NCBI RefSeq assembly: GCF_029633825.1
Contig: NZ_CP090642.1
Location: forward strand, 558,001-622,000
Length of the DNA stretch: 64,000 nucleotides
From: Burkholderia contaminans
GTDB lineage: Bacteria; Pseudomonadota; Gammaproteobacteria; Burkholderiales; Burkholderiaceae
Direction of reading: 5' to 3'
Of this stretch, positions 1 through 64,000 are shown in pieces. Each line of letters opens with the position of its first letter. The stretch's first letter is position 1. Position numbers and translations under genes: made by a program. A model generated the notes under the pieces. That model searched no databases and was not told the DNA's origin. It saw only the letters and a list, made by a program, of their open reading frames with translations.

Positions 1-414
1 GTGCTGGTGCCCGTCTGCAGTCCGGCGCTGCTCGCCGGCGCCGGGAAGAACCCGTCGCTGGATGCATTGCCGCGTCTTCACCGGCGACAGAACCCGGACG
101 CATGGCAGGCTTATGCGCAGGCGTGCGGCATCGTGCTGACCAACTCGGCGGTGGGCGCGCGCTACGACCTTCATTCGATGCTGATCGAAGCGGCGCTGGC
201 CGGCCTCGGTGTCGCGCTGGTGCCGCGCCTGTACATCGATGCGGAGCTCGAGCAGGGCCGGCTGGTCGCACCGTGGCCGGCGGGAAAGACGGTGACGAAA
301 AACTTCTGCCTCGTGCTGCCCGAACCGATCGAGTTGGCCAACGGGCCGTTGCAGGCCTTCGCGACATGGATGCTGGATGAAGCACGGGGATTGGCGCCGC
401 ACGGTAGCGCCTGA
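1..414 (+). CDS. LysR-type regulator, C-terminal part only (cut by left edge)
   Basis: The 137 residues match the end of the LysR substrate-binding domain. The stretch LIEAALAGLGVALVPRLYI and the following acidic, Pro-Trp-containing strand are typical of the GcvA-like branch, where this region forms the last lobe of the effector domain. The helix-turn-helix part lies outside the window, so the first codon here (gtg) is almost certainly internal rather than a start. The stop is at 412-414. The target cannot be named: the next gene runs the same way after about 100 bases, and whatever the regulator diverges from is off the left edge. Confidence 0.8.
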   Translation: MLVPVCSPALLAGAGKNPSLDALPRLHRRQNPDAWQAYAQACGIVLTNSAVGARYDLHSMLIEAALAGLGVALVPRLYIDAELEQGRLVAPWPAGKTVTKNFCLVLPEPIELANGPLQAFATWMLDEARGLAPHGSA

Positions 415-518
415 CGCTCGTCGCCCAACCGTGACGCTTGCGAAGGCAGCTTCGCCAGGCCGATGCGCCGCGCCGCGCTCGGGTACACTCGTGATCCCGT
501 CACGCACGCGGCACCAGC

Positions 519-1322
519 ATGGACAGTCAGCTTTGGATCATCTGCGGGCTTACCTTCGTCATCCATATGATCGCGACACTGGCGTATGCCGTGCGGATCG
601 CCGGCGTGCGCACGCGTCGCATCGCGTTGTCGTTTTCATTGTTCGGGATCATCGCGCTGGTGTCCCGAACGGCCAATTCCTTTCAGGGGCCGTTCATCGC
701 GAAACGCGTTGAAATGGACATCGCGCACCGGATGGGGAGCGGGTTGCTGGCCGACTTCCGGTGGTTCCTGCTGTCCGCCACCGTGGCGACCATCGTCGGG
801 TCGTTCCTGATCCCGACATTTCAGCGCTATTTCAGTCGCGCCGTCGAACACTTCCAGGTGAACCGCTCGATTCCCCGCCTGCTGCTGCATGCGTGCAGTC
901 GCGCCGGGATCAACTATCTGCGCGTCGGCGCGCGACTGCCTTCGAGCCAGAACGTCACGCAACTGACCGCGAACACCGGCGTGTCGTGGCGCGTCATTGC
1001 GTTGAACGTCGCCGCGATGGCGATCTGGACGGTCGGCGTATTCGCGTCGCTGTACGCGGGCTACCTGAAGCCCGAGCTGAGAGTGACATGCGCGAACCTG
1101 TCGTCCGTCATCAACGGTTTCGCGACCGTCGTGCTGGCGGTCGTCATCGACCCGCAGGTTTCCGTCATGACCGACGACGTCATCGAAGGGCGGATCTCGG
1201 AGAACAGCTTTCGGCGGGCCATCACGACACTCGCCGGCGCACGCGTGCTCGGCACGGTGTGTGCGCAGGCGGTGCTCGTTCCGGCCGCGCTCGTCATCGT
1301 GCGCGTCGCCGAGCTGATCTAG
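519..1322 (+). CDS. Amj/YdaH-family membrane protein (putative lipid II flippase)
   Basis: A 267-residue polytopic membrane protein. It opens with a hydrophobic helix (residues 4-25), followed by the conserved RIAGVRTRRIALSFSLF and SRTANSFQGP stretches that I associate with the DUF2837/Amj family. Known of the family: Bacillus subtilis Amj (YdaH) can replace MurJ in flipping the peptidoglycan precursor lipid II across the inner membrane. About six membrane segments are visible, with a soluble loop near residues 100-140. The ATG at 519 is used; no strong Shine-Dalgarno precedes it. It stands alone, 44 bases before the next start. Flippase function in this host is inferred from family only. Confidence 0.75.
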   Translation: MDSQLWIICGLTFVIHMIATLAYAVRIAGVRTRRIALSFSLFGIIALVSRTANSFQGPFIAKRVEMDIAHRMGSGLLADFRWFLLSATVATIVGSFLIPTFQRYFSRAVEHFQVNRSIPRLLLHACSRAGINYLRVGARLPSSQNVTQLTANTGVSWRVIALNVAAMAIWTVGVFASLYAGYLKPELRVTCANLSSVINGFATVVLAVVIDPQVSVMTDDVIEGRISENSFRRAITTLAGARVLGTVCAQAVLVPAALVIVRVAELI

Positions 1323-1366
1323 CGCTGCACCCGGACAACCGGCAATCTCTCCCGCGGACCATCGCC

Positions 1367-1879
1367 ATGAAACCCGTTGCTGTCGTATTGCACGGCCCGA
1401 CCAGTGCAGGGAAGAGCAGCCTGGCGAGGGCGCTCCAGCAGCGCTCGGACGTGCCCATGTTTCACGTGTCGCTCGACGCGTTCGTCGAAATGTCGCGCCG
1501 GCGTGACATGCGATCGGAAGAAGAACTGAATCAGGCGCTGAGACTTCACCAACTCAACCTGCAGTCGACGCTCGCGCGGATTGCGGCCAGCCATTTCGAG
1601 ATCGTGCTGGACCTCGTGCTTCGGGATCTCTGCGCGCTCGACGCATGCATTGCTGCGCTGTCGCCCCGTCAGACCTTTGTCATCGGCGTTACGTGTCCGC
1701 TGGATATCCTCGAACAGCGCGAACGCGCGAGAGTGGATCGAGGCGAAGGCATGGCGCGATCGCAGTTCGGGCATCCCGCTTACTCGCGGCCGTATGCGCT
1801 GCGCATCGATACCTCGACCTGCACGCCGGAGGAAGGCGCGCGCCGCATTCGTGCCCACGTCGACGCGCAGCGTGAATGA
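1367..1879 (+). CDS. Chloramphenicol-phosphotransferase-like P-loop kinase
   Basis: A 170-residue protein starting MKPVAVVLHGPTSAGKSSLA, which contains a Walker A loop (GPTSAGKSS, residues 10-18). The acidic HVSLDAFVEM strand follows, then the cysteine-containing VIGVTCPLDILEQRERAR segment. This is the layout of the CPT family (chloramphenicol 3-O-phosphotransferase and related small-molecule kinases), and its length is normal for the family. The ATG at 1367 was chosen over the longer open frame upstream because the P-loop must lie near the N-terminus. Substrate is unknown: most chromosomal homologues are not proven resistance genes. It follows the Amj-like gene by 44 bases and could share its transcript. 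Confidence 0.7.
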   Translation: MKPVAVVLHGPTSAGKSSLARALQQRSDVPMFHVSLDAFVEMSRRRDMRSEEELNQALRLHQLNLQSTLARIAASHFEIVLDLVLRDLCALDACIAALSPRQTFVIGVTCPLDILEQRERARVDRGEGMARSQFGHPAYSRPYALRIDTSTCTPEEGARRIRAHVDAQRE

Positions 1880-2443
1880 TCGTCGCCGGATTTTGGATCC
1901 GGACCGGCTGCGTTCTCCCTTAAACTCGCCTGCACCGCAGATCGTCGGCCAAATGGACTATGTCGTTTGTGCGCGACAGATCGTATTCTGCCGACGAGCG
2001 GTGGGATTCTCGATGAAACCGATTCCCATGCTTTTGTGCGAATCGCCATTCAGTCAGGTTTCAAACGGATTCACGTGCTGCCGAGCCCAGCGGCGCGGTG
2101 CGGGCCGGGAGCGGGTGGGTGCCGGCCCCATTGTGTCCAGACAGGGGATTCATGGATTGAATGCGCGCCGATTCAAAATATAAATTTTGGAAAGACTCTG
2201 GCACGGGATATGCTTGACGGGTTTTATCCGATCGGAACATACGCCGGATATTCGTCAGCATAATCAGGCAAGAGCATGAACGGGTTTGCTCTGACAAGAC
2301 AACCGATTAGAGGACCGATCGTTTGTGAAATCCGCGCGGGAGTGCCAAGCTGCGCGCGGAGCAAAGTCGGACACGGATTGAGTTGGGTGACTTGAAACGC
2401 AGGCCGTAATTCCTCGCGACGGCCACTACTGACAATTCAGGAT
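1880..2443. other. Leader region upstream of pntA, no convincing gene
   Basis: 564 bases without a believable protein gene. An AT-rich block (2171-2190) precedes a sigma-54-type promoter at 2199-2214, leaving an untranslated leader of about 220 bases before pntA. Within the leader, 2331-2338 and 2353-2360 form a perfect 8-base inverted repeat (TCCGCGCG/CGCGCGGA, 14-base loop) with no T-run after it. It could be a leader structure rather than a terminator. The short open frames here lack ribosome-binding sites and family resemblance. Confidence 0.6.
2199..2214 (+). promoter_or_regulatory. Sigma-54 (-24/-12) promoter for pntAB
   Basis: The sequence TGGCACGGGATATGCT agrees with the RpoN consensus TGGCACG-R-NNN-TTGCW at all but one defined position (ATGC for TTGC). 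The invariant GG (2200-2201) and GC (2212-2213) are exactly 10 bases apart, as the factor requires. Transcription would start near 2225. The AT-rich block just upstream could hold an IHF site. I did not identify an activator-binding dyad. Nitrogen-type control of pntAB is an inference from this site. Confidence 0.7.
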
Positions 2444-4036
2444 ATGACATTACTGATTGGGGTCCCTCTGGAGACGGCCCACGAGGAGCGGCGCGTAGCG
2501 ACCGTTCCCGACGTGGTCGAAAAGCTGATCAAGCTCGGATTCTCGGTGGCCGTGCAAAGCGGTGCCGGCACCGGCGCGAACTTCAGCGATGACGACTACC
2601 GCACGGCCGGCGCCGAAGTCGTGCCGACGGCCGCCGATCTATGGGGCCGCAGCGATATCGTCCTCAAGGTGCGCCCGCCGAGCAGCGAGGAAGTCGCGCT
2701 GATGCGCGAAGGCGGCATGCTGATCGGCTTCGTCTGGCCGGCCCAGAACCCTGAACTGATGCAGCAGCTGGCCGCGAAGCGGGCCACGGTGCTGGCGATC
2801 GATTCGCTGCCGCGCACGCTGTCGCGCGCGCAGAAGATGGATGCCCTCACGTCGATGGCCGGCGTGAGCGGCTACCGCGCCGTCATCGAGGCGGCCCATG
2901 CGTTCGGCCGTTACTTCAACGGGCAGATCACGGCCGCGGGCAAGGTGCCGCCGGCCAAGGTGTTCATCGCGGGCGCAGGCGTGGCCGGCCTCGCGGCGAT
3001 CGGCACGGCCGCGGGCCTCGGCGCGATCGTGCGCGCCAACGACACGCGCGCGGAAGTGGCCGACCAGGTCAAGTCGCTGGGCGGCGAGTTCGTCAAGGTC
3101 GACTACGAGGAAGAAGGCTCGGGCGGCGGCGGCTACGCGAAGGTGATGAGCGAAGGCTTCCAGCAGGCGCAGCGCGCGATGTACGCGCAGCAGGCCAAGG
3201 AGGCGGACATCATCATCACCACCGCGCTGATTCCCGGCAAGCCGGCGCCGAAGCTGATCACGGCCGAGATGGTGCAGTCGATGAAGCCGGGCAGCGTGAT
3301 CGTCGACATGGCCGGCGAGCAGGGCGGCAACTGCGAGCTGACGGTGCCGGGCGAAGCGGTGGTGCGTCATGGCGTGACCATCGTCGGCTACACGGATCTC
3401 GCGTCGCGCCTGGCGCGCCAGTCGTCGACGCTGTATGCGACCAACCTGCTGCGCGTGGTCGAGGAGCTGTGCAAGGGCAAGGACGGCACGATCAACGTCG
3501 ACTTCAACGACGACGCGATCCGTGGCCTCACGGTCATCAAGGAAGGCAACGTCACGTGGCCGCCGCCGCCGATCCAGCAGCCGGCCGCCGCACCGAAGCC
3601 CGCAACACCGCCGGTCGCGGCCGCCGCGTCCAAGGGCCACGGCCACGGCAGCGGCGCGCCGATGTCGGCGAAGTCGCTCACCATCACGTTCGCCGTGGGC
3701 GCACTGGCGTTCCTGCTGGTCGGCCAGTTCGCGCCGGCCACGTTCCTGGCGCACTTCACGGTGTTCGTGCTGGCCTGCTTCGTCGGCTACATGGTGATCT
3801 GGAACGTCACGCCGTCGCTGCATACGCCGCTGATGAGCGTCACTAACGCGATCTCGTCGATCATCGCGATCGGCGCGCTCGTGCAGGTCGCGCCGCCGTT
3901 GGGCGACGCGGCGGCGGAGGGCCGTCCGTCAGGGCTGATCCTGGGCCTGGCGGTGGGCGCGCTGACGCTCACGGCCGTCAACATGTTCGGCGGCTTCGCG
4001 GTGACGCGTCGCATGCTGGCAATGTTCCGCAAGTAA
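2444..4036 (+). CDS. pntA: NAD(P) transhydrogenase subunit alpha
   Basis: 530 residues, matching the fused E. coli-type alpha subunit. Residues 1-380 form the soluble NAD(H)-binding domain I, with the nucleotide-binding GAGVAGL loop at 177-183 and the mobile-loop YTDLASR region near 310. A Pro/Ala-rich linker with a short KGHGHGSG stretch near 400 leads into about four membrane helices (410-528). With PntB it couples inward proton flow to hydride transfer from NADH to NADP+, supplying NADPH. The start at 2444 has AGG only two bases upstream, unusually close, so initiation may be weak. pntB follows after 13 bases. A sigma-54 promoter lies 230 bases upstream. Confidence 0.97.
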
Positions 4037-4049
4037 GGAGACGACAACA

Positions 4050-5462
4050 ATGACTTCCAATCTGACTACCGTCTCCTATATCGGCGCGGCCATTCTGTTC
4101 ATCCTCAGCCTCGGCGGGCTGGCCAATCCCGAGACCGCACGGCGCGGCAACCTGCTCGGCATGATCGGCATGCTGATCGCCGTGCTCGCCACGGTACTCG
4201 GCCCGCGCGTGTCGGCCGAGGGCATTCCGTACATCGTGGCTGCGCTGGTCGTCGGGGGCGCGGTGGGCCTCTACGCTGCGAAGAAGGTGCAGATGACGCA
4301 GATGCCCGAGCTGGTTGCGCTGATGCACAGCCTGGTCGGCCTGGCGGCGTGCCTGGTGGGCTTCGCGAGCTATATCGATACGTCGGTGCAGTTCACGGGT
4401 GCCGAGCACGCCATCCACGAAGTGGAAATTTATGTCGGCATCCTGATCGGTGCGGTGACCTTCGCGGGCTCGGTGATCGCATTCGGCAAGCTCTCCGGCA
4501 AGATCGGCGGCAAGCCGCTGCTGCTGCCGGCCCGGCACTGGCTCAACCTGGCCGCGCTGGTGGTGGTGATCGTGTTCGGCCGCGCGTTCCTGCATGCGGA
4601 GACGGTCCAGGACGGCCTGACGCCGCTCATCGTGATGACGGTGGTGTCGCTGCTGTTCGGCGTGCACATGGTGATGGCGATCGGCGGCGCGGACATGCCC
4701 GTCGTGGTGTCGATGCTCAACAGCTACTCGGGCTGGGCGGCGGCGGCCACCGGCTTCATGCTCGGCAACGACCTGCTGATCGTGATCGGCGCGCTGGTGG
4801 GTTCGTCCGGTGCGATCCTGTCGTACATCATGTGCCGCGCGATGAACCGCAACTTCATCAGCGTGATTGCCGGCGGCTTCGGCACCGGCAGCGGTGCGCC
4901 CGCGGCGGCGGGCGGCAGTGCACAGCCGGCCGGCGAAGTGGTGGCGGTGAGCGCGCTGGAGACGGCCGAGCTGCTGCGCGATGCGAAGAGCGTGATCATC
5001 GTGCCGGGGTACGGGATGGCCGTGGCGCAAGCCCAGCACACCGTGCGCGAACTCACGAAGGTGCTGCGCGAGAAGGGCGTCGACGTGCGTTTCGCGATCC
5101 ATCCGGTAGCAGGCCGCATGCCGGGGCACATGAACGTGCTGCTCGCCGAGGCGAAGGTGCCTTACGACATCGTGATGGAGATGGACGAGATCAACGGCGA
5201 CTTCCCCGAAGCCGACGTGTCGATGGTGATCGGCGCGAACGACATCGTGAACCCGGCGGCGCAGGAAGATCCGGCGAGCCCGATCGCCGGCATGCCGGTG
5301 CTCGAGGTGTGGAAGGCGAAGACCTCGATCGTGATGAAGCGCAGCATGGCGTCCGGCTATGCGGGGGTCGACAACCCGCTGTTCTACAAGGACAACAACC
5401 GGATGCTGTTCGGCGACGCGAAGAAGATGCTGGACGAGGTCTTCGGGGCGTTGAAGGCCTGA
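4050..5462 (+). CDS. pntB: NAD(P) transhydrogenase subunit beta
   Basis: 470 residues, full length. The N-terminal 260 or so residues form the membrane domain (many hydrophobic helices; [20 protein letters not shown] is the typical proton-channel helix). The C-terminal domain III binds NADP(H) and carries [12 protein letters not shown] near residues 315-326, then [13 protein letters not shown] and [10 protein letters not shown], all hallmarks of PntB. A clear ribosome-binding site (TAAGGAG) precedes the ATG, and the gene is 13 bases behind pntA in the same operon. The complex sits in the inner membrane. Nothing is missing or disturbed. Confidence 0.97.
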
Positions 5463-5708
5463 CGGGGCGCATGGCCGGGCGCGTGCGCGGGGCGAACGAT
5501 GGATCGGCTGGGGTGTCGGACAGTCGGTTGATCGGGGCCCGGCGCGCCGGCCGTGCGTATCGTGAAGGTCACGGAAGTGCGGGGCGGGAGGGGCCGCTTC
5601 GCACGTTCTTCCGGCAAAAGACAGCGATCGATTGCCGGTGCGTAGTTCCCCCTCCGGCCAGCCGCCACACCCGATCCTTCCCCGGCACTGCGCCGGCGAC
5701 GCTACCGT

Positions 5709-6332
5709 CTATCCAGCGAATCCAAGCTCCGCAAACGTGGTGACCCTTGCGTCGCATGCGCGCGCCAGCGCCGGATCGTGACTCGAGAAAAAGACGGCAC
5801 GGTCTTTGGCCAACGTCTTGAACAGATCGATCAGCACTGCACGCGACGCAGCATCGAGCCCGTTGCCCGGTTCGTCGGCGATCACGACGGTGGGCGCGCC
5901 GAGCATCGTCGCCGTCAGGAACAGTTTCTTGCGCGTGCCGAGCGACATCTGCTCGAAGCGCTTCTCCATGTGGGGCGCAAGCCCGAACCGATCCGCCAGC
6001 TCGAGCGTGCGGGTATCGACGACGGTCTTCTTGGCGGCCGCCACGAGATCGAGAAACTCGCGCCCGGTCTGAAACGGATAGGCCAGGCAATCGTCGGGCA
6101 CGTATGCCAGCGCGGATTTCGCGTCGAGCGGCGCGGTGCGCAGCGAATGGCCGCCGAGCCATACTTCACCTTCGTCCGCGTCGATCGTGCCGGCGAGAAT
6201 GGCGAGCAACGTCGATTTGCCACTGCCGTTTTCGTCGCACAGCGCAACGCATCCGGCGCCGGATGCATGATTGAGCCCTTGAAAGATGACGCGCTTGTCG
6301 TAGCGCTTGCCGAGATTGTCGAAGCGGAGCAT
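5709..6332 (-). CDS. ABC transporter ATP-binding protein
   Basis: 207 residues: a minimal ABC nucleotide-binding domain. The Walker A loop DENGSGKST lies at 33-41 (the usual first Gly is Glu), the signature reads QMSLGTRKK rather than LSGGQ, and Walker B is VVIADEPGNGLD, followed by the H-loop in FFSSHDP. This pattern fits the short CcmA/Nod-type and bacitracin-exporter-type domains. ATG at 6332 is chosen because the protein then starts MLRFDNLGKRYD, directly at the fold. The permease gene ends 11 bases upstream on the same strand, so the two form an exporter operon. Substrate unknown. Confidence 0.88.
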   Translation of the reverse strand: MLRFDNLGKRYDKRVIFQGLNHASGAGCVALCDENGSGKSTLLAILAGTIDADEGEVWLGGHSLRTAPLDAKSALAYVPDDCLAYPFQTGREFLDLVAAAKKTVVDTRTLELADRFGLAPHMEKRFEQMSLGTRKKLFLTATMLGAPTVVIADEPGNGLDAASRAVLIDLFKTLAKDRAVFFSSHDPALARACDARVTTFAELGFAG

Positions 6333-6343
6333 GGATCGGGTGA

Positions 6344-7543
6344 TCAAACGAAGATTGGCCAGGTGAGCATGACCCAGACGACGGTCAGCAGCAGGCCCAG
6401 CAACACGGATTGTCGGGACGCAAAGCGTTGAGGCAGATAGTGTAATGCGAGGAGCGGTGCGCCCGAGCACACGAGCGCCATCGCCATCTGCGATGACAGC
6501 ACGCCATGCATCGCCAGCAACAGCGGAGCGACGGCGGCGAACGGCAGCGCCAGTGCGGCAACGGTTAGCCAGTCGGCACGGCGCTTCGCAAAAGCAGACA
6601 TCGGCAACGATCGCATGAAGTGAGCCGCATGCAGGTGAGCTGCCCGCAGATCGCGATAGGTCGCCGCCGCGATCAGTGAAATGGCGGCCTGCGCCATCAG
6701 CGTCAGCGGAACGGCGCGCTTGTCGAAACCCCAGAGTGCGAGCAGGAAGCATGTCGAAGCGACGACCGAACCCATCATCAGGCAATGTCCGACGGTGCTT
6801 GCGGCTCGGTCCTGCAGGATGCCGATTTGCAGCCTGGCCACCGGAGAAAGTCCGTTCCTCACACGGGTCCGGATGGAATCCGCGACGCGTCGCGAAAACG
6901 CCCCCGCTACTCGCGAGCGAGCGGCCGACGCAGGGGCGATATGCGCAATCGTGAATGCCGCGAGCAACAACGGCACGGTCAGCAACACGGGACGTAACGC
7001 GCCGTCTGCATGAAAGCCGCCGACGAGGAAGACGTTGGCAACCGTCAACGCGATTGCGTTGCGTGTATTACGCGACAGCGCGGTCATTTGCCAGCCGAGC
7101 GTAATCAGGAACAGGTCGAGAACGAACAGGTAGTTGATCGCCTTCTGCGGCAGAAAGGCGAGTGCGACTGCTGAAGCCAGTACGGGCAGCAGCAGCGGTG
7201 TGCTCGCGATGATCACGACGATCGCGTCAACGAGACGGCGGCGGCCATCAGGGATGGGCAACGACGCAAGGAAGGCGCCGAACGGCCCCCCGGTGATGGC
7301 GGTACGCTGCGCCAGTACCCACAGGATGCCCACGGCTTCGAGCAGGTGCACCCACGCGAACCGCCATTCGATGCCGTGCGACGGCGCCAGCGCGGCGAGT
7401 ACCGGGGCGCCGAGGATGCGCGTTTGCGAAAACACCGGCATCGCCGGCAGCAACAGCATGGCCAGCAGGAGCAGTGCCTGCCAATGCCTGCGCAGCAGGC
7501 TGGACGTCGCGTGCGCGTACCACCTCAATCGGCAAGACAACAT
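6344..7543 (-). CDS. ABC transporter permease-like membrane protein
   Basis: 399 residues with about ten to twelve hydrophobic helices and short loops, and no recognisable enzymatic motif. The pairing with the ATPase gene immediately downstream (11-base gap, same strand) identifies it as the membrane part of an ABC exporter. The start at 7543 was preferred to the longer frame because GGAAG precedes it and the extra 34 residues are Arg/Cys-rich and unlike a leader. I cannot assign a family with confidence; it resembles ABC-2-type permeases only in general layout. Confidence 0.7.
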   Translation of the reverse strand: MLSCRLRWYAHATSSLLRRHWQALLLLAMLLLPAMPVFSQTRILGAPVLAALAPSHGIEWRFAWVHLLEAVGILWVLAQRTAITGGPFGAFLASLPIPDGRRRLVDAIVVIIASTPLLLPVLASAVALAFLPQKAINYLFVLDLFLITLGWQMTALSRNTRNAIALTVANVFLVGGFHADGALRPVLLTVPLLLAAFTIAHIAPASAARSRVAGAFSRRVADSIRTRVRNGLSPVARLQIGILQDRAASTVGHCLMMGSVVASTCFLLALWGFDKRAVPLTLMAQAAISLIAAATYRDLRAAHLHAAHFMRSLPMSAFAKRRADWLTVAALALPFAAVAPLLLAMHGVLSSQMAMALVCSGAPLLALHYLPQRFASRQSVLLGLLLTVVWVMLTWPIFV

Positions 7544-7930
7544 CGCTTCCGGCTCCCATTCACTGTGCAAACGAACCCGGCATCGTGCCACGGCGGCCGG
7601 CGCGTCACAACCACATCCGTATTCGGTGGCCGTGGCGACGCGCATGAGATCGCCGTGTCGTATGAGGAACCATCAACGCGAAGCGTCACGTCGGACGCGA
7701 AAGCGGGCTCAGGTATCTGCCGGCGCAGCATCCGGATTACCGCCTCGTCGGACTCGCGGGCAATGCGCCGTCGCTGAAAGTCGAGACGCGCGCGTCATAC
7801 AGGTCGAGTATGCTGGACGAACGCCGGCCGGACGAGCGATCAGGACGGCAAAACCGCACACAATCACCGCGATTGCTTCGCAATCACCGGCCGCACCGGG
7901 CCGACTTCAACTCCGGAACAGGGACTCGAC
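7544..7930. other. Divergent intergenic region, no gene seen
   Basis: 387 bases between the ABC exporter operon (leftward) and the TPR gene (rightward). It must hold both promoters, but I see no clear -35/-10 pair, dyad or small gene. The open frames crossing it have Arg-rich, low-complexity products. Confidence 0.5.
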
Positions 7931-8368
7931 ATGGCAGAACTGGACAACGCGCTGTACGAACGGATCGGCGCGCTGAGCGACGCAGGCGATGCATTGATGG
8001 AAGACGGCGACTACGAAGGCGCGCTCGAGAAATTCTGGGCGGGATTCGACCTGCTTCCCGAACCCAAGACCAACTGGGAAGCCGGCACCTGGTTGATGGC
8101 CGCCATCGGCGACGCGAATTTCCATCAAGAGAACTACGCGGCCGGGCGCGATACGCTCGCCCAGTCGATGCATTTCCCCAACGCAATCGGCAACCCGTTC
8201 CTGCACCTGCGGCTCGGTCAGTGCCAGTTCGAACTCGGCAATCTCGACCGTGCGGCCGACGAGCTGATGCGCGCCTATGCGAGCGGCGGCCCGGAGCTGT
8301 TCGAGGACGAGGACGGCAAGTACCTGCGATTCCTGGCGACGCGGGCGGACGGCATCGAGACGCCCTGA
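7931..8368 (+). CDS. Tetratricopeptide-repeat protein of unknown role
   Basis: 145 residues, acidic, built of helix pairs in the TPR pattern. GDALMEDGDYEGALEKFWAG (residues 18-37) is a good TPR helix pair, and LRLGQCQFELGNLDRAADEL (about 98-117) is a second. Such small proteins usually act as scaffolds or are annotated as hypothetical. No signal peptide. It stands as a single gene between the exporter and a GNAT gene, so context does not reveal a partner. Confidence 0.75.
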   Translation: MAELDNALYERIGALSDAGDALMEDGDYEGALEKFWAGFDLLPEPKTNWEAGTWLMAAIGDANFHQENYAAGRDTLAQSMHFPNAIGNPFLHLRLGQCQFELGNLDRAADELMRAYASGGPELFEDEDGKYLRFLATRADGIETP

Positions 8369-8466
8369 CGCACGCGGTTCGCGCCGCCGGCCGGCGCGCG
8401 GCGCGAGAAAACTCCGACGCCGGCGCGTGATGCCCGCCGCCTTCTCCATACAAGCGCAACCTGCCC

Positions 8467-8916
8467 ATGAACCTGACCTTTCCCGTCGCCACCCGATCCG
8501 ACGCCGAGACGCTGGTCGCCATCCGCATCGCCGCGATGCGCGACAGCCTCGAGCGCATCGGGCGCTTCGATCCCCAGCGTGCGCGCGACCGGTTTCTCAC
8601 GTCGTTCGATCCTGCGCTGTGCCGCTTGATCGATGCCGACGGCGTGAACGCGGGCTTCTTCGTGGTCCGGCCGCAGGAAGATCACTGGTTGCTCGACCAT
8701 CTGTACATCGTGCCCGAGCATCAGGGAAAGGGGATCGGCGCGGCCGTGCTGCGCAGGATCCTTGCCGACGCCGACTCGCAGCGCGTGCCCGTTCGCGTCG
8801 GCGCGCTGCGCGGCAGCGATTCGAACCGCTTCTATGCCCGCCACGGCTTCGTGCAGGTAGACGAAGCGGAGTGGGACATCTACTACGTGCGCGCACCGGG
8901 TGCGACGACGGTGTAG
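8467..8916 (+). CDS. GNAT-family N-acetyltransferase
   Basis: 149 residues with the GNAT fold. LDHLYIVPEHQGKGIGAAVL holds the V-x-x-x-x-x-G-x-G acetyl-CoA loop (about 80-98), followed by GALRGSDSNRFYARHGF (motif B: N-x-x-A-x-x-F-Y-x-x-x-G-F type). Length and order are typical of small-molecule or aminoacyl acetyltransferases. No Shine-Dalgarno is obvious before ATG 8467. Substrate unknown; neighbours do not suggest one. Confidence 0.85.
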   Translation: MNLTFPVATRSDAETLVAIRIAAMRDSLERIGRFDPQRARDRFLTSFDPALCRLIDADGVNAGFFVVRPQEDHWLLDHLYIVPEHQGKGIGAAVLRRILADADSQRVPVRVGALRGSDSNRFYARHGFVQVDEAEWDIYYVRAPGATTV

Positions 8917-9027
8917 ATCGCATCCGCGGTGCGATCCGGGCGAACGCATCAGCGTTTTCCCGGATACGGAATGCGCGGCGCATGCCGATGATGCAGAGAG
9001 ACTATAAATACATGATCCGAGGCCATC

Positions 9028-10449
9028 ATGACGACATCTGCAACAAACGGACCGAATGCGGTATCGCCTGAAACGACCGGGGCGGCAGCGACCTCCGACG
9101 ATGCGGGTGGCGTGCCGTCGATCCTGCTGGTCGACGACGAGCCGAGCGTGCTGTCGGCGCTCAGGCGCGTGTTCCGGCCCGCCGGCTACGAGATCCTGAC
9201 CGCGGAAAGCGGCGAGGCGGCCCTCGAGGTCCTGGCGTCGACCGAAGTCGACCTGATCGTGTCCGACATGCGGATGCCGGGCATGAGCGGCGCGGAGTTC
9301 CTCGCCCGCGCACGGTCGCTGTACCCGGACACGATGCGCATCCTGCTGACCGGCTATGCGGAAATCGCGTCGGTCGTGCAGGCCGTCAACGACGGCGGCG
9401 TCTATCGCTACCTGAACAAGCCATGGGACGATCACGACCTGCTGCTGACCCTCGAACAGGCGCTGGAGCAACGGCGCCTGCGGCGTGAAGCGGCCCGGCT
9501 GGCCGCGCTGACGGAAGCTCAGAACGAAGCGCTGCGCCGGTTCAACACGGAACTCGAAACGCAGGTTCGCGCGCGCACGGAAGAACTCGGCCAGACCGTG
9601 ATGTTCCTCGAAGCCGCGCAACGCGACCTGAAAAGCAGCTTCACCGCGATGGTCCAGGTCTGTGCGAGCATGATCGAGATACGCTGCGGGTCGGCCAGCG
9701 GTCACGCGATGCGGGTCGGCGAAATTGCGCGGCGGCTGGCGCTGAATTCCGGGATGAGCGAGCTGCATGCGCAGGACGTCTATTTCGCGGGGCTGCTGCA
9801 CGGCATCGGCAAGCTGTCGCTGCCGGACGAATTGCTGCGCAAGCCGCTCACGAAGATGACGGCGGAAGAGCACGGCCTGTACCTGCAGCATCCGCTGCGC
9901 GCGCAGATGGTGCTGACACCGGTCGCGCAACTGCACAAGGTCGCGTCGATCGTGCTGCACCAGTACGAGCGCTTCAACGGACGCGGCACGCCGGACGGCC
10001 TGGCGGGCGACGCGATCCCGCTCGGCTCGCGAATCCTGGCGATCGCACGCGATTTCGAAGGGCTGCGCAATGGCGACATCGGGGCGCCGCATTCGGTCGA
10101 GCAGGCGCTCGACGCGTTGCGCTCGCAGGCCGGCGTGCGTTACGACCCGCGGATCGTCGACGGCCTGAACGAACTGATGCGGGACCCGGCGAGCCTCGGC
10201 ATCGCGGCGTCCGTCGCGGAGGTCAAGTCGGCGCAACTGCGCGAAGGGATGCAACTCGCCGACGATCTGCGCACGCATCGCGGCGTGCTGCTGATGACCA
10301 AGGGCAGCGTGATGTCGGCGCACCAGATCGAGCTCGTGCGCCGCTTCGAGACGCGCGAGGGGACGTCGTTCGACATCCTCGTGCTGGCCGGCCAGGCCGC
10401 GGCGAAGCCGGCGCAGGGCGCGCCGAATGCAGGCGCGGCACCGGCCTGA
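9028..10449 (+). CDS. Response regulator with degenerate HD-GYP output domain
   Basis: 473 residues. A receiver domain (about 30-148) has the acidic pair DD at 36-37, the phosphoacceptor D80 in SDMRMPGMSG and the conserved lysine in YLNKPWDD. A coiled coil (150-205) leads to an HD-GYP-like domain (about 208-360). In active HD-GYP c-di-GMP phosphodiesterases the metal-binding HD is followed by H-H-E and G-Y-P. Here the HD is H258-G259 (LLHGIGK), HHE reads HQY, and GYP is G-T-P (320-322). The enzyme is therefore probably inactive and may act by protein contact or ligand binding. The final 100 residues form an extra domain. The MHYT kinase gene follows after 80 bases. Confidence 0.88.
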   Translation: MTTSATNGPNAVSPETTGAAATSDDAGGVPSILLVDDEPSVLSALRRVFRPAGYEILTAESGEAALEVLASTEVDLIVSDMRMPGMSGAEFLARARSLYPDTMRILLTGYAEIASVVQAVNDGGVYRYLNKPWDDHDLLLTLEQALEQRRLRREAARLAALTEAQNEALRRFNTELETQVRARTEELGQTVMFLEAAQRDLKSSFTAMVQVCASMIEIRCGSASGHAMRVGEIARRLALNSGMSELHAQDVYFAGLLHGIGKLSLPDELLRKPLTKMTAEEHGLYLQHPLRAQMVLTPVAQLHKVASIVLHQYERFNGRGTPDGLAGDAIPLGSRILAIARDFEGLRNGDIGAPHSVEQALDALRSQAGVRYDPRIVDGLNELMRDPASLGIAASVAEVKSAQLREGMQLADDLRTHRGVLLMTKGSVMSAHQIELVRRFETREGTSFDILVLAGQAAAKPAQGAPNAGAAPA

Positions 10450-10529
10450 GCCCGGCCGCGCGGCCTGATGGCCGCGGTGCGCGACTGCGCGCCGCGGCAA
10501 CGTACTCACCTCGATCCGGGCGCTCGATC

Positions 10530-12299
10530 ATGTACGGCACCTACAATCTCCCGCTCGTCCTGCTGTCGCTCGCGATCGCGACGCTGGCCTCCTATACGAC
10601 ACTCGACCTGGCCGCCTTCATTTCGCTGCTCGACAATCCGAAGCTCAAGCGTGCGTGGCTGGGCGGCGGCGCGGTGGCCATGGGCACCGGCATCTGGTCG
10701 ATGCATTTCGTCGGCATGCTCGCGTTTTCGCTGCCGATTCCGCTCGGCTACGCATGGCCGGATACGGGCGCGTCGCTGGCGATTGCCGTGCTCGTGTCGT
10801 ACTTCGCGCTGACCGTCGTCACGCGCGCACGGCTGGGCTGGCGGCGGCTGCTCGTGGGCGGCGCACTGATGGGCGCCGGGATCGCCGGCATGCATTACAC
10901 GGGGATGGCCGCGATGCGCATGGAACCCGGCATCCGCTACGATGCCGCGCTGTTCGCCGCGTCGATCGGCATCGCGGTGATCGCGTCGACTGCCGCGCTC
11001 TGGATCGCACAGGCGTTGCGCGTGCAGCAGGCGCGCCATGCTACCGCCCAGCGGGTCGGTGCGGCCTTCGTGATGGGCATCGCCATCACCGGCATGCACT
11101 ACACGGCGATGGCGGCCGCGCATTTCGCGCCGGACGCGCGGTGCGGGGCCGCGAACGGGGTCGACATGCCGTGGCTCGCGACGACGGTCACGCTGTTCAC
11201 GACGGCCACCCTGGTCGTCACGCTGTTGCTGAGCCGCTTCGATGCGCGCACAACCTTCCTGCGCGGGATGGCCGATACGCTCGAGCGGCTCGTACGCTTG
11301 CGCACTGCCGAGCTGGAACGCGCGCTGCACCGCTACGAGCAGACGACGGCGATGCTGCAGCACACGCGCGAGAACATGGCGACCGAGATCGACGAACGCA
11401 AGGCCGCGCAGGCGCGGCTCGAACAGGAGAAGGAGGAGCAGCGGCGCCTGCTGCATGTGCTCGAGGAAACCCACGTGCAGCTGCTGCAATCGGAAAAGCT
11501 CGCGTCGATCGGCCAGCTCGCGGCCGGTGTCGCGCACGAGGTCAACAATCCGATCGGCTTCGTCAGTGCGAACCTCAACACGTTGAAGACGTGGGTGCGC
11601 AGTCTGCTCGACGTGATCGCCGCGCATGAAGCCGCGCTGCCGCAGCTCGACCCGGCCGCGCGCGACGCGCTGGCGGCGACGGGCCGCGCGGCGGACCTGG
11701 ACTACGTGCGCGGCGAGATCGAGACGCTGATCGACGAATCGATCGACGGCGCGCTGCGCGTGCGGCGCATCGTGCAGGACCTGCGCGATTTCTCGCGCCC
11801 GGCCAGCGACGAGTGGAGCGTGGTCGATCTCCGTGCGGGCCTGGAAAGCACGCTCAACGTCGTCCACAACGAACTCAAGTACAAGGCCGACATCGTGCGC
11901 GATTACGGCGACGTGCCGCAGGTCGAATGCCTGCCGTCGCAGTTGAACCAGGTCTTCATGAACCTGCTGGTGAACGCGGCGCAGGCGATTCCCGAGCGCG
12001 GCGTGATCACGATCCGCACGTCGAGCGATGGCGAGCAGGTGTCGATCGCGATCAGCGATACGGGCACGGGCATGACGCCCGACGTCGTCCGCCGGATCTT
12101 CGATCCGTTCTTCACGACGAAGCCGGTCGGGCAAGGCACGGGGCTGGGCCTGTCGGTTTCGCACGGCATCGTCAAGCGCCATCGCGGCGCCATCGACGTG
12201 ACGAGCGAACCCGGGCGGGGCACGACGTTCTGCGTCCGGATACCGATCCGGCGGGCCGGCGATCGCGCGAACACGGCGGAGCTTGAGCAACGGGCGTGA
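10530..12299 (+). CDS. MHYT-domain sensor histidine kinase
   Basis: 589 residues. The N-terminal 240 residues form seven membrane helices with three MHYT repeats: MHFVGM (58-63), MHYTGM (121-126) and MHYTAM (189-194). Family knowledge: MHYT is proposed to bind copper and sense O2, NO or CO. A coiled coil (255-325) leads to the kinase core. The H box has phosphoacceptor H336 in GVAHEVNNPIGF, the N box is NQVFMNLLVNAAQAI, and the G boxes are DTGTGM and GTGLGLSVSHGIV. The group is the CckA/NtrB-like hybrid-free class. It lies 80 bases behind the response-regulator gene and is its likely partner. Confidence 0.93.
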   Translation: MYGTYNLPLVLLSLAIATLASYTTLDLAAFISLLDNPKLKRAWLGGGAVAMGTGIWSMHFVGMLAFSLPIPLGYAWPDTGASLAIAVLVSYFALTVVTRARLGWRRLLVGGALMGAGIAGMHYTGMAAMRMEPGIRYDAALFAASIGIAVIASTAALWIAQALRVQQARHATAQRVGAAFVMGIAITGMHYTAMAAAHFAPDARCGAANGVDMPWLATTVTLFTTATLVVTLLLSRFDARTTFLRGMADTLERLVRLRTAELERALHRYEQTTAMLQHTRENMATEIDERKAAQARLEQEKEEQRRLLHVLEETHVQLLQSEKLASIGQLAAGVAHEVNNPIGFVSANLNTLKTWVRSLLDVIAAHEAALPQLDPAARDALAATGRAADLDYVRGEIETLIDESIDGALRVRRIVQDLRDFSRPASDEWSVVDLRAGLESTLNVVHNELKYKADIVRDYGDVPQVECLPSQLNQVFMNLLVNAAQAIPERGVITIRTSSDGEQVSIAISDTGTGMTPDVVRRIFDPFFTTKPVGQGTGLGLSVSHGIVKRHRGAIDVTSEPGRGTTFCVRIPIRRAGDRANTAELEQRA

Positions 12300-12301
12300 T
12301 C

Positions 12302-12318
12302 GCGCGACGGCGTCGCGC
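12302..12318. terminator. Hairpin between convergent genes
   Basis: GCGCGAC and GTCGCGC form a perfect 7-base stem with a 3-base loop, in the 46-base gap between the convergent kinase and esterase genes. There is no T-run, so intrinsic termination is only plausible. Confidence 0.3.
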
Positions 12319-12345
12319 ACCACGGGCCAGCGCGGTTGTTGCCGG

Positions 12346-13449
12346 TCAGCTCAGCCGCTGGCGGTGTTGGCGACGAAAGAAATGCCAGAACATCGCGGTG
12401 GCGTCCGGCCCCGTGGCGGAGTGAAACGGCTCGCGCGGGTCGCCGCCGCTCCATGCATGCGGCAGCCGGCGGACGATGCAGACCCTGACGACGAGACGCC
12501 CGGCCTTGAGATAGTCGACGTAGTCGGCATCGTCGCGCGCATAGGTGCGTTGCTCGCCGACCCGCATCGCGCCGTGTTCGTCGACGAGCCGGTTGAGCCG
12601 CGCGAACGCGATGCCGAGCTGCGTCGCGTTCCGGTCGGTCACGACCGTATCGAGCGCGCCGTGCATCACGAGGGCCGGCATGCCGGGATAGGACGTGACG
12701 TCGGCGCAGGCCTCGACCGCGCGTATCGGGTCGTCGCGCAGGCCTCGGCGCATCAGGTTCATCGCCGCCAACGTCGACGACGGCGGGGCGATGGCCGGGC
12801 CGGAGTGCAGGCCGACTGCCGCGAAGCGGTCGGGATACCGGATCGCCAGTGCCGCGGCGAGCCCTGCTCCGGCGGACATGCCGGCGAGGTAGATCCGGTC
12901 GCGGTCGAAGCCGTGCTGTCGCACGATTGCGTCGACCAGCGACGTGACGGCCGCGGCTTCCGACTCCGTCGCATCACCATGCCAGTGCCAGCAGCGGTGC
13001 GCGTGCGCCGTCTTGGCCTGTTCGGGAAACAGCACGGCGAACCCCGACCGCTCGGCGAGACGGCACATGCGCGTGCCCGCGGCAAACGATTCGGCACTCT
13101 GCTTGCAGCCGTGCAGCATGACGACGGCCGGCATGCCGGCTGTCGCCGCCGGCGCGGTGGGGAGATACAGCGCGTAGGCAACGTGGTTCACGTAACGGCC
13201 GGCGCTCGGGCCCGCGGAATGAAACGAGCGAAGCCACGTGCCGGGCGCCTTGTCCGCCGGTGCGCGGGCGGCAGGCACGGTATCCGTGCGCCTGGCGGTG
13301 CGCACGGTGCCGGCCGGCCGGGCGACCGGCTTGACCGCCCGCTTGGCGGCCGGTCGCGGCTTGCTCTTGCGCTTCGCCGCGCGCGTGCCGGCAGCGACGG
13401 AGAGCAGTTCGAGGTGCCGCAACCAGAGGCTGGTTTTTTTCCTGGGCAT
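12346..13449 (-). CDS. PHB-depolymerase-family esterase
   Basis: 367 residues of the LpqC/poly(3-hydroxybutyrate) depolymerase family, an alpha/beta hydrolase. Visible features are the oxyanion strand VVMLHGCKQS, the nucleophile elbow GMSAG (S192), an acid in VMHGALDTVV and a C-terminal His in PHAWSGGD. A basic Lys/Arg/Ala-rich linker (residues 20-60) precedes the catalytic domain. I chose ATG 13449 (MPRKKTSLW...) because homologues begin this way; the longer frame upstream lacks family resemblance. There is no clear signal peptide, so a cytoplasmic or Tat-independent role is possible. The substrate could be PHB oligomers or another ester. Confidence 0.85.
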   Translation of the reverse strand: MPRKKTSLWLRHLELLSVAAGTRAAKRKSKPRPAAKRAVKPVARPAGTVRTARRTDTVPAARAPADKAPGTWLRSFHSAGPSAGRYVNHVAYALYLPTAPAATAGMPAVVMLHGCKQSAESFAAGTRMCRLAERSGFAVLFPEQAKTAHAHRCWHWHGDATESEAAAVTSLVDAIVRQHGFDRDRIYLAGMSAGAGLAAALAIRYPDRFAAVGLHSGPAIAPPSSTLAAMNLMRRGLRDDPIRAVEACADVTSYPGMPALVMHGALDTVVTDRNATQLGIAFARLNRLVDEHGAMRVGEQRTYARDDADYVDYLKAGRLVVRVCIVRRLPHAWSGGDPREPFHSATGPDATAMFWHFFRRQHRQRLS

Positions 13450-13704
13450 GTGCAGTTTCGTGCCGGCGGCCGACCGTGGCAGGAAGATGCGGCCGACTCC
13501 GCCGTCGAGTTGACAATCGAAAGAGGCGCGGAGCAAGGATCGTGCTGCGGGCCGCGCGCACATCGAAACCGGGCGACCGGCCGAATGCAACGCAACGCCG
13601 ATCCTGCGTCACCGCGGCGATTCGAGTCGGCCATCGGCGATGTTAGCCGTCCGATGTGACGCGCCGGCGAATCGAAGTGTGCTTCGACCCTGTCGCGCGC
13701 GAGG

Positions 13705-15408
13705 CTAGCGCCGATCCAGCAGTGTATCGCTCAAAACGCTGAACGCCGCGCCCGGCAATTCATGCAGATGCTCGACCACGCGGCTGACCGGATAGAACGT
13801 TTCGACCGCATCGTCGAGGATCCCGACACCGATCAGTTCGACGCGCCGCTCGCGCAGCGCATCGACGCGGGCGCGCAGGTCGGTGCGCAGGATTGTCGGG
13901 TTGCCGTCGCCGGTGGCCGGATAGCCGTCCGACAGCACCATCAGGATTCGCCGCCGTGCCCGTTTCGCCAGCAGCCGCTCGGCGGCCCAGCTCAACGCCT
14001 CGCCGTCGGGATTCTCGTGGCCGCATTCGATGCAGGCGAGGCCGCTCGGGTTGTCGGAATCGAAGCGCTTGTAGACGCGCAGGTCGAGCCGTTCGACGAA
14101 CCGGTTATAGCCGAACGTGTCGTGGCCGGCGTCGATCCAGCGCTGGTAATGCGCGCGCATCGCGGCATCCTCGACGGAGCTGTAGCCGAGCACTTCGCAC
14201 GCGAAGCCGAGCTGCGTCAGCGCATCGCACAGCGCCGCCGCGCACAGCCTGGCGAGTTCGATCTTCCTGCCGGCCATCGACCCGCTGCAATCGATCAGCA
14301 GGCTGACGGCCGCGTCGCGCCCGGGGGCGGCGCGCGGGACGCGGAATGGCGTGCGATAGCCGGGCGACGTGACGAGGTGGGCGAGCGACATCCGGTCGAG
14401 CTCGCCGCGCTCCTGTTCGCGTTTCCAGCGCGTCTGCTCGTCCACTTTCAACGCACGTTCGAGCCGTAGCTTGAGCGGCTCGGTCTGCGCGCGGGCCGCG
14501 CTTCGCAGGCGGTGCCAGCGCGCCGGTTCGCCGTTGCCGGTGAAGTCCGTCACCGTATCGAACGCGGTGGTCAGCGGGACCGACAGCAGCGGCCGGTTGT
14601 CCGCGGACAGGCGGATCGTGCGGGGAGCTGCGTCGCCCGGCGTCGGCGCTTCGGCCGACGATGCCGTGTCGGCGATCGCACCGCCGCCCGATTCGGCGGA
14701 AACGGGCGCCCGGGAATCGTCCGGCGCGCCCTGTCCGTCCGATTCGAATTCGGCGGCGATGCTGTCGCTGTCGATCGTGCTGCCCGGATCGGCCGTGAAC
14801 ATCATGTTGTTCGCACCGGCCGACGCCAGCGCGCGCACGCGTTCGACGATCCGGTGCGCGGCGCGGATGCTGTCGGAGGTCGACGTTGCTGCACGCGCTG
14901 CGTCGACGAGGTCGCTCGATGCAGCCATCGTTGCGTCGAGCGACGGCACGCGCTCGATGGAAGGCGGCGGCTCGCTCCACAGCGCACGTTCGATGCGCCA
15001 CACCAGCCTGTCGCGCCATGCCATGCGAGGCCACCGGCGGTGCGTGTCGGCGGCCGTCGCCGCGCGCATCCGCTGCAGGAACGTCGTCGCGCCGGGATAG
15101 ATCGCGGCGAGGCAGCCGGCCGCGCGCCGGTCGTCGATCGCCTGCGCAATGGCCCGCACCACGGGCGACGCCAGTGCGGCTATGTCATCGATCGCACCGA
15201 AGCGGATGCGCGCCGCGTAGAGGTCGACGAGGCCGATAATCGCATCGTCGTCGACGTCGCCGGCGAGCAGCGTGTCGGGCAGCACCAGCAGGTCGGGTTG
15301 CGCGACGGGCCCGTGTTGCGCGAACCGTACCTCGATGCCGTGCCGTTGCGCGAGCGTGCGGGCCAGACGGGTCAGGTGGAGCGACCGCGCGTCGTCGTCC
15401 CGGTCCAT
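13705..15408 (-). CDS. CobT-like VWA-domain protein
   Basis: 567 residues. The C-terminal part (from about 365) is a von Willebrand factor A domain with an intact MIDAS motif D373-C-S-G-S-M, plus the later conserved Thr/Asp positions. The N-terminal part is helical and the middle is acidic and Ser/Ala-rich. This is the CobT layout; CobT pairs with a CobS-type AAA+ ATPase in aerobic cobaltochelatase. The partner gene ends 4 bases upstream on the same strand, so they form one operon. No cobN or other cobalamin gene is nearby, so the pair may instead act as a MoxR/VWA-type chaperone on another metalloprotein. Confidence 0.85.
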   Translation of the reverse strand: MDRDDDARSLHLTRLARTLAQRHGIEVRFAQHGPVAQPDLLVLPDTLLAGDVDDDAIIGLVDLYAARIRFGAIDDIAALASPVVRAIAQAIDDRRAAGCLAAIYPGATTFLQRMRAATAADTHRRWPRMAWRDRLVWRIERALWSEPPPSIERVPSLDATMAASSDLVDAARAATSTSDSIRAAHRIVERVRALASAGANNMMFTADPGSTIDSDSIAAEFESDGQGAPDDSRAPVSAESGGGAIADTASSAEAPTPGDAAPRTIRLSADNRPLLSVPLTTAFDTVTDFTGNGEPARWHRLRSAARAQTEPLKLRLERALKVDEQTRWKREQERGELDRMSLAHLVTSPGYRTPFRVPRAAPGRDAAVSLLIDCSGSMAGRKIELARLCAAALCDALTQLGFACEVLGYSSVEDAAMRAHYQRWIDAGHDTFGYNRFVERLDLRVYKRFDSDNPSGLACIECGHENPDGEALSWAAERLLAKRARRRILMVLSDGYPATGDGNPTILRTDLRARVDALRERRVELIGVGILDDAVETFYPVSRVVEHLHELPGAAFSVLSDTLLDRR

Positions 15409-15412
15409 CGCG

Positions 15413-16615
15413 TCAGGCCTCGACGTCGATGTAGTGGCGGATGATGCTGCGGATCAGGTCGGCGTCTTCCGCGCCGACCTTCGCATAGATCGTCGGGCCG
15501 GCGGCCGCTTCGGGATCGCCGGTGCGCAGCATCAGCTCGGCCCAGTCGATCAGGCGCCGCGTCGAGAACGCGCTGGCCAGATCCTCGCGGACGAACGCGG
15601 CGCGGCAGTCGGCCGCGATTGCCGCAAGCGTGTCGGCCATCTCCGAGGTCATGGCCGCGCCGAACGTGCGCTGCAGCACGCGCGCCTCGTCGGGCGGCGG
15701 CAGGTAGTCGAGGCGGTAAACTCGCCAGCGGTCGAGAAACGCCTCGTTCATCACGTTGGCGCCCTGGTACAGATGGCGGAACTGCCCCATCGCACCCACC
15801 GCATTGGCAGTCGCGAACAGCCGGAACGACGGATGCGGGACGACGATCTCGTTGCCTTTCTCCTTCAGCAACAAGCGGCCGGCCGGTTCGAGCACGGCCG
15901 TCAGCACCGCGAGGATCGCCGGTTCCGCGAAGTCGATCTCGTCGACGATGAGCCACAGCCCTTCACGCATCGCGGTCGGCAGCACGCCGTCGACCCAGAT
16001 CGTCTCGCCGCCCTTGACGGTCCAGAACCCGACGAAATCGCCGACCGTCGTCTGCCCGTTCATGTTCGAGCGCAGCACGCCATGGCCGGCCAGCGCGGCG
16101 GCCTGCTCGATGAGGCTCGTCTTGCCCGTGCCGGTGTGGCCGATCAGCAGGATGCGCCGGTTCTCGACGATGTCTTCCAGCACGTTCGTCACGCGCGCGG
16201 TGAACAGGTAGGCCGGGTTCACCGGCGGCACGAGCGGCCCGCCCGGGCCGCGCGGCATCGGCACGCCGCCCACCTGCGCGACGTGCGTCGCATCGCCGGC
16301 TGCGGCAGGCCGCGACGCGTGCGCGCTTCGCAGCGCCTGCATGAACGCGCCGCGATCAGCGGGCGCCGCGCGATCGCCGGCTTCACGCCGGACGAAGCCT
16401 TCCTGGATCCACTTGTGCAGTTTCGCATCGAGGTTGTCCGCATCGACGACCGTATCGACCGACGTGCTGCCGTCAGGCCGGTGATGCTGGATGCGGTACA
16501 TGTGCGCGCGTTCCGAGCGGCTGACGATCCATTGCCCGGCGGACGGGTCCGCCAGTTGACGATAGACGCCGAGTACCGACGCGGCGGAGGGGGAGGAATC
16601 AGCGGGTGCGTTCAT
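15413..16615 (-). CDS. CobS/MoxR-like AAA+ ATPase
   Basis: 400 residues. An N-terminal region of about 100 residues resembles a substrate or oligomerisation domain. It is followed by the AAA+ core: Walker A GHTGTGKTS (159-167), Walker B LWLIVDEIDFAEP, sensor-1 in FRLFATANAVG and the arginine region ...EAFLDRWRVYRLDYLPP. It matches CobS-type ATPases that load metal into corrin rings together with CobT, and MoxR-type maturation ATPases. The CobT-like gene follows with a 4-base gap. Upstream lies a 480-base intergenic region. Confidence 0.87.
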   Translation of the reverse strand: MNAPADSSPSAASVLGVYRQLADPSAGQWIVSRSERAHMYRIQHHRPDGSTSVDTVVDADNLDAKLHKWIQEGFVRREAGDRAAPADRGAFMQALRSAHASRPAAAGDATHVAQVGGVPMPRGPGGPLVPPVNPAYLFTARVTNVLEDIVENRRILLIGHTGTGKTSLIEQAAALAGHGVLRSNMNGQTTVGDFVGFWTVKGGETIWVDGVLPTAMREGLWLIVDEIDFAEPAILAVLTAVLEPAGRLLLKEKGNEIVVPHPSFRLFATANAVGAMGQFRHLYQGANVMNEAFLDRWRVYRLDYLPPPDEARVLQRTFGAAMTSEMADTLAAIAADCRAAFVREDLASAFSTRRLIDWAELMLRTGDPEAAAGPTIYAKVGAEDADLIRSIIRHYIDVEA

Positions 16616-17093
16616 GGTGGCGAGCGAGAGTGGGCGGCTGGCGCGTCATGCCTGCGATGCATCGCGTCGATTGTATATTTTTGCCGTGAACCGCGACATT
16701 CGCGCGGGAATCGATCCGCTGCGATCCGGCGGGGAGCAGGCGGCGCGTCGGCTTGCCGGCGCAGCGGAGCGCCGTGGGCAATGCGCTGCAGCATGATCTT
16801 TCGGCTTCCTTGCTATGCCCCGAGCCGCTTTTGCCGTGCCGATCCGCCGGCAGCGGGGCGGCCAGGCTCGTGCTTGAGAAGGTCGATTGACACCCAGCCT
16901 TGCGCCGATTCCCGGGTTTTTCACGAAGACAACCCGTCATGTCGAATCGCGGGCTGTCACATCTTGATCAACCGGGTGGAATTTCAGTACCGTAGCAGGC
17001 TTGATCACCGGGCTTCCATCGCGTGTCCTCGGGCCGCCCGGCTCGATATCCCATTGCGCGCCGGTCGATGACACAGGCGAAGGAGTGTTGAAC
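16616..17093. other. Divergent intergenic region, no gene seen
   Basis: 478 bases between the leftward CobS/CobT-like operon and a rightward acetyltransferase gene. A T-rich patch (16671-16683) could belong to the leftward promoter. No convincing small gene or dyad was found. The open frame beginning at 17001 is an upstream extension of the next gene without ribosome-binding support. Confidence 0.45.
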
Positions 17094-17618
17094 GTGACGT
17101 TGACAGGCGGGGACAAGGTGAGAATTCGTCGTGCCAGCGCACTCGATGCCCCGGCCGTTCTGTCGATTTTCGACGGCGTGATTGCGTGGTTCGTCTCCAT
17201 CGGCAACGACGGGCAATGGGGCCGCGAGCCCTGGTCGACGCAACCCCGGCGGATCGCACTCGTGACCGACGCCTGCGCGCTGCCCGACGCGTGGGTGGCA
17301 GAAGACCAGGACGGCCGCGTCCTGGGCGCATTGATCCTCGGCGAGTCGATGCCCTACGTGCCGCCCGCGACCGAGCCGGAAATCTATGTGCGCGTGCTGG
17401 TTGCGTCGCGCGATGCGCGGGCGCGGGGTGTCGGCCGGCGCCTGATGGCCTTCGCGGACGAGCGCGCCCGCGCGGCCGGGGTGAAGCGCTTGCGGGTGGA
17501 CTGCTATGGCGGCGGGACCGGCGCGCTGGTGCGTTTCTACGAGTCGTGCGGCTATGAGCGAATTTCACCCTTCGACGTGGAAGGGTGGCCGGGGCAGTTG
17601 CTGGGGCGCCGTTTGTGA
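17094..17618 (+). CDS. GNAT-family N-acetyltransferase (GTG start)
   Basis: 174 residues if started at the GTG at 17094, which sits 8 bases behind a strong AAGGAG (17080-17085). The ATG at 17001 would add a 31-residue extension that looks untranslated. The fold is GNAT: VRVLVASRDARARGVGRRLM contains the R-G-V-G-R-R acetyl-CoA loop, and VDCYGGGTGALVRFYESCGY is motif B with the F-Y-x-x-x-G-Y end. GTG use plus strong SD fixes the start. Substrate unknown. It borders the ATP-grasp island but is convergent with it, so membership is uncertain. Confidence 0.85.
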   Translation: MTLTGGDKVRIRRASALDAPAVLSIFDGVIAWFVSIGNDGQWGREPWSTQPRRIALVTDACALPDAWVAEDQDGRVLGALILGESMPYVPPATEPEIYVRVLVASRDARARGVGRRLMAFADERARAAGVKRLRVDCYGGGTGALVRFYESCGYERISPFDVEGWPGQLLGRRL

Positions 17619-17694
17619 CCGCGCCTGACCGAAGCCGCGCGGCACGACGGCTCGCGGCCGAGCCCGGGAAGGCATCCAGTCGGTCGTTTCACGG

Positions 17695-18906
17695 CTAGCC
17701 GGAAACGGTGGGCTGCCCGACGGGATTCCCGTGGGCCGACGAACCGGAATGCGCGGGCGCACCATCCGCACCGTGCGCGACCGGCAGCGCAACCCGTACA
17801 TAAAGAAACGCACGCCGCTCGCGGTCGGGCAGCACCTGCGGTCCGTAACTGATCGTGACCGTCCCGTCGTGGATCTCACCCGCCTGCGCGAAACGCCATG
17901 AGCCGGGATCGCTGTCGAGCAGGAATTCCGCGCGCGCATACGCTTGCGGTTCGAACCGCTCGGAAATCTCCACCGGGCGTCCGTCGAGTTTGTCGAGCAA
18001 CGCTTCGGCCATGTTGAAGCCATAGCCGTCGCGCACGATGTCGCAGATGAAGCTGCCCGCGATGCGCGGATTCAGTTCGATCACGTGCGGCACGCCGTCG
18101 TGCACGATGCAGTCCAGGTGCACGGGCCCCCAGGTCAGCCCGGCGGCCGCCGTGGCGCGCGTCCCGATGTCGATCAGTGCGCGCAGCGTGCTGGTATCGA
18201 GGTCGAGTTCGGACGTATAGCCGCGCTCGAGAAAGCCTGCCCCATGCCGTTTCAGCTTGCGCAGCGCGCCGACGTACCGGCCGTCGAAATACTCGACGCA
18301 GTATTCGCTGCCGCTCAGGAATTCCTCGATCACGACGCGCTCGGTCGCGAGCGCTTGCGCGTCGGCGTGTCCGGCGGCGAGGGCGTCGAGCTGCGCACGC
18401 ACCTCGGCGATGCTCTCGCAGCGCCGCACGCCGTCGCTCGCCGAGCCTTCCGACGGCTTGACGACGACCGGGAAGCGCAGCGGGTCGGCCGCGAGCGCCG
18501 CCGGCGCGGCCAGCGTGCCCGTGACGAATTGCGCGGACGGGATGCCGTGCGCGGCGAGCAGTGCCTTCTGGTTCGACTTCGACACCGCGTGCGCGACGTG
18601 GCGCGCATCGGGGCCGGGCAGGCCGAGTGCGTCGGCGACCCATGCGGCGGTGCGCGCATAGGTGTCGTGCGCGGTCGTCACGCGCAGCGTGTCGATCTCG
18701 TCCGGATAGCGCGTGCGCAGCCAGCCGGCGAGCTGGCCGGCATCGGGTTCGAGGTTGATCGTCTCGACGCCCGCCGGAAAAACGCCGTCGAGACGGTGCC
18801 CGGGGGCGGTGATCACGGTCACGGCCGCTTGCCGCGCAAGCGCGCCACGCACGAGCGCGAGGCTGCTGCCGGTGGCGCGGGCGCCGATCACGATGAGTCG
18901 CTTCAT
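17695..18906 (-). CDS. ATP-grasp ligase (second of two)
   Basis: 403 residues. An N-terminal Rossmann-like pre-ATP domain (MKRLIVIGARATGSSLALVR) precedes the ATP-grasp fold: PVVVKPSEGSASDGV (lysine and glycine-rich loop), EEFLSGSEYCVEYF, and the metal-binding VIELNPRIAGSFICD. Family knowledge: such enzymes (BL00235/LdmS/DdaF type) activate a carboxylate as acyl phosphate and join it to an amine, often an amino acid. ATG 18906 follows AAGGA; the upstream 20 residues are not needed. A transporter gene ends 49 bases upstream in the same direction. A separate ATP-grasp gene lies at 20991-22259, which suggests two successive ligations. Confidence 0.88.
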   Translation of the reverse strand: MKRLIVIGARATGSSLALVRGALARQAAVTVITAPGHRLDGVFPAGVETINLEPDAGQLAGWLRTRYPDEIDTLRVTTAHDTYARTAAWVADALGLPGPDARHVAHAVSKSNQKALLAAHGIPSAQFVTGTLAAPAALAADPLRFPVVVKPSEGSASDGVRRCESIAEVRAQLDALAAGHADAQALATERVVIEEFLSGSEYCVEYFDGRYVGALRKLKRHGAGFLERGYTSELDLDTSTLRALIDIGTRATAAAGLTWGPVHLDCIVHDGVPHVIELNPRIAGSFICDIVRDGYGFNMAEALLDKLDGRPVEISERFEPQAYARAEFLLDSDPGSWRFAQAGEIHDGTVTISYGPQVLPDRERRAFLYVRVALPVAHGADGAPAHSGSSAHGNPVGQPTVSG

Positions 18907-18955
18907 GCTGGATCCTTGATCGAAGGCGGAAAGATGGAACGGCATCGCGTGCCGG

Positions 18956-19900
18956 CTAGCGTGCACGGCGGCGCAGGCGCTGTGCTTCGAGGCGCGGCCG
19001 CAGATGCTGGACGACGCGCGGCAGCGTGTAGATCGGCAACTGCGCGCAGGTAAACACGAGCGCCATGGTGGGCGTCGCGGCGAGCCCGAGCGCGGCCCAC
19101 ATCAGGCCGACGTTGCGATTGGCGACGATCAGCGCGACATTGAGCCGCGTGCGGACATCGCCGGGCGTGAGCCCGTACGCGATGACCTGGAAGCCCGCGT
19201 TGACGGCGAACGCGAGGGCGATCGCGGTGAATGCGCGGTGCGGCGCGTCGACGATCGATTGCTGCATGCCGGCCATCGTGCCGAGCGCGAACACCAGCAG
19301 TGCGACGACGACGGTCGCATCGATCGGCGTCGCATAGCGGTCGAGCCGTGAGCCGGCGAAGCGCCGCACGAGCAGCGCGACGCCCTCGGCGCTGCCGATC
19401 AGCAGCGCGAGCCGCCACGCGAGCGTCAATGGCGAAATCGACACGGCCGCATCGTGGCTGAACCAGGCCGTCAGCAGCGGCGCGGTGAGCGGCACGAACA
19501 CCATCGACGCGAGGGTCGCGACGAGCGCGACGCTGGCGTCGAGCGACAGCATCCGCGCGATCGTCGACGTGCCGCTCGACGGCGGCGCGCAGTACGCGAT
19601 CACCAGCGCGACGACCCAGTCGTAAGGCATGCCGGCGAGCCGGGCGGCGATGCCGAGCGCGACCGGGCACGCGATCATCGTCGCGGCGGGCAGCAGCAGC
19701 GACACGGCCGGCCGCCGCGCGACCGCGCGCACCGCGCTGGGCTCGACGCGCAGCAGCGTGCCGAGCACGAACAGGAACACGGTGACGGGCATCAGCGGCC
19801 GCGCGAGATCCGCGAGCGGCGGCACCAGCAGCCCGAGGCCGACGCCGCACGCGAGCACGGTCGGACCGCGCCGCACCAGCGCGGCGATCAGCGTGCCCAC
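18956..19900 (-). CDS. Bile-acid:sodium symporter-like (BASS/SBF) transporter
   Basis: 314 residues with about nine to ten membrane helices. LMPVTVFLFVLGTLLRVEP, AYCAPPSSGTSTIARMLSLD and VANRNVGLMWAALG correspond to the helix-crossover regions of the BASS superfamily, which moves organic anions with Na+. The GTG at 19900 was preferred as start because GAGG lies 7 bases before it and the first helix follows directly; the frame is open 30 codons further. It sits between an ATP-grasp ligase gene (downstream, 49 bases) and a divergent LysR gene. Uptake of a precursor or export of a product is inferred. Confidence 0.72.
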   Translation of the reverse strand: MGTLIAALVRRGPTVLACGVGLGLLVPPLADLARPLMPVTVFLFVLGTLLRVEPSAVRAVARRPAVSLLLPAATMIACPVALGIAARLAGMPYDWVVALVIAYCAPPSSGTSTIARMLSLDASVALVATLASMVFVPLTAPLLTAWFSHDAAVSISPLTLAWRLALLIGSAEGVALLVRRFAGSRLDRYATPIDATVVVALLVFALGTMAGMQQSIVDAPHRAFTAIALAFAVNAGFQVIAYGLTPGDVRTRLNVALIVANRNVGLMWAALGLAATPTMALVFTCAQLPIYTLPRVVQHLRPRLEAQRLRRRAR

Positions 19901-20067
19901 GGGCGCGCCTCGGAGCGACGGCGGACGGGCGTACGACCTGGGCAGGCAGAGAAGGGCATGCGGATTCCTCGGGAGCGGGCCGTCGGGCACCGGGTATTCG
20001 CTAGGCTAATCCGGATTTTTGGCGAAGTAAAATGATATAAACACAATCTGTAACAAGAGAAAGTGAT

Positions 20068-20943
20068 ATGAACATCCCTCTGCTCGAAACCTTCCGGGCC
20101 GTCGTTCAGGAAGGCAGCGCGCTGCGCGCGGCCGAACGGCTCGGCTGCACGCAGTCGAACGTCACCGCGCGGCTGCGCCAGCTCGAAGCGTCGCTCGACG
20201 CGCCGCTGTTCGACCGGCACGGCAAGCGGCTGGTGCTGAACGACGCCGGGCGCCGGCTGATCCCGTATTGCGACCGCATCCTGCGCCTCGTCGACGAAGC
20301 GACGCAGGTGGTGCGCGAAGCACCGGTCGCGCGCAACTTCCGGCTCGGCTCGATGGAAAGCACGGCGGCCACGCGGTTGCCGGCGCTCGCCGCCGCGTTG
20401 AAGGCGCGCGACCCGGCGCTCGGCCTCGCGGTGCAGATCGGCAGCGAACCGGATCTGGCCGACGCGCTGCTGCGCGGCCGGATCGACGCAGCGCTTACGG
20501 CGCGCGCGGTCGTGCGCCCCGGGTTGCGCTACGAGCCGGCGTTCGCCGAAGAGATGGTGCTGGTGAGCGTCGCCACGGCCACGCGGCGGCAGGTGCTGGC
20601 CGACAACCCGGTGCGGCTGCTCGCGTTTCACGACGGCTGCCCGTATCGCGCGGTCGCGGAGCACTGGCTGAAGGCACGCGGCGTCGCGATCGAGTCGGTG
20701 GCATCGTTCGGCACGTTCGGCGCGATCCTCGGCTGCGTGGCGGCCGGGATGGGCGTCGCGATCGTGCCGAAGCGGATCACGACCGAGCACGTGGCGCGCA
20801 AGGAGCTGCGGGCGCATGCGTTCGACGATCTCGACAGCGTGACGACCTATCTCGTCACGTCCGAAGAAGCGCCTGAGCTGCCCGAGCTCGATACCTTGCG
20901 TGCGGTGCTGGGGCGGCAGGCAGGGGCGCTGCTCGGGCGCTAG
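20068..20943 (+). CDS. LysR-type regulator of the ATP-grasp island
   Basis: 291 residues, complete. The winged helix-turn-helix occupies residues 1-60 (MNIPLLETFRAVVQEGSALR, then AAERLGCTQSNVTARLRQLE). The effector domain follows (from about 90), including AILGCVAAGMGVAIVPKRIT. It is transcribed away from the BASS/ATP-grasp pair, with a 167-base region between the starts, the classical arrangement for control of the divergent operon. On its other side it converges with the second ATP-grasp gene. The effector is unknown; a pathway metabolite is likely. Confidence 0.92.
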   Translation: MNIPLLETFRAVVQEGSALRAAERLGCTQSNVTARLRQLEASLDAPLFDRHGKRLVLNDAGRRLIPYCDRILRLVDEATQVVREAPVARNFRLGSMESTAATRLPALAAALKARDPALGLAVQIGSEPDLADALLRGRIDAALTARAVVRPGLRYEPAFAEEMVLVSVATATRRQVLADNPVRLLAFHDGCPYRAVAEHWLKARGVAIESVASFGTFGAILGCVAAGMGVAIVPKRITTEHVARKELRAHAFDDLDSVTTYLVTSEEAPELPELDTLRAVLGRQAGALLGR

Positions 20944-20990
20944 CGGAGCGCACTTCGGCGCGCCGCACCGCAAGTGCTGCGCCGGTCGCG

Positions 20991-22259
20991 CTACGCCGGC
21001 ACGACCGCCCGTTCATCCGCGAAGAATTCAGCCTCGATCTCGCGAATCCGCCGGCAATCCTCCAGCAGTCGCTCGAACGTCGGGCTGTAAAGGCCGACGG
21101 TGCCGAGCGCCGTCTGCAGGTCGGTCGTCACGCGCAGCGTGTCGCCCACCCTGGCCCATTGCTTGAGCCCGACGAACGACGGCAGCGCCTGGATCGCCTG
21201 CCACGTGAAGTCCTGCCGCAGTACGCCGTTGCGCGACGACAGCAGCAGCACGTGCCCGCAGAAACCGCGAAAATCCGTCGGCGCGGCGACTTCGCCGAAC
21301 AGTCGCTCCGGGTGCAGCACCGCTTCGACGGCAGCCGACACGTGATTCTCGCCGCTGACCGCGCTCGTCAGCCGCGGATCGAGGCTGCCGTGCAGCCGCG
21401 CGTTCAGCTCGACGATCGTCGGGCCGTCGGCCGTATCGAACAGTTCGAGATGGGTCGGCCCGAAGCGCACGTCCAGGGCATCGAGCACGGCGGTCGCGTA
21501 GTCGAGCAGCGGCGCGTAGCGCGGATCGGCGTGATTCAGCACCAGCATCTTGTCGAGCCGCGGCGCGTGCGTGCGGTCGCGGTGCACTTCCCACAGGCTG
21601 ACCACCCGGTGGCGGCCTTCGAACGACACCGAATCGACGATGTATTCCTGCCCCTCCGAATAGCTCTGGATCACGATGTCGTCGTTCGGCTGGTTGTACA
21701 GCGAACGGGTGGCCAGCACGTCGCGCGCGGCGGCCTCGACCTGGTCGAGCGTGCGGCAGATCTTCACGCCGGTCACGCCCGCGCTTCGCGCCGGTTTCAC
21801 CACGAGCGGCAGCTTGCCGTACGCGCGCGCCCATTCGAGTGCGGCGTCGACCGACGTGCTGTGGAAGTGCGCCGGGGCACGCAGGCCGGCCTGGCGAATG
21901 CGCTCGTTCATCGCGTACTTGTCGCGCCGCGCGGCCGACGTCGCGAGCGGATTGCGCGTCGGCACGTCGAGCCGCTCGGCGAGCGTGTCGGCGAGCTCCA
22001 GCGCCGCGTCGAGGCCGTGCAGCACCGCGCCGATCCGCAGATCGCGCAACTGCGCGAGCGTCGCGTCGACGTCGCCGTGGTGCTGGACCTGGCGGATATA
22101 GTCGGACGGGACGAACTGGTTCCGGTAGATTTCCGGCAGGTCGGGATCGCTGATCACGTGCGCGCAACGGATGCCGTAGGCGCGGAACGCGGGCGCCAGA
22201 TAGGCGGCTGTCGACGCGCCGTCGACGATCAGGACGGTATCGATGAAACGATGCGGCAT
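20991..22259 (-). CDS. ATP-grasp ligase (first of two)
   Basis: 422 residues. N-terminal domain MPHRFIDTVLIVDGASTAAY is followed by an ATP-grasp core with LPLVVKPARSAGVTGVKICR, QEYIVDSVSFEG and the metal site TIVELNARLHGSLDPR. It resembles L-amino-acid ligases and carnosine-synthase-like enzymes that form amide bonds between amino acids. It differs clearly from the other ATP-grasp protein here, so it is not a recent copy. The MFS exporter gene ends 44 bases upstream on the same strand, which suggests product export coupled to synthesis. Its substrates cannot be read from sequence. Confidence 0.88.
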   Translation of the reverse strand: MPHRFIDTVLIVDGASTAAYLAPAFRAYGIRCAHVISDPDLPEIYRNQFVPSDYIRQVQHHGDVDATLAQLRDLRIGAVLHGLDAALELADTLAERLDVPTRNPLATSAARRDKYAMNERIRQAGLRAPAHFHSTSVDAALEWARAYGKLPLVVKPARSAGVTGVKICRTLDQVEAAARDVLATRSLYNQPNDDIVIQSYSEGQEYIVDSVSFEGRHRVVSLWEVHRDRTHAPRLDKMLVLNHADPRYAPLLDYATAVLDALDVRFGPTHLELFDTADGPTIVELNARLHGSLDPRLTSAVSGENHVSAAVEAVLHPERLFGEVAAPTDFRGFCGHVLLLSSRNGVLRQDFTWQAIQALPSFVGLKQWARVGDTLRVTTDLQTALGTVGLYSPTFERLLEDCRRIREIEAEFFADERAVVPA

Positions 22260-22303
22260 GGATTCCTCGCTGTGCTGTGGGGTCGGTTGAAGGGGGGATG
22301 GGC

Positions 22304-23736
22304 TCAGGCCCGCGAGCCGCTGTCGGGCGCGTCGCCGGGCCAGCGCGCGGCCAGCACGATGCAGAGGGCGACGAGCACGGCCGCGACCGCGAACCCGCGC
22401 GCCGCGCCGGCCACGATCGCCGCGCCCCGGCCCGCGACCAGCGCGCCGAGCGCCGCGACGCCGACGGCCGCGCCCACCGGCGCGCGGTATTGAGGATCGC
22501 CGACGCGGTGGCCGAGCGGCCGGCCTCGACGCTGCCGAGCATCGTCGACGTCAGCGCGGGAATCGCGATGCCGCCGCCGATCGCCATCGCCGCGAGCCCG
22601 GGCGCCAGCAGCGCATACGGCGTGTGCGCGCCGAGCGTCTGCCACAGCCACACGTAGCCCGCGAACGACACGGCGAGGCCGACGATGACGGTCGCGCGGA
22701 ATCCATGGCGGACGGCGAGACGCGCACTCGCGATGTTGGCGAGCATGATGATCGTGAGCGGCGCGAGCGCGAGCCCCGACTCGGTCGCGGTGAAGCCGCG
22801 CGCGTTCTGGAAATACAGGCTCAGCGAAAAGATCAGCCCGTAGAACGCGGCATTCGTGACTGCGCCGATCGCGAGCACGCCCGGCACGCGCGCGATCCGG
22901 AAGAATGCGAGCTGCAGCATCGGCGCGGCCACGCGCCGCTCGATCGCGACGAACAGCGCGCCGAGCGCGACCGACGCGGCCAGCGCACCGGCCGCATACG
23001 GATCGCCGATCCCCTGCGCGCCGGCCCGGATGATCCCGCCCGTCAGCAGCGCGAGCACGAGCACCGCGACGATCTGGCCGGCCGGATCGAACAGCCGCGT
23101 GCGCGCGGCGGCCGAATCACGCACATGGCGCAGCGTGAGCCACAGGCCGCCTGCGCAGATCGGCAGGTTGATGAAGAAGATCGCGCGCCAGCCGAGCGAA
23201 TCGATCAGCAGGCCGCCGAGCGTCGGCCCGGCCGCGCTGATCGCGCCGCCCGTCGCGCTCCACCACGCGACCGCCCGCACACGGGCGGCGGCATCGTTCG
23301 CGCAAGCATGGGTGATGAGCGCGAGCGACGTAGGCAGGATCATCGCGGCGCCTACGCCCTGCGCGACGCGCGCGGCAATCAGCGCGGCCAGCGACGGCGC
23401 GAGCGCGCAGCCGAGCGATGCCAGCAGGAACAGCGCGAGACCGTATGCGAACAGCCGGCGGCTGCCGAAGCGGTCGGCCAGCGTGCCGGACGTCAGCAGC
23501 AGCGCGGCGAACGACAGCGTGTACGCATCGACGATCCATTGCAGCCCGTGGACGCTCGATCCGAATGAATGGCCGAGGCTCGGAATCGCGACGTTGACCA
23601 CGGTCACGTCGAGCTGGACGATCGCGAAGCCGAGGCTCGCGGCCGCGACGGTCGGGAAGATCGCGCGCAGCGACGTGCGGTACGGCCTCGCGCCGGCTGG
23701 CAGCGAGCGCTCGAGTGCCGGCGCGCGATCGCTCAT
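22304..23736 (-). pseudogene. MFS (DHA2-type) exporter with one-base frameshift
   Basis: The open frame starts at ATG 23736 behind GGAGGA and encodes a 14-helix drug-exporter-like MFS protein (IVQLDVTVVNVAIPSLGHSF, then the motif-A loop LADRFGSRRLF). After SATASAILNTAR, near 22480, the frame leaves the family and runs on into the ATP-grasp gene as Arg-rich sequence. The proper C-terminus (VGAAVGVAALGALVAG..., ending PGDAPDSGSRA) continues in another frame to 22304. One missing base fits: CGCCGGTGGG where CGCCAGGTGGG would restore QVGAAVG. Either the exporter is broken or the sequence has an indel. It probably belongs to the same operon as the ATP-grasp gene 44 bases downstream. Confidence 0.82.
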
Positions 23737-24171
23737 CGTGTCCTCCGCGTCGCGTGGCGGGGGGGGCGGCACGCAGCCGGCGGCGCGTCGTTTGCGGGCG
23801 AACTGCGCAGCAGATGGAATCGGTTCATCTAACGGGTTTCCGTGGGGCGGAGGAAGGGCGCCGGCTGCCGATCGACGGCCGGCGCATCGTCGAATCCGAC
23901 AGAAAACTAGCATCGACCCGTTAGCGAATACAAATAATATGCCGCGATTATTTAACAACTATTCGTGTTAAGCGGCGGTGCGAACGACGTGGACAGCCAC
24001 TCTCAGCATTGCAGAACTTATATCGAAATTTTTTGTTTGCAATCGAATTAATATCATTTCGAAATGCAATGACGGTCTCCTAGTCTTGTCGAGCGCTGAG
24101 CCCCGAGGACGGCAACGCGCGGCGGTAGTGCCCTACCGCTTATCGACCCCCGATCTTTATACGAGAGACCT
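23737..24171. promoter_or_regulatory. Divergent AT-rich control region with nested inverted repeats
   Basis: 435 bases between the leftward MFS/ATP-grasp operon and the rightward oxygenase operon. The part 23890-24070 is strikingly AT-rich against the surrounding sequence. It holds a perfect 12-base palindrome CATTTCGAAATG (24055-24066) and an outer pair CATTGCA (24007-24013) / TGCAATG (24065-24071), with a third TTGCAAT between them. Such spaced repeats suit a LysR-type or MarR-type operator serving both promoters. No gene is visible. Confidence 0.5.
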
Positions 24172-25290
24172 ATGACCTATCTCGCAGATGAACGCATCGT
24201 TTTGACGGCAGCGGAATCCAGTCATATCCGGACGACGCTCGGCGCACTGGCCTATGATCCGGCCGGCGGCGCGGGCTACATCAGCGCGGTGCGCAAGCTC
24301 GCCTACAACGCGTTTCCCGACCGGGTCGTCGACGCGTTCGATCGCGCGAAGGCGCCGACCGCCGATGCGCACGGCTCGATCGAGATCGACAACCTGCCGA
24401 TCGACGAGGGCGTGAAGGGCAGCCCGAGGTTCGAGGAAACCGGCCGCTCGTTCAAGGCCGGCGTGTTGAGCGAGAACGTCCTGGTCGCGTTGAGCACGCT
24501 GGCCGGCGAGCCGTATTCGATTGCGCACGAAGGCCGCGAGCTCGTGAACAACCTCACGCCGCACAAGGCGACCGCGCGCGACTATACGGGCCTGGGCTCC
24601 GAGGTCGAGCTCGATTTCCATATCGAGAACGCCGCGCAGGCGCACATGCCGGAAGGCGATACGTCGCCGTTCGCGTTGCTGCTGCTCGGCGTGCGCAGTG
24701 AAGCAGGCGGCGGCCCGTACACGCGGCTCGCCGATGCGCGTCGCGCACTGCAGCTGCTGTCGCCGGAGGATATCGCGCAGCTCTACGGCGAGCACTACAT
24801 CATCCGCGTGCCATACCGGTGGCGCGGGGCGGCGCCGACGCCGCGCGACAACACCGACCTGAGCGCGGTGCTGTCGGGGCCGCTCGATGCGCCGCGCGTG
24901 ACGGTCGCGTTCTATCCGGACATGGTGCTGGCGGTCAACACGCGCGCGCAGGAGGCGCTGGCCAACCTGTATCGCGCGGTGCGCGAGGTGTCGTTCGGCG
25001 TGCAGATTCAACCGGGCAAGCTGGTGCTGATCAACAATCATTTCACGCTGCATTCGCGCGACCGTTTCGATCCGCAATACGACGAGAACGACCGGGCATT
25101 GCGCTGGGTTCAGCGCGTGTTCGTCGCACGCAGCCTGTGGAACTTCCGCGCGTTCACGCCGCTGCAGGCGCGCGTGTTCGATCCGAAGGCGCTGTATGCG
25201 GGCGAGTCGCAAGCAACGCGCCCGTCGCCGGTTGCGCAACCGGTCACGCAACGCGCGGCCGCGGCCGAACTCGAGGCGACGCCCGCCTGA
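24172..25290 (+). CDS. Fe(II)/2-oxoglutarate oxygenase, amino-acid-hydroxylase type
   Basis: 372 residues of the clavaminate-synthase-like superfamily. The iron-binding facial triad is visible as H150-x-E152 (ELDFHIENA) and H294 (NNHFTLHSRDRF). R308 lies 14 residues after the distal His, the spacing seen for the 2-oxoglutarate-binding Arg in VioC (arginine beta-hydroxylase) and AsnO (asparagine hydroxylase). The HxE rather than HxD triad is characteristic of that subgroup, which hydroxylates the beta or gamma carbon of free amino acids. A 30-residue Ala/Pro-rich tail is extra. The amino-acid binding protein gene follows in the same direction. The substrate is inferred to be a free or ligated amino acid. 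Confidence 0.85.
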   Translation: MTYLADERIVLTAAESSHIRTTLGALAYDPAGGAGYISAVRKLAYNAFPDRVVDAFDRAKAPTADAHGSIEIDNLPIDEGVKGSPRFEETGRSFKAGVLSENVLVALSTLAGEPYSIAHEGRELVNNLTPHKATARDYTGLGSEVELDFHIENAAQAHMPEGDTSPFALLLLGVRSEAGGGPYTRLADARRALQLLSPEDIAQLYGEHYIIRVPYRWRGAAPTPRDNTDLSAVLSGPLDAPRVTVAFYPDMVLAVNTRAQEALANLYRAVREVSFGVQIQPGKLVLINNHFTLHSRDRFDPQYDENDRALRWVQRVFVARSLWNFRAFTPLQARVFDPKALYAGESQATRPSPVAQPVTQRAAAAELEATPA

Positions 25291-25388
25291 GCGGGCCGGG
25301 AACGCCAGGCGGCGACGGGCGCTGAAAATCGTTCGCTCCGCCCGCGTTCCGCGCCCGCATCATCAAAAAACAAAGGAATCCGGAAGAC

Positions 25389-26327
25389 ATGATAAGAACA
25401 GCATTCCCCGTCGTGCGCGTCGTTCGCGTGCTGGCCGCCGTCCTGATCGGCAGCAGCGTGGCCGCGCAGGCCGCGACGTTCGACCTGAGCCCCGAGCAGC
25501 CCGGCCGGCAACGCGGCGCCGTGAACCCGGCGGTCGAACAGGCGTTGCCGGCCGGCTTCCGGTTTGCGGAAGCGAACACACTGACGATCGGCATCGCGCC
25601 GAACCTGCCGCCGCTCAGCACCTATGCGACCGATGCGCGGACGGTGGTCGGCTTCGATCCCGATCTCGCGCAGCTCGTCGCGGACAGCATCGGCCGCAAG
25701 CTGAAGATCGTGCCGCTTTCCTGGGCCGACTGGCCGCTCGCGCTGCAGTCCGGCAAGGTCGACGCGGTGATCTCGAACGTGACGGTGACCGAACAGCGCA
25801 AGGAGAAATTCGACTTCTCGACCTACCGGAAGGATCAGCTCGGCTTCTACGTGAAGAACGGCAGCCGGATTGCGGCGATCCGCGAGCCGAAAGATGTTGC
25901 CGGGCTGCGCGTCGTGACCGATTCGGGCACGAACCAGGAAAAGATCCTGCTCGAGTGGAACCGGCAGAACGTCGCGCGCGGCCTCGCGCCGGTCGAGATC
26001 CAGTATTACGCGGATGCGGCCGAGCGCTGGGTCGCGCTGCAGTCGGGGCGCGTCGACACGATCTTCAGCGTGAATTCGATGCTCGCGTACCAGGCGTCGC
26101 TGCGCGGCGATGCGAAGCTGATCGGCACCGTGAGCGGCGGCTGGCCGCGCACCGCGGACATCGCGATCACGACACGCAAGGGCAGCGGCCTCGCCGAGCC
26201 GCTGACGGTCGCGATCAATGCGCTGATCGCGAACGGCAGCTACCGGAAGGTGCTCGGCCGCTGGAGCCTCGACGCCGAAGCGATCGACCGGTCGCAGACC
26301 AACCCGCCGGGGCTGCCGCGCACCTGA
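25389..26327 (+). CDS. Polar amino-acid ABC transporter substrate-binding protein
   Basis: 312 residues. A signal peptide (basic N-terminus, hydrophobic core, cleavage after AAQA near residue 29) precedes a type-2 periplasmic binding fold. NTLTIGIAPNLPPLSTYAT, VVGFDPDLAQLVADSIGRKL, SGKVDAVISNVTVTEQRKEK and GLRVVTDSGTNQEKIL are the standard landmarks of the glutamine/cystine-type family. The ribosome-binding site GGAAG lies 6 bases before ATG 25389. No permease or ATPase gene accompanies it, so it must use another transporter or serve as a sensor. It probably feeds the upstream oxygenase or the ATP-grasp ligases. Confidence 0.9.
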   Translation: MIRTAFPVVRVVRVLAAVLIGSSVAAQAATFDLSPEQPGRQRGAVNPAVEQALPAGFRFAEANTLTIGIAPNLPPLSTYATDARTVVGFDPDLAQLVADSIGRKLKIVPLSWADWPLALQSGKVDAVISNVTVTEQRKEKFDFSTYRKDQLGFYVKNGSRIAAIREPKDVAGLRVVTDSGTNQEKILLEWNRQNVARGLAPVEIQYYADAAERWVALQSGRVDTIFSVNSMLAYQASLRGDAKLIGTVSGGWPRTADIAITTRKGSGLAEPLTVAINALIANGSYRKVLGRWSLDAEAIDRSQTNPPGLPRT

Positions 26328-26355
26328 GCCGCCCGTGTGCCGATTGCCGCGATGC

Positions 26356-27246
26356 TCACGTGATCGGCCACTGCAGGATCACGATCCCGTCGTTGTAGTC
26401 GGCATCGGCGCCGTCCTCCGCGCCGAGCCAGCCGAGCCAGACGGAGTCGCCCGCGGACAGCGGCGCGAGGCGCGCATCGGTCGCGGATTGCCTGCCGTTG
26501 GCCGACGCCTCGATCCGGATCTTGCCGCCCTTCGAGTTCAGCGTGAACATCCTGACGCCGTCCTCGCTGTTGCCGACGAACGATGCGGCCGGTTCCGGCG
26601 CATCGTCGACGAAGAGTTTCAGGTCCTGCCGGTCGGCGGCATTCGCATAGAAGATCGCCTTGAACGCCGTATTCGGCGGCAGCGTGAAGCGGCCATTGCG
26701 ATCCGACGACGGCTTGAAACCGGGCTGCTTCGTGTCCGGCCGGCTCCCCGCGATCTCGATCGACGTTTCCCAGCGGAAATAGCCGGATACGTTGCCGTCG
26801 CGGTCGTATACGCCGAAATCGGCCGTGCACGTGGTGGCGCCCGCGGCCAGCACGTCGCTGCGCCAGTAGTGGTCCTTCATCGGATGGCACGGCGGATGCA
26901 GCAGGTCGTCGGCATTCGGCACGGGCGTGGCCGCATCGCGCACTTCGGGTTCGATCGGCGCGACGATGCCCGCATCCTTCAACGCGAACCGGATGAACAG
27001 CACGCTCACCTCGGCGCGCAGGGCCAGCGCGGTTTCGCGCAGGCGCAGCTGGTCGCCCGGCGACAGGCCGGTAAAGAGGCGGCTGTCGTTGTGGCCGAGC
27101 TGCGCGGCGTCGCCGGGGCTCACCACATAGAGGTGCCGGCCGTCGATCACGGTCGGGGCGGCCGGGTCCCGGCTTGCCTCCGGGTAGGCCGACAGCAACG
27201 TGACGGCATCGACGATCACCAGCACATCGCAACGAAGACCAGACAT
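26356..27246 (-). CDS. bclD: AidA-like/LecB-lectin fusion (BclD-type)
   Basis: 296 residues in two domains. Residues 1-175 are an AidA/PixA-like inclusion-body domain, a paralogue of the AidA protein encoded just upstream (shared AAPTVIDGRHLYVVSPGD, RWRET/RLRET, PVPNADD). Residues from about 185 to the end match the LecB/PA-IIL calcium-dependent lectin. The calcium loop EDGADADYND (277-286) keeps all the acidic and Asn ligands of PA-IIL. The sugar-specificity triplet after the conserved Asn is A-A-D (S-S-G in PA-IIL). The protein ends Ile-Thr where PA-IIL ends in a Gly whose carboxylate binds calcium in the partner subunit. As I recall, this gene is the fourth BC2L lectin of B. cenocepacia. 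GGAGGAAG precedes ATG 27246. Confidence 0.85.
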   Translation of the reverse strand: MSGLRCDVLVIVDAVTLLSAYPEASRDPAAPTVIDGRHLYVVSPGDAAQLGHNDSRLFTGLSPGDQLRLRETALALRAEVSVLFIRFALKDAGIVAPIEPEVRDAATPVPNADDLLHPPCHPMKDHYWRSDVLAAGATTCTADFGVYDRDGNVSGYFRWETSIEIAGSRPDTKQPGFKPSSDRNGRFTLPPNTAFKAIFYANAADRQDLKLFVDDAPEPAASFVGNSEDGVRMFTLNSKGGKIRIEASANGRQSATDARLAPLSAGDSVWLGWLGAEDGADADYNDGIVILQWPIT

Positions 27247-27311
27247 GAGCGCTTCCTCCGCAACAAGTGGATGACGCGGGCAGCCGCCGCGCGGCCGCCC
27301 GCCTGCCGCGA

Positions 27312-27815
27312 TCAGTTATGGATCGAGATGAACGGATCCCAGGAGAAGCAGCCCTGGCTCTGGCAGTTGCGATCGATGATCTGGAACTGGAAGTGGTACG
27401 TCACGCGGCCGACTTTCAGGCATTCCGACGACCAGTAGTAGTTCGCGACCTTCTGGCAGGTCGGCACTTCGGGCTTGCTGGTGTTCGGCACCGGAATGGA
27501 CGCTTCCGCGACGCGCGGCGTGGGCGTCGAGATCAGTTCGTTGCCGACGTTGCCGACGAACTTGTAGAACACGACCTGGTTCTCGAAGCCCAGCGACAGG
27601 CTCGTTTCACGCCAGCGGATCAGGTCGCCGACCTGCGCCTTCAGGTCGAGTTCGCCGCCCGCCTGCCCGGAGATCACGTTGTCCTGGTTGGTCACCATAT
27701 AGACATAGCGCCAGTCGATCAGCGTCGGTGCGGCCGGGTTCTTGCTGGGATTCGGATATTTTTTGAGAATGGTTTCGGTATCGAAAGAGACGAGCACATC
27801 GGTGACGCGTGACAT
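27312..27815 (-). CDS. aidA: AidA, quorum-sensing-regulated inclusion-body family protein
   Basis: 167 residues of the AidA/PixA family: VTDVLVSFDTETILKKYPNP, the AAPTLIDWRYVYMVTNQDNV segment and the C-terminal CFSWDPFI. No signal peptide or membrane helix. Family knowledge: in B. cenocepacia aidA is among the genes most strongly induced by the CepIR acyl-homoserine-lactone system and is needed for killing of nematodes, though its molecular function is unknown. The start is supported by GGGAG. It is the first gene of an operon whose second gene, bclD, starts 65 bases downstream. A lux-box-like dyad with matching spacing lies 150 bases upstream. Confidence 0.9.
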   Translation of the reverse strand: MSRVTDVLVSFDTETILKKYPNPSKNPAAPTLIDWRYVYMVTNQDNVISGQAGGELDLKAQVGDLIRWRETSLSLGFENQVVFYKFVGNVGNELISTPTPRVAEASIPVPNTSKPEVPTCQKVANYYWSSECLKVGRVTYHFQFQIIDRNCQSQGCFSWDPFISIHN

Positions 27816-28128
27816 AGAAGCTCCCGTTTGAATGAATGGGACTTATTGTTGCGCGAATTTCTTCGTGCGGCCGCCATCGCCTTGCCCTGCAAGGCTTCGC
27901 GCCGATCAAGGCACGTGCGGGCGGGATGGCGAATGCAGATTATCCCGTTCGGTTAATTCTGGAAGCTGTAAAAGTAAACAGGGTATTTAATATTATTTCA
28001 GACGGTAATTTGAAAATCGGATTCAATCGGCTCGATGCGTTACATAAATATAACGACATTGAACCTGTTAATTGAATCGCCGATTATGTCCGGCAATGTC
28101 CGGCTGCCGTGGGGCGGGGAAGGATCGC
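27816..28128. other. aidA promoter region
   Basis: 313 bases between the end of the gtrA-like gene and aidA. Besides the lux-box-like dyad and -10 element it contains a markedly AT-rich stretch (27955-28070), with no gene. The low GC fits a strongly regulated promoter and may attract a silencing protein such as H-NS/MvaT. Confidence 0.5.
27966..27981 (-). promoter_or_regulatory. Candidate CepR (lux-box) operator of aidA
   Basis: CTGTAAAAGTAAACAG on the plus strand is a dyad with CTGT/ACAG ends, the form of Burkholderia cep boxes, and it matches the cepI box as I remember it at 13 of 16 positions. Reading toward aidA, a -10-like TAATCT lies at 27942-27937. The box would then be centred about 44 bases before the start of transcription, the usual position for LuxR-type activation. 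Confidence 0.6.
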
Positions 28129-28512
28129 TTACCGGTAGGTCCACAGCCGGTGCAGCGCGAACGTGGTCGGCGGAACCAGCAGCGCGATCGCTGCGATGCT
28201 CATCCCGCGGGAGCCGTCCAGCGCTTCGGTCGCACGCGCGAGCAGCATCGTTTCGCCGAAGCCGGCCAGCGTGACCGCGAGAAAGCGCACCGCGTTGCGC
28301 GTGCCGACCGTCGACGAGAAGCTCCACAGCGTATTCGCGACGTACGAGAACGCCGTCGCGCAGAGGAATGCGATCGCGTTCGCCGTCACCAGCGTCGCAT
28401 CGAACTGCGCGAACAGTGCCGCTGCGACCAGCGTGTGGATCGCGGTCGAGCCGAGCCCGGACACGCCGAAGCGCACGAGCCGCGTGCGTTCGGCCTGGAG
28501 CAGACCGATCAT
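28129..28512 (-). CDS. GtrA-family membrane protein
   Basis: 127 residues with four membrane helices. The first contains the GtrA signature RFGVSGLGSTAIHTLVAAAL, the second the AFLCATAFSYVANTLWSF segment typical of the family (N and W conserved). GtrA proteins are small flippase-like partners of undecaprenyl-phosphate glycosyltransferases, carrying lipid-linked sugars across the inner membrane. The gene for such a glycosyltransferase ends 15 bases upstream, so the pair works together. It is the last gene of a four-gene leftward operon. Confidence 0.88.
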   Translation of the reverse strand: MIGLLQAERTRLVRFGVSGLGSTAIHTLVAAALFAQFDATLVTANAIAFLCATAFSYVANTLWSFSSTVGTRNAVRFLAVTLAGFGETMLLARATEALDGSRGMSIAAIALLVPPTTFALHRLWTYR

Positions 28513-28527
28513 GGCCGTCGGCGCGCG

Positions 28528-29571
28528 TCAGCGTTCGCCGATCCGCGCGCGAGTCGGCTGCACGCGCCGGCGGGCCATCTGGCGGCGCGCGTCGCGCGCG
28601 ACCGGCAGTTCGATCACCTTGCCGTGCGCCTGGTAGCGGCGGCGGACCAGGTAGACGGGCCGTTGCTTCGACTCGTCGTAGATCCGCCCGATGTATTCGC
28701 CGACGACACCGATCCCGATGAGCTCGATTCCGCCGATGAACAGCGTGACCGAGATCAGCGACGCGTAGCCGAGCACCGGATTGCCGAACACCAGCGTGCG
28801 CAGGATGATGAACGCGCCGTACAGGAACGCGAGCGCGGCGATGCCCACGCCGATGTAGGTCCAGCTGCGCAGCGGCACGGTGCTGAAGCTGGTGATGCCT
28901 TCGAGCGCGAAATTCCACAGCTTCCAGCCGGAGAATTTCGAGTGCCCGGCGCTGCGCGCGTCGCGCTGGTATTCGACGATCACGGTGCGGTAGCCGACCC
29001 ACGCGAACAGCCCCTTCATGAAGCGATGCCGCTCGGGCAGGCTGCGCAGCGCGTTCACGACCTTGCGGTCCATCAGCCGGAAATCGCCGACGTTCTCCGG
29101 CAGTTTCACGTCCGACAGCAGGTTGTGCACGCGATAGTAGATCGCGGCCGCCGTGCGTTTCGCGAACGAGTCGCACGCGCGGTTGCTGCGCTTCGCCGCG
29201 ACGACTTCCGCGCCGTCGCGCCAGTGCTCGATCATCACGGGAATCAGGCTCGGCGGATCCTGCAGGTCGGCGTCGAGCGGGATCACCGCGTCGCCGAGCG
29301 CTTCGTCGAGGCCGGCCGTGAGCGCCGCTTCCTTGCCGAAGTTGCGGGTGAGATCGATCACGCGCACGCGCCGCTCGGCGGTGCTGATCCGGATCAGCCG
29401 GTCGAGCGTGTCGTCGCGGCTGCCGTCGTTCACGCAGACGATCTCGAAACGGATCGCGTCGATGGACGTCATCAGCGGAATTACGACGTCGAAGAAGTGC
29501 TCGACGGCCTCGCCTTCGTTATAGAACGGCACGACCAGCGAGATGAGCGGTGTATAGAGTGGTTCCCGCAT
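28528..29571 (-). CDS. GtrB/DPM1-like family 2 glycosyltransferase
   Basis: 347 residues. The GT-A catalytic domain (about 1-230) opens with PLISLVVPFYNEGEAVEHFF, carries IVCVNDGSRDDTLDRL, the D-x-D in VIPLDADLQDPP, and KRSNRACDSFAKR. Two C-terminal membrane helices follow (about 235-310). This is the polyisoprenyl-phosphate hexose synthase layout (GtrB, ArnC). It would load a sugar onto undecaprenyl phosphate, which GtrA then moves outward for GT87-type transferases. Its gene order GT87-GT87-GT2-GtrA supports one pathway modifying a surface polysaccharide or protein, perhaps the nearby pilus. The sugar is unknown. Confidence 0.9.
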   Translation of the reverse strand: MREPLYTPLISLVVPFYNEGEAVEHFFDVVIPLMTSIDAIRFEIVCVNDGSRDDTLDRLIRISTAERRVRVIDLTRNFGKEAALTAGLDEALGDAVIPLDADLQDPPSLIPVMIEHWRDGAEVVAAKRSNRACDSFAKRTAAAIYYRVHNLLSDVKLPENVGDFRLMDRKVVNALRSLPERHRFMKGLFAWVGYRTVIVEYQRDARSAGHSKFSGWKLWNFALEGITSFSTVPLRSWTYIGVGIAALAFLYGAFIILRTLVFGNPVLGYASLISVTLFIGGIELIGIGVVGEYIGRIYDESKQRPVYLVRRRYQAHGKVIELPVARDARRQMARRRVQPTRARIGER

Positions 29572-29595
29572 GGTGATTCCCCTTGTGATGTCGTT

Positions 29596-30975
29596 TCACC
29601 GATGAGCGCCGATGGTCGGTCGGCCGGTGCGGCGCATTCCGTACGCCGGGCGGTGGTGCGTTCGGGCCTGATGGGTGAACGCGGTTTCGGTCGAGGTGTC
29701 GTGGGTGTCCGGCATCGACGGCACGTCGTGTCGTTCCCGGGCGACCCGGCTGACGAGCAGCGCGAGCGACGCCAGCGTGACGAGCGGCATGAACTGGAAC
29801 GACAGATGCGGCACGACCGCGAGGCCCGCGAGCGGCATCAGCCACAGCAGCAGCAGCCATTCGCGATCGAAGCGGCGCCAGCCGTGCGTCCACGCATAGC
29901 GCGCGTACCACGCGATCACGATGCCGTACCAGGTCAGGTCGTAGTCGTACAGATAGGGGCTGACGAGCAGGCAGGCGCACGCGAGGGTCGCGGCGCGCAG
30001 TGCGTACGAGCAGGCGCCGCGCCAGGCGTAGATGACGGCGAGGGCCGCGGTCGCGGCGGATAGCAGCTGGAGGCCGTTCGCGACGATGGCGGGCCAGCTT
30101 GCCAGCGTGGCGAGCGCGAACACCGACGGCATGCGCACGAGCCTGGCCTGGCCGGCGCCGACGATCGCGTAGACGTTGTCGATCACATGCATGAACGTGA
30201 GCCACGGGCCGAACCCGAACGCGAGGGTCGAGAGCGCGACGCTGCACGCGATCGTCGCGGCCCACGCGGCCAGTGCGCGCCATTGACCCGCGCACAGCAG
30301 CGCGAGCGGGAACAGCACCGCGAGCTGCGGCTTCATCGTCAGCAAACCGAAGCAGATCCCGGCGTACACGGGGCGGCGGTTCAGCGCGAGCAGGCCGGCG
30401 CCGGCGAGCAACGCGGTGAAGAGGCTGGTCTGCCCGACGATCACCGTGAGGAACGCGCCGGGGAACGCGAGCGCGCACAGCCACGCCGCGTCGCGCTGCA
30501 CGGTCGCGTGGATCGCTGCCGCGAACAGCCCATACGTGAGCCCGAGCCACAGCACGAGCGCCAGCGTGTACGGCAGCCAGCCGAGCGGCAGCACGAGCAG
30601 CAGCATCGAGGGCGGATAGAGCCACGGCATTGAGCCGTCCGCGAGGTTCATCGCCGGAATCGCGAGCTTCTGGACTGCGAACAGCGCGGGGAAATGCCAC
30701 GCGTCGGCCGCCTGCCCGTGCGCGGCGAGCCACGCCGCGCTCCAGATCGGTGAGAAATCCGGCGACAGCGGTTCCGGTGCGCCGTGGTGCGACAGGAGCA
30801 CGCGGATCGAGTAGATGCCGATGAACAGCAGTTCCGCCATCAGCGCGGCGGTCGCATAGAGGCGCACGCGTTCGCGATTGAGCCAGTGCGGATAGCGGCG
30901 CGGGCCCGCGATCGGGAGTTCCGGGTGCACATCGGTGGCGGCATGCGCGTGACGGGCGAACGAAGGCGCTTTCAT
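29596..30975 (-). CDS. GT87 (DUF2029) mannosyltransferase-like membrane protein, downstream copy
   Basis: 459 residues with about ten to eleven membrane helices. SPDFSPIWSAAWLAAHGQAA with its acidic residue after the first helix, the NLADGSMPWLYPPSMLLLVL segment and the LLTMKPQLAVLFPLAL stretch are typical of GT87 polyprenol-phosphate-sugar-dependent transferases. The start ATG 30975 overlaps the stop of the preceding GT87 gene in an ATGA junction, so translation is coupled. The last 50 residues are hydrophilic and His/Thr-rich, unusual for the family. Acceptor unknown. Confidence 0.82.
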   Translation of the reverse strand: MKAPSFARHAHAATDVHPELPIAGPRRYPHWLNRERVRLYATAALMAELLFIGIYSIRVLLSHHGAPEPLSPDFSPIWSAAWLAAHGQAADAWHFPALFAVQKLAIPAMNLADGSMPWLYPPSMLLLVLPLGWLPYTLALVLWLGLTYGLFAAAIHATVQRDAAWLCALAFPGAFLTVIVGQTSLFTALLAGAGLLALNRRPVYAGICFGLLTMKPQLAVLFPLALLCAGQWRALAAWAATIACSVALSTLAFGFGPWLTFMHVIDNVYAIVGAGQARLVRMPSVFALATLASWPAIVANGLQLLSAATAALAVIYAWRGACSYALRAATLACACLLVSPYLYDYDLTWYGIVIAWYARYAWTHGWRRFDREWLLLLWLMPLAGLAVVPHLSFQFMPLVTLASLALLVSRVARERHDVPSMPDTHDTSTETAFTHQARTHHRPAYGMRRTGRPTIGAHR

Positions 30976-32210
30976 CGCGTGTTCCGTGACGCGAGGGTCG
31001 CGCGACGCACGACGACGAGCAGCACCGCGAGCAGCACGAGCGGCCCGATCTGAGGCAGCTTCGTCAACCGGTTGAACAGCTCGAAGACGGGCAGCAGCCA
31101 TGCGAGCACGAGGATGCCCTGGTCGCCGGGCAGCCAGCCTTCGTCGAGGCCGTGCGCGATCAGGCAGAAGATCGCGATGCCGAGCCACGTCAGTTCGTAG
31201 TGCCACAGATAGGGCGTCGTCAGCAGCGTGGCGACCGCCAGCACCGCGCCGCGCAGGCGCATGTCGGGCGTACGGCGCCATACGTCGACAGCCGCGGCGA
31301 TGGCGAGCAGTGCGACTGCCGCTTGCGCGGCAAGCGCGGTGGCCACCGGCGCACCCGCGAGCCGCAACGCGGCGAACGGCGTCGGCGACGCGAACCAGTA
31401 CGACGCGAGCATGAAATGCATGTCGCGTACCGTCGCCATGGCCTGGCTCAAACCGTGCAGCGCGCCCGGGCCGGTCAGTGCAATCCCGGCCGCCGCGAAC
31501 AGCGTCGCGCTCAGCGCGGCCGCCGCGAACGTGCGCCATGCCCGCGCCGCGATCAGTACGAACGGGAACACGACGGCGAGTTGCGGCTTGATCGCAAGCA
31601 ACCCGATCACCACGCCGGCCACGACCGGGCGCTTGCCCAGCAGATGCAGCGCGAGCGCGGCGAGGCCGGCGGTCAGGACGCTGTTCTGGCCGAACAGCGC
31701 GGACAGGCACACCCCCGAGTACGCGACCACGACGAGCGTGGCAGCGCGCGGGTGGGGAAGATGCGCGCGCAATCCCGACAACCGCGAGACGGCGAACGCG
31801 TAGCATAAAAGACTGCCCGCCAAAAAGAGGAAATACGCGGGCAGGAAAGGCACAAGGGCAAGCGGCGCGATGAACAGCAGCATCGTCGGCGGATAGAGCC
31901 AGGGAAGCGGCTGATGCTGCAGAGACGCACCGAAGTGCGCGAACTCGGCCTGCTTGAATGACGAAATGTCGTAGACCGATGCGGCGTGGCCTTGCAACAC
32001 GAGATGCGATGCGGTCCAGAAGACGGAGAAGTCGGTGCCGGGGCGGACCGTGGTGGTCGACGTGAAGCCGTCGGTCACGATTCCCCATACGATCAGCAAT
32101 GCGATGAAGAGCATCAGCATGATGCAGCTGTACGGAATGATCCGATCGGCTGTCAGCCATTGGACGCGGCGTATTGCACGCCCGCGGATTTCACGGTTGG
32201 CTGTGTACAT
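30972..32210 (-). CDS. GT87 (DUF2029) mannosyltransferase-like membrane protein, upstream copy
   Basis: 412 residues, polytopic. VRPGTDFSVFWTASHLVLQG, HQPLPWLYPPTMLLFIAPLA and LLAIKPQLAVVFPFVLI parallel the downstream neighbour, so the two are diverged tandem copies of GT87. Start ATG 32210 follows GGGGA and gives MYTANREIRG before the first helix; the further 83 codons of open frame upstream are unsupported. It is the first gene of the operon GT87-GT87-GT2-GtrA, and the promoter must lie in the long intergenic region toward the flp genes. Confidence 0.82.
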   Translation of the reverse strand: MYTANREIRGRAIRRVQWLTADRIIPYSCIMLMLFIALLIVWGIVTDGFTSTTTVRPGTDFSVFWTASHLVLQGHAASVYDISSFKQAEFAHFGASLQHQPLPWLYPPTMLLFIAPLALVPFLPAYFLFLAGSLLCYAFAVSRLSGLRAHLPHPRAATLVVVAYSGVCLSALFGQNSVLTAGLAALALHLLGKRPVVAGVVIGLLAIKPQLAVVFPFVLIAARAWRTFAAAALSATLFAAAGIALTGPGALHGLSQAMATVRDMHFMLASYWFASPTPFAALRLAGAPVATALAAQAAVALLAIAAAVDVWRRTPDMRLRGAVLAVATLLTTPYLWHYELTWLGIAIFCLIAHGLDEGWLPGDQGILVLAWLLPVFELFNRLTKLPQIGPLVLLAVLLVVVRRATLASRNTR

Positions 32211-33261
32211 GATTCCCCGTCTGTCGTGAGGGCTGCGTGGTCTTTCACAGCCGTTTTCATGTTGGCGTGCCTGCGGATCGAATCGCGCTGAAATCGCGTT
32301 GTCCGGTGAATTCATTGTTGAAGAAAAAATCGCGCGATGCAAACCGCACCCGGACGGCGGGTATTTAAATTGTTCAGCGATGCGCGTGAAAACCGCGTTT
32401 TCACGTATGAGAAAACGGCGCGACCGGATTTCATGTATCTGGCTTGAAACATTCCGCATTTTTTACCGGGTTCGCGTGCCGCCGATATCGCGGCGCCCGA
32501 GCGGCGTGACGTGTTCGGGAAAGTCCCGAGAAAAAAATTTGGACCCTTGCTGCAGGGCGGCTGCGGGCGTTCCGGCGTGCAACGCTGGCGCCGGCGGGAT
32601 AGATCAATTTTGAAACATTTCGCGCATCGCGCCTCGGGCCGAAGCGCACGGGCATGCCGGGAACGCTTGATGCGCCTGGATTTCGTTCGGGGTGGCCTGC
32701 TCTTTGCGTAAGCGTTGGCACGGCAGTCGACGAGGTGACGACCGGGCGGTTCCAGCAAAGTCGGACGGAACCCGCTTCGGAATCACCTGCGGAAAGAAAG
32801 GCCGGAGCGCGACGATGAACACGCGCTCCAGGTCGATCAACCGGGCAAGACTTCGTCGAATGACCCAAGAGACCCGGTATCGTCAGGGCAATAAGAAATC
32901 GGCATGGCAGCATATGGGGAATAAAAATGAAAGACCACAGCACACCGCGGCTTGCAAACCGCGTTAAAGACACATTGCAGCTTTGCCGGGAGTTTGTTTC
33001 CCGCTCAACAGGATTCCATGCGTCGAACGGCAGTCGTGCCGTTATGGTCGATCGGATCGTTCGGTTCATCCGGCCGGTCGCACCGTACACGCCTCTCTCG
33101 CTCTCTGCCTCACTGATACCCGTTCGCACGGACAGGGGTGTCTATCCCCGCTCCCGCGGCTGAGCGACGCATTCCGATTTTTCGAGTAGTGCCGGTGGTG
33201 CCCGCCCCCGACGTCCTGACGGACGAAGGGTATTTCATAGCAGTCCGAAAGGAGAATGCTC
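32211..33261. other. Long intergenic region between the glycosylation operon and flp genes
   Basis: 1051 bases with no convincing gene. It must hold the promoters of two divergent operons. Notable elements are a 21-base dyad at 32385-32405, a GGGG/CCCC hairpin at 33135-33149 close to flp, and an AT-rich patch at 32905-32930. A 78-codon frame from 32927 starts behind a GGGG but has no family resemblance and I do not call it. The very long leader is typical of heavily regulated pilus loci. Confidence 0.5.
32385..32405. promoter_or_regulatory. Perfect 21-base dyad (operator or hairpin)
   Basis: CGTGAAAAC and GTTTTCACG flank a central CGC, giving a perfect 9-base inverted repeat. It lies 175 bases upstream of the GT87 operon start and about 860 bases upstream of flp. 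No T-run follows on either strand, which favours an operator over a terminator. Confidence 0.45.
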
Positions 33262-33453
33262 ATGTCAAGAATCATCGAGAAGATCGCCTGGCTCGTCGAG
33301 GATCAGGGCGGCGTGACGGCCATTGAATACGGCCTGATCGCCGCGCTGATCGCGATCGGCATCGTCGCCGCGTTGACGACCGTCGGTACCGATCTGAAGA
33401 CCGTATTCAGCACGGTCGCCGACGATCTGGATTCGATAGTAGCTGCGATTTGA
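33262..33453 (+). CDS. flp: Flp pilin, copy 1
   Basis: 63 residues. A short basic leader is followed by the Flp signature: GGVTAIEYGLIAALIAIGIV, with the processing site before the hydrophobic stretch and the conserved Glu-Tyr pair. The mature peptide is one hydrophobic helix plus a short tail (VADDLDSIVAAI). The ATG at 33262 is preferred to the ATG at 33256 because AAGGAG lies 7 bases before the former and only 1 base before the latter. The TadV peptidase would cleave it and the Tad ATPase polymerise it into bundled pili. Confidence 0.95.
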   Translation: MSRIIEKIAWLVEDQGGVTAIEYGLIAALIAIGIVAALTTVGTDLKTVFSTVADDLDSIVAAI

Positions 33454-33594
33454 TGGACGGTGCGGCGAACGGCTCGTCCGATTCGTTTGTTGGCGCCACA
33501 CGGCATTAACACCATGCCTCGACGTATCGATGCCGGATCGATCGATCCTGCCGGCGCGCGAGGGATCTGAAAGTGACTACGCAAGGAGATCATC

Positions 33595-33786
33595 ATGTCC
33601 AAGTTCATTCAACAAGCCAGCCGTTTCATCCGCGACGAAGACGGTGTGACGGCCATCGAATACGGCCTGATCGCCGCACTGATCGCCATCGGCATCATCG
33701 CCGCGCTGACGACGGTCGGCAAGGACCTCAAGACCGTGTTCGCCACGATCGCGGACGACCTCGATTCGGCGGTCGCAGCCATCTGA
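33595..33786 (+). CDS. flp: Flp pilin, copy 2
   Basis: 63 residues, nearly identical to copy 1 in the core (DGVTAIEYGLIAALIAIGII) and tail (IADDLDSAVAAI), so a tandem duplication. The leader differs (MSKFIQQASRFIRDE). A good ribosome-binding site (AAGGAGA) precedes it. The 141 bases between copies 1 and 2 contain GATCGATCGATC but no gene. Two major-pilin copies may let the cell vary subunit dosage or surface. Confidence 0.95.
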   Translation: MSKFIQQASRFIRDEDGVTAIEYGLIAALIAIGIIAALTTVGKDLKTVFATIADDLDSAVAAI

Positions 33787-33868
33787 TGGATCGTGCCGCG
33801 GACGGCTCGGCCGGTGCAGCGCGCGAGCCGTCCCCGGTCCTCTGATCAACCGGGAACCGGAGACCATC

Positions 33869-34075
33869 ATGCAAGCCAGGATGCGCGTCGTACGTCGCTG
33901 GATCAGCGACGAGCAGGGTGTGACGTCGACCGAATATGCATTGCTCGGCGCGATGTTTGCCGTTGCGGTGCTGGGCAGCGTCGTCACGCTGAAAGGCTCG
34001 CTTGCCGATACGTACGAGGTGATCGCGACGGCCGTGACGGCTGCCGTGGCCACCGCGCTGGCAATGGTTTCCTGA
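33869..34075 (+). CDS. Flp-like minor pilin, copy 3
   Basis: 68 residues with the Flp layout but clearly diverged: EQGVTSTEYALLGAMFAVAV, then a tail unlike the other copies (KGSLADTYEVIATAVTAAVA). The retained Glu-Tyr pair after the processing site suggests cleavage by TadV. The divergence points to a minor pilin rather than a second major subunit. It lies 82 bases behind flp copy 2 and precedes a tandem repeat and tadV. Confidence 0.88.
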   Translation: MQARMRVVRRWISDEQGVTSTEYALLGAMFAVAVLGSVVTLKGSLADTYEVIATAVTAAVATALAMVS

Positions 34076-34080
34076 TCCAT

Positions 34081-34116
34081 CGATTCCACCGATTCCACCG
34101 ACTCGACCGATTCGAC
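34081..34116 (+). repeat. Tandem 9-base repeat before tadV
   Basis: Four units of the form CGATTCSAC (CGATTCCAC, CGATTCCAC, CGACTCGAC, CGATTCGAC) lie between flp copy 3 and the tadV ribosome-binding site. Slippage here would change the leader length but not a reading frame. Confidence 0.75.
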
Positions 34117-34129
34117 TGCGAGGTTCGCC

Positions 34130-34669
34130 ATGCTCCCCGTTGCGCCGCCTTACCCGGTTCCGTTGTGCGTGACGCTGCTCGCGGTCGCCGCGGCCAGCAC
34201 GGACATCGCGACCCGTCGCATTCCGAACCGTCTCGTCCTGCTCGGCCTGGTCGGCGCGCTGGTTGCCCAGTGCCTGTTGCACGGCGTCGTGGCCGGTGCA
34301 CTCGGCTGGCTCGCCGGCGCCGCGACCGGCTTCGGCATGCTGCTGCCGTTCTACCTGTTGCGCGGCATGGCGGCCGGCGACGTGAAGCTGATGCTCGCGA
34401 TCGGCGCCTGGGTCGGCGCGGAAATGACGTTTTACATCGTGCTGGCCACCTTCCTGGCCGGCGGGATCGGCGCCATCGCCTTCGCGCTGCTGCGCGGGCG
34501 GCTGCGCCAGATGTGGGCGAACGTGCGCGCGTTGCTCGCGCGGCGCTCGCCGGGCGCGAGCGCCGAGGCTGCCGGCGGCCCCGTCGCCATCGCATCGGTC
34601 GGCACGCTGCCGTACGGCGTGGCGATCGCGGCCGGCACGCTGGGCATGCTGTTCGTGTCGTGCGCATAG
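34130..34669 (+). CDS. tadV: Prepilin peptidase TadV/CpaA
   Basis: 179 residues, type IV prepilin peptidase of the small Flp class (A24 aspartic family). The first catalytic Asp lies in AASTDIATRRIPNRL and the second in the AGDVKLM motif (GxGD variant AAGD), both between membrane helices. Six or so helices fill the protein and the last 30 residues are an extra Ala/Gly-rich helix. It cleaves the leaders of Flp pilins and the TadE/F pseudopilins. GAGG precedes the ATG. It is part of the main tad transcript. Confidence 0.92.
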   Translation: MLPVAPPYPVPLCVTLLAVAAASTDIATRRIPNRLVLLGLVGALVAQCLLHGVVAGALGWLAGAATGFGMLLPFYLLRGMAAGDVKLMLAIGAWVGAEMTFYIVLATFLAGGIGAIAFALLRGRLRQMWANVRALLARRSPGASAEAAGGPVAIASVGTLPYGVAIAAGTLGMLFVSCA

Positions 34670-34701
34670 CGCGACGCATCCGCAACGAGGACGCAACGAT
34701 C

Positions 34702-36102
34702 ATGAACACGAATCACACCGAACCGAGACGCGACGCACAGGTGGCACGCCTGCCCGATCCGTTGCCGTCGCGGGAAGCGCATACGAAGCTGGGCGCGCAG
34801 TTGCCTGCGGCGCCGCGCTCGCTCGAGGAAACCGGGTTGAGCATGACGTTCGTTGCCGGCCTCGTGCTGAAGTCGACGCTGATGCTGGGCCGCCCGTCGT
34901 ACGGCGACCTGGTCGAGCGGCACTGCCTGTCGCTCGCGGTGCTCGACGACGTCTTCGCATTCCTGGTGCGCGAGCACCTCGTGGAGCTCACCCATCGCGG
35001 CGCGACCGATCTCGACGTGACGTTCCGCCTGACCGACGCGGGCCGCGTGCTCGCGCTGGAAGAACGCTCGCGCAGCGGCTACAGCGGTCCAGCACCGGTG
35101 ACGCTCGATGCCTATATCGCGTGCCTGGACGCGCATTCGGTGCGCAAGCTTCGCATCAGCCAGAACGAGGTGTGGGCGGCATTCGAAGGGATCGTGATCG
35201 ACACGTCGCTGCTCGACGCGGCGGCGGCCGCGCTGAACGCCGGCCGTCCGCTGCTGATCCACGGCCCGGCCGGCAGCGGCAAGACCTTCCTCGCCGAGCG
35301 GCTCGGCTCGCTGATGCGCGGCCGCGTGCCGGTGCCGCACGCGATCTGCGCGGCCGGCGAAGTGATCCAGATCTACGACCCGCTCGTGCACGTCGACGCG
35401 GGAGGGCCGTCCGGCGGCCTGTCGGTCGATCGCCGCTGGCGCCTGTGTCAACGGCCGGTCGTGATGTCGGGCGGCGAACTGACGCTCGACGAGCTCGACC
35501 TGCGCCGCGACGAAGCCGCCGGCTTCTACCAGGCGCCGCCGCACATGAAGGCGAACCTGGGCATGTACGTCGTCGACGATCTCGGCCGCCAGCGCGTCGA
35601 GCCGCGCGACCTGCTCAATCGCTGGCTGCGCCCGCTCGATCGCGGCGTCGATTTGCTGACGCTCGAATCCGGCAACCGCTTCGTGATGCCGTTCGACGTC
35701 TGGCCGGTGTTCTCGAGCAACCTGTCGCCGGAGCAACTGGGCGACGACGCGTTCCTGCGCCGCCTCGGTTCGAAGCTGCACGTCGGCGCGATGTCGATCG
35801 ACGACTACCGCGCGGTGTACAACGCGGCCTGCGCATCGCTCGGGCTCGTATCCGCGAGCGATGCATTCGACTACCTGCTGCATCGGCTGCACCTGCCGAC
35901 CGGCAAGGCGTTTCTCGCCTGTTTCCCGGCGGACCTGCTGCGTCTCGTGGCCGCTGGCGCGCGCTACCGCGGCGATCCGCCCGAGGTGACGCACGACGCG
36001 CTGTACGACGCATGGGCGAGCTATTTCGGCACGGTGCCCGAACGGGACGGCAGCCATCCGCCGCCCGTCGAGCGCGGCGGACGCACCTACGTCACCGGTT
36101 GA
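34702..36102 (+). CDS. Tad-locus accessory AAA+ ATPase
   Basis: 466 residues, not one of the standard tad products. The N-terminal part (about 40-145) resembles a winged-helix domain (LVLKSTLMLGRPSYGDLVER, then LVELTHRGATD). The ATPase core has Walker A GPAGSGKTFLAERLGS (near 190-205), a Walker-B-like MYVVDDLGRQRVEPRDLLNR and a sensor-like FSSNLSPEQLGDDAFLRRLG. No membrane helix or signal peptide. It sits between tadV and rcpC with small gaps. Its place suggests regulation or assembly of the pilus; the function is unknown to me. Confidence 0.8.
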   Translation: MNTNHTEPRRDAQVARLPDPLPSREAHTKLGAQLPAAPRSLEETGLSMTFVAGLVLKSTLMLGRPSYGDLVERHCLSLAVLDDVFAFLVREHLVELTHRGATDLDVTFRLTDAGRVLALEERSRSGYSGPAPVTLDAYIACLDAHSVRKLRISQNEVWAAFEGIVIDTSLLDAAAAALNAGRPLLIHGPAGSGKTFLAERLGSLMRGRVPVPHAICAAGEVIQIYDPLVHVDAGGPSGGLSVDRRWRLCQRPVVMSGGELTLDELDLRRDEAAGFYQAPPHMKANLGMYVVDDLGRQRVEPRDLLNRWLRPLDRGVDLLTLESGNRFVMPFDVWPVFSSNLSPEQLGDDAFLRRLGSKLHVGAMSIDDYRAVYNAACASLGLVSASDAFDYLLHRLHLPTGKAFLACFPADLLRLVAAGARYRGDPPEVTHDALYDAWASYFGTVPERDGSHPPPVERGGRTYVTG

Positions 36103-36137
36103 GCCGTTTCTTTCACGATTCGTCGAGGAGCATTGCC

Positions 36138-36977
36138 ATGAAAAACAGTCGAGCGGTCATGATGCTGGTCGTCGCGATGATCGCGGGTCTTGCCGCGGTC
36201 GTGTTCGCGTCCCACTGGCTGGTGCAGACATCCACGAGTTCGGTCACGCCGGTCGCGGTGGCCACCACCGACCTGAACCTGGGCGAACCGCTCGGGCCGA
36301 ACCAGATCCACATGGTCAGCTGGCCGTCGGGCAGCGTGCCGACCGGCGCGTTCACCGATACGAAGGGACTCGAAGGGCGCGTCGTGCGCACCAGCCTCGC
36401 ACGCGGCGAGCCGGTGATCGAGTCGAAGCTCGCACCCGTCGGCACGAAGGGCGGGCTGTCCGCGGTCATCGCCGACGGCAGCCGCGCGATCACGGTGCGC
36501 GTGAACGACGTGGTCGGCGTCGCGGGCTTCGCGCTGCCGGGCAACTACGTCGACGTGATCGTCAACACGCAGGAACAACAGGGCAAGACCGACGGGCAGA
36601 GCATCTCGAAGATCGTGCTCGAGCACATCCTCGTGCTCGCCGTCGCGCAGCAGGTCAGCCGCGACGACACGGCGCCGAAGGTGGTCAACGCGGTGACGCT
36701 GGAAGTCACGCCCGACCAGGCCGAACGGCTCGACCTCGCACGCAGCGTCGGCACGCTGTCGCTCGTGCTGCGCAACCAGGTCGACCAGAAGACGCTGAAC
36801 ACCGACGGGGCGACCAAGCTGACGCTGCTCGGCAAGGAGCCCGCACCCGAAGCAGCGCCGGCACCGGCCCGTGTGAAGACGGTGCGCGTGCACGTCGCAT
36901 CGCATGCGGCGCCGGAAGTGCGGCGCGACTGCGTCGGCGTGCTGACGGGCGTGAAGGGCAGCGTCGAGTGCTTCTGA
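36138..36977 (+). CDS. rcpC: RcpC/CpaB Flp pilus assembly protein
   Basis: 279 residues. One N-terminal membrane anchor (AVMMLVVAMIAGLAAVVFAS) precedes an SAF-type domain (about 40-105: VATTDLNLGEPLGPNQIHMV, RTSLARGEPVIESKL) and the RcpC/CpaB fold (AITVRVNDVVGVAGFALPGN, VTLEVTPDQAERLDLARSVG). It is thought to stabilise the outer-membrane secretin from the periplasm. A basic C-terminal tail has two cysteines (RRDC and VECF end). GAGGAG lies 7 bases before ATG 36138. Confidence 0.93.
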   Translation: MKNSRAVMMLVVAMIAGLAAVVFASHWLVQTSTSSVTPVAVATTDLNLGEPLGPNQIHMVSWPSGSVPTGAFTDTKGLEGRVVRTSLARGEPVIESKLAPVGTKGGLSAVIADGSRAITVRVNDVVGVAGFALPGNYVDVIVNTQEQQGKTDGQSISKIVLEHILVLAVAQQVSRDDTAPKVVNAVTLEVTPDQAERLDLARSVGTLSLVLRNQVDQKTLNTDGATKLTLLGKEPAPEAAPAPARVKTVRVHVASHAAPEVRRDCVGVLTGVKGSVECF

Positions 36978-37076
36978 ATCGATTCATTACAGTCACATAA
37001 ACGGCCGCCGTCAACGCGCGGCGGCCCTGGAAGTCGATCACCGGCACGGCGCCGGTCTCTCGGGGGATCAGACGAA

Positions 37077-39034
37077 ATGAAGATCAAACCGCAACGCACA
37101 GGTACCGGCCCGCGGCAGACACGCGTCGCACGGGGCACGATGATGGCCGCGATCCTTTGTTCTGGATGGCTGACCGTTTACGGCGCACTCGCGCAGGAAG
37201 GCGTCGAATCGGCCGTGCTGACCAAGGGCGGCGCCAGCGCACCGGCCGCGGTCGGCAAGGGGCCGATGCAGATGACGATCAGCATGGCGCCGGTGGCGGC
37301 CGCCGCGCCCGCCGCAGCGGCGGGGCCGCTGCGCGGGCCGAACTGCGTCGGCGCTGTGCGCGAATCGACCAGCGTCAGCGTGCCGCTCGGCAAGTCGCTG
37401 CTGGTGCCGATGCCGGAGCCGGTGCGCAATCGGACGATCGGCAATCCGGCCGTCGCGCAGGCCACGATGGTGTCGCCGCAGACGCTGTACATCCTCGGGC
37501 TCGCGGTCGGCACGACCAACATGATCGTGCAGGGCAAGAGCGGCGCATGCCGCGTGATCGACGTCGCGGTCGGCGCGGATGCCGGCGGCCTGCAGGCGTC
37601 GCTGATGCAGCTGATGCCGAGCGAGCGCGACATCCATGTGTCGACCGCCGCCGGCACGATCGTGCTGGCCGGCACCGTGTCGAGCTCGATGGCCGCGCAG
37701 CAGGCCATGCAGATCGCACGGGCGTACGGCGACAGCGCGGGCGATCCGGCGAGCGGCGGCAAGGCGGGCGGGGTGCTCAACATGCTGAACGTCACGTCGC
37801 CGCAGCAGGTGATGCTCGAGGTGAAGGTGGCCGAGGTGTCGAAGACGCTGATCAACCAGATGGGCAGCGCGCTCAACATCCAGGGCGGCTTCGGGTCGTG
37901 GAGCGGCGCGCTGGTCAGCAACCTGCTCGCGGGCGTCGCCACCGGCATCGCCTTCAGCAAGGCGAACAACCGGCCGTTCAACCTCGCGGCCGACGCGCAG
38001 AACACCGACAACCTGGTCAAGATCCTCGCGGAGCCGAATCTCGTGACGATCAGCGGCCAGGAAGCGACGTTCCTCGCCGGCGGCAAGATCTTCATCCCGA
38101 TCCCGCAGAGCAGCGGCAACGGCACGTCGTCGATCACGCTGCAGGAAGAGGAGTTCGGCGTCGCGCTGAAGTTCACGCCGACCGTGCTGGGCAACGGCCG
38201 GATCAGCCTGAAGGTCGCGCCGGAAGTGTCGGAGCTGTCGCAGACGGGCGTCACGCTGAGCGCGACCAACATCGGCGGCACGTCGATCCTGCCGCTGATC
38301 ACGACGCGGCGCGCATCGACGACGGTGCAGATGGGCGACGGCGAAACGTTCGCGATCGGCGGGCTGATCAAGGACAACGGGACCGGCGCACTGAAGGCGC
38401 TCCCGGGCGTCGGCGAAATTCCGGTGCTCGGCGCGCTGCTCCGCAGTACATCGTTCCAGCAGGACCGCACCGAGCTGATCTTCGTGATCACGCCGCACCT
38501 GGTGAAGCCGCTGCAGACCGCCGACGTGCCGCTGCCGACCGACAGCTTCTCGAAGCCGAACGAAATCGACGTGTATGCGACCGGCAACATGGAAGGCCGC
38601 GGTGGGGTGCGCAAGCCCGGTGCGCAACCGGCCACCGGCGCGGCAGCCGCACCGCAGACCCCGGCCCAGGCACCGGCCCAGGCACCGGCCCCGCACCGGC
38701 ACCGGCACCGGCACCGGCACCGCAATCGGAAGCGCCCGCCGGCCCGGCCGCCGCGCTGCCCGCACCGCGCGCGCCGCAGGGGACGGACGCGCAGCCGCCG
38801 GCGACGGCCGAGCCGCAGAAGACGCCTGCACCGGTGGCCGCCGCCGTCTCGCAGCACGAACCCGACAACGCGGCCCGCATCGCGCGTATCGAAGCCGCCG
38901 CCGCACGTCTTGCGGCAGCCGGTTCCGACACGCCGGCCCCGCCCGCGGGGCAGCCGAAGCGCCGGACACCGGCGGCGGCCCATGCGCAGCAGGTCGCGCG
39001 CGTGAGCGCGGCACCCGAATCCACCGATCGTTGA
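37077..39034 (+). pseudogene. rcpA: RcpA/CpaC secretin with frameshift in the C-terminal linker
   Basis: Signal peptide (to about residue 40), N-terminal pilus-secretin domain (VPLGKSLLVPMPEPVRNRTI), a BON-like segment and the secretin core (QQVMLEVKVAEVSKTLINQM, ending TELIFVITPHLVKPLQTADV). All of these are intact. At about 38692 the frame shifts inside a GCACCG repeat. The continuing frame gives a nonsense HRHRHR/Arg-rich tail ending at 39005. Inserting one G (CCCCGGCACC for CCCCGCACC) restores an Ala-Pro linker, then TAEPQKTPAPVAAAVSQHEP and a helical end finishing at 39034, 20 bases before the next gene. The pore domain is unaffected, so the product could still work. Confidence 0.82.
38671..38722 (+). 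repeat. GCACCG microsatellite and CACCGGCCCAGG repeats in rcpA
   Basis: Two copies of a 12-base CACCGGCCCAGG-type unit are followed by five exact GCACCG hexamers (38693-38722). They encode an Ala-Pro linker. Hexamer slippage keeps the frame; the loss of one G at 38692/38693 does not. Confidence 0.85.
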
Positions 39035-39054
39035 AGCCATCCAAGGGGACGCTC

Positions 39055-39357
39055 ATGAAATCCGCCTACCTCGTCATCGTGCGCCGCGTGGCGCTCGCCG
39101 CACCGCTCGCGTTCGCGCTTGCCGGCTGCATGTCGTCGACCCCGGTGTGGGACACCCGCTTCGGCGATTCGGTCCGCGCCGTGACGCAGGCCCAGATCAT
39201 CGACCCGCACGCCGGCGAACACGCGGCCTCGGTGTCGGCACCGGGCGTCGACGGCGCCGCCGCCGCGGCCGCGCTCGACAACTACGACAAGTCGTTCAAG
39301 CAGACCGTGCCGCCTGCCAATGCGTTCGTGATCGGCATCGGCAAGACCACCCAGTAA
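39055..39357 (+). CDS. Small lipoprotein of the Tad locus
   Basis: 100 residues with a lipoprotein signal: basic start, hydrophobic core and lipobox LAGC (Cys near residue 24). The mature part has VWDTRFGDSVRAVTQAQIID and a DNYDKSFKQTVPP end, a pattern I know from Burkholderia Tad loci. Its place right after the secretin suggests a pilotin-like outer-membrane partner, the role played by RcpB/CpaD elsewhere, though it is far shorter than CpaD. Ribosome-binding AAGGGGA lies 7 bases before the ATG. Confidence 0.8.
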   Translation: MKSAYLVIVRRVALAAPLAFALAGCMSSTPVWDTRFGDSVRAVTQAQIIDPHAGEHAASVSAPGVDGAAAAAALDNYDKSFKQTVPPANAFVIGIGKTTQ

Positions 39358-39382
39358 CGACGGCACGCTCAGGGAGAACGCC

Positions 39383-40654
39383 ATGAACAGCGCAGCTCGC
39401 CATCCGAAAGTCATGCGTCGCCGCCTGCATCGCCAGCGCGGTGCCGTCGCGATCATCGTCGGTCTCGCACTGGCGGTGATGATCGGGTTCGTCGGCCTCG
39501 CGCTGGATCTCGGCAAGCTGTACGTCACGCGCAGCGAACTGCAGAACAGCGCCGATGCCTGCGCGCTGTCGGCTGCGCGTGACCTGACGTCGGCCATCAG
39601 CCTGTCGGTGGCCGAGGCGGACGGCATCGCCGCCGGCCACCTGAACTTCGTGTTCTTCCAGAACAAGTCGGTGCAGATGTCGACGAACGCGAACGTCACG
39701 TTCAGCGACTCGCTGTCCAACCCGTTCCTGACGAAGACCTCGGTCACGAAGCCGGCGAACATCAAGTACGTGCAGTGCACCGCCACGTTGAGCAACATCG
39801 CGCACTGGTTCATCGAGATACTGAACGTGCTGCCGGGCACGAAGCTCGCGAATGCGGCGGAGGTGTCGGCCAGCGCGATCGCCACCGTCGGCGGCGGGCA
39901 GACGACCTGCGCGATTCCGGTGTTCGTGTGTCGCGGCCCGTCCGATCCGGTCTACAAGGTCGGCGACTGGATCGCGTCGCCGTCCGGGTCGTCGTCGACG
40001 TACGGGCCGGGCAACTTCGGCTGGGCGGCGCTCGACGGCTCGACGAACGAACCGACTCTCGCGAGCGAGCTGTCGGGCAACACCTGCAACATCACGAGCC
40101 CGCCGGATCTTGCCACCACGGGCCTGAAGTCGGCGTCGCTGCGGGCCTGGAACACGCGCTTCGGCATCTATACGAACGGCGCGAACGGCTCGAGCGGCCA
40201 GCCCGACTTCACCGGCTATGCGTATGTCGGCCCGAACTACGGGCCGCCCGGAACGGCGGGCATCAAGGGCGACGCGTACACGCAGTTCGTGGCCGACCGC
40301 GCAGCCTTCAAGTCCTACCAGGGCGACGGCGCGCCGCCGACCGGCAGCGGGATCAACACCAACGGCACCGCGACGGCGAGCAACTACCAGACTTACGGCA
40401 GCGACCGCCGTGTCGCGCTCGCGCCGGAAGGCGACTGTTCGACGCTGAAGGGCAGCAGCGGCAAGGTGCACGTCACGCAATGGGATTGCGTGCTGATGCT
40501 CGATCCGCTGCCGTTCAGCGCGGGCAGCGGCGCTATCGTCGCGCATCTCGAGTACCTCGGCTCGTCGGTCTCCGGCAACAACCCGTGCGCGACGCACGGC
40601 TTGCCGGGCAGCGGCAGCGCGTCCGGGACCCAGGTCCCGATGCTCGTCCAATAG
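39383..40654 (+). CDS. tadG: TadG-like pilus assembly protein
   Basis: 423 residues. The N-terminal Tad domain (QRGAVAIIVGLALAVMIGFV, then LDLGKLYVTRSELQNSADAC) anchors it in the membrane. The remainder is a periplasmic, Gly/Ser/Thr-rich region with paired cysteines and no von Willebrand domain, unlike classical TadG. This shorter, VWA-less type is common in Burkholderia. It is the first of three consecutive TadE/F/G-type genes. The start follows AGGGAG. Confidence 0.85.
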   Translation: MNSAARHPKVMRRRLHRQRGAVAIIVGLALAVMIGFVGLALDLGKLYVTRSELQNSADACALSAARDLTSAISLSVAEADGIAAGHLNFVFFQNKSVQMSTNANVTFSDSLSNPFLTKTSVTKPANIKYVQCTATLSNIAHWFIEILNVLPGTKLANAAEVSASAIATVGGGQTTCAIPVFVCRGPSDPVYKVGDWIASPSGSSSTYGPGNFGWAALDGSTNEPTLASELSGNTCNITSPPDLATTGLKSASLRAWNTRFGIYTNGANGSSGQPDFTGYAYVGPNYGPPGTAGIKGDAYTQFVADRAAFKSYQGDGAPPTGSGINTNGTATASNYQTYGSDRRVALAPEGDCSTLKGSSGKVHVTQWDCVLMLDPLPFSAGSGAIVAHLEYLGSSVSGNNPCATHGLPGSGSASGTQVPMLVQ

Positions 40655-40667
40655 CGGAGAGCGGATC

Positions 40668-41201
40668 ATGAACAAGCCCCCGTTTCGCCGTTCGCGCACC
40701 CGCGGCGCCGTCGCCGTCGAGTTCGCGCTCGTGCTGATGCCGATGATCATGCTCGCGACCGGCGTGGCCGAGTTCGGCCGCGCGATCTACCAGTTCGAGA
40801 CGCTGACCAAGGCGACGCGCGATGCGGCGCGCTACCTGTCGGTCTGGTTGCCGACCGACAGCGCGTATCCGGCCTCGCAGGCGCAGTGCCTCGTCGTCTA
40901 CGGCAGCACGACGTGCGGCACGGCCGGCACCGAGCTGGTGCCGGGGCTCAAGACGTCGATGGTGACGATCTGCGACGCGCAGCGCACGACCGGCTGCAGC
41001 GACCCGTCCGACCCGGCGCAGTTCGCGAACCTGCCGACCTACGACTCGAACAACAACGCGTCGGGCGGCACCGCGACGGGCGCGATCAGCGTCGTCGAAG
41101 TGAAGATCACGGGCTACAAGTACCAGCCGATCCCCGCGTTCCCGGGGCTGCCGTCGATCACCTTCAACAACATCGTCACCGTGATGAGGCAAGTCTCATG
41201 A
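40668..41201 (+). CDS. tadE: TadE-like pseudopilin
   Basis: 177 residues with the TadE signature after a basic leader: RGAVAVEFALVLMPMIMLAT, then VAEFGRAIYQFETLTKATRD. The Glu-Phe pair at the start of the helix is the expected TadV cleavage site. The periplasmic part carries several cysteines (CLVVYGSTTCG, CDAQRTTGC). It is thought to be an assembly platform or minor pseudopilin. Its stop overlaps the next gene's start in an ATGA junction. Confidence 0.92.
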   Translation: MNKPPFRRSRTRGAVAVEFALVLMPMIMLATGVAEFGRAIYQFETLTKATRDAARYLSVWLPTDSAYPASQAQCLVVYGSTTCGTAGTELVPGLKTSMVTICDAQRTTGCSDPSDPAQFANLPTYDSNNNASGGTATGAISVVEVKITGYKYQPIPAFPGLPSITFNNIVTVMRQVS

Positions 41202-41641
41202 ACGCGCGCCATGCCCCCCCGTCACGCCGGCGTGCCCAACGCGGCTCGGCGATCGTCGAGTTCGCGCTGATCGCATGGATCCTGATCATGCTGCTGATCG
41301 GCATCTTCGAATTCGGCCGCGTGCTGTTCTACTGGGGCACCGCGAGCGAAGCCGTGCGCCTGGGCGCGCGCACGGCGGTGGTGTGCGACGTGAATGCGGC
41401 CGGCGTCGTGAAGCGGGTGAGAGCGCTGCTGCCGCTGCTGCAGACCGCGAACGTGTCGGTGAACTACTCGCCCGCGAGCTGCGACGTGAATTCGTGCGCG
41501 TTCGTGACGGTCAGCGTCACGAACGTCACCGTCAAGACGATGATCCCGTTCGTGAACATCACGGTGACGATGCCGCCGTTCACGACGACACTGCCGCGCG
41601 AAAGTCTCACTTCCGCGACCGGCGGCGCCAACTGCAATTGA
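41198..41641 (+). CDS. TadE/TadF-like pseudopilin, second copy
   Basis: 147 residues. QRGSAIVEFALIAWILIMLL and the following EFGRVLFYWGTASEAVRLG match the TadE/F N-terminal domain with the Val-Glu-Phe cleavage region. The C-terminal part ends in a Thr/Val-rich strand (NVTVKTMIPFVNITVTMPPF). Translation is coupled to tadE through an ATGA overlap. It corresponds in position to TadF of other loci, though I cannot separate TadE from TadF on sequence alone. Confidence 0.88.
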   Translation: MNARHAPPSRRRAQRGSAIVEFALIAWILIMLLIGIFEFGRVLFYWGTASEAVRLGARTAVVCDVNAAGVVKRVRALLPLLQTANVSVNYSPASCDVNSCAFVTVSVTNVTVKTMIPFVNITVTMPPFTTTLPRESLTSATGGANCN

Positions 41642-41663
41642 TCGAACAGGCGAGGCACACGAC

Positions 41664-42872
41664 ATGATCAACATCCTCGTAGCTTCCGACGACACCGCGC
41701 GACTCACGCAGATCGCGCGCCTCGTGGCCGACTGCGGTCACTATCGCGCGACACGGGCGACCGGGCGCCCGTCGCAGATCGAACATCGCACCGACGGGCT
41801 CGACGCGTTCGACATCCTGCTGGTCGACGGTACGTCGCTCGAGCCGTCCGAGCTGTCGGCGATCGAACGGATCTGCCGCGCGCACGCGAGCCTGACCTGC
41901 ATTCTCGTGACGGCGGACACGTCGCCGCACGTGCTGCTCGACGCGATGCGCGCGGGCGCGCGCGACGTGCTGCAGTGGCCGCTCGACCCGCAGGCGCTCG
42001 GCAACGCGCTCGAACGGGCCGCCGCGCAAAGCACGCGGCGCGACACCGACGACACGCGGATCGTGTCGTTCATGTCGTGCAAGGGCGGGGCCGGCACGAG
42101 CTTCGCGGCCAGCAACCTCGCATTCGAGATTGCAGAAGGCTTCAAGCGCCGCGTGCTGCTGATCGACCTGAACCAGCAGTTCGCCGACGCGGCGTTCCTC
42201 GTCAGCGACGAAACCCCGCCGTCGACGCTGCCGCAGCTGTGCGCGCAGATCGAACGGCTCGACAGCGCGTTTCTCGATGCGAGCGTCGCGCACGTGACGG
42301 AAAACTTCCACGTGCTCGCGGGCGCCGGCGACCCGGTCAAGGCCGCCGAGATGCGCGAGGACGCGCTCGAATGGATCCTGGGCGTCGCCGCGCCGCGTTA
42401 CGACTTCGTGATCTTCGACGTCGGCGTCTGCATCAATCCGCTGTCGATGGTCGCGCTGGATCGCAGCGATCAGATCGAGCTCGTGCTGCAGCCCGCGATG
42501 CCGCACGTGCGGGCCGGGCGCCGGCTGCTGGAGATCCTCGTGTCGCTCGGCTACTCGACCGACCAGATGCGGCTGATCGTGAACCGCGCGACGCGCGCGA
42601 GCGACCGCACCCGGGCGGCGCTCGAGGAAGTGCTCGGCCTGCACGCGGCCTGCACGATTCCCGACGATGCCGACACCGTGCTCGACGCGATCAACCAGGG
42701 CCACCCGGTGTCGCGGGTCGCGCGCGGCACGGGGGTCGTCCGTGCGTTGCAAGGGTATGCGAAGCAACTCGTCGAAGGGGAGGTGCGCGCGGGGCACGGC
42801 GCGACGCATAGCGAACCGCTGATGTCCCGGCTGTTCGGCCGCAAGGCCACGCCGAAGCTCAAGTCCATGTAA
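41664..42872 (+). CDS. tadZ: TadZ/CpaE pilus-localising ATPase
   Basis: 402 residues. An N-terminal receiver-like domain (about 1-125, INILVASDDTARLTQIARLV) lacks the phosphoacceptor pattern. A MinD/ParA-like domain follows. The deviant Walker A reads K140-G-G-A-G-T-S: the signature Lys at the start is present but the usual Lys before Thr/Ser is Thr. Other landmarks are RVLLIDLNQQFADAAFLV (Walker A-prime) and YDFVIFDVGVCINPLSMVAL. It places the pilus machine at a pole. It lies 22 bases behind the previous gene and 18 before tadA. Confidence 0.92.
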   Translation: MINILVASDDTARLTQIARLVADCGHYRATRATGRPSQIEHRTDGLDAFDILLVDGTSLEPSELSAIERICRAHASLTCILVTADTSPHVLLDAMRAGARDVLQWPLDPQALGNALERAAAQSTRRDTDDTRIVSFMSCKGGAGTSFAASNLAFEIAEGFKRRVLLIDLNQQFADAAFLVSDETPPSTLPQLCAQIERLDSAFLDASVAHVTENFHVLAGAGDPVKAAEMREDALEWILGVAAPRYDFVIFDVGVCINPLSMVALDRSDQIELVLQPAMPHVRAGRRLLEILVSLGYSTDQMRLIVNRATRASDRTRAALEEVLGLHAACTIPDDADTVLDAINQGHPVSRVARGTGVVRALQGYAKQLVEGEVRAGHGATHSEPLMSRLFGRKATPKLKSM

Positions 42873-42890
42873 GTCTTTCGGGGAACCATC

Positions 42891-44261
42891 ATGTCATTGC
42901 GCGAACAGATGTCGTTGCAGCGGGCCCAGCCGCCACTGGCGACGGGCAGCGAACCGACCGGCCCGGCCCATTCGTCCGTGCGCGACGCATACCAGAAGCT
43001 GCGCCGCGAAATCCACCTGGCCGTGCTCGAACGCGTCGAACTCGAGCGCCTGTCGCGGATGCCGCAGGAATCGGTCCGCATGGAGATCGGCCTGCTGATC
43101 ACGCGCATCCTCGACGAGGAGCGGCTGCCGGCGAACGACATCGAGCGGCGGCAGCTCGCGATCGACGTGTACGACGAGATGTTCGGCTTCGGCCCGCTCG
43201 AAGCGCTGCTGCGCGATCCGACTGTTTCCGACATCCTCGTGAACACGTACCGGCAGGTCTATGTCGAGCGCTTCGGCCAGCTCGAACTGACCGACGTGAC
43301 GTTCTACGACGACGCGCACCTGATGAAGGTGATCGAGAAGATCGTGTCGCGCGTCGGGCGCCGCATCGACGAATCGAGCCCGATGGTCGATGCGCGGCTG
43401 CCCGACGGCTCGCGCGTGAACGCGATCATCCCGCCGTCCGCGATCGACGGGCCGCTGATGTCGATCCGGCGTTTCGCGGTCAATCCGCTGAAGATGGACG
43501 ACCTCGTGCGCTATCACAGCCTGACGCCGCCGATGGCCGAGCTGCTCGACGCGCTGTCGCGCGCGAAGGTGAACGTGCTGGTGTCGGGCGGCACCGGCAG
43601 CGGCAAGACGACGCTGCTCAACATCCTGTCCGGCTTCATTCCGCGCAACGAGCGGATCGTGACGATCGAGGATGCCGCCGAGCTGCAACTGCAGCAGCCG
43701 CACGTGCTACGGCTCGAAACGCGACCGCCGAACATCGAGGGCAAGGGGGAGATCACCCAGCGCACGCTGGTGCGCAACGCGCTGCGGATGCGCCCCGACC
43801 GGATCATCCTCGGCGAAGTGCGCGGCGCCGAGGCGCTCGACATGCTCAACGCGATGAACACCGGCCACGAAGGCTCGCTCGCGACGATCCACGCGAACAC
43901 GCCGCGCGACGCGCTGACGCGGCTCGAGAACATGGTCAGCGTCTCCGGCCTGACGCTGCCGCCGAAGACGATGCGCCAGCAGATCACGTCGGCGATCTCG
44001 GTGGTCGTGCAGGCCGCGCGGCTGACCGACGGCAGGCGCAAGATCGTCAGCATCCAGGAGCTGACCGGGATGGAGGGCGACATCATCAACATGCAGGAGA
44101 TCTTCACGTTCAAGCGCACGGGCGTGGACCGCGACGGTTCGGTACGCGGCCACTTCTGCGCGACGGGCGTGCGGCCGAAGTTCGTCGAGCGGCTGCAGGC
44201 ATTCGGCATCAACCTGCCGGATTCGCTGTACGACCCGTCTCAGCGGTACGAGACGAACTGA
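42891..44261 (+). CDS. tadA: TadA/CpaF secretion ATPase
   Basis: 456 residues of the GspE/CpaF family. Walker [10 protein letters not shown] spans 234-242, preceded by VNVLVSGG. The Asp box is [20 protein letters not shown], Walker B is [20 protein letters not shown], and the His box lies in [16 protein letters not shown]. The N-terminal 90 residues are helical and contain the family's [16 protein letters not shown]. The hexamer powers Flp pilus growth and retraction from the cytoplasmic side. A complete enzyme with every catalytic element intact. Confidence 0.96.
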
Positions 44262-44294
44262 CGACAGGGCGCCGTTTGCTGCCGGGGAGGCTTC

Positions 44295-45272
44295 ATGAAC
44301 ACGATCTTTTACGGTTTTGTGATTCTCACCTTCGTCGCGGTGGTCCTCGCGATCGAAGGCGGTTATCAATGGTGGAACGCGCGGCATGGCGCGGCCGCGC
44401 GCCGGATCGAATCGCGCATCCGCGCGATGTCGGCCGGCGGCAACGTGCAGCAGGAACGGCTGTCGATCCTGAAGAAGCGGATGCTCGACGAATCGAAGCC
44501 GTTCGACCGGCTGCTGCTGCGCATGCCGCGCGTGCATCGGCTCGATCTCGTGATCCAGCAATCGGGCCTCGACTGGACGCTGCCGAAGCTGATCATGCTC
44601 AGCACGGTGTTCGCGGCGTTCGCGTGGCTGGCGCTGAGCTTCGCGACGTTGCCGCAGCTCGCTGCGCTGCCGGTCGCGCTGTTCGCCGGATGCCTGCCGA
44701 TGATGTATGTGATGCGCTGCCGCGGGAAGCGGATGCGCAAGCTCGAGCGGCAGTTGCCGGACATCTGCGACATGATCGCGCGCGCGCTGCGGTCCGGTCA
44801 CTCGTTCACGAGTACGCTCGGGATGGTCGGCGACGAGTTTCCCGAGCCGATGGGCGGCGAGTTCCGCGTCACGTTCGACGAGGTCAACTACGGCGTGTCA
44901 CTGCACGACGCACTGATGAACCTCGTCACGCGCGTGCCGGTGCAGGACCTGCGCTACTTCGTGATCGCGGTGCTGATCCAGCGCGAGACGGGCGGCAACC
45001 TCGCCGAGCTGCTCGACAGCATCGCCGCGCTGATCCGCGAGCGCTTCAAGCTGTTCGACAAGGTGCGCGTGCTGTCGGCGGAAGGGCGGCTGTCGGCGTG
45101 GATTCTCGGGCTGCTGCCGTTCGGCACCGCCGCGGTGATGGCGCTGCTGAATCGCGAATTCCTGTCCGTGCTCTGGGAGGACCCGGCGGGGATCCGGATG
45201 GTCGGCACGATGCTGGTGTCGATGCTGTTCGGGCTGATCTGGATCCGCCGTATCGTCCGCATTCGCGTCTGA
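44295..45272 (+). CDS. tadB: TadB inner-membrane platform protein
   Basis: 325 residues of the T2SF family. An N-terminal membrane helix (FYGFVILTFVAVVLAIEG) and a second pair (LIMLSTVFAAFAWLALSFAT) lead to the GspF domain, with LPDICDMIARALRSGHSFTS, PVQDLRYFVIAVLIQRETGG and NLAELLDSIAALIRERFKLF. The last two helices finish the protein. It forms the inner-membrane core together with TadC. AGGCTTC (weak) precedes ATG 44295. Confidence 0.94.
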   Translation: MNTIFYGFVILTFVAVVLAIEGGYQWWNARHGAAARRIESRIRAMSAGGNVQQERLSILKKRMLDESKPFDRLLLRMPRVHRLDLVIQQSGLDWTLPKLIMLSTVFAAFAWLALSFATLPQLAALPVALFAGCLPMMYVMRCRGKRMRKLERQLPDICDMIARALRSGHSFTSTLGMVGDEFPEPMGGEFRVTFDEVNYGVSLHDALMNLVTRVPVQDLRYFVIAVLIQRETGGNLAELLDSIAALIRERFKLFDKVRVLSAEGRLSAWILGLLPFGTAAVMALLNREFLSVLWEDPAGIRMVGTMLVSMLFGLIWIRRIVRIRV

Positions 45273-45308
45273 CGCGCGAGCCGTATAACGAACCGTTGCG
45301 AGGCTGTC

Positions 45309-46298
45309 ATGCAAAACCTGAGCGTAGTCCAGGCCGTGATGCTGGGCGGCTTGTTCCTCTTCGTGGCCGGCGGCGCGCTCGTCGCGATGCTGCTGTTCGC
45401 GCCGCGCAGCATCCAGCGCCGGATCCAGCAGGCCGGCGGGGCCGGGATGGGCGCGACCGGCGCGGCGGGCACGGCGGGCACGGGCGACGGCGACGACCTG
45501 GCGTCGCGCTGGGTCGCGAAGCTGGTCGAGCTGTCCACGCCGATCTCGAAGCTGTCGGTGCCGAAGGAGGGCTGGGAGAATTCGCCGCTGCGCATCCGGC
45601 TCATGAATGCCGGCTGGCGCAACCAGAGCGCGGCCGCGTTGTATTTCACCGCGAAGACGGCGCTCGCGCTCGGGTTGCCGTGCGCGGCGCTGCCGGTGCT
45701 GATCACGACGTCGCTCGGCGACGAGCGCGCGATCCTGTCGGTCATCCTCGTCGCACTCGCCGGCATCGGCTACTACATCCCGAACGTCGTGCTGTCGCAG
45801 CGGGTCAAGGTGCGCCAGCGGAAGATCTTCGAGGATTTCCCGGATGCGCTCGACCTGCTGACGGTGTGCGTCGAAGCGGGGCTCGGGCTCGATGCGGCGC
45901 TGATGAAGGTGAGCGAGGAGCTGCGGTTCAGCAGCGAGGTGGTCGCGAGCGAACTCGACCTGCTGCTGCTCGAGATGCGCTCCGGCTTCACGAAGGAGAC
46001 AGCGCTGCGCAATCTCGCGCTGCGTACCGGCGTGGAGGACATCGAGTCGTTCTGCGCGATGCTCATCCAGGCCGATCGTTTCGGCACGAGCATCAGCGAA
46101 TCGCTGCGCGTGCTGTCGGACCTGCTGCGCACGCGGCGGCGGATGCGCGCGGAAGAGCGGGCCGCGAAGATCGCGCTGAAGCTGCTGTTTCCGCTGATCT
46201 TCTGCATTTTCCCCGCACTGATGATGGTGTTGCTCGGGCCGGCGATGATTCACGTCTATCGCGTGTTGCTGCCGACGTTCGTCGGGATGTCGCCGTGA
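45309..46298 (+). CDS. tadC: TadC inner-membrane platform protein
   Basis: 329 residues, a T2SF-domain protein. Membrane helices near 10-30 and 115-165 and two at the C-terminus surround the domain with FEDFPDALDLLTVCVEAGLG, the repeated EVVASELDLLLLEMRSGFTK and FCAMLIQADRFGTSISESLR. The Gly-rich GAGMGATGAAGTAGTGDGDD stretch near residue 45 is an odd low-complexity insert. It is the final gene of the tad operon. Usually a tadD gene follows; here it does not. Confidence 0.94.
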   Translation: MQNLSVVQAVMLGGLFLFVAGGALVAMLLFAPRSIQRRIQQAGGAGMGATGAAGTAGTGDGDDLASRWVAKLVELSTPISKLSVPKEGWENSPLRIRLMNAGWRNQSAAALYFTAKTALALGLPCAALPVLITTSLGDERAILSVILVALAGIGYYIPNVVLSQRVKVRQRKIFEDFPDALDLLTVCVEAGLGLDAALMKVSEELRFSSEVVASELDLLLLEMRSGFTKETALRNLALRTGVEDIESFCAMLIQADRFGTSISESLRVLSDLLRTRRRMRAEERAAKIALKLLFPLIFCIFPALMMVLLGPAMIHVYRVLLPTFVGMSP

Positions 46299-46359
46299 GC
46301 GGCGAACCGGCGTCATGCCGGGGCAACGGGATCGTCTGAATCGTCGATCAAGGTTTTGC

Positions 46360-46390
46360 GTGCCGGCCGGCCACCCCCGCCGGCCGGCAC
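46360..46390. terminator. 12-base hairpin after tadC
   Basis: GTGCCGGCCGGC (46360-46371) and GCCGGCCGGCAC (46379-46390) form a perfect stem with a 7-base loop, 60 bases after tadC. No T-run follows on the plus strand. It probably ends the tad transcript, perhaps with Rho. Confidence 0.45.
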
Positions 46391-46523
46391 GGTAACAGGC
46401 TTCATGGAGGCTCCCTCCCCAGGCGGCGCCGCGAGACAGGTTGACCATAGCGGCGTCAAGGCATCCTGGACCCATGGTCGGCCATGGATCAAGCCGTAGT
46501 CCACCGCCCACGCGGGTGGCCCC

Positions 46524-47009
46524 CTACTGCTTTCGCAAGACCTGCGATGGGGAATCGGCGCGGGCGAGCGCACAGGCACGGCGATAATCGGTCGCCGTCG
46601 TGTTGAAGTGCCGGCGAAACAGGTGCGCCAGGTAGTCGCGGTTACCGAGCCCGCAGCGGCGCGCGATGGAGTCGATCGGTAGCGCGGTGCGTTCCAGCAT
46701 CCGGCACGCGTTGGCCAGCCGGACTTGCGTCAGATAGGCGGTGGGCGACATGCCGGTTATCTGCTTGAAATTGCGCAGCAGGGTGCGCTCGCTCATGGCG
46801 ACGAGGCCGGCGGCCTGTCGCACCGTCACCGGGTGGGCAAAGTTGCACGCCATCCACTCGGCGACGTGCCGAATCTTCATCGGCATTGGCCATTCGTTCA
46901 GCGGCGCGCGGATCGTTGCGGATTCATCCTGGGTACCTGCGTTTGCGACGCTGTCGCTCGGCGCATGAAATGACATCGTGTTGTTACGCCGAAGCGATTC
47001 GCCATTCAT
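46524..47009 (-). CDS. Short AraC-family DNA-binding protein
   Basis: 161 residues. The C-terminal 100 form a complete AraC double helix-turn-helix (TVRQAAGLVAMSERTLLRNF, then DSIARRCGLGNRDYLAHLFR, ending FNTTATDYRRACALARADSP). The N-terminal 55 residues are Ser/Asn-rich without a sensing domain, so it looks truncated relative to the 300-residue GATase-type relatives. The start at 47009 was chosen because GGAG lies 11 bases before it; the open frame continues 95 codons upstream in unlikely sequence. Target unknown. It lies at the border of a remnant-rich region. Confidence 0.65.
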   Translation of the reverse strand: MNGESLRRNNTMSFHAPSDSVANAGTQDESATIRAPLNEWPMPMKIRHVAEWMACNFAHPVTVRQAAGLVAMSERTLLRNFKQITGMSPTAYLTQVRLANACRMLERTALPIDSIARRCGLGNRDYLAHLFRRHFNTTATDYRRACALARADSPSQVLRKQ

Positions 47010-47259
47010 GTCATTTTTATCTCCGCAGTTGCAGATCGGGCAGGTAAAGGGGCGAATATCCGGGTTGAATGGCAGCAAGCGTGGTGTCCTGTCGTTGGAG
47101 AGCGGATATTGTCGATGCCGATTCGGACAGATGGTGTCCTGATGCGGGACACCATGCTCGCCATCTGCCGATTCGTCGTGACGCCTGTCGTAATGTTTCG
47201 GATTCCATATTTGGTCGATGCGGATCGACGCAAGCCGGGTAGCAGCTTGCGCCGTCCGA

Positions 47260-47802
47260 CTATCGATTCCCGGCGTGAGACGCAACCATCGCATCGAGTC
47301 GCGTAGCGATCAGCGCGAGCAAATCCCGCCGCACCGTGATTCGTCCGTCGGGCAGACGCGCGGCGGACGCATGCAGGGAACGGCCGAGCGTGTCGAGCGC
47401 CGACGGGATGTCGAGCGCGCCCGCGATGGCCCAGTGGCCCGAGCGCTTCCGGGGAAGCTCGCGTGCGTCACCGGCGAACAGCGCGATTTCGGTGCGGGCG
47501 TGATCGAGCGACCGGTTCAGTGCACCGTTTGCGCCGATACAGTTCCAGCAGAATCCATCGGACCGACGCGCAGCCTGTTTGACGACGTGCACCACGATGT
47601 CGGCGCCGGCGGCAGCACGATCGCGAGCGATGCGCCAATCCAGTTGCATAGGCTTCGACCTTGGTCCGGTGAGCCATGCTTGTGCGTCGCGTTCGTCGAT
47701 TCCCCACAACCGCAACGCAATGCGAAGTGCCGTCCGGTCGCCGTGCACGGTGCGCGCTTTCGATGCGTTGTCGAGGTTCGGGTTACCGATGGGTCGGGTC
47801 AT
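47260..47802 (-). CDS. Unrecognised protein (hypothetical)
   Basis: About 180 residues with start uncertain (ATG 47802 or TTG 47817, neither with a clear ribosome-binding site). It is mixed alpha-type sequence with two cysteines in FCWNCIGANGA and a basic C-terminus (GRITVRRDLLALIATRLDAM). No signal peptide, membrane helix or family motif. The frame is less Arg-inflated than the shadow frames around it, so it may be real, but the opposite strand is also open for a long way. I do not assign a function. Confidence 0.35.
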   Translation of the reverse strand: MTRPIGNPNLDNASKARTVHGDRTALRIALRLWGIDERDAQAWLTGPRSKPMQLDWRIARDRAAAGADIVVHVVKQAARRSDGFCWNCIGANGALNRSLDHARTEIALFAGDARELPRKRSGHWAIAGALDIPSALDTLGRSLHASAARLPDGRITVRRDLLALIATRLDAMVASHAGNR

Positions 47803-47830
47803 GGGTGGGATTCGCAAGTGAAGGGATGCC

Positions 47831-48094
47831 GATGGTGTGCCTCCATCGGGTCAAAATCTGTCCCGTTCCGTACGGAAGTGCAGATCTCGTGTTGTCGAGC
47901 GGGACCACACGAATTATTTTGGGGCGCCGCTATTGCCGGCCGGATCTCGGGACGTCATTTGTCCCGATGCGCGGCTAGCGTAGCGAACCGACTGATCGAC
48001 GCAGCCGGATACTCCGCTCGCAATCGAGCGGAGTCGACCGCGAGAGGTACGTCGATCTGGTCGGCAGGTTCTCTCCGAACAAAAGGTCGGAGAG
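47831..48094. other. Dense cluster of inverted repeats, candidate structured RNA
   Basis: Within 265 bases there are five dyads. They are GATGG/CCATC (47831-47847), the palindrome TTCCGTACGGAA (47866-47877), TCGGGAC/GTCCCGA (47947-47967, 7-base loop), ACTCCGCTCG/CGAGCGGAGT (48011-48034, 10-base stem, 4-base loop) and CTCTCCGA/TCGGAGAG (48071-48094, 8-base loop). The last three are strong and evenly spaced (44-64 bases). No T-run follows. The 406-base gap 47818-48223 otherwise holds no gene. It lies upstream of a 47-aa membrane ORF, so it could be its leader or a separate small RNA. Confidence 0.5.
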
Positions 48095-48223
48095 GTTGCG
48101 TGGCGCACGATTTTCCGTGGAAAGCGGCGCCGCGCCCGTGCCATCGTTTCAGTTTCGGCGCTGTCGCAATGGCACGCCGTCTGACCAAATCGATGCGCGC
48201 ACAACTTCATTCGAGGTTTGAAC

Positions 48224-48367
48224 ATGACCCATTACCCGTCACCGCTCGAAAGTCTTGCGGCGTTTGCCATTGCGTTCGCCGCCGGCGTGTTGTCGACGGC
48301 CGCGCTCTCCAAATACATCGACAAGGTGGCGGCTGATGCACGGCGGGCGGACACGGAAGGCCGTTGA
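48224..48367 (+). CDS. 47-residue single-helix membrane protein
   Basis: MTHYPSPLESLAAFAIAFAA starts a short protein with one hydrophobic helix (about 9-29: LESLAAFAIAFAAGVLSTAAL), followed by a charged tail (KYIDKVAADARRADTEGR). GAGG lies 8 bases before the ATG. The layout (one helix, then a charged C-terminus) is that of small membrane or holin-like/toxin peptides. The dense hairpin cluster lies just upstream. Function unknown. Confidence 0.5.
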   Translation: MTHYPSPLESLAAFAIAFAAGVLSTAALSKYIDKVAADARRADTEGR

Positions 48368-48530
48368 GCATGCCGTCGGGCAACGGCATGCCGGGGGGGC
48401 GTGTGTGTTGGCGGCTTCGCCCGAATCTCCGATGTCTGGACGGATCTCCGAGCGTAGGGGGGCATTCAAGAAATCGGGTCGGGTGCCGTTAACCAGAGAG
48501 GTTCCATTTTCAACGCCCGGATTGATCGCT

Positions 48531-49550
48531 ATGCCAGACCTCGATCGCGACATCATGCGCCTGTTGCCGGATGCCGGCACTCAGGCCGATTACGTGACCA
48601 CGCCAGACCTGTATGTGCGCATGCAGGAGACCGTACCCGACATTCCGTCGATCAAGACCGTGCTGCGTCGTCTCGCCGAACTCGAAGCGCGCGGGCTGGT
48701 CGAGACCGACCGGCGCGGCACGGCATCGGTATGGCGGCGCAAGGCCGGCGCGAGCGGGATGGCCGCGAAGGCCGGGTCGATCATGAGCTTCGACGAGGCG
48801 CTCGCGCTGCAGACGCTACGGCGCTTTTCGTCGCGGCAAATTCCGGGACTCGTGGCCGATTCGATTTCCGCGTTGTTTCAGATCGCCGAAACGCGGCTGC
48901 AGCGGCCGGTCAGCGAATCCGAGCGCAAGTACGCCCGCTGGACGACCAAGGTCGCGGTCGAGAGCGGTGGCTTCTCGCTGCACTATCCGGCCATCGATCG
49001 CAAGATTTTTGCGGCGGTGTCGCGCGCGCTGTTCGAAGAGCGCAAATTGAGGATCGTTTACCGGCCGCGCCACAACGCGGACAACGAGAAGTCGAAGGTC
49101 GTGCTGCCGCTCGGCCTCGTCGAAGTCGGCGGTCTCGTCTATATGGTGGGGGGCACGGAAGGCCGGCCGGAACCGACGCTGTACCGGATGGACCGGCTCT
49201 GGCGCGCCGAGGCGATGCTCGAATCGTTCGACTATCCCGCGTCGTTTTCGCTCGAAGTCTACGTCAAGCAGCAGCGCCGCTTCGACTTCATGGTCGACAA
49301 GGAGGTGGCGCTTTCGCTCAAGTTCGTCAACCAGGCCGGCGACCATCTGCTGGAGGCGCCGCTGTCGCTCGACCAGACGACGCGTCGCGCCGGCGATGCG
49401 CTGTTCGTGCAGGGCACCGCGATGCTGAGCCAGCGGCTGCGCTGGTGGCTGCGATCGTTCGGCCCGAACATCGAGGTGCTGGGTCCGGCGAGCCTGCGCG
49501 CCGAACTGGCGGCCGAGGCACGTGCGCTCGCGCAGATCTACGGCGAATAG
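48531..49550 (+). CDS. WYL-domain transcriptional regulator
   Basis: 339 residues. A winged-helix N-terminus (about 10-70: IPSIKTVLRRLAELEARGLV) precedes a WYL domain (about 155-240: FEERKLRIVYRPRHN, PLGLVEVGGLVYMVGG). The WCX extension follows, with VALSLKFVNQAGDHLLEAPL and LRWWLRSFGPNIEVLGPASL. WYL regulators often sense nucleic acid or nucleotide ligands and are common near defence genes. The start ATG 48531 has no strong Shine-Dalgarno. It is followed by a truncated NERD gene 10 bases later, so the two probably formed a unit. Confidence 0.87.
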   Translation: MPDLDRDIMRLLPDAGTQADYVTTPDLYVRMQETVPDIPSIKTVLRRLAELEARGLVETDRRGTASVWRRKAGASGMAAKAGSIMSFDEALALQTLRRFSSRQIPGLVADSISALFQIAETRLQRPVSESERKYARWTTKVAVESGGFSLHYPAIDRKIFAAVSRALFEERKLRIVYRPRHNADNEKSKVVLPLGLVEVGGLVYMVGGTEGRPEPTLYRMDRLWRAEAMLESFDYPASFSLEVYVKQQRRFDFMVDKEVALSLKFVNQAGDHLLEAPLSLDQTTRRAGDALFVQGTAMLSQRLRWWLRSFGPNIEVLGPASLRAELAAEARALAQIYGE

Positions 49551-49560
49551 CGGGCGACGC

Positions 49561-49989
49561 ATGCCACCGATCTTTCCGAGTGGCTGGGACGCGCTTCCCG
49601 TCAGTGGCGCGGCACAGCGCGAAATCGAGACGCTCGAGACGTTGCGCACCAGCCTGCCGGACAGCTACACCGTCTACCACGGCGTGCACTGGACTCAGCT
49701 CGACAAGGGTTTTGCCATTTTCGGCGAGGCTGATTTCGTGATCGTGGGGCCGTCGGGCCGTGTGCTGGTGATCGAGCAAAAATCCGGCATGCTCGAAGAA
49801 ACCCCCGACGGACTGACCAAGGTGTACGGGACGACCCGCAAGAGCGTGCGGTCGCAGTTGGCCCGGACGATCGCTGGAATGCACGGCCGTTTTTATGCGG
49901 CGTTCGGCGCGACGCGGTATCGGCCGCGAGGGCCGCGATCCGGGGGCGAGCCGGGCAACGGCACGGTTTCGGAACATGGGATGCCCTGA
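49561..49989 (+). pseudogene. NERD-domain protein remnant (truncated)
   Basis: The first 110 or so residues are a normal NERD (nuclease-related) domain. REIETLETLRTSLPDSYTVY and FAIFGEADFVIVGPSGRVLV end in the QKSG catalytic-type Lys motif (VIEQKSGML). In intact relatives this domain leads a helicase of some 600 residues. After FYAAFGATRY (about residue 119) the sequence turns into Arg/Gly-rich text and stops at 49989, so the helicase part has been lost, probably by a deletion or insertion near 49918. The next 228 bases hold nothing recognisable. It follows the WYL regulator directly. Confidence 0.7.
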
Positions 49990-50217
49990 TCCGGGATCGT
50001 GCTGATGATCGCGACGGCGTGCCTGATCGACCTGCGGAGCGAGCACAGGGTATCGCTCGATCTGAAAGCAAATCGGAAGCTCGTGCTCGACATGTTTCAT
50101 CCGTCGCGGCAATCGCATCGATGCCTTGAGTTTCATCATCCACCGCGCTACATTGCCGCTCGCAGCATTCCGCACGGACTCCTGCGCATCCTGTAATTCG
50201 TACGTAAGGAACCCCCG

Positions 50218-52113
50218 ATGGGGCAACAGGCGGAAGGCAACGACGACATTCCCGGCAGCCCCGCCGGCCGCGATGCACTCGCGCCGGTCGCAGGCGCCGC
50301 CGCGTTGCTGGTCGCCGCGCTCGGCACGCTGGGCGCGGTCGACGTCCTGCCTGCCGACCTGCGCTGGTGCGCGCCGCTTGCCAGCGCGTGGTGCAACGTA
50401 CTCGTCGTCGCGATCGGCGTGCTGCTCGCGGGCCGCGCACGCCGCCATCCTCCGGAAGGATCGGCCGTCACGCTGATCGGCGATTGGCTGCGCCATGCAT
50501 TCAGCCGCAAGCACGAGCCGGAGCATGACGACAATCCGTGGCCGGCGATCGCCGCCGCGATCGACTGGCGGCCCTGGGCCGTTGCCGGCGGCGGGGTGCT
50601 CTCCGTCGCGCTCGCCGCGCTCGCGTGGCAGCCGCCGTCTCCCGCGTTGCTGGTTCGCGCGATGGCAGCGCCCGAACCCACGCTTGCGGCCGGCGCCGCA
50701 TGCCTCGTCCTCGCCTTCCTCACACTCGTCGCCGAACGCCATCATGCGGCGGCCGCCAGCCGTTCGGCGGTGTCCGCGTCACTCACGCGGGTGCTGCGCG
50801 TGGCGCTCGTCACCGCGCTCTCGGGTGTGCTGGCCGCCGCGTGGTTCGCGTTCCGGCACCGCACGGCCGACAGGCTCGTGCAGGCGGCCGCGCTGCTCAA
50901 TGCGGCCGTCGCCGCCGAACTGGCCTTGCGCGGCGTGCTGTCGTGGTTTGCGGTGCCGCGCGGCGCCGTCGTGCCGACCAGCGCGATCGCCGGGCTGCTG
51001 AGCCGGCGCCCGTCGCCGTTCGCGTCGCTCGGCGCGGAACTGCGCCATCGTTACGGCATCGACCTGCGGCAGAGCTGGGGCTGGCGCAGCTTCGTACGGT
51101 TGCTGCCCGGCGCGCTTGCGGCCACCGTCGCGTGTGCATGGCTGCTCACCGCCGTCGTCGTGCTGAACCCGGAGCAGCGCGCGGTCTATGAACGGTTCGG
51201 CGCGCCGGTCGCGGTCTGGCAGCCGGGGCTGCACGTCGGTTTGCCCTGGCCGTTCGGGCGCGCGCGCATCGTCGACAACGGCGCGGTGCACCAGGTCGCG
51301 ATCGCGGGCAGTGCGAACGACGGCAGCGCCGATACGACGCCCGTGCCGGCCGACGGCCCGACGCCCGAACGCCTCGACCGCTTGTGGGATGTGCCGCATC
51401 CATGGGAAACCACCCAGGTGATCGCGGGCGCGAACGGCGACCGCCAGAACTTCCAGATCGTCAACGCGGACGTGCGGGTCGACTACCGGCTCGGCCTGAC
51501 CGATGCCGACGCGCGCGCGGCGCTCTATCGCACGATCGACCCGGAAAGCACGGTGCGTACGAGCGCCAATCGCGAACTCGTGCATTACCTCGCGTCGCAT
51601 ACGCTCGAATCGCTGCTCGAAACCAATCAGGCCGCGATGGCCGATCAGTTGAAGCACGCGATCCAGCAGCAGCTCGACCGGCTGCAAAGCGGTGTCGACG
51701 TGATCGCGGTCGTGATCGAGAGCGTGCATCCGCCGACCGGTGCGGCGGCCGCCTTCCACGACGTGCAGGCCGCGCAGATCCGCGCGCAGGGCAGTGTCGC
51801 GCAGGCACGCGGCTTCGCGGCCGGCCTGCTCGGCAATGCGCAGCAGCAGGCGCTCGAACGGGTCGCGCATGCCGAAGCGCAGGCCGGCGACACGGTGTCG
51901 TCGGCGCGTGTGCAGCAGATCGATTTCGACGCCGACCTGGTCGCATACCGGCTCGGCGGCCCCGCGTTTCCGTTCGAGTATTACCTCGACCGGCTGCAAC
52001 GCGGCCTGCGCAATGCGCGCATGACGATCATCGACGACCGGCTTGCCGACGGCACGCGGGCGACCGTCGATCTTCGCAATACTCCCGCCGGCGATCTGGC
52101 CGGCATCCATTGA
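50218..52113 (+). CDS. HflK-like SPFH protein with polytopic N-terminus
   Basis: 631 residues, far longer than HflK (about 420). The N-terminal 300 residues contain about six membrane helices (for example VAGAAALLVAALGTLGAVDV and VALVTALSGVLAAAWFAF), absent from standard HflK. The SPFH/band-7 domain begins after the last helix with LNPEQRAVYERFGAPVAVWQ PGLHVGLPWPFG. It continues with VNADVRVDYRLGLTDADARA and a coiled coil. AAGGA precedes the ATG. It heads an operon of three SPFH genes and a metal ATPase. It probably forms a membrane ring with the next two proteins; the partner protease or transporter is inferred. Confidence 0.85.
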   Translation: MGQQAEGNDDIPGSPAGRDALAPVAGAAALLVAALGTLGAVDVLPADLRWCAPLASAWCNVLVVAIGVLLAGRARRHPPEGSAVTLIGDWLRHAFSRKHEPEHDDNPWPAIAAAIDWRPWAVAGGGVLSVALAALAWQPPSPALLVRAMAAPEPTLAAGAACLVLAFLTLVAERHHAAAASRSAVSASLTRVLRVALVTALSGVLAAAWFAFRHRTADRLVQAAALLNAAVAAELALRGVLSWFAVPRGAVVPTSAIAGLLSRRPSPFASLGAELRHRYGIDLRQSWGWRSFVRLLPGALAATVACAWLLTAVVVLNPEQRAVYERFGAPVAVWQPGLHVGLPWPFGRARIVDNGAVHQVAIAGSANDGSADTTPVPADGPTPERLDRLWDVPHPWETTQVIAGANGDRQNFQIVNADVRVDYRLGLTDADARAALYRTIDPESTVRTSANRELVHYLASHTLESLLETNQAAMADQLKHAIQQQLDRLQSGVDVIAVVIESVHPPTGAAAAFHDVQAAQIRAQGSVAQARGFAAGLLGNAQQQALERVAHAEAQAGDTVSSARVQQIDFDADLVAYRLGGPAFPFEYYLDRLQRGLRNARMTIIDDRLADGTRATVDLRNTPAGDLAGIH

Positions 52114-52114
52114 C

Positions 52115-52210
52115 ATGTCGCGGCGTCATCCGCGCGGGCGGCGCAACACGGCGGCAGGCCGTGCCGCCGCACCGCACGCGGACGACGCCGCACCCGGGGC
52201 GACAACGTGA
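52115..52210 (+). CDS. 31-residue ORF between SPFH genes (uncertain)
   Basis: An ATG 2 bases after the preceding stop opens a 31-codon frame, MSRRHPRGRRNTAAGRAAAP..., basic and disordered. Its TGA overlaps the GTG of the next gene in a GTGA junction, the form that couples translation. It may be only a device that keeps ribosomes moving across the 93-base gap. No ribosome-binding site of its own is visible. Confidence 0.3.
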   Translation: MSRRHPRGRRNTAAGRAAAPHADDAAPGATT

Positions 52211-53250
52211 GTCTGTTTCATTCGCACGCGCATGACCATGCGCACCACGGCCATGGCCACGGCCACCCTCATCACGCGCACCACGGTGCGCCGCAGCCGC
52301 CCGGCGCGTTTCGCCTGCGCGTGGCCGTCGCGGTGCTGTGCGTGCTCGTCGCGCTCGCGGTCGCGAGCTTCGTGCAGGTGCGTGCCGGCGAGGCGTCGGT
52401 GGTCACGCGCTTCGGGCGGCCCGTGCGGGTGTTGCTCGAACCCGGGCTCGCGTGGCGCCTGCCTGCGCCGATCGATGCGGTGACGCCCGTCGACCTGCGC
52501 CTGCACACCACGTCGAGCGGCCTGCAGGACGTCGGCACCCGCGACGGGCTGCGCATCATCGTCGAGGCGTACGTCGCATGGCGCGTGCCGGCCGATGCGC
52601 GCGACATCGGGCGCTTCATGCGCGCGGTCGGCAACGAGCCGGACGAAGCGGCGCGGCAGATCCGCTCGCTCGTCGGCTCCGCGCTGCAGACGACGTCCGC
52701 CGGGTACGATCTCGCGTCGCTCGTGAACACCGATCCGGCCCAGGTGAAGATCGGCGAATTCGAAGATGCACTGCGCCGGCAGATCGACGCGCAGCTCTAT
52801 GCGGCGTACGGCGTGCGCGTCGCCCAGGTGGGGCTCGAACGGCTCACGCTGCCGGCCGTCACGCTCGCCGCGACGGTCGACCGAATGAGCGCCGAACGCG
52901 AGACCGTGGCCGCGCAGCGTACCGCCGACGGCAATCGCGAGGCCGCACAGATCCGCTCGGACGCCGAGCGCGACGCGCGCATCGCGCTGGCCGATGCGAA
53001 CGTGAAGGCGGCCGGCATCGAAGCGCAATCGCGCAAGGACGCGGCCGACATCTACGGCAAGAGCTATGCGGGCAACCCGCACCTGTACACGATGCTGCGT
53101 TCGCTCGACACGCTGAACGCGGTGGTCGGCACCAATACGAACCTGATCCTGCGCACCGACGCCGCACCGTTCCGCGTGCTCGTGCAGGGCCCCGCCGACA
53201 CGGCGGCGCAGGCACCGCCGGCGCCGAAGGCGCACAGGGCCGCGCGATGA
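52207..53250 (+). CDS. HflC-like SPFH protein with His-rich N-terminus (GTG start)
   Basis: 347 residues. The first 28 residues are extremely His-rich (HSHAHDHAHHGHGHGHPHHA), suited to binding Zn, Ni or Co. A single membrane helix (RLRVAVAVLCVLVALAVASF) leads to the SPFH domain, with VQVRAGEASVVTRFGRPVRV and LEPGLAWRLPAPIDAVTPVD, then the coiled coil ERETVAAQRTADGNREAAQI and a C-terminal LDTLNAVVGTNTNLILRTDA, which is HflC-like. The GTG start overlaps a small ORF's stop. Translation of the next gene is coupled through an ATGA. The His tract beside a metal-ATPase gene suggests metal delivery. Confidence 0.88.
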   Translation: MSLFHSHAHDHAHHGHGHGHPHHAHHGAPQPPGAFRLRVAVAVLCVLVALAVASFVQVRAGEASVVTRFGRPVRVLLEPGLAWRLPAPIDAVTPVDLRLHTTSSGLQDVGTRDGLRIIVEAYVAWRVPADARDIGRFMRAVGNEPDEAARQIRSLVGSALQTTSAGYDLASLVNTDPAQVKIGEFEDALRRQIDAQLYAAYGVRVAQVGLERLTLPAVTLAATVDRMSAERETVAAQRTADGNREAAQIRSDAERDARIALADANVKAAGIEAQSRKDAADIYGKSYAGNPHLYTMLRSLDTLNAVVGTNTNLILRTDAAPFRVLVQGPADTAAQAPPAPKAHRAAR

Positions 53251-54290
53251 GCGAGCCGTCCGCACCGCCGCTCGGGCCGGGCGCGCAGGCCGTGCGCCTG
53301 TCGTTCTGGTTCGTCGCCGCGCTCGCGGTGCTCGCCGCATGCGCGTGGGCCGGCTCGAACATCCGGCGGATTCCGGCGGACAGCCGCGCGGTCGTGATGC
53401 GTTTCGGCGTGCTCGTGCGCACCCAGGATGCCGGACTCGTGATCGCATGGCCGCAGCCGTTCGAATCGGTCCTGCTCGTGCCGGGCGCCGCGCGCGTGCT
53501 CGAGCAGCGGATCCGCTCGCTCGACCGCGATCCGCGCGCGCTTGCGCTGCCCGCGCAGGGCGTCGCGCGGCTACCCGATGCGCTCGCCGGTTCCGGCTAC
53601 GTGCTGACCGGCGACGGCGGCGCGGTCGCGTTGAGCGCGGTGCTCTACTACCGGGTCAGCGATCCGTACGCGTACGTGCTGCAGCGGGACCGTCTCGACG
53701 CGGCGCTCGAACGGATCGTGTCCGCGTCGGCCGTCGAGGTCGCGGCGGCCCGCGATCTCGACGCGATCCTGGTCGCGCGCCCCGAGCAACTGGCCGCCGA
53801 CCGGCAGATGGCCGCGCGTCGCGAACGGTTGCGCGGCGATCTCGCCGATGCGATCGCGCGGCACCTGCGCGCCCTCGACGCGGCGCACGCGGGGCTCGGC
53901 GTCGAAGTCGCGCGCGTCGACGTGCAGCCCGCGTTTCCGGGTGCGGCCGCCGATGCGTTCAACGCGGTGCTGACGTCGCTGCAGGTCGCCGAGCGGACCA
54001 TCGCGCAAGCCCGGACCGCCGCCGAACAGCGGCGCCAGGATGCGCAGCAGGACGCCGATCGCATCGTCCAGGACGCGCAGGCCCACGCGGCCGAGCGCGT
54101 CGCGACCGCGCAGACCGACACGCTGGAAATCCGGCAGCTCGACGCGACGCTCCGCGAGAACGGCGATCCGGGGCTGCTGGCGCGGCTGTATCGTGATCGC
54201 GCGCAGCGCGTGCTGTCGAAAGCCGGGCGCGTGACGACGATCGATCCGAACGACACCTCCAACCTGATCCTGCCCGGAAACGCCCGATGA
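53247..54290 (+). CDS. Third SPFH/HflC-like membrane protein
   Basis: 347 residues. One N-terminal membrane helix (LSFWFVAALAVLAACAWAGS) is followed by an SPFH domain: IRRIPADSRAVVMRFGVLVR, VIAWPQPFESVLLVPGAARV, ALSAVLYYRVSDPYAYVLQR. A long Ala/Gln/Arg coiled coil (about 250-310) follows, and the end is TTIDPNDTSNLILPGNAR. It is diverged from the HflC-like neighbour, so the operon has three different SPFH subunits. It overlaps the upstream gene by ATGA and the downstream P-type ATPase gene by ATGA, so all are translationally linked. Confidence 0.88.
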   Translation: MSEPSAPPLGPGAQAVRLSFWFVAALAVLAACAWAGSNIRRIPADSRAVVMRFGVLVRTQDAGLVIAWPQPFESVLLVPGAARVLEQRIRSLDRDPRALALPAQGVARLPDALAGSGYVLTGDGGAVALSAVLYYRVSDPYAYVLQRDRLDAALERIVSASAVEVAAARDLDAILVARPEQLAADRQMAARRERLRGDLADAIARHLRALDAAHAGLGVEVARVDVQPAFPGAAADAFNAVLTSLQVAERTIAQARTAAEQRRQDAQQDADRIVQDAQAHAAERVATAQTDTLEIRQLDATLRENGDPGLLARLYRDRAQRVLSKAGRVTTIDPNDTSNLILPGNAR

Positions 54291-56230
54291 ATTCGCTCGC
54301 CGAACCGGCCACCCAGTCGGACGCCGCGCCTGCCGGAGCGACGGCCTACGCGCTGTCCACCGACGAACGCCGCACGATCACGCGGCAGATCGCGCTGGCG
54401 CTGCTCGCGGGCGGCCTGCTCGTGCTGTCGTTCGCATGGCGCATGCTGTCGGCCGGCGGCGACACGCTCGCGCAACTGCTCGCCGCGCTCGCGTCGCTGA
54501 TCGTCGCGGGGCCCGTGTTTGCGAGTGCGTGGCACAGCCTGCGCGCGCCGAGCCTGCACGGCGTGACCGACCGCCTGATCGCGCTCGCGATGCTGGCCGC
54601 GTGGGCGATCGGCGACATGACGACGGCCGCGCTGCTGCCGATCGTGATGACCTTCGGCCATGCACTGGAAGAGCGCAGCGTGCTCGGCTCGCAGGAGGCG
54701 ATCCGCGCGCTCGGCCGGCTGACGGCAGGCCGCGTGCGACGTATCGGCACCGACGGCAGTGTGGTCGAAGTCGCGTATGACGCGCTGCGTGCGGGCGATC
54801 GCATCGAAGTGGTGGCCGGCGCGCGCATTCCGGTCGACGGCGTGGTGGTGGCGGGTACGTCGAGCGTCGACAACGGGCCGATCACCGGCGAATCCGTGCC
54901 GCACGACGTCGATGCGGGCAGCACCGTGTACGGCGGCGCATTGAATCTCGATGGCGTGCTGCGCATCGACGTCACGCACACCGGCAAGGATTCGACGCTC
55001 GGCAAGATCATTGCGCTGATGCAGCATGCGGAACAGGCGAAACCGCCCGTCACGCAGGTGCTCGAGCGGCACATGGGCGCGTATCTCGCGCTCGTCCTGC
55101 TGATCGCGGCGATCGTCTGGTTCACGTCCGCGAATGCGTCGGCGATGCTCGCGGTCATCGTTGCCGCGTGCCCGTGCGCACTGGTGCTCGCCGCGCCGTC
55201 CACGGCCATTGCCGGGATCGCGGTCGGCGCGCGGCACGGCATCCTGTTTCGTAATGCCGCATTTCTCGACAAGATCGCCGAGGTCGATTCGCTCGTCATC
55301 GACAAGACGGGCACGCTCACCCGCGGGGAATTGCAGGTCCGGCAGGTGTGGCTGCAGCCCGGCGTCGACGGTGCGCAGGCGCGTGCGCTGGCCGCGCGTC
55401 TCGGCGCAAGCAGCGCGCATCCGGCGAGCCGCGCGCTCGTTCGCGATGCCGCCGCGTCCGGCCTGGCCAGCGCTGCCGTTGCGCCGTTCGAGCGCACGCG
55501 GGAATTGCGCGGGCTCGGCGTCGTCGCCGACACGCCGGACGGCACGGCGGCACTCGGCCGGCCCGCGCTGCTCGCCGACCATGCCGGTGACCTGCCGTCA
55601 CCCCCCGAGGGATTCGACGGGCCGATCGTCGGCCTCGTGCTCGACGGGCGGCTGCTCGCGTGGTTCGGTTTCGCGGATACCTTGCGGCCCGATGCAGGCG
55701 ACGCGCTAGCCGAACTGCGGACGCTGGGCCTTGCGCGGCAGACCCTGTTGACCGGTGACCTCGAGCGCGTGGCCAGCAAGGTCGCGGCCGACACGGGCAT
55801 CGAGACGGTGGTCGCGCAGGCACTGCCGCACGACAAGCTCGATTACGTGATGCGCGAGATTGGCGCGGGCCTGCATCCGCTCGTCGTCGGCGACGGGCTG
55901 AACGACGTGCTGGCGATCAAGGCCGGCTCGACGAGCATCGCGATGGGCGAGCGCGGCGTCGACATCGCGATCGCGTCGGCCGACGTCGTGCTGCTGGGCG
56001 ACGATCTGCGCCGGATTCCGACCTGCATCCGCCTCGGCCGCCAATGCCGGCGCACGGCGACGACCAATGCGGCGATCGGCCTCGCGTGGACGCTCGCGGT
56101 GATCGCGCTCGCCGCGACCGGGATGCTCGGCGCGGTGTGGGCGGCGATCCTGCACAACGTCGGCACGTTCATCGTGATCGCGAACGCGGGGCGGCTGCTG
56201 CGGATCGACGAGGACGTTCACGGCGCGTGA
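54287..56230 (+). CDS. P1B-type heavy-metal-translocating ATPase
   Basis: 647 residues. The membrane core carries the C295-P-C297 metal motif (AACPCALVLAAPSTA). The actuator has TGES, and the phosphorylated Asp is D339 in DKTGTLTRG. The nucleotide domain has the SSAHP His-Pro motif, and the hinge has VVGDGLNDVLA. It lacks the N-terminal HMA ferredoxin-like metal domain, has a short 45-residue tail before the first helix, and the preceding gene's His-rich SPFH protein could replace that domain. CPC is found in the Zn/Cd/Pb and Cu groups. Metal is not fixed by sequence. It ends an ATGA-linked operon with three SPFH proteins. Confidence 0.92.
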   Translation: MNSLAEPATQSDAAPAGATAYALSTDERRTITRQIALALLAGGLLVLSFAWRMLSAGGDTLAQLLAALASLIVAGPVFASAWHSLRAPSLHGVTDRLIALAMLAAWAIGDMTTAALLPIVMTFGHALEERSVLGSQEAIRALGRLTAGRVRRIGTDGSVVEVAYDALRAGDRIEVVAGARIPVDGVVVAGTSSVDNGPITGESVPHDVDAGSTVYGGALNLDGVLRIDVTHTGKDSTLGKIIALMQHAEQAKPPVTQVLERHMGAYLALVLLIAAIVWFTSANASAMLAVIVAACPCALVLAAPSTAIAGIAVGARHGILFRNAAFLDKIAEVDSLVIDKTGTLTRGELQVRQVWLQPGVDGAQARALAARLGASSAHPASRALVRDAAASGLASAAVAPFERTRELRGLGVVADTPDGTAALGRPALLADHAGDLPSPPEGFDGPIVGLVLDGRLLAWFGFADTLRPDAGDALAELRTLGLARQTLLTGDLERVASKVAADTGIETVVAQALPHDKLDYVMREIGAGLHPLVVGDGLNDVLAIKAGSTSIAMGERGVDIAIASADVVLLGDDLRRIPTCIRLGRQCRRTATTNAAIGLAWTLAVIALAATGMLGAVWAAILHNVGTFIVIANAGRLLRIDEDVHGA

Positions 56231-56265
56231 GCGGTGGAGGGGGCACGTCGTCCCCTGCGCGGCCA

Positions 56266-57222
56266 TCACTGAAAGTGATGCACATACCGCAGCACCATCC
56301 GCGTGCCTTGCGGCCGGTTCCGCGCATAGGTCTCGAAGTACGCGTTGAACATCAGATGATCCTGCTGCGAGAAGCTGACCATCGCCCCCGGGCCGATCGC
56401 GAACACGGCCTCGCGCGTGCCCGGCACGTCCTGCCCGTTTTCCTTCATGTCGGTGGTCTGGCGCAGCCAGTAGCCGTTGAGCCCGAGCCGCAGGCCGGGG
56501 CGCACTTCGTACTCGGTCGCGAAGTTCGCGTGGATCGCCTGGCCGGCCTGCGTCGACGTCACGTCCGGCCCGAGCGACGCGGCCGGCTGGTGGTTGGTCG
56601 CGTTCCACAGATAATGCAGCCGCCACGACACGGTCCACTTGGGCGTGAGCCACAGCGTCGCTGCCCAGTACGGATCGAACGACCAGACATGGCTGCCGGG
56701 ATTGATCGCGCGCGACGGGTCGTACGCGCCGGTCGGCGCGATGAACTGGAACTCCACGCGCTGCGCGAAGCGCGGGCCTTGCGCGCCCATCACCGGGTCG
56801 AACTGGATGAACGGGCCGATCAGCAGGTCGCCGAAGCCGGCGCGCGCATTCAGCGCGACGTTGCCGATCCCGTCGTCGGTTCGCGCGGACGCGATCCACG
56901 GCAGGATCACGTCGAGGCCGGGATGCATGCCCGCGTACGTCAGCGGCGACTGATAGACGAGCTGGCTCAGCCCCGCGAACAGGTCGATGTCCTGCTTCGG
57001 CAGCCCGATCTTGTTGCCCGCATTGTCGTTGACGCGGCCGGTCGTGTAGTACTGCAGGTACTGGGTGCCATACCAGCCGGAGCCGGCCGGCGGCATCCCG
57101 TCGAGGAAGCTGGTCATGCCGAGGTTGACCGCCGGCAGGTCGGCTGCGCCTGCCGGCACGCCTGCGGCCATGCCGGCGATCGTGAGGCCTGCGACGACGA
57201 GCACGCGAGAGCCGAATTTCAT
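56266..57222 (-). CDS. Outer-membrane SphA/MetA-pathway family protein
   Basis: 318 residues with a signal peptide (VLVVAGLTIAGMAAGVPAGA, cleavage after AGA near residue 27) and a beta-barrel pattern ending in aromatic RYVHHFQ. It matches the phenol-degradation meta-pathway family (PF13557): VNLGMTSFLDGMPPAGSGWY, then QLVYQSPLTYAGMHPGLDVI and FIAPTGAYDP. Such proteins are thought to admit aromatic substrates through the outer membrane. ATG 57222 is favoured by AGGAGG 8 bases before. It follows the flavin-reductase gene in the same direction and is the last gene of the indole-type operon. Confidence 0.87.
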   Translation of the reverse strand: MKFGSRVLVVAGLTIAGMAAGVPAGAADLPAVNLGMTSFLDGMPPAGSGWYGTQYLQYYTTGRVNDNAGNKIGLPKQDIDLFAGLSQLVYQSPLTYAGMHPGLDVILPWIASARTDDGIGNVALNARAGFGDLLIGPFIQFDPVMGAQGPRFAQRVEFQFIAPTGAYDPSRAINPGSHVWSFDPYWAATLWLTPKWTVSWRLHYLWNATNHQPAASLGPDVTSTQAGQAIHANFATEYEVRPGLRLGLNGYWLRQTTDMKENGQDVPGTREAVFAIGPGAMVSFSQQDHLMFNAYFETYARNRPQGTRMVLRYVHHFQ

Positions 57223-57258
57223 GTTCACCACCTCCTGTTTATTTATTGGTATAACTAA

Positions 57259-57786
57259 TCAAACGACACGAAAAAGATCGGGATGATCGGCGATCGCGCG
57301 ATACTGGCCGGCGTGGAACACGAGCGGCGCTTTTCCGAACGTGTCGAACTGTTCGATCCGGCCGATGAAGAGCAGGTGATCGCCGCCTTCGTAATGGCCG
57401 ACGTTGCGACACACGAAGCGCGCGCTTGCACCGTCGAGGCAGGGCACGCCGCCGGTTTCCGAATCCACGTGAAGCACGCCGTCGAACTTGTCGGCGCTGG
57501 GCGTCGCGAAGCGGCGCGACAGCTCGATCTGGTCGTGCGCGAGGATGTTGATCGCGAAATGGGTGGCCGCGACGAAATCCGGGCGGCTCGGCGCGACCTT
57601 GCGCAGGCTCCACAGCACGAGCGGCGGATCGAGCGACAGCGACGAGAACGAATTGGCGGTGAGGCCCACCTTGCGTCCGTCGGCCGCGCACGTGGTGATC
57701 ACGGTCACGCCGGTCGGGAATTGCCCGAACGCGGCGCGCAACTGCAGCGAGTCAAGGGCCGGGCGATCGGTAGCGGTCGTTTCCAT
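57259..57786 (-). CDS. iifD: Flavin reductase of two-component (indole/styrene) monooxygenase
   Basis: 175 residues, StyB/HpaC-type flavin reductase fold. LQLRAAFGQFPTGVTVITTC, VGLTANSFSSLSLDPPLVLW and FAINILAHDQIELSRRFATP are diagnostic. The end HYEGGDHLLFIGRIEQFDTF contains the conserved GDH. It uses NAD(P)H to reduce FAD for the monooxygenase encoded 5 bases upstream. Start ATG 57786 follows GGAG. Homologues are IifD/IndB of indole degraders and StyB of styrene degraders; the whole cluster favours indole. Confidence 0.87.
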   Translation of the reverse strand: METTATDRPALDSLQLRAAFGQFPTGVTVITTCAADGRKVGLTANSFSSLSLDPPLVLWSLRKVAPSRPDFVAATHFAINILAHDQIELSRRFATPSADKFDGVLHVDSETGGVPCLDGASARFVCRNVGHYEGGDHLLFIGRIEQFDTFGKAPLVFHAGQYRAIADHPDLFRVV

Positions 57787-57791
57787 CCCGG

Positions 57792-59030
57792 TTACTCCGT
57801 GCGTGCGCTGTGTTCGCGGATCATCGCCGCGCAGGCCGACGGCTCGAACCACCACGGCGAGAAGCGGCGCGGATCGTCGAAGCCGTCGACGATCGCCGCG
57901 GCGAGCGTCGGCAACTGGCCGGCCGCGCCGAGCAGCTCGAGGATGTGCGGCGGTGGCGGCGTGAGCAGCGAGTTGGTCCAGCGCACGACGTGCTGCGCAT
58001 ACGCCCAGTAACCTTCGAACGTCTGCTGCATCCAGTCTTCGCCGAACGGTGCGGCGTCGCGCGCGACGATCGCATCGAAATACGCTTTCGCGCATTTCGC
58101 GGCGTTGTTCGATCCCTGCCCGGTGATCGGATCGTTGACGACCACCGCGTCGGCCATTCCGAATATCGTGCGGCCCGACGGCAACCGGAAGAACGGCTTG
58201 CGCACCGTCGGCGCGAAGCGCCCGGCCAGCGTGCCGTTCGGATCGGTGAGCTCGACGTCGCGGCAGCGTTCGAATTCCCACGGCACGTACTGCTGCAGAA
58301 ACGACAGGCTGCGGTCCAGATGCTGCTCGGGCGTCTTCACGTCGGCCCAGCAGTCGAGCGGGCCGCCCGGAATGCCTTCGAACACCATGATTTCGCACGG
58401 GCCTGTCGTGGTCAGCGCGGGGAACACGAAGTACTCGCCGATGCCCGGCAGCAGGTTGAAGCGCACGCGCGAATACGGCTGGCTCGGCGTCATCCCTTTC
58501 ACGTAGGTCAGGGCCAGCGCGCGTTGCGGGCGGTCGAACGCGCTGCGTGCGTCGTCGCGGCCGAGCAGGTTGACGATCTCGCCCTTGCCGGCCGCGAGCA
58601 GCACGAGGTCGTGGCTGCGCGTCAGTTCCTCGAGTTCGGGCACGCCGACGTCGGCAATGCGCACGTCCGCGCCCCGGTGCTTCACGCCGTCGAGCCAGTC
58701 GGCCATCTTCACGCGCTGGTCGACCGACTGCGCGTAGCGGGTCAGCCGCGACGACCAGTCGATCACCTTGCGGCCGTTGCCGTCCGGATGCGGCACCGCG
58801 ATGCCGATCCCTTCGACGGACGGACACGCTTCCTCCCAGGCGTTCAGGCCGAGGTCGCGCTCGATCTGCAACGACGTGTGGAACATGCACTGGCTCGACA
58901 TGACCTTGCCGTTGCGGATCTGTTCGGCGTCGCGGTTGGTCGCGAGCGTGACGTGGTAGCCCTGGTCGAGCAGGGCGAAGGCGAGTTGCAGGCCGGACTG
59001 GCCGGCGCCGACGATGGCGATGCGTCTCAT
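57792..59030 (-). CDS. iifC: Indole/styrene-type FAD monooxygenase (oxygenase component)
   Basis: 412 residues, the length of StyA. FAD binding begins at RRIAIVGAGQSGLQLAFALL (GxGxSG at 8-13), then SSQCMFHTSLQIERDLGLNA, which is characteristic of the StyA/IndA group. GMADAVVVNDPITGQGSNNA contains the second FAD motif. It epoxidises or oxygenates indole or styrene with FADH2 from the reductase downstream (5-base gap). SDR and hydrolase genes upstream match the iif/ind indole pathway in which the product is taken on to anthranilate. Styrene as substrate remains possible. Start ATG 59030 chosen because the Rossmann loop follows directly. Confidence 0.88.
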   Translation of the reverse strand: MRRIAIVGAGQSGLQLAFALLDQGYHVTLATNRDAEQIRNGKVMSSQCMFHTSLQIERDLGLNAWEEACPSVEGIGIAVPHPDGNGRKVIDWSSRLTRYAQSVDQRVKMADWLDGVKHRGADVRIADVGVPELEELTRSHDLVLLAAGKGEIVNLLGRDDARSAFDRPQRALALTYVKGMTPSQPYSRVRFNLLPGIGEYFVFPALTTTGPCEIMVFEGIPGGPLDCWADVKTPEQHLDRSLSFLQQYVPWEFERCRDVELTDPNGTLAGRFAPTVRKPFFRLPSGRTIFGMADAVVVNDPITGQGSNNAAKCAKAYFDAIVARDAAPFGEDWMQQTFEGYWAYAQHVVRWTNSLLTPPPPHILELLGAAGQLPTLAAAIVDGFDDPRRFSPWWFEPSACAAMIREHSARTE

Positions 59031-59100
59031 GGGTATGTCCTTGGTTGGCCGGATGCCGGCCGGAATCGAATTGATTGCGGGAAGCGGCGGTGAGGAACGG

Positions 59101-59889
59101 TCACTCCGCGAGACGCGGAATGGCCGGCGACGCCTGTTCGGGGCCCATCGCGGAATAGCCGCCATCCACCGCGTAGTCGGCGCCCGTCACGAAGCTCGCC
59201 GCGTCGCTGCACAGGAACGTCACGACCTGCGCGACCTCCGACGGATCGCCGACCCGGCCGAGCAGGTGAAACGGCGCGGCGACGCGGTCGGTTTTCGCGC
59301 GATCGCCGTGCGTCAGCTCGTCCATCACGCGCGACCACGTCCAGCCCGGCGACACCGAGTTGACGCGAATGCGGTCGGGCGCGAGATCCATCGCCATGCT
59401 GCGCGTGAGCTGGCGGATCGCCGCCTTCGACGTGGGGTACAGCCAGCGGCCGGTTTGCGCGCACTGGGCCGAGATCGAGCTGAAGTTCACGATCGCGCCG
59501 CCGCCGCGCCGGACCAGGTGCGGATGCACGGCCTTGGCGAGCATCGCCGCCGACACGACGTTGACGTCCATCGCGGCGAGCCAGTCGTTGCGGGTCGCCT
59601 GGATCCCGTTGTCGACGTAGCTGCACGCGAGATTGACGAGCACGTCGATCGCGCCGAACCGCTCGACGATGGCCGCGACGGCATGCTCGATCGCGCGATC
59701 GTCGGTGATGTCGAGCGCGACGAACATCGCCCGTTCGCCGAGCGCATCGGCCACGCGCGCGCCGTTCCCGGCATCGAGATCGAGGATCGCGACGCACGCA
59801 CCGGCGCGGCTCAGGTCCTGCGCGACCGCGGCGCCGATCAGCGTGGCGCCGCCGGTGACGATCGCGACTTTGCCAGCAAGGGCAGTCAT
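59101..59889 (-). CDS. iifB: Short-chain dehydrogenase of the indole-type cluster
   Basis: 262 residues, classical SDR. VAIVTGGATLIGAAVAQDLS holds the TGGxxxIG cofactor loop (12-19), LVNLACSYVDNG replaces the usual NNAG by N-L-A-C, and the catalytic Ser is in NFSSISAQCAQ with Y-x-x-x-K in LYPTSKAAI. The C-terminus AVDGGYSAMG is typical. In the iif pathway the SDR oxidises an indoline-diol intermediate. The N-L-A-C variant may reflect the specific substrate. GGAG lies 8 bases before ATG 59889. Confidence 0.86.
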   Translation of the reverse strand: MTALAGKVAIVTGGATLIGAAVAQDLSRAGACVAILDLDAGNGARVADALGERAMFVALDITDDRAIEHAVAAIVERFGAIDVLVNLACSYVDNGIQATRNDWLAAMDVNVVSAAMLAKAVHPHLVRRGGGAIVNFSSISAQCAQTGRWLYPTSKAAIRQLTRSMAMDLAPDRIRVNSVSPGWTWSRVMDELTHGDRAKTDRVAAPFHLLGRVGDPSEVAQVVTFLCSDAASFVTGADYAVDGGYSAMGPEQASPAIPRLAE

Positions 59890-59929
59890 GGGGTGTCTCC
59901 GGAAATCGTGGGGTGAGGGAAGGGGCGCG

Positions 59930-61177
59930 TCAATGCGCACCCGCCGATGGTTCGCTGTCCTGCCAACGGCGCATCAGGCCGTTCGACGGCACGGTTTCGT
60001 CGAGCAGCTTGCGGGCCGTTTCGACACCCGCGACCGGCAGGCCGGCCGGATCGAGCAGGCCGATCTGCACGAGCACGCTGGCCTGGTCCCAGTAGATGTG
60101 CTCGTGATAGAGCTTGTCGCCGCGAAACTTGACGATCGCGACGAGCGGAATCTCGACGCGCTTGCCGGTCGGCGCGACGCCCGGCAGCATCCAGTCGATC
60201 TCGGTGGTGTGCGTGAAGCAGAACAGCAGCTCGTCGACGATCTGGCTCGCGCCGACCGTGCGCGAGATCGGCGTGATCGTCGTGTCCGGCGGATTCGCAT
60301 GCACGAAATGATGCGTGTAGAAGCGCTTGAGCTCGTCATGGCCAACGCCGCCCGTCAGCGTCGGAACATGGTTGACGTACGGTTCGGCAACCATCGTCGC
60401 CATCGTGGCATCGACGTTGCGCGTGTCGAATTCGTGTTTCAGATGCGCTTCCCACAATGTGGACAGATCGTAGTGCGGGCCGAGCGCGGCACGGAACGCG
60501 GCGATCGCGCGCTGATGGGCCATGATCGCGGCGGCCTTGTCGAAATGATCGGCGCCAGCGCGCGCGAACGCGTGATCGACACCGGGATACACATACACTT
60601 CGACGCCGTCGCGCCCGGCCAGCGCGTCGGCAATGCGCTGCTGCGCGTCGGGCGGACAGAAGCGGTCCTGCCCCGCGATCTGCAGTACGAGCCGGCCGTG
60701 CAGGTGCGACGCCTCGTCGAGCGCCTGCTCGATGCCCACGCCGTAGTAGCTGACCGCCGCGGCCACGCCCGGCAGCCGGCATGCGGCGAGATACGCGAGC
60801 TTGCCGCCGAGGCAGTAACCGAGCACGCCGGCTTCGCCCGTGCATTCCGGCAACTGCGTGAGCACCGCGAGCGCGGCGCCGATGTCCTCGACGCCCTTGT
60901 TCTCGTCGTATTCCTGATAAAGGGCCATCGCGCGCTCCATGTCGGCGGCCGTGTAACCGAGTTCGATCGCCGGCGCCTGGCGCCAGAACAGGTCGGGCAC
61001 GAGCACCGTATAGCCTTCCTCCGCGTAGTAGTCGGCCGCTTCCCGCATCGTCGCGTTCGCGCCGAAGATCTCGTGGCACAGCACGATGCCGGGCCCCTTG
61101 CCGGCGGCCGGCGTGCTCAGGTACGCGCGAAACGTGCCGCCGTCCGGCGACGGAATCTCGATGTGACGTCCTTGCAT
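59930..61177 (-). CDS. iifA: Dienelactone-hydrolase/SnoaL fusion of the indole-type cluster
   Basis: 415 residues in two domains. Residues 1-235 are a dienelactone-hydrolase fold: VLCHEIFGANATMREAADYY, the nucleophile C122 in GVLGYCLGGKLAYL, and the acid and His in YVYPGVDHAFARAG. Residues from about 285 are a SnoaL/ketosteroid-isomerase-like domain (TRNVDATMATMVAEPYVNHV, HHFVHANPPDTTITPISRTV). This fusion is what I know from the iif/ind indole loci, where the product acts as a cofactor-independent oxygenase on 3-hydroxyindolin-2-one. ATG 61177 follows GGAGGG. It is the first gene of the leftward operon. Confidence 0.82.
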   Translation of the reverse strand: MQGRHIEIPSPDGGTFRAYLSTPAAGKGPGIVLCHEIFGANATMREAADYYAEEGYTVLVPDLFWRQAPAIELGYTAADMERAMALYQEYDENKGVEDIGAALAVLTQLPECTGEAGVLGYCLGGKLAYLAACRLPGVAAAVSYYGVGIEQALDEASHLHGRLVLQIAGQDRFCPPDAQQRIADALAGRDGVEVYVYPGVDHAFARAGADHFDKAAAIMAHQRAIAAFRAALGPHYDLSTLWEAHLKHEFDTRNVDATMATMVAEPYVNHVPTLTGGVGHDELKRFYTHHFVHANPPDTTITPISRTVGASQIVDELLFCFTHTTEIDWMLPGVAPTGKRVEIPLVAIVKFRGDKLYHEHIYWDQASVLVQIGLLDPAGLPVAGVETARKLLDETVPSNGLMRRWQDSEPSAGAH

Positions 61178-61530
61178 GTGTCCCTCCATTCCAGTTTTTT
61201 GCTGCGACGGGCCCAGTATTGGCGGACGAAATGGGCACTTCTATCCGCTTTCTTCGGCCGGTATCCGCGAATTCCGGAAACCTGGGAAACCGGCCGCCGC
61301 GCGTGGGCGGGCGCGCGGCTGACTGCGGGTATGTGCGGATGCGGAACGCCCGCACAGTTTTCTACGATGCGCGAACGGTCCGCTTCTTGCGTTGTTTGCG
61401 CGGGACTTGCGTGCTTTGGCGGCCGGACTGTCCGGATACTCCGGGCGCTATCCGGATCGTGCGGCGAATGCCCCCATACCGGGAACGCATGCACGACGCG
61501 AGTGCAACCGAGCATGACGGGAGATCATCG
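61178..61530. promoter_or_regulatory. Divergent control region of the indole-type cluster
   Basis: 353 bases between the leftward degradation operon and the rightward AraC regulator. TCCGGATA (61431-61438) and TATCCGGA (61449-61456) form an 8-base inverted repeat with a 10-base spacer, a sensible operator for the AraC protein or a partner. No gene is seen; a short ATG-start frame at 61489 merely extends the regulator. Confidence 0.45.
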
Positions 61531-62556
61531 ATGGCGCAATTTTCCGGAACGGGCTGGCTGCCGGATACGGCCTGTTTCAATCACGACAACCTGCTGCTGC
61601 AGTCGAACGACGTCGACGAGGTGCGCGCACGCGTCGCCGACGTCTTCAAGCCGCACCGGCTCACGCCGACCGGCGAATCGCGCGCGCTGCACAGCTGCAT
61701 GCATCACGCGCGCTGGGGCAACCTGTCGTTGAACCTGCTCGATTATGGCGGCGGCGTCAGCATCGAGCCCGGGCCGCTCGAGCACTTCTTCCTGTTGCAG
61801 ATCCCGCTGCGCGGCGACGCGGAGATCGAGTGCGGCTCCGCACGTTTCGTGTCGTCGCCGGGCACCGCGTCGCTGATCTCGCCGACGCTGTCGCTGAAGA
61901 TGCGCTGGGGCGACGCGTGCCCGCAAGTCATCCTGCGCATCGAGCGCGAAGTGATGGAGCGCCACGCGCAGCGGCATTTCGGCGACGACCGGCGCGCGCC
62001 GGTCGAATTCGAGCCGGAATTCAGCCTGTCGTCGTCACAGGGAACGTGTCTCGCGCAGATGCTGCCGATCCTTGCCGGCGCGATCGCGACGGACGCGCAT
62101 CCGCTGCGTCACCCGCTCGCGTTCGAGCAGCTCGAATCGACGCTGCTCAACCTGCTGCTGCACGGCCACCCGAACAGCGCGCGCAACGGCACGCGGCATC
62201 TGCCGGTGGCGATTGCGCCGTTTTACGTGCGGCGCGTCGAGGACTACATCCGCGCGCATCTCGACGAGCCGCTGACGATCGAACGGCTCGCCGAACTCGC
62301 CGGCGTCAGCCCGAGCACGCTGTTCGCCGGCTTCCGCCATTGCCACGGGATCACGCCGATGGGCTTCGTGCGGCAGTTGCGGCTGCAACATGTGCGCGAC
62401 GAACTGCTGGCCGATGCGGCGCCGGGGCACGCGTCGGTGACGGACATCGCGATGAAATGGGGTTTCGCGCACCTCGGGCGGTTCGCGATCGAGTACAAGC
62501 GGGCGTTCGGCGAGTCGCCGTCGGCGACGCTCAGGATGCGGCGCGGGCGGGGTTGA
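61531..62556 (+). CDS. AraC-type regulator of the indole-type cluster
   Basis: 341 residues. The N-terminal sensing domain (AraC_binding_2-like; HFFLLQIPLRGDAEIECGSA, RFVSSPGTASLISPTLSL) leads to a double helix-turn-helix (about 235-335: TIERLAELAGVSPSTLFAGF, then SVTDIAMKWGFAHLGRFAIE, ending AFGESPSATLR). It is transcribed away from the operon it is expected to activate in response to indole or a metabolite, matching IifR/IndR. Start ATG 61531 follows CGGGAG; a longer frame begins at 61219. Confidence 0.88.
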   Translation: MAQFSGTGWLPDTACFNHDNLLLQSNDVDEVRARVADVFKPHRLTPTGESRALHSCMHHARWGNLSLNLLDYGGGVSIEPGPLEHFFLLQIPLRGDAEIECGSARFVSSPGTASLISPTLSLKMRWGDACPQVILRIEREVMERHAQRHFGDDRRAPVEFEPEFSLSSSQGTCLAQMLPILAGAIATDAHPLRHPLAFEQLESTLLNLLLHGHPNSARNGTRHLPVAIAPFYVRRVEDYIRAHLDEPLTIERLAELAGVSPSTLFAGFRHCHGITPMGFVRQLRLQHVRDELLADAAPGHASVTDIAMKWGFAHLGRFAIEYKRAFGESPSATLRMRRGRG

Positions 62557-62969
62557 CGACCCACGCTGTAGCCCGCGCGTGGATCGTCGACGGCAGCGGC
62601 GCACCCCGGACCGCCGTCACGTCGACGCCGAGCCGCCATTCACCGAACGGGCGGCGCGGCGCAATGATCGCCGGCAGGCGGCTATCGCGAAAGCGCGCGT
62701 AGCAGGGCTCGACCCGGCTCGGTTCATTGCGCAACGTCCACGGGAACAGTTCCTGCCTGACCGGCGTGATGGCCGTGAAGCTTGCGGGGTTCTCCACCGC
62801 ATCGACGACGAGATTCGCGAGGCGGCGATCGCGCCGTCGTTTTCCCGGTAGAGATCGATGTGGCGCCGCTGTACGAGCTCCGCCGCAAACACGAGCGGAA
62901 GCGGTGCGAACGTGTGGCAGTGCAACCCGCGGCCGCTCCAATGGCGCCCGCAGTCTGGCGTCCCCGTCT
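62531..62969 (-). pseudogene. Alginate-lyase-like C-terminal remnant, frameshifted
   Basis: Reading leftward from 62969, WSGRGLHCHTFAPLPLVFAA and HIDLYRENDGAIA resemble the end of alginate-lyase-family enzymes. The frame then shifts near 62825, and the continuation LANLVVDAVENPASFTAITP, the following QELFPWTLRNEPSRVEPCYA and the last residues VVNPARAAS lie in the next frame. One missing base would join them. The 5' two-thirds of the gene are absent: a stop precedes the fragment and no relative continues upstream. It overlaps the end of the AraC gene by 26 bases. Homology is judged by eye only, so the family name is tentative. Confidence 0.4.
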
Positions 62970-63238
62970 TTCATCCCCCTTGCCTTGCCTGGCGAAAGCC
63001 GCTCGGACCGATGCCGAACCGGCTTCGCTTTTCACGCACCGAACGCCGGCGCATCTTTTTTGAGACTGCGCCACATTCGCCCGGTATCATCGCTGCGCTA
63101 GTGAACGACGCCGTTGGCCGGCGCATGCCGACTCGCGCGCAACCAGCATCCCAAGCATGACAACACAGGGCGGACGCCGGCGGTGCGTCGCGCCGCGATC
63201 GGGCCGATTCGGCCACCAGCACGACGGAGCATGGAACG

Positions 63239-64000
63239 ATGGTAACGGGGACGGGTGCGGCACGACGCGCGAGGGCGGTCGCTGCCGGGAGCGCGTGGGT
63301 CATGGCGGCGGCAGGCGGCGCACACGCGCAGGCATCGGGGCGGCCACCACGCCGCCGGCCGGCGCGGCGGCGGCCGTGCTGCCGGCGATCGACGTGACGG
63401 GGAAGGGCAACCGCGCGTCGAGCGGGCTCGTCGGGCTGCGCACCACGGCCGGCACGAAGACCGACACGCCGGTGGCCGAGATTCCGCAGACGATCAATCT
63501 CGTGACCGCGCAGCAGATCGAGATGACCGGCGCGACCGACCTGAACCAGGCGCTGCGCTACGTGCCGGGATTTGCCACGTTCGGCGCCGACAGCCGCACC
63601 GACTGGTATGCGGCGCTGCGCGGTTTCACGCCGACGCTGTATGTCGACGGCGTGGCCGCGCCGAATACGGCCGTCATCGCGAACTGGCGCGTCGACCCGT
63701 ACACGATCGACTCGATCGCCGTGCTGCGCGGGCCGACGTCGGTGCTGTACGGCGCGGGCGAACCCGGCGCGATCGTCGATGCGCACACGAAGCTTGCCGA
63801 CGGCGAGCGCGTCCGCGAAGCCGGCGTGCAGCTCGGCAACGACGCGCGCAAGCAGTTCATGCTCGACGTCGGCGATGCGCTCGATCCGGACGGCCGCTAT
63901 GCGTACCGCTTCGTCGGCGTGGCGCGCGACGGCAACGCGGTCACCGGCCCGAACGGCGACCGGCGCGTCGCGCTGGCGCCGTCGTTCCGATGGCGGCCGA
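63239..64000 (+). pseudogene. TonB-dependent siderophore receptor, frameshifted, cut by right edge
   Basis: ATG 63239, 9 bases behind GGAG, opens a signal peptide (RARAVAAGSAWVMAAAGGAH AQA). At about 63340 the frame must move by one base to reach the receptor: PAIDVTGKG, then the plug domain (VAEIPQTINLVTAQQIEMTG, LNQALRYVPGFATFGADSRT, IAVLRGPTSVLYGAGEPGAI) and the first barrel strands to the window end. One missing base (for example GGGCGCGGCC read as GGGGCGGCC) explains it. Alternatively, the in-frame ATG at 63157 would give a start without a signal peptide. Outer-membrane import of ferric siderophores is the family role; the ligand is unknown. Confidence 0.78.

Follow-up and report, generated by a model that had tools for sequence, protein, structure and literature searches.

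The described amino-acid oxygenases AsnO, VioC, MppO and clavaminate synthase (CS1) act on substrates with an amide, guanidine or amine side chain. Clavaminate synthase is also found in pathways that contain an ATP-grasp ligase, an oxygenase and an ATP-grasp protein occur together in the S. cattleya beta-ethynylserine cluster, and ketomemicin-type pathways combine an alpha-oxoamine synthase with an ATP-grasp ligase. Twelve known antibiotic clusters of Pantoea have been surveyed and, in the excerpted text of the survey, are small, with several on plasmids (PMC11350110); the excerpts of another report state that several small Pantoea clusters went undetected by antiSMASH (PMC7744662). A cluster with no NRPS or PKS gene could escape genome-mining tools.

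Here we analyse a block of seven genes in Burkholderia contaminans, lying within a window of 64,000 nucleotides (the whole stretch of DNA that was analysed). On balance we favour the reading that this locus is an NRPS-independent cluster that makes and exports a small peptide containing an oxidised amino acid.

Gene content of the B. contaminans locus

All seven genes reported in the initial annotation, from ATP-grasp ligase 1 to the solute-binding protein (17695–26327), were confirmed, and family searches upheld the enzyme classes that it had named. ATP-grasp 1 (17695–18906, minus strand; 403 residues) has its closest family match in the N-terminal ATP-grasp portion of PRK02186. ATP-grasp 2 (20991–22259, minus strand; 422 residues) falls in the PRK07206 subfamily with a borderline pass of its cut-off (302.2 against 302 bits), the Pantoea relative scoring 321.9. 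The ligases match PF13535 at 62.1 and 40.8 bits (cut-off 27), and the E-x-N motif is invariant in the alignment of each, as E278/N280 in ATP-grasp 1, residues that we take to be metal-binding, and as E284/N286 in ATP-grasp 2. Sequence matches in the PDB were to the L-amino acid ligase 30vh for ATP-grasp 2 (1.4e-52) and to 3vot for ATP-grasp 1 (7e-17); BacD matched ATP-grasp 1 weakly (about 2e-4 to 7e-4).

The Fe(II)/2-oxoglutarate oxygenase (24172–25290, plus strand) is of the clavaminate synthase/AsnO/VioC type. It matches the TauD model PF02668 at 42.4 bits, above the cut-off of 27, and scores under the curated NCBIfam cut-offs (GntD 82.8 of 345, CS1 80.4 of 450 and VioC 59.8 of 418.6 bits). 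Three of the residues listed in the initial annotation, H150, E152 and H294, make up the H-x-E ... H triad of clavaminate synthase-like oxygenases and align with those of AsnO, CS1 and MppO. The fourth, R308, is not conserved, this position being Cys in Trinickia, Asn in genome G106 and a gap in 7 of 14 aligned sequences. R311, located in the last core strand, is conserved in every one of the 14 and aligns with the AsnO arginine that we take to be the 2-oxoglutarate ligand; the 2-oxoglutarate arginine is likely to be R311 rather than R308.

At the position of AsnO D241, an Asp in AsnO, CS1 and MppO, the oxygenase has Ala246 (the 14-sequence alignment used for this comparison does not contain VioC). 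Ala246 and Leu141 are identical in the window protein, its five nearest aligned relatives and all 12 rows of a second oxygenase alignment, and the oxygenase of G106 has Val at the Ala246 position. The replacement of Asp by Ala suggests a substrate other than those of AsnO, CS1 and MppO, probably an amino acid with an apolar side chain. Because an AlphaFold2 model of the oxygenase (12 sequences) had a mean pLDDT of 44.7, too poor to probe the pocket, this suggestion draws on sequence alignment and on the roles that the literature gives to the residues.

The MFS gene (about 22304–23736, minus strand) is divergent from the oxygenase gene, and its N-terminal piece has DHA2/EmrB as its best NCBIfam match (TIGR00711, 151 bits; cut-off 230.2). 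The protein is a probable exporter. In this genome its reading frame carries an interruption past roughly residue 420 of 477. The frame is uninterrupted at the other 25 of the 26 Burkholderia loci compared, and MFS-mediated export may have been lost in this particular genome. The 435 bp between the two divergent genes (23737–24171) presumably contain both promoters; no sigma-70-type match was found within them, and promoter and terminator scans returned nothing beyond chance level.

The LysR-type regulator gene (20068–20943, plus strand) is divergent from the pair formed by ATP-grasp 1 and a BASS/SBF-like membrane carrier (18956–19990, minus strand). The carrier gene is present as annotated, but its family label comes from a single sub-threshold Pfam match (SBF, 19.2 against 24.3 bits). 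A gene for a family-3 solute-binding protein (SBP; 25389–26327, plus strand) follows the oxygenase directly and has no adjoining ABC permease gene. PADLOC gave zero matches for ATP-grasp 1, ATP-grasp 2, the oxygenase and the SBP, so anti-phage defence is not indicated, and none of 74 pattern matches on viral contigs was confirmed as a relative.

Distribution and inheritance of the core genes

The initial annotation had named genes that do not travel together as a finding that would count against it; a search of 398 sampled Burkholderiaceae genomes did not refute it. In family-wide searches at E 1e-60 for both ATP-grasp 2 and the oxygenase, ATP-grasp 2 was present in 25 of the 398 sampled genomes, all of them among the 29 that bear the oxygenase. 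Within Burkholderia, an oxygenase at least 92% identical occurs in 24 of 65 genomes, ATP-grasp 2 occurs in the same 24, and the named genomes among them are B. cepacia complex species. In 23 of these, a single block of no more than about 9 kb holds the oxygenase, MFS, ATP-grasp 2, LysR, BASS and ATP-grasp 1 genes; in the remaining genome (G018) ATP-grasp 1, BASS and LysR are about 16 kb from ATP-grasp 2. ATP-grasp 2 gave a two-piece match in B. arboris.

Four core genes, those for the oxygenase, the MFS protein and both ligases, also occur jointly in Paraburkholderia bryophila and Robbsia andropogonis, in other gene orders, and, again reordered, on three Pantoea/Rahnella plasmids. Because the core recurs in several genera with its genes differently ordered, its gathering is beyond chance, and the block is shared by two distant groups of bacteria that live in soil and on plants. 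ATP-grasp 1 corresponds to the Pantoea ligase AGa (53% identity), and the Rahnella ATP-grasp 2, annotated as shortened, gave a two-piece match. In a class-wide sample searched at E 1e-40 the oxygenase was found in 1 of 369 genomes, the window's own, so independent lineages are few.

The Pantoea/Rahnella form comprises eight genes, TetR included, spanning about 10 kb, and contains in addition a third ATP-grasp protein, an alpha-oxoamine synthase and a flavin monooxygenase. The synthase and the monooxygenase are also present in B. cepacia LK29; the Pantoea synthase has no match in the window genome at E 1e-60.

Trees of ATP-grasp 2 and the MFS protein separate Burkholderia and P. bryophila from Robbsia and the Enterobacterales plasmids at 100/100, and the oxygenase tree groups Robbsia with Pantoea/Rahnella at 83/92, topologies that would be consistent with transfer as a unit. 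The ATP-grasp 1 tree branches without resolution, so ligase 1 may have been exchanged. The cluster genes are under purifying selection: dN/dS for the six genes measured is 0.08–0.18 (oxygenase 0.08, ATP-grasp 2 0.11, ATP-grasp 1 0.18), against 0.15 for a flanking gene outside the block, and lies below the latter for the oxygenase, ATP-grasp 2 and LysR only.

The SBP, BASS and LysR genes, which had been counted as parts of the same toolkit, fared differently from the core. None has an ortholog next to the core in Robbsia, Pantoea or Rahnella; the LysR matches in Pantoea are only 25% identical and about 5 kb from the cluster, and outside Burkholderia the one relative adjoining the core is that of BASS in P. 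bryophila (60% identity). The SBP is confined to Burkholderia among ligase-bearing loci and is reduced to a remnant in B. pyrrocinia BX1. On this comparison the three genes are lineage-specific, and it is possible, if doubtful, that they are uninvolved neighbours of a real core on the Burkholderia third replicon. However, the Burkholderia loci compared keep them next to the core, at dN/dS of 0.12–0.17, and in genome G021 the stand-alone oxygenase has a LysR relative (53%) as a flanking gene.

Proposed pathway and alternative readings

The core genes travel together, the enzyme classes first named hold up, and an NRPS-free small-peptide pathway, as first proposed from the gene content, is the best reading of the locus. 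In such a pathway the oxygenase would oxidise an amino acid, most likely by hydroxylation and probably on an apolar side chain. ATP-grasp 1 and ATP-grasp 2 would then couple the oxidised residue to other amino acids via acyl-phosphate chemistry to give a di- or tripeptide, and the MFS protein would export the product. LysR is a likely regulator in Burkholderia, and BASS and the SBP probably handle precursor or product. The product itself would most likely act as a secreted antimetabolite or signal.

Four genomes (G021, G088, G106 and G195, the last matching in two pieces) carry the oxygenase but neither ligase 1 nor ligase 2, so the enzyme may have uses other than peptide synthesis. In three of these it adjoins other transporters, an MFS protein in G021, a member of the Mem_trans family in G106 and EamA in G195, and an M14-like peptidase gene (sub-threshold Pfam match) adjoins ATP-grasp 1 in 3 of the 24 Burkholderia genomes. 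These arrangements would suit a system in which the oxidised amino acid is bioactive in its free form, the peptide being a mask for transport or self-protection, or a carrier cleaved by target cells. We consider this unlikely, because the ligases accompany this MFS at every locus seen (the MFS loci having been reached via cluster searches), the M14-like gene is absent from the other 21 genomes, and the Trinickia oxygenase, inspected by eye, has no recognised adjoining transporter.

It is less probable still that the genes form a scavenging or detoxifying module in which the SBP and BASS take up an amino acid of plant or fungal origin for modification by the oxygenase and ligases. The amino-acid type of the SBP encoded directly after the oxygenase would fit such a role, as would the LysR, whose best NCBIfam match, under the cut-off, is the putrescine regulator PtrR (199.6 of 400 bits), and the ABC-permease-like and solute-binding-like genes that, by eye, adjoin ATP-grasp 2 in P. 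bryophila. However, neither an ABC permease nor a catabolic enzyme is among the seven genes of the block, and orthologs of the SBP, BASS and LysR are missing beside the Robbsia, Pantoea and Rahnella versions, whereas a same-family MFS is present at every ligase-bearing locus examined. The secreted metallophore raised in the initial annotation is very improbable: hydroxylated amino acids can chelate metals, and in G021 an ORF resembling, by eye, a TonB-dependent receptor begins about 8 kb away from the stand-alone oxygenase, but family searches with the seven window genes gave no match to siderophore receptors, N-hydroxylases or Fur-type proteins, and no such gene is listed in the annotated Pantoea/Rahnella neighbourhoods.

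Returning to the peptide pathway, we tentatively extend it to a horizontally shared NRPS-free family that reaches from the B. cepacia complex and Paraburkholderia to Robbsia and the Pantoea/Rahnella plasmids. Its oxygenase, which would represent a new substrate class, might oxidise an apolar amino acid, and the pathway might build this residue into a peptide antimetabolite not described before. An ancestral version with the alpha-oxoamine synthase, flavin monooxygenase and third ligase might have made a peptide-ketone relative, since trimmed by most Burkholderia. If so, one enzyme set would link the opportunistic B. cepacia complex with plant-associated Pantoea and with Rahnella, its amino-acid oxygenase would lack an acidic residue that studied kin carry at one pocket position, and the natural two- and three-ligase versions would offer a means of studying how ATP-grasp enzymes control peptide length and sequence.

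Comparison with described systems

Among the matches listed in the open-access literature, consulted as excerpts (including PMC2922099, PMC4010436, PMC7744662, PMC9570785 and PMC11350110), none describes this gene set. The Pantoea antibiotic clusters are likewise small and several are plasmid-borne, and PNP-3, in the excerpted survey, also has eight genes, over 8,487 bp and in Pantoea only (PMC11350110). Compared by distribution and length, the cluster here differs from PNP-3 (MN807451) in occurring also on a Rahnella plasmid and in spanning about 10 kb, which argues against identity with it; PNP-2, too, was not matched in the excerpts. As far as the excerpts go, PNP-1 differs in gene content (PMC4010436), the gene table of PNP-4 (cluster 675) has acyl carrier, AMP-ligase and ketosynthase genes (PMC7744662), and Pantocin B has 35% GC and is confined to Pantoea (PMC11350110). 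The beta-ethynylserine cluster of S. cattleya was also set aside, the relative found in that species lying instead among glutamate-mutase-like and aspartokinase-like ORFs (by eye). These two kinds of gene are also annotated at locus L112.

The oxygenase shares its fold family, metal triad and conserved Arg with AsnO, VioC, MppO, the lysine hydroxylases and clavaminate synthase, but has Ala246 in place of Asp, small inserts and scores under the curated cut-offs. The Pantoea/Rahnella and LK29 versions pair the alpha-oxoamine synthase and ATP-grasp classes of ketomemicin-type pathways, whereas the cluster here has an extra amino-acid oxygenase and the window genome has no match to the Pantoea synthase at E 1e-60. 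The kinship with dapdiamide or bacilysin routes suggested in the initial annotation is not supported past the ligase fold. BacD and other L-amino acid ligases (BL00235, 30vh, 4wd3) share the ATP-grasp fold with the ligases here but are distant in sequence, and no family match in the block suggests the anticapsin synthesis of the bacilysin route. Dapdiamide of Pantoea likewise involves peptide assembly by an ATP-grasp ligase, DdaF, which is the top named equivalog for ATP-grasp 2 at a score far under its cut-off (209.2 against 840 bits); in contrast to that system, the cluster here combines a clavaminate-synthase-like oxygenase with a second ligase of another subfamily.

Organization and conservation of the block in Burkholderia

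The seven-gene block occupies positions 17695-26327 of the window, which corresponds to bases 558001-622000 of contig 3 (1.53 Mb) in a 9.44-Mb genome of seven contigs. The BASS-like carrier and ATP-grasp 1 are encoded on the minus strand, with LysR pointing away from them; the MFS exporter and ATP-grasp 2 genes are also on the minus strand, and the genes for the oxygenase and solute-binding protein, on the plus strand, point away from MFS. An ATP-grasp domain scores above cut-off in each ligase. ATP-grasp 2 attains the PRK07206 cut-off (302.2 against 302) and falls far short of that for DdaF (209 of the 840 needed), and the nearest likeness of ATP-grasp 1 is to the ATP-grasp portion at the N-terminus of PRK02186. 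The BASS-like label is based on a sub-threshold SBF match. The MFS frame is interrupted at about residue 420 of 477, in the window alone among 26 Burkholderia loci (two plasmid records and 24 genome representatives, one of which is the window), and the interruption may be either a genuine loss or an error in sequencing.

The oxygenase and ATP-grasp 2 co-occur closely. An oxygenase orthologue of at least 92% identity is present in 24 of 65 genomes of the genus, the source genome counted, and ATP-grasp 2 was found in exactly these 24. The 28 genus genomes reported with an oxygenase are these 24, G021 (73% identity) and three with weak matches (E 3e-8 to 5e-7). Across the Burkholderiaceae sample (398 genomes, E 1e-60), all 25 genomes with ATP-grasp 2 fall within the 29 that have the oxygenase. 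The remaining four (G021, G088, G106 and G195) also lacked ATP-grasp 1 in a direct search of eight genomes at E 1e-30, in which the other four matched. In the class-wide sample, the oxygenase was detected at E 1e-40 in the source genome and in no other of 369. The block is compact, within about 9 kb, in 23 of the 24 Burkholderia genomes; in the genome G018, ATP-grasp 1, BASS and LysR form a group of their own some 16 kb away from ATP-grasp 2. Among oxygenases with a species name, that of B. lata is nearest (98%), so the source genome probably belongs to a member of the B. cepacia complex. The locus lies on 'chromosome 3' in two named complete relatives (Burkholderia sp. MS389 and B. anthina) and on plasmid records of 0.85-1.26 Mb in three.

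Values of dN/dS, each from one relative, are 0.08 for the oxygenase, 0.11 for ATP-grasp 2, 0.12 for LysR, 0.15 for the solute-binding protein, 0.17 for BASS and 0.18 for ATP-grasp 1, with 0.15 for a flanking glycosyltransferase. The six block genes are maintained, and as a set are under no stricter constraint than this neighbour.

A GNAT acetyltransferase gene (17079-17618, plus strand) adjoins ATP-grasp 1 here and lies close to that ligase in some, not all, Burkholderia relatives. The left flank (13705-16615, minus strand) carries a pair judged by eye to encode an AAA ATPase and a von Willebrand-type protein, which also adjoins the block in several relatives. After the block come a two-domain PixA and PA-IIL-type lectin (26356-27246) and a PixA protein (27312-27815), both on the minus strand; at the same spot in relatives this pair is present, partial or absent.

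The oxygenase and its predicted substrate

The oxygenase belongs to the TauD family, and the solved structures nearest to it are those of AsnO (E 4e-20, profile), clavaminate synthases, arginine beta-hydroxylase (4m23) and lysine hydroxylase. When the window protein was aligned with ten relatives and fragments of AsnO, CS1 and MppO, H150, H294 and R311 were invariant and position 152 held Glu, except in Nostoc and two Streptomyces-type relatives, which have Asp. R308, which the initial annotation had named, shows no conservation.

AsnO, CS1, MppO and one Sulfobacillus relative have Asp at position 246, near which the alignment contains small gaps. The window protein and those of P. bryophila, Robbsia, Trinickia, G021 and Pantoea have Ala there; the others have Val (G106), Ser (two Streptomyces-type relatives) or Thr (Nostoc). 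The six Ala246 proteins and that of G106 share Leu at position 141, and Ala246 and Leu141 are both invariant across a 12-row oxygenase alignment. The AsnO residue opposite Leu141 shifts with the choice of alignment. In AsnO, the Asp aligned with position 246 contacts the side-chain amide of the substrate. Because Ala replaces it here, we infer that the substrate would have an apolar side chain.

Four loci (L080, the stand-alone locus of G021, and L081, L082 and L018) hold oxygenase relatives without either ligase; the L082 gene matched in two pieces. Unlike transporters adjoin the oxygenase in L080 (MFS), L081 (Mem_trans) and L082 (EamA). As the enzyme is also found without ligases, beside unrelated transporters in three genomes, its substrate is probably a free amino acid.

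About 8 kb from the L080 oxygenase, an ORF resembling a TonB-dependent receptor by eye starts at 19030 and is clipped at the locus end. On Streptomyces-type plasmids (L112 752-10930; L111 467-7813), distant oxygenase relatives lie beside glutamate mutase-like and aspartokinase genes, with aspartate-semialdehyde dehydrogenase and leuCD additionally in L112; these genes would belong to another amino-acid pathway.

The core outside Burkholderia and its extended form

In Paraburkholderia bryophila the oxygenase is followed on the opposite strand by MFS, ATP-grasp 1 and ATP-grasp 2, and a BASS relative lies about 2.7 kb beyond these; Robbsia andropogonis has the row oxygenase, MFS, ATP-grasp 2, ATP-grasp 1. 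On each of three plasmids, from Pantoea agglomerans FL1, P. alfalfae CQ10 and Rahnella sikkimica, the genes for TetR, the oxygenase, the MFS protein, three ATP-grasp ligases, a PLP enzyme and a flavin monooxygenase are consecutive. The ATP-grasp 2 and MFS trees separate Robbsia and the Enterobacterales plasmids from Burkholderia and P. bryophila with support of 100/100; the oxygenase tree gives the same grouping weakly (83/92), and the ATP-grasp 1 tree shows long branches and does not resolve the groups. We infer from these trees that the core probably moved between lineages as a unit, with exchange of ligase 1 possible.

Judged by eye, ABC permease-like and solute-binding-like ORFs separate the BASS relative from ATP-grasp 2 in P. 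bryophila (L015 3875-6072), and another ABC set lies past its oxygenase. The second ATP-grasp of R. sikkimica (L048 15766-17030) may be interrupted, since it is annotated as shortened and matched in two pieces.

The PLP enzyme carries an aminotransferase annotation. It scores as PRK07505 (481 bits, cut-off 342) and is next nearest to BioF/KBL alpha-oxoamine synthases, all of those matches being below cut-off; the monooxygenase belongs to the NtaA/DmoA family (351 bits, cut-off 280). In B. cepacia LK29 (L108 14298-18617), genes for a flavin monooxygenase, an alpha-oxoamine synthase and an M14-like peptidase adjoin ATP-grasp 1. The LK29 oxoamine synthase is 53-54% identical to that of Pantoea, which resembles the Burkholderia-Pantoea identities of the core genes (ATP-grasp 1, 53%; ATP-grasp 2, about 52%; oxygenase, 67%) and so fits inheritance with the core. 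The flavin monooxygenase is more diverged (41%), and a strong oxoamine synthase match occurs in one of 65 genus genomes, with matches of 38-41% in three others. Three of the 24 Burkholderia genomes have the M14-like gene next to ATP-grasp 1, and B. metallica retains a fragment of it. We read the overall pattern as an ancestral extended cluster that would have been trimmed step by step in Burkholderia; a gain in LK29 is a possible alternative.

Proposed product and relation to known clusters

Most likely, the oxygenase would hydroxylate an amino acid, the ligases would assemble a di- or tripeptide, with hydroxylation before or after ligation, and the MFS protein would export it; all three activities are predicted. 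A search of the open-access literature, limited in coverage, found no description of this gene set. PMC11350110 surveys twelve Pantoea clusters, none of which is obviously this one, PNP-2 and PNP-3 being judged from that survey only. We place the locus among the ATP-grasp peptide clusters, a known kind, as a putative new form.
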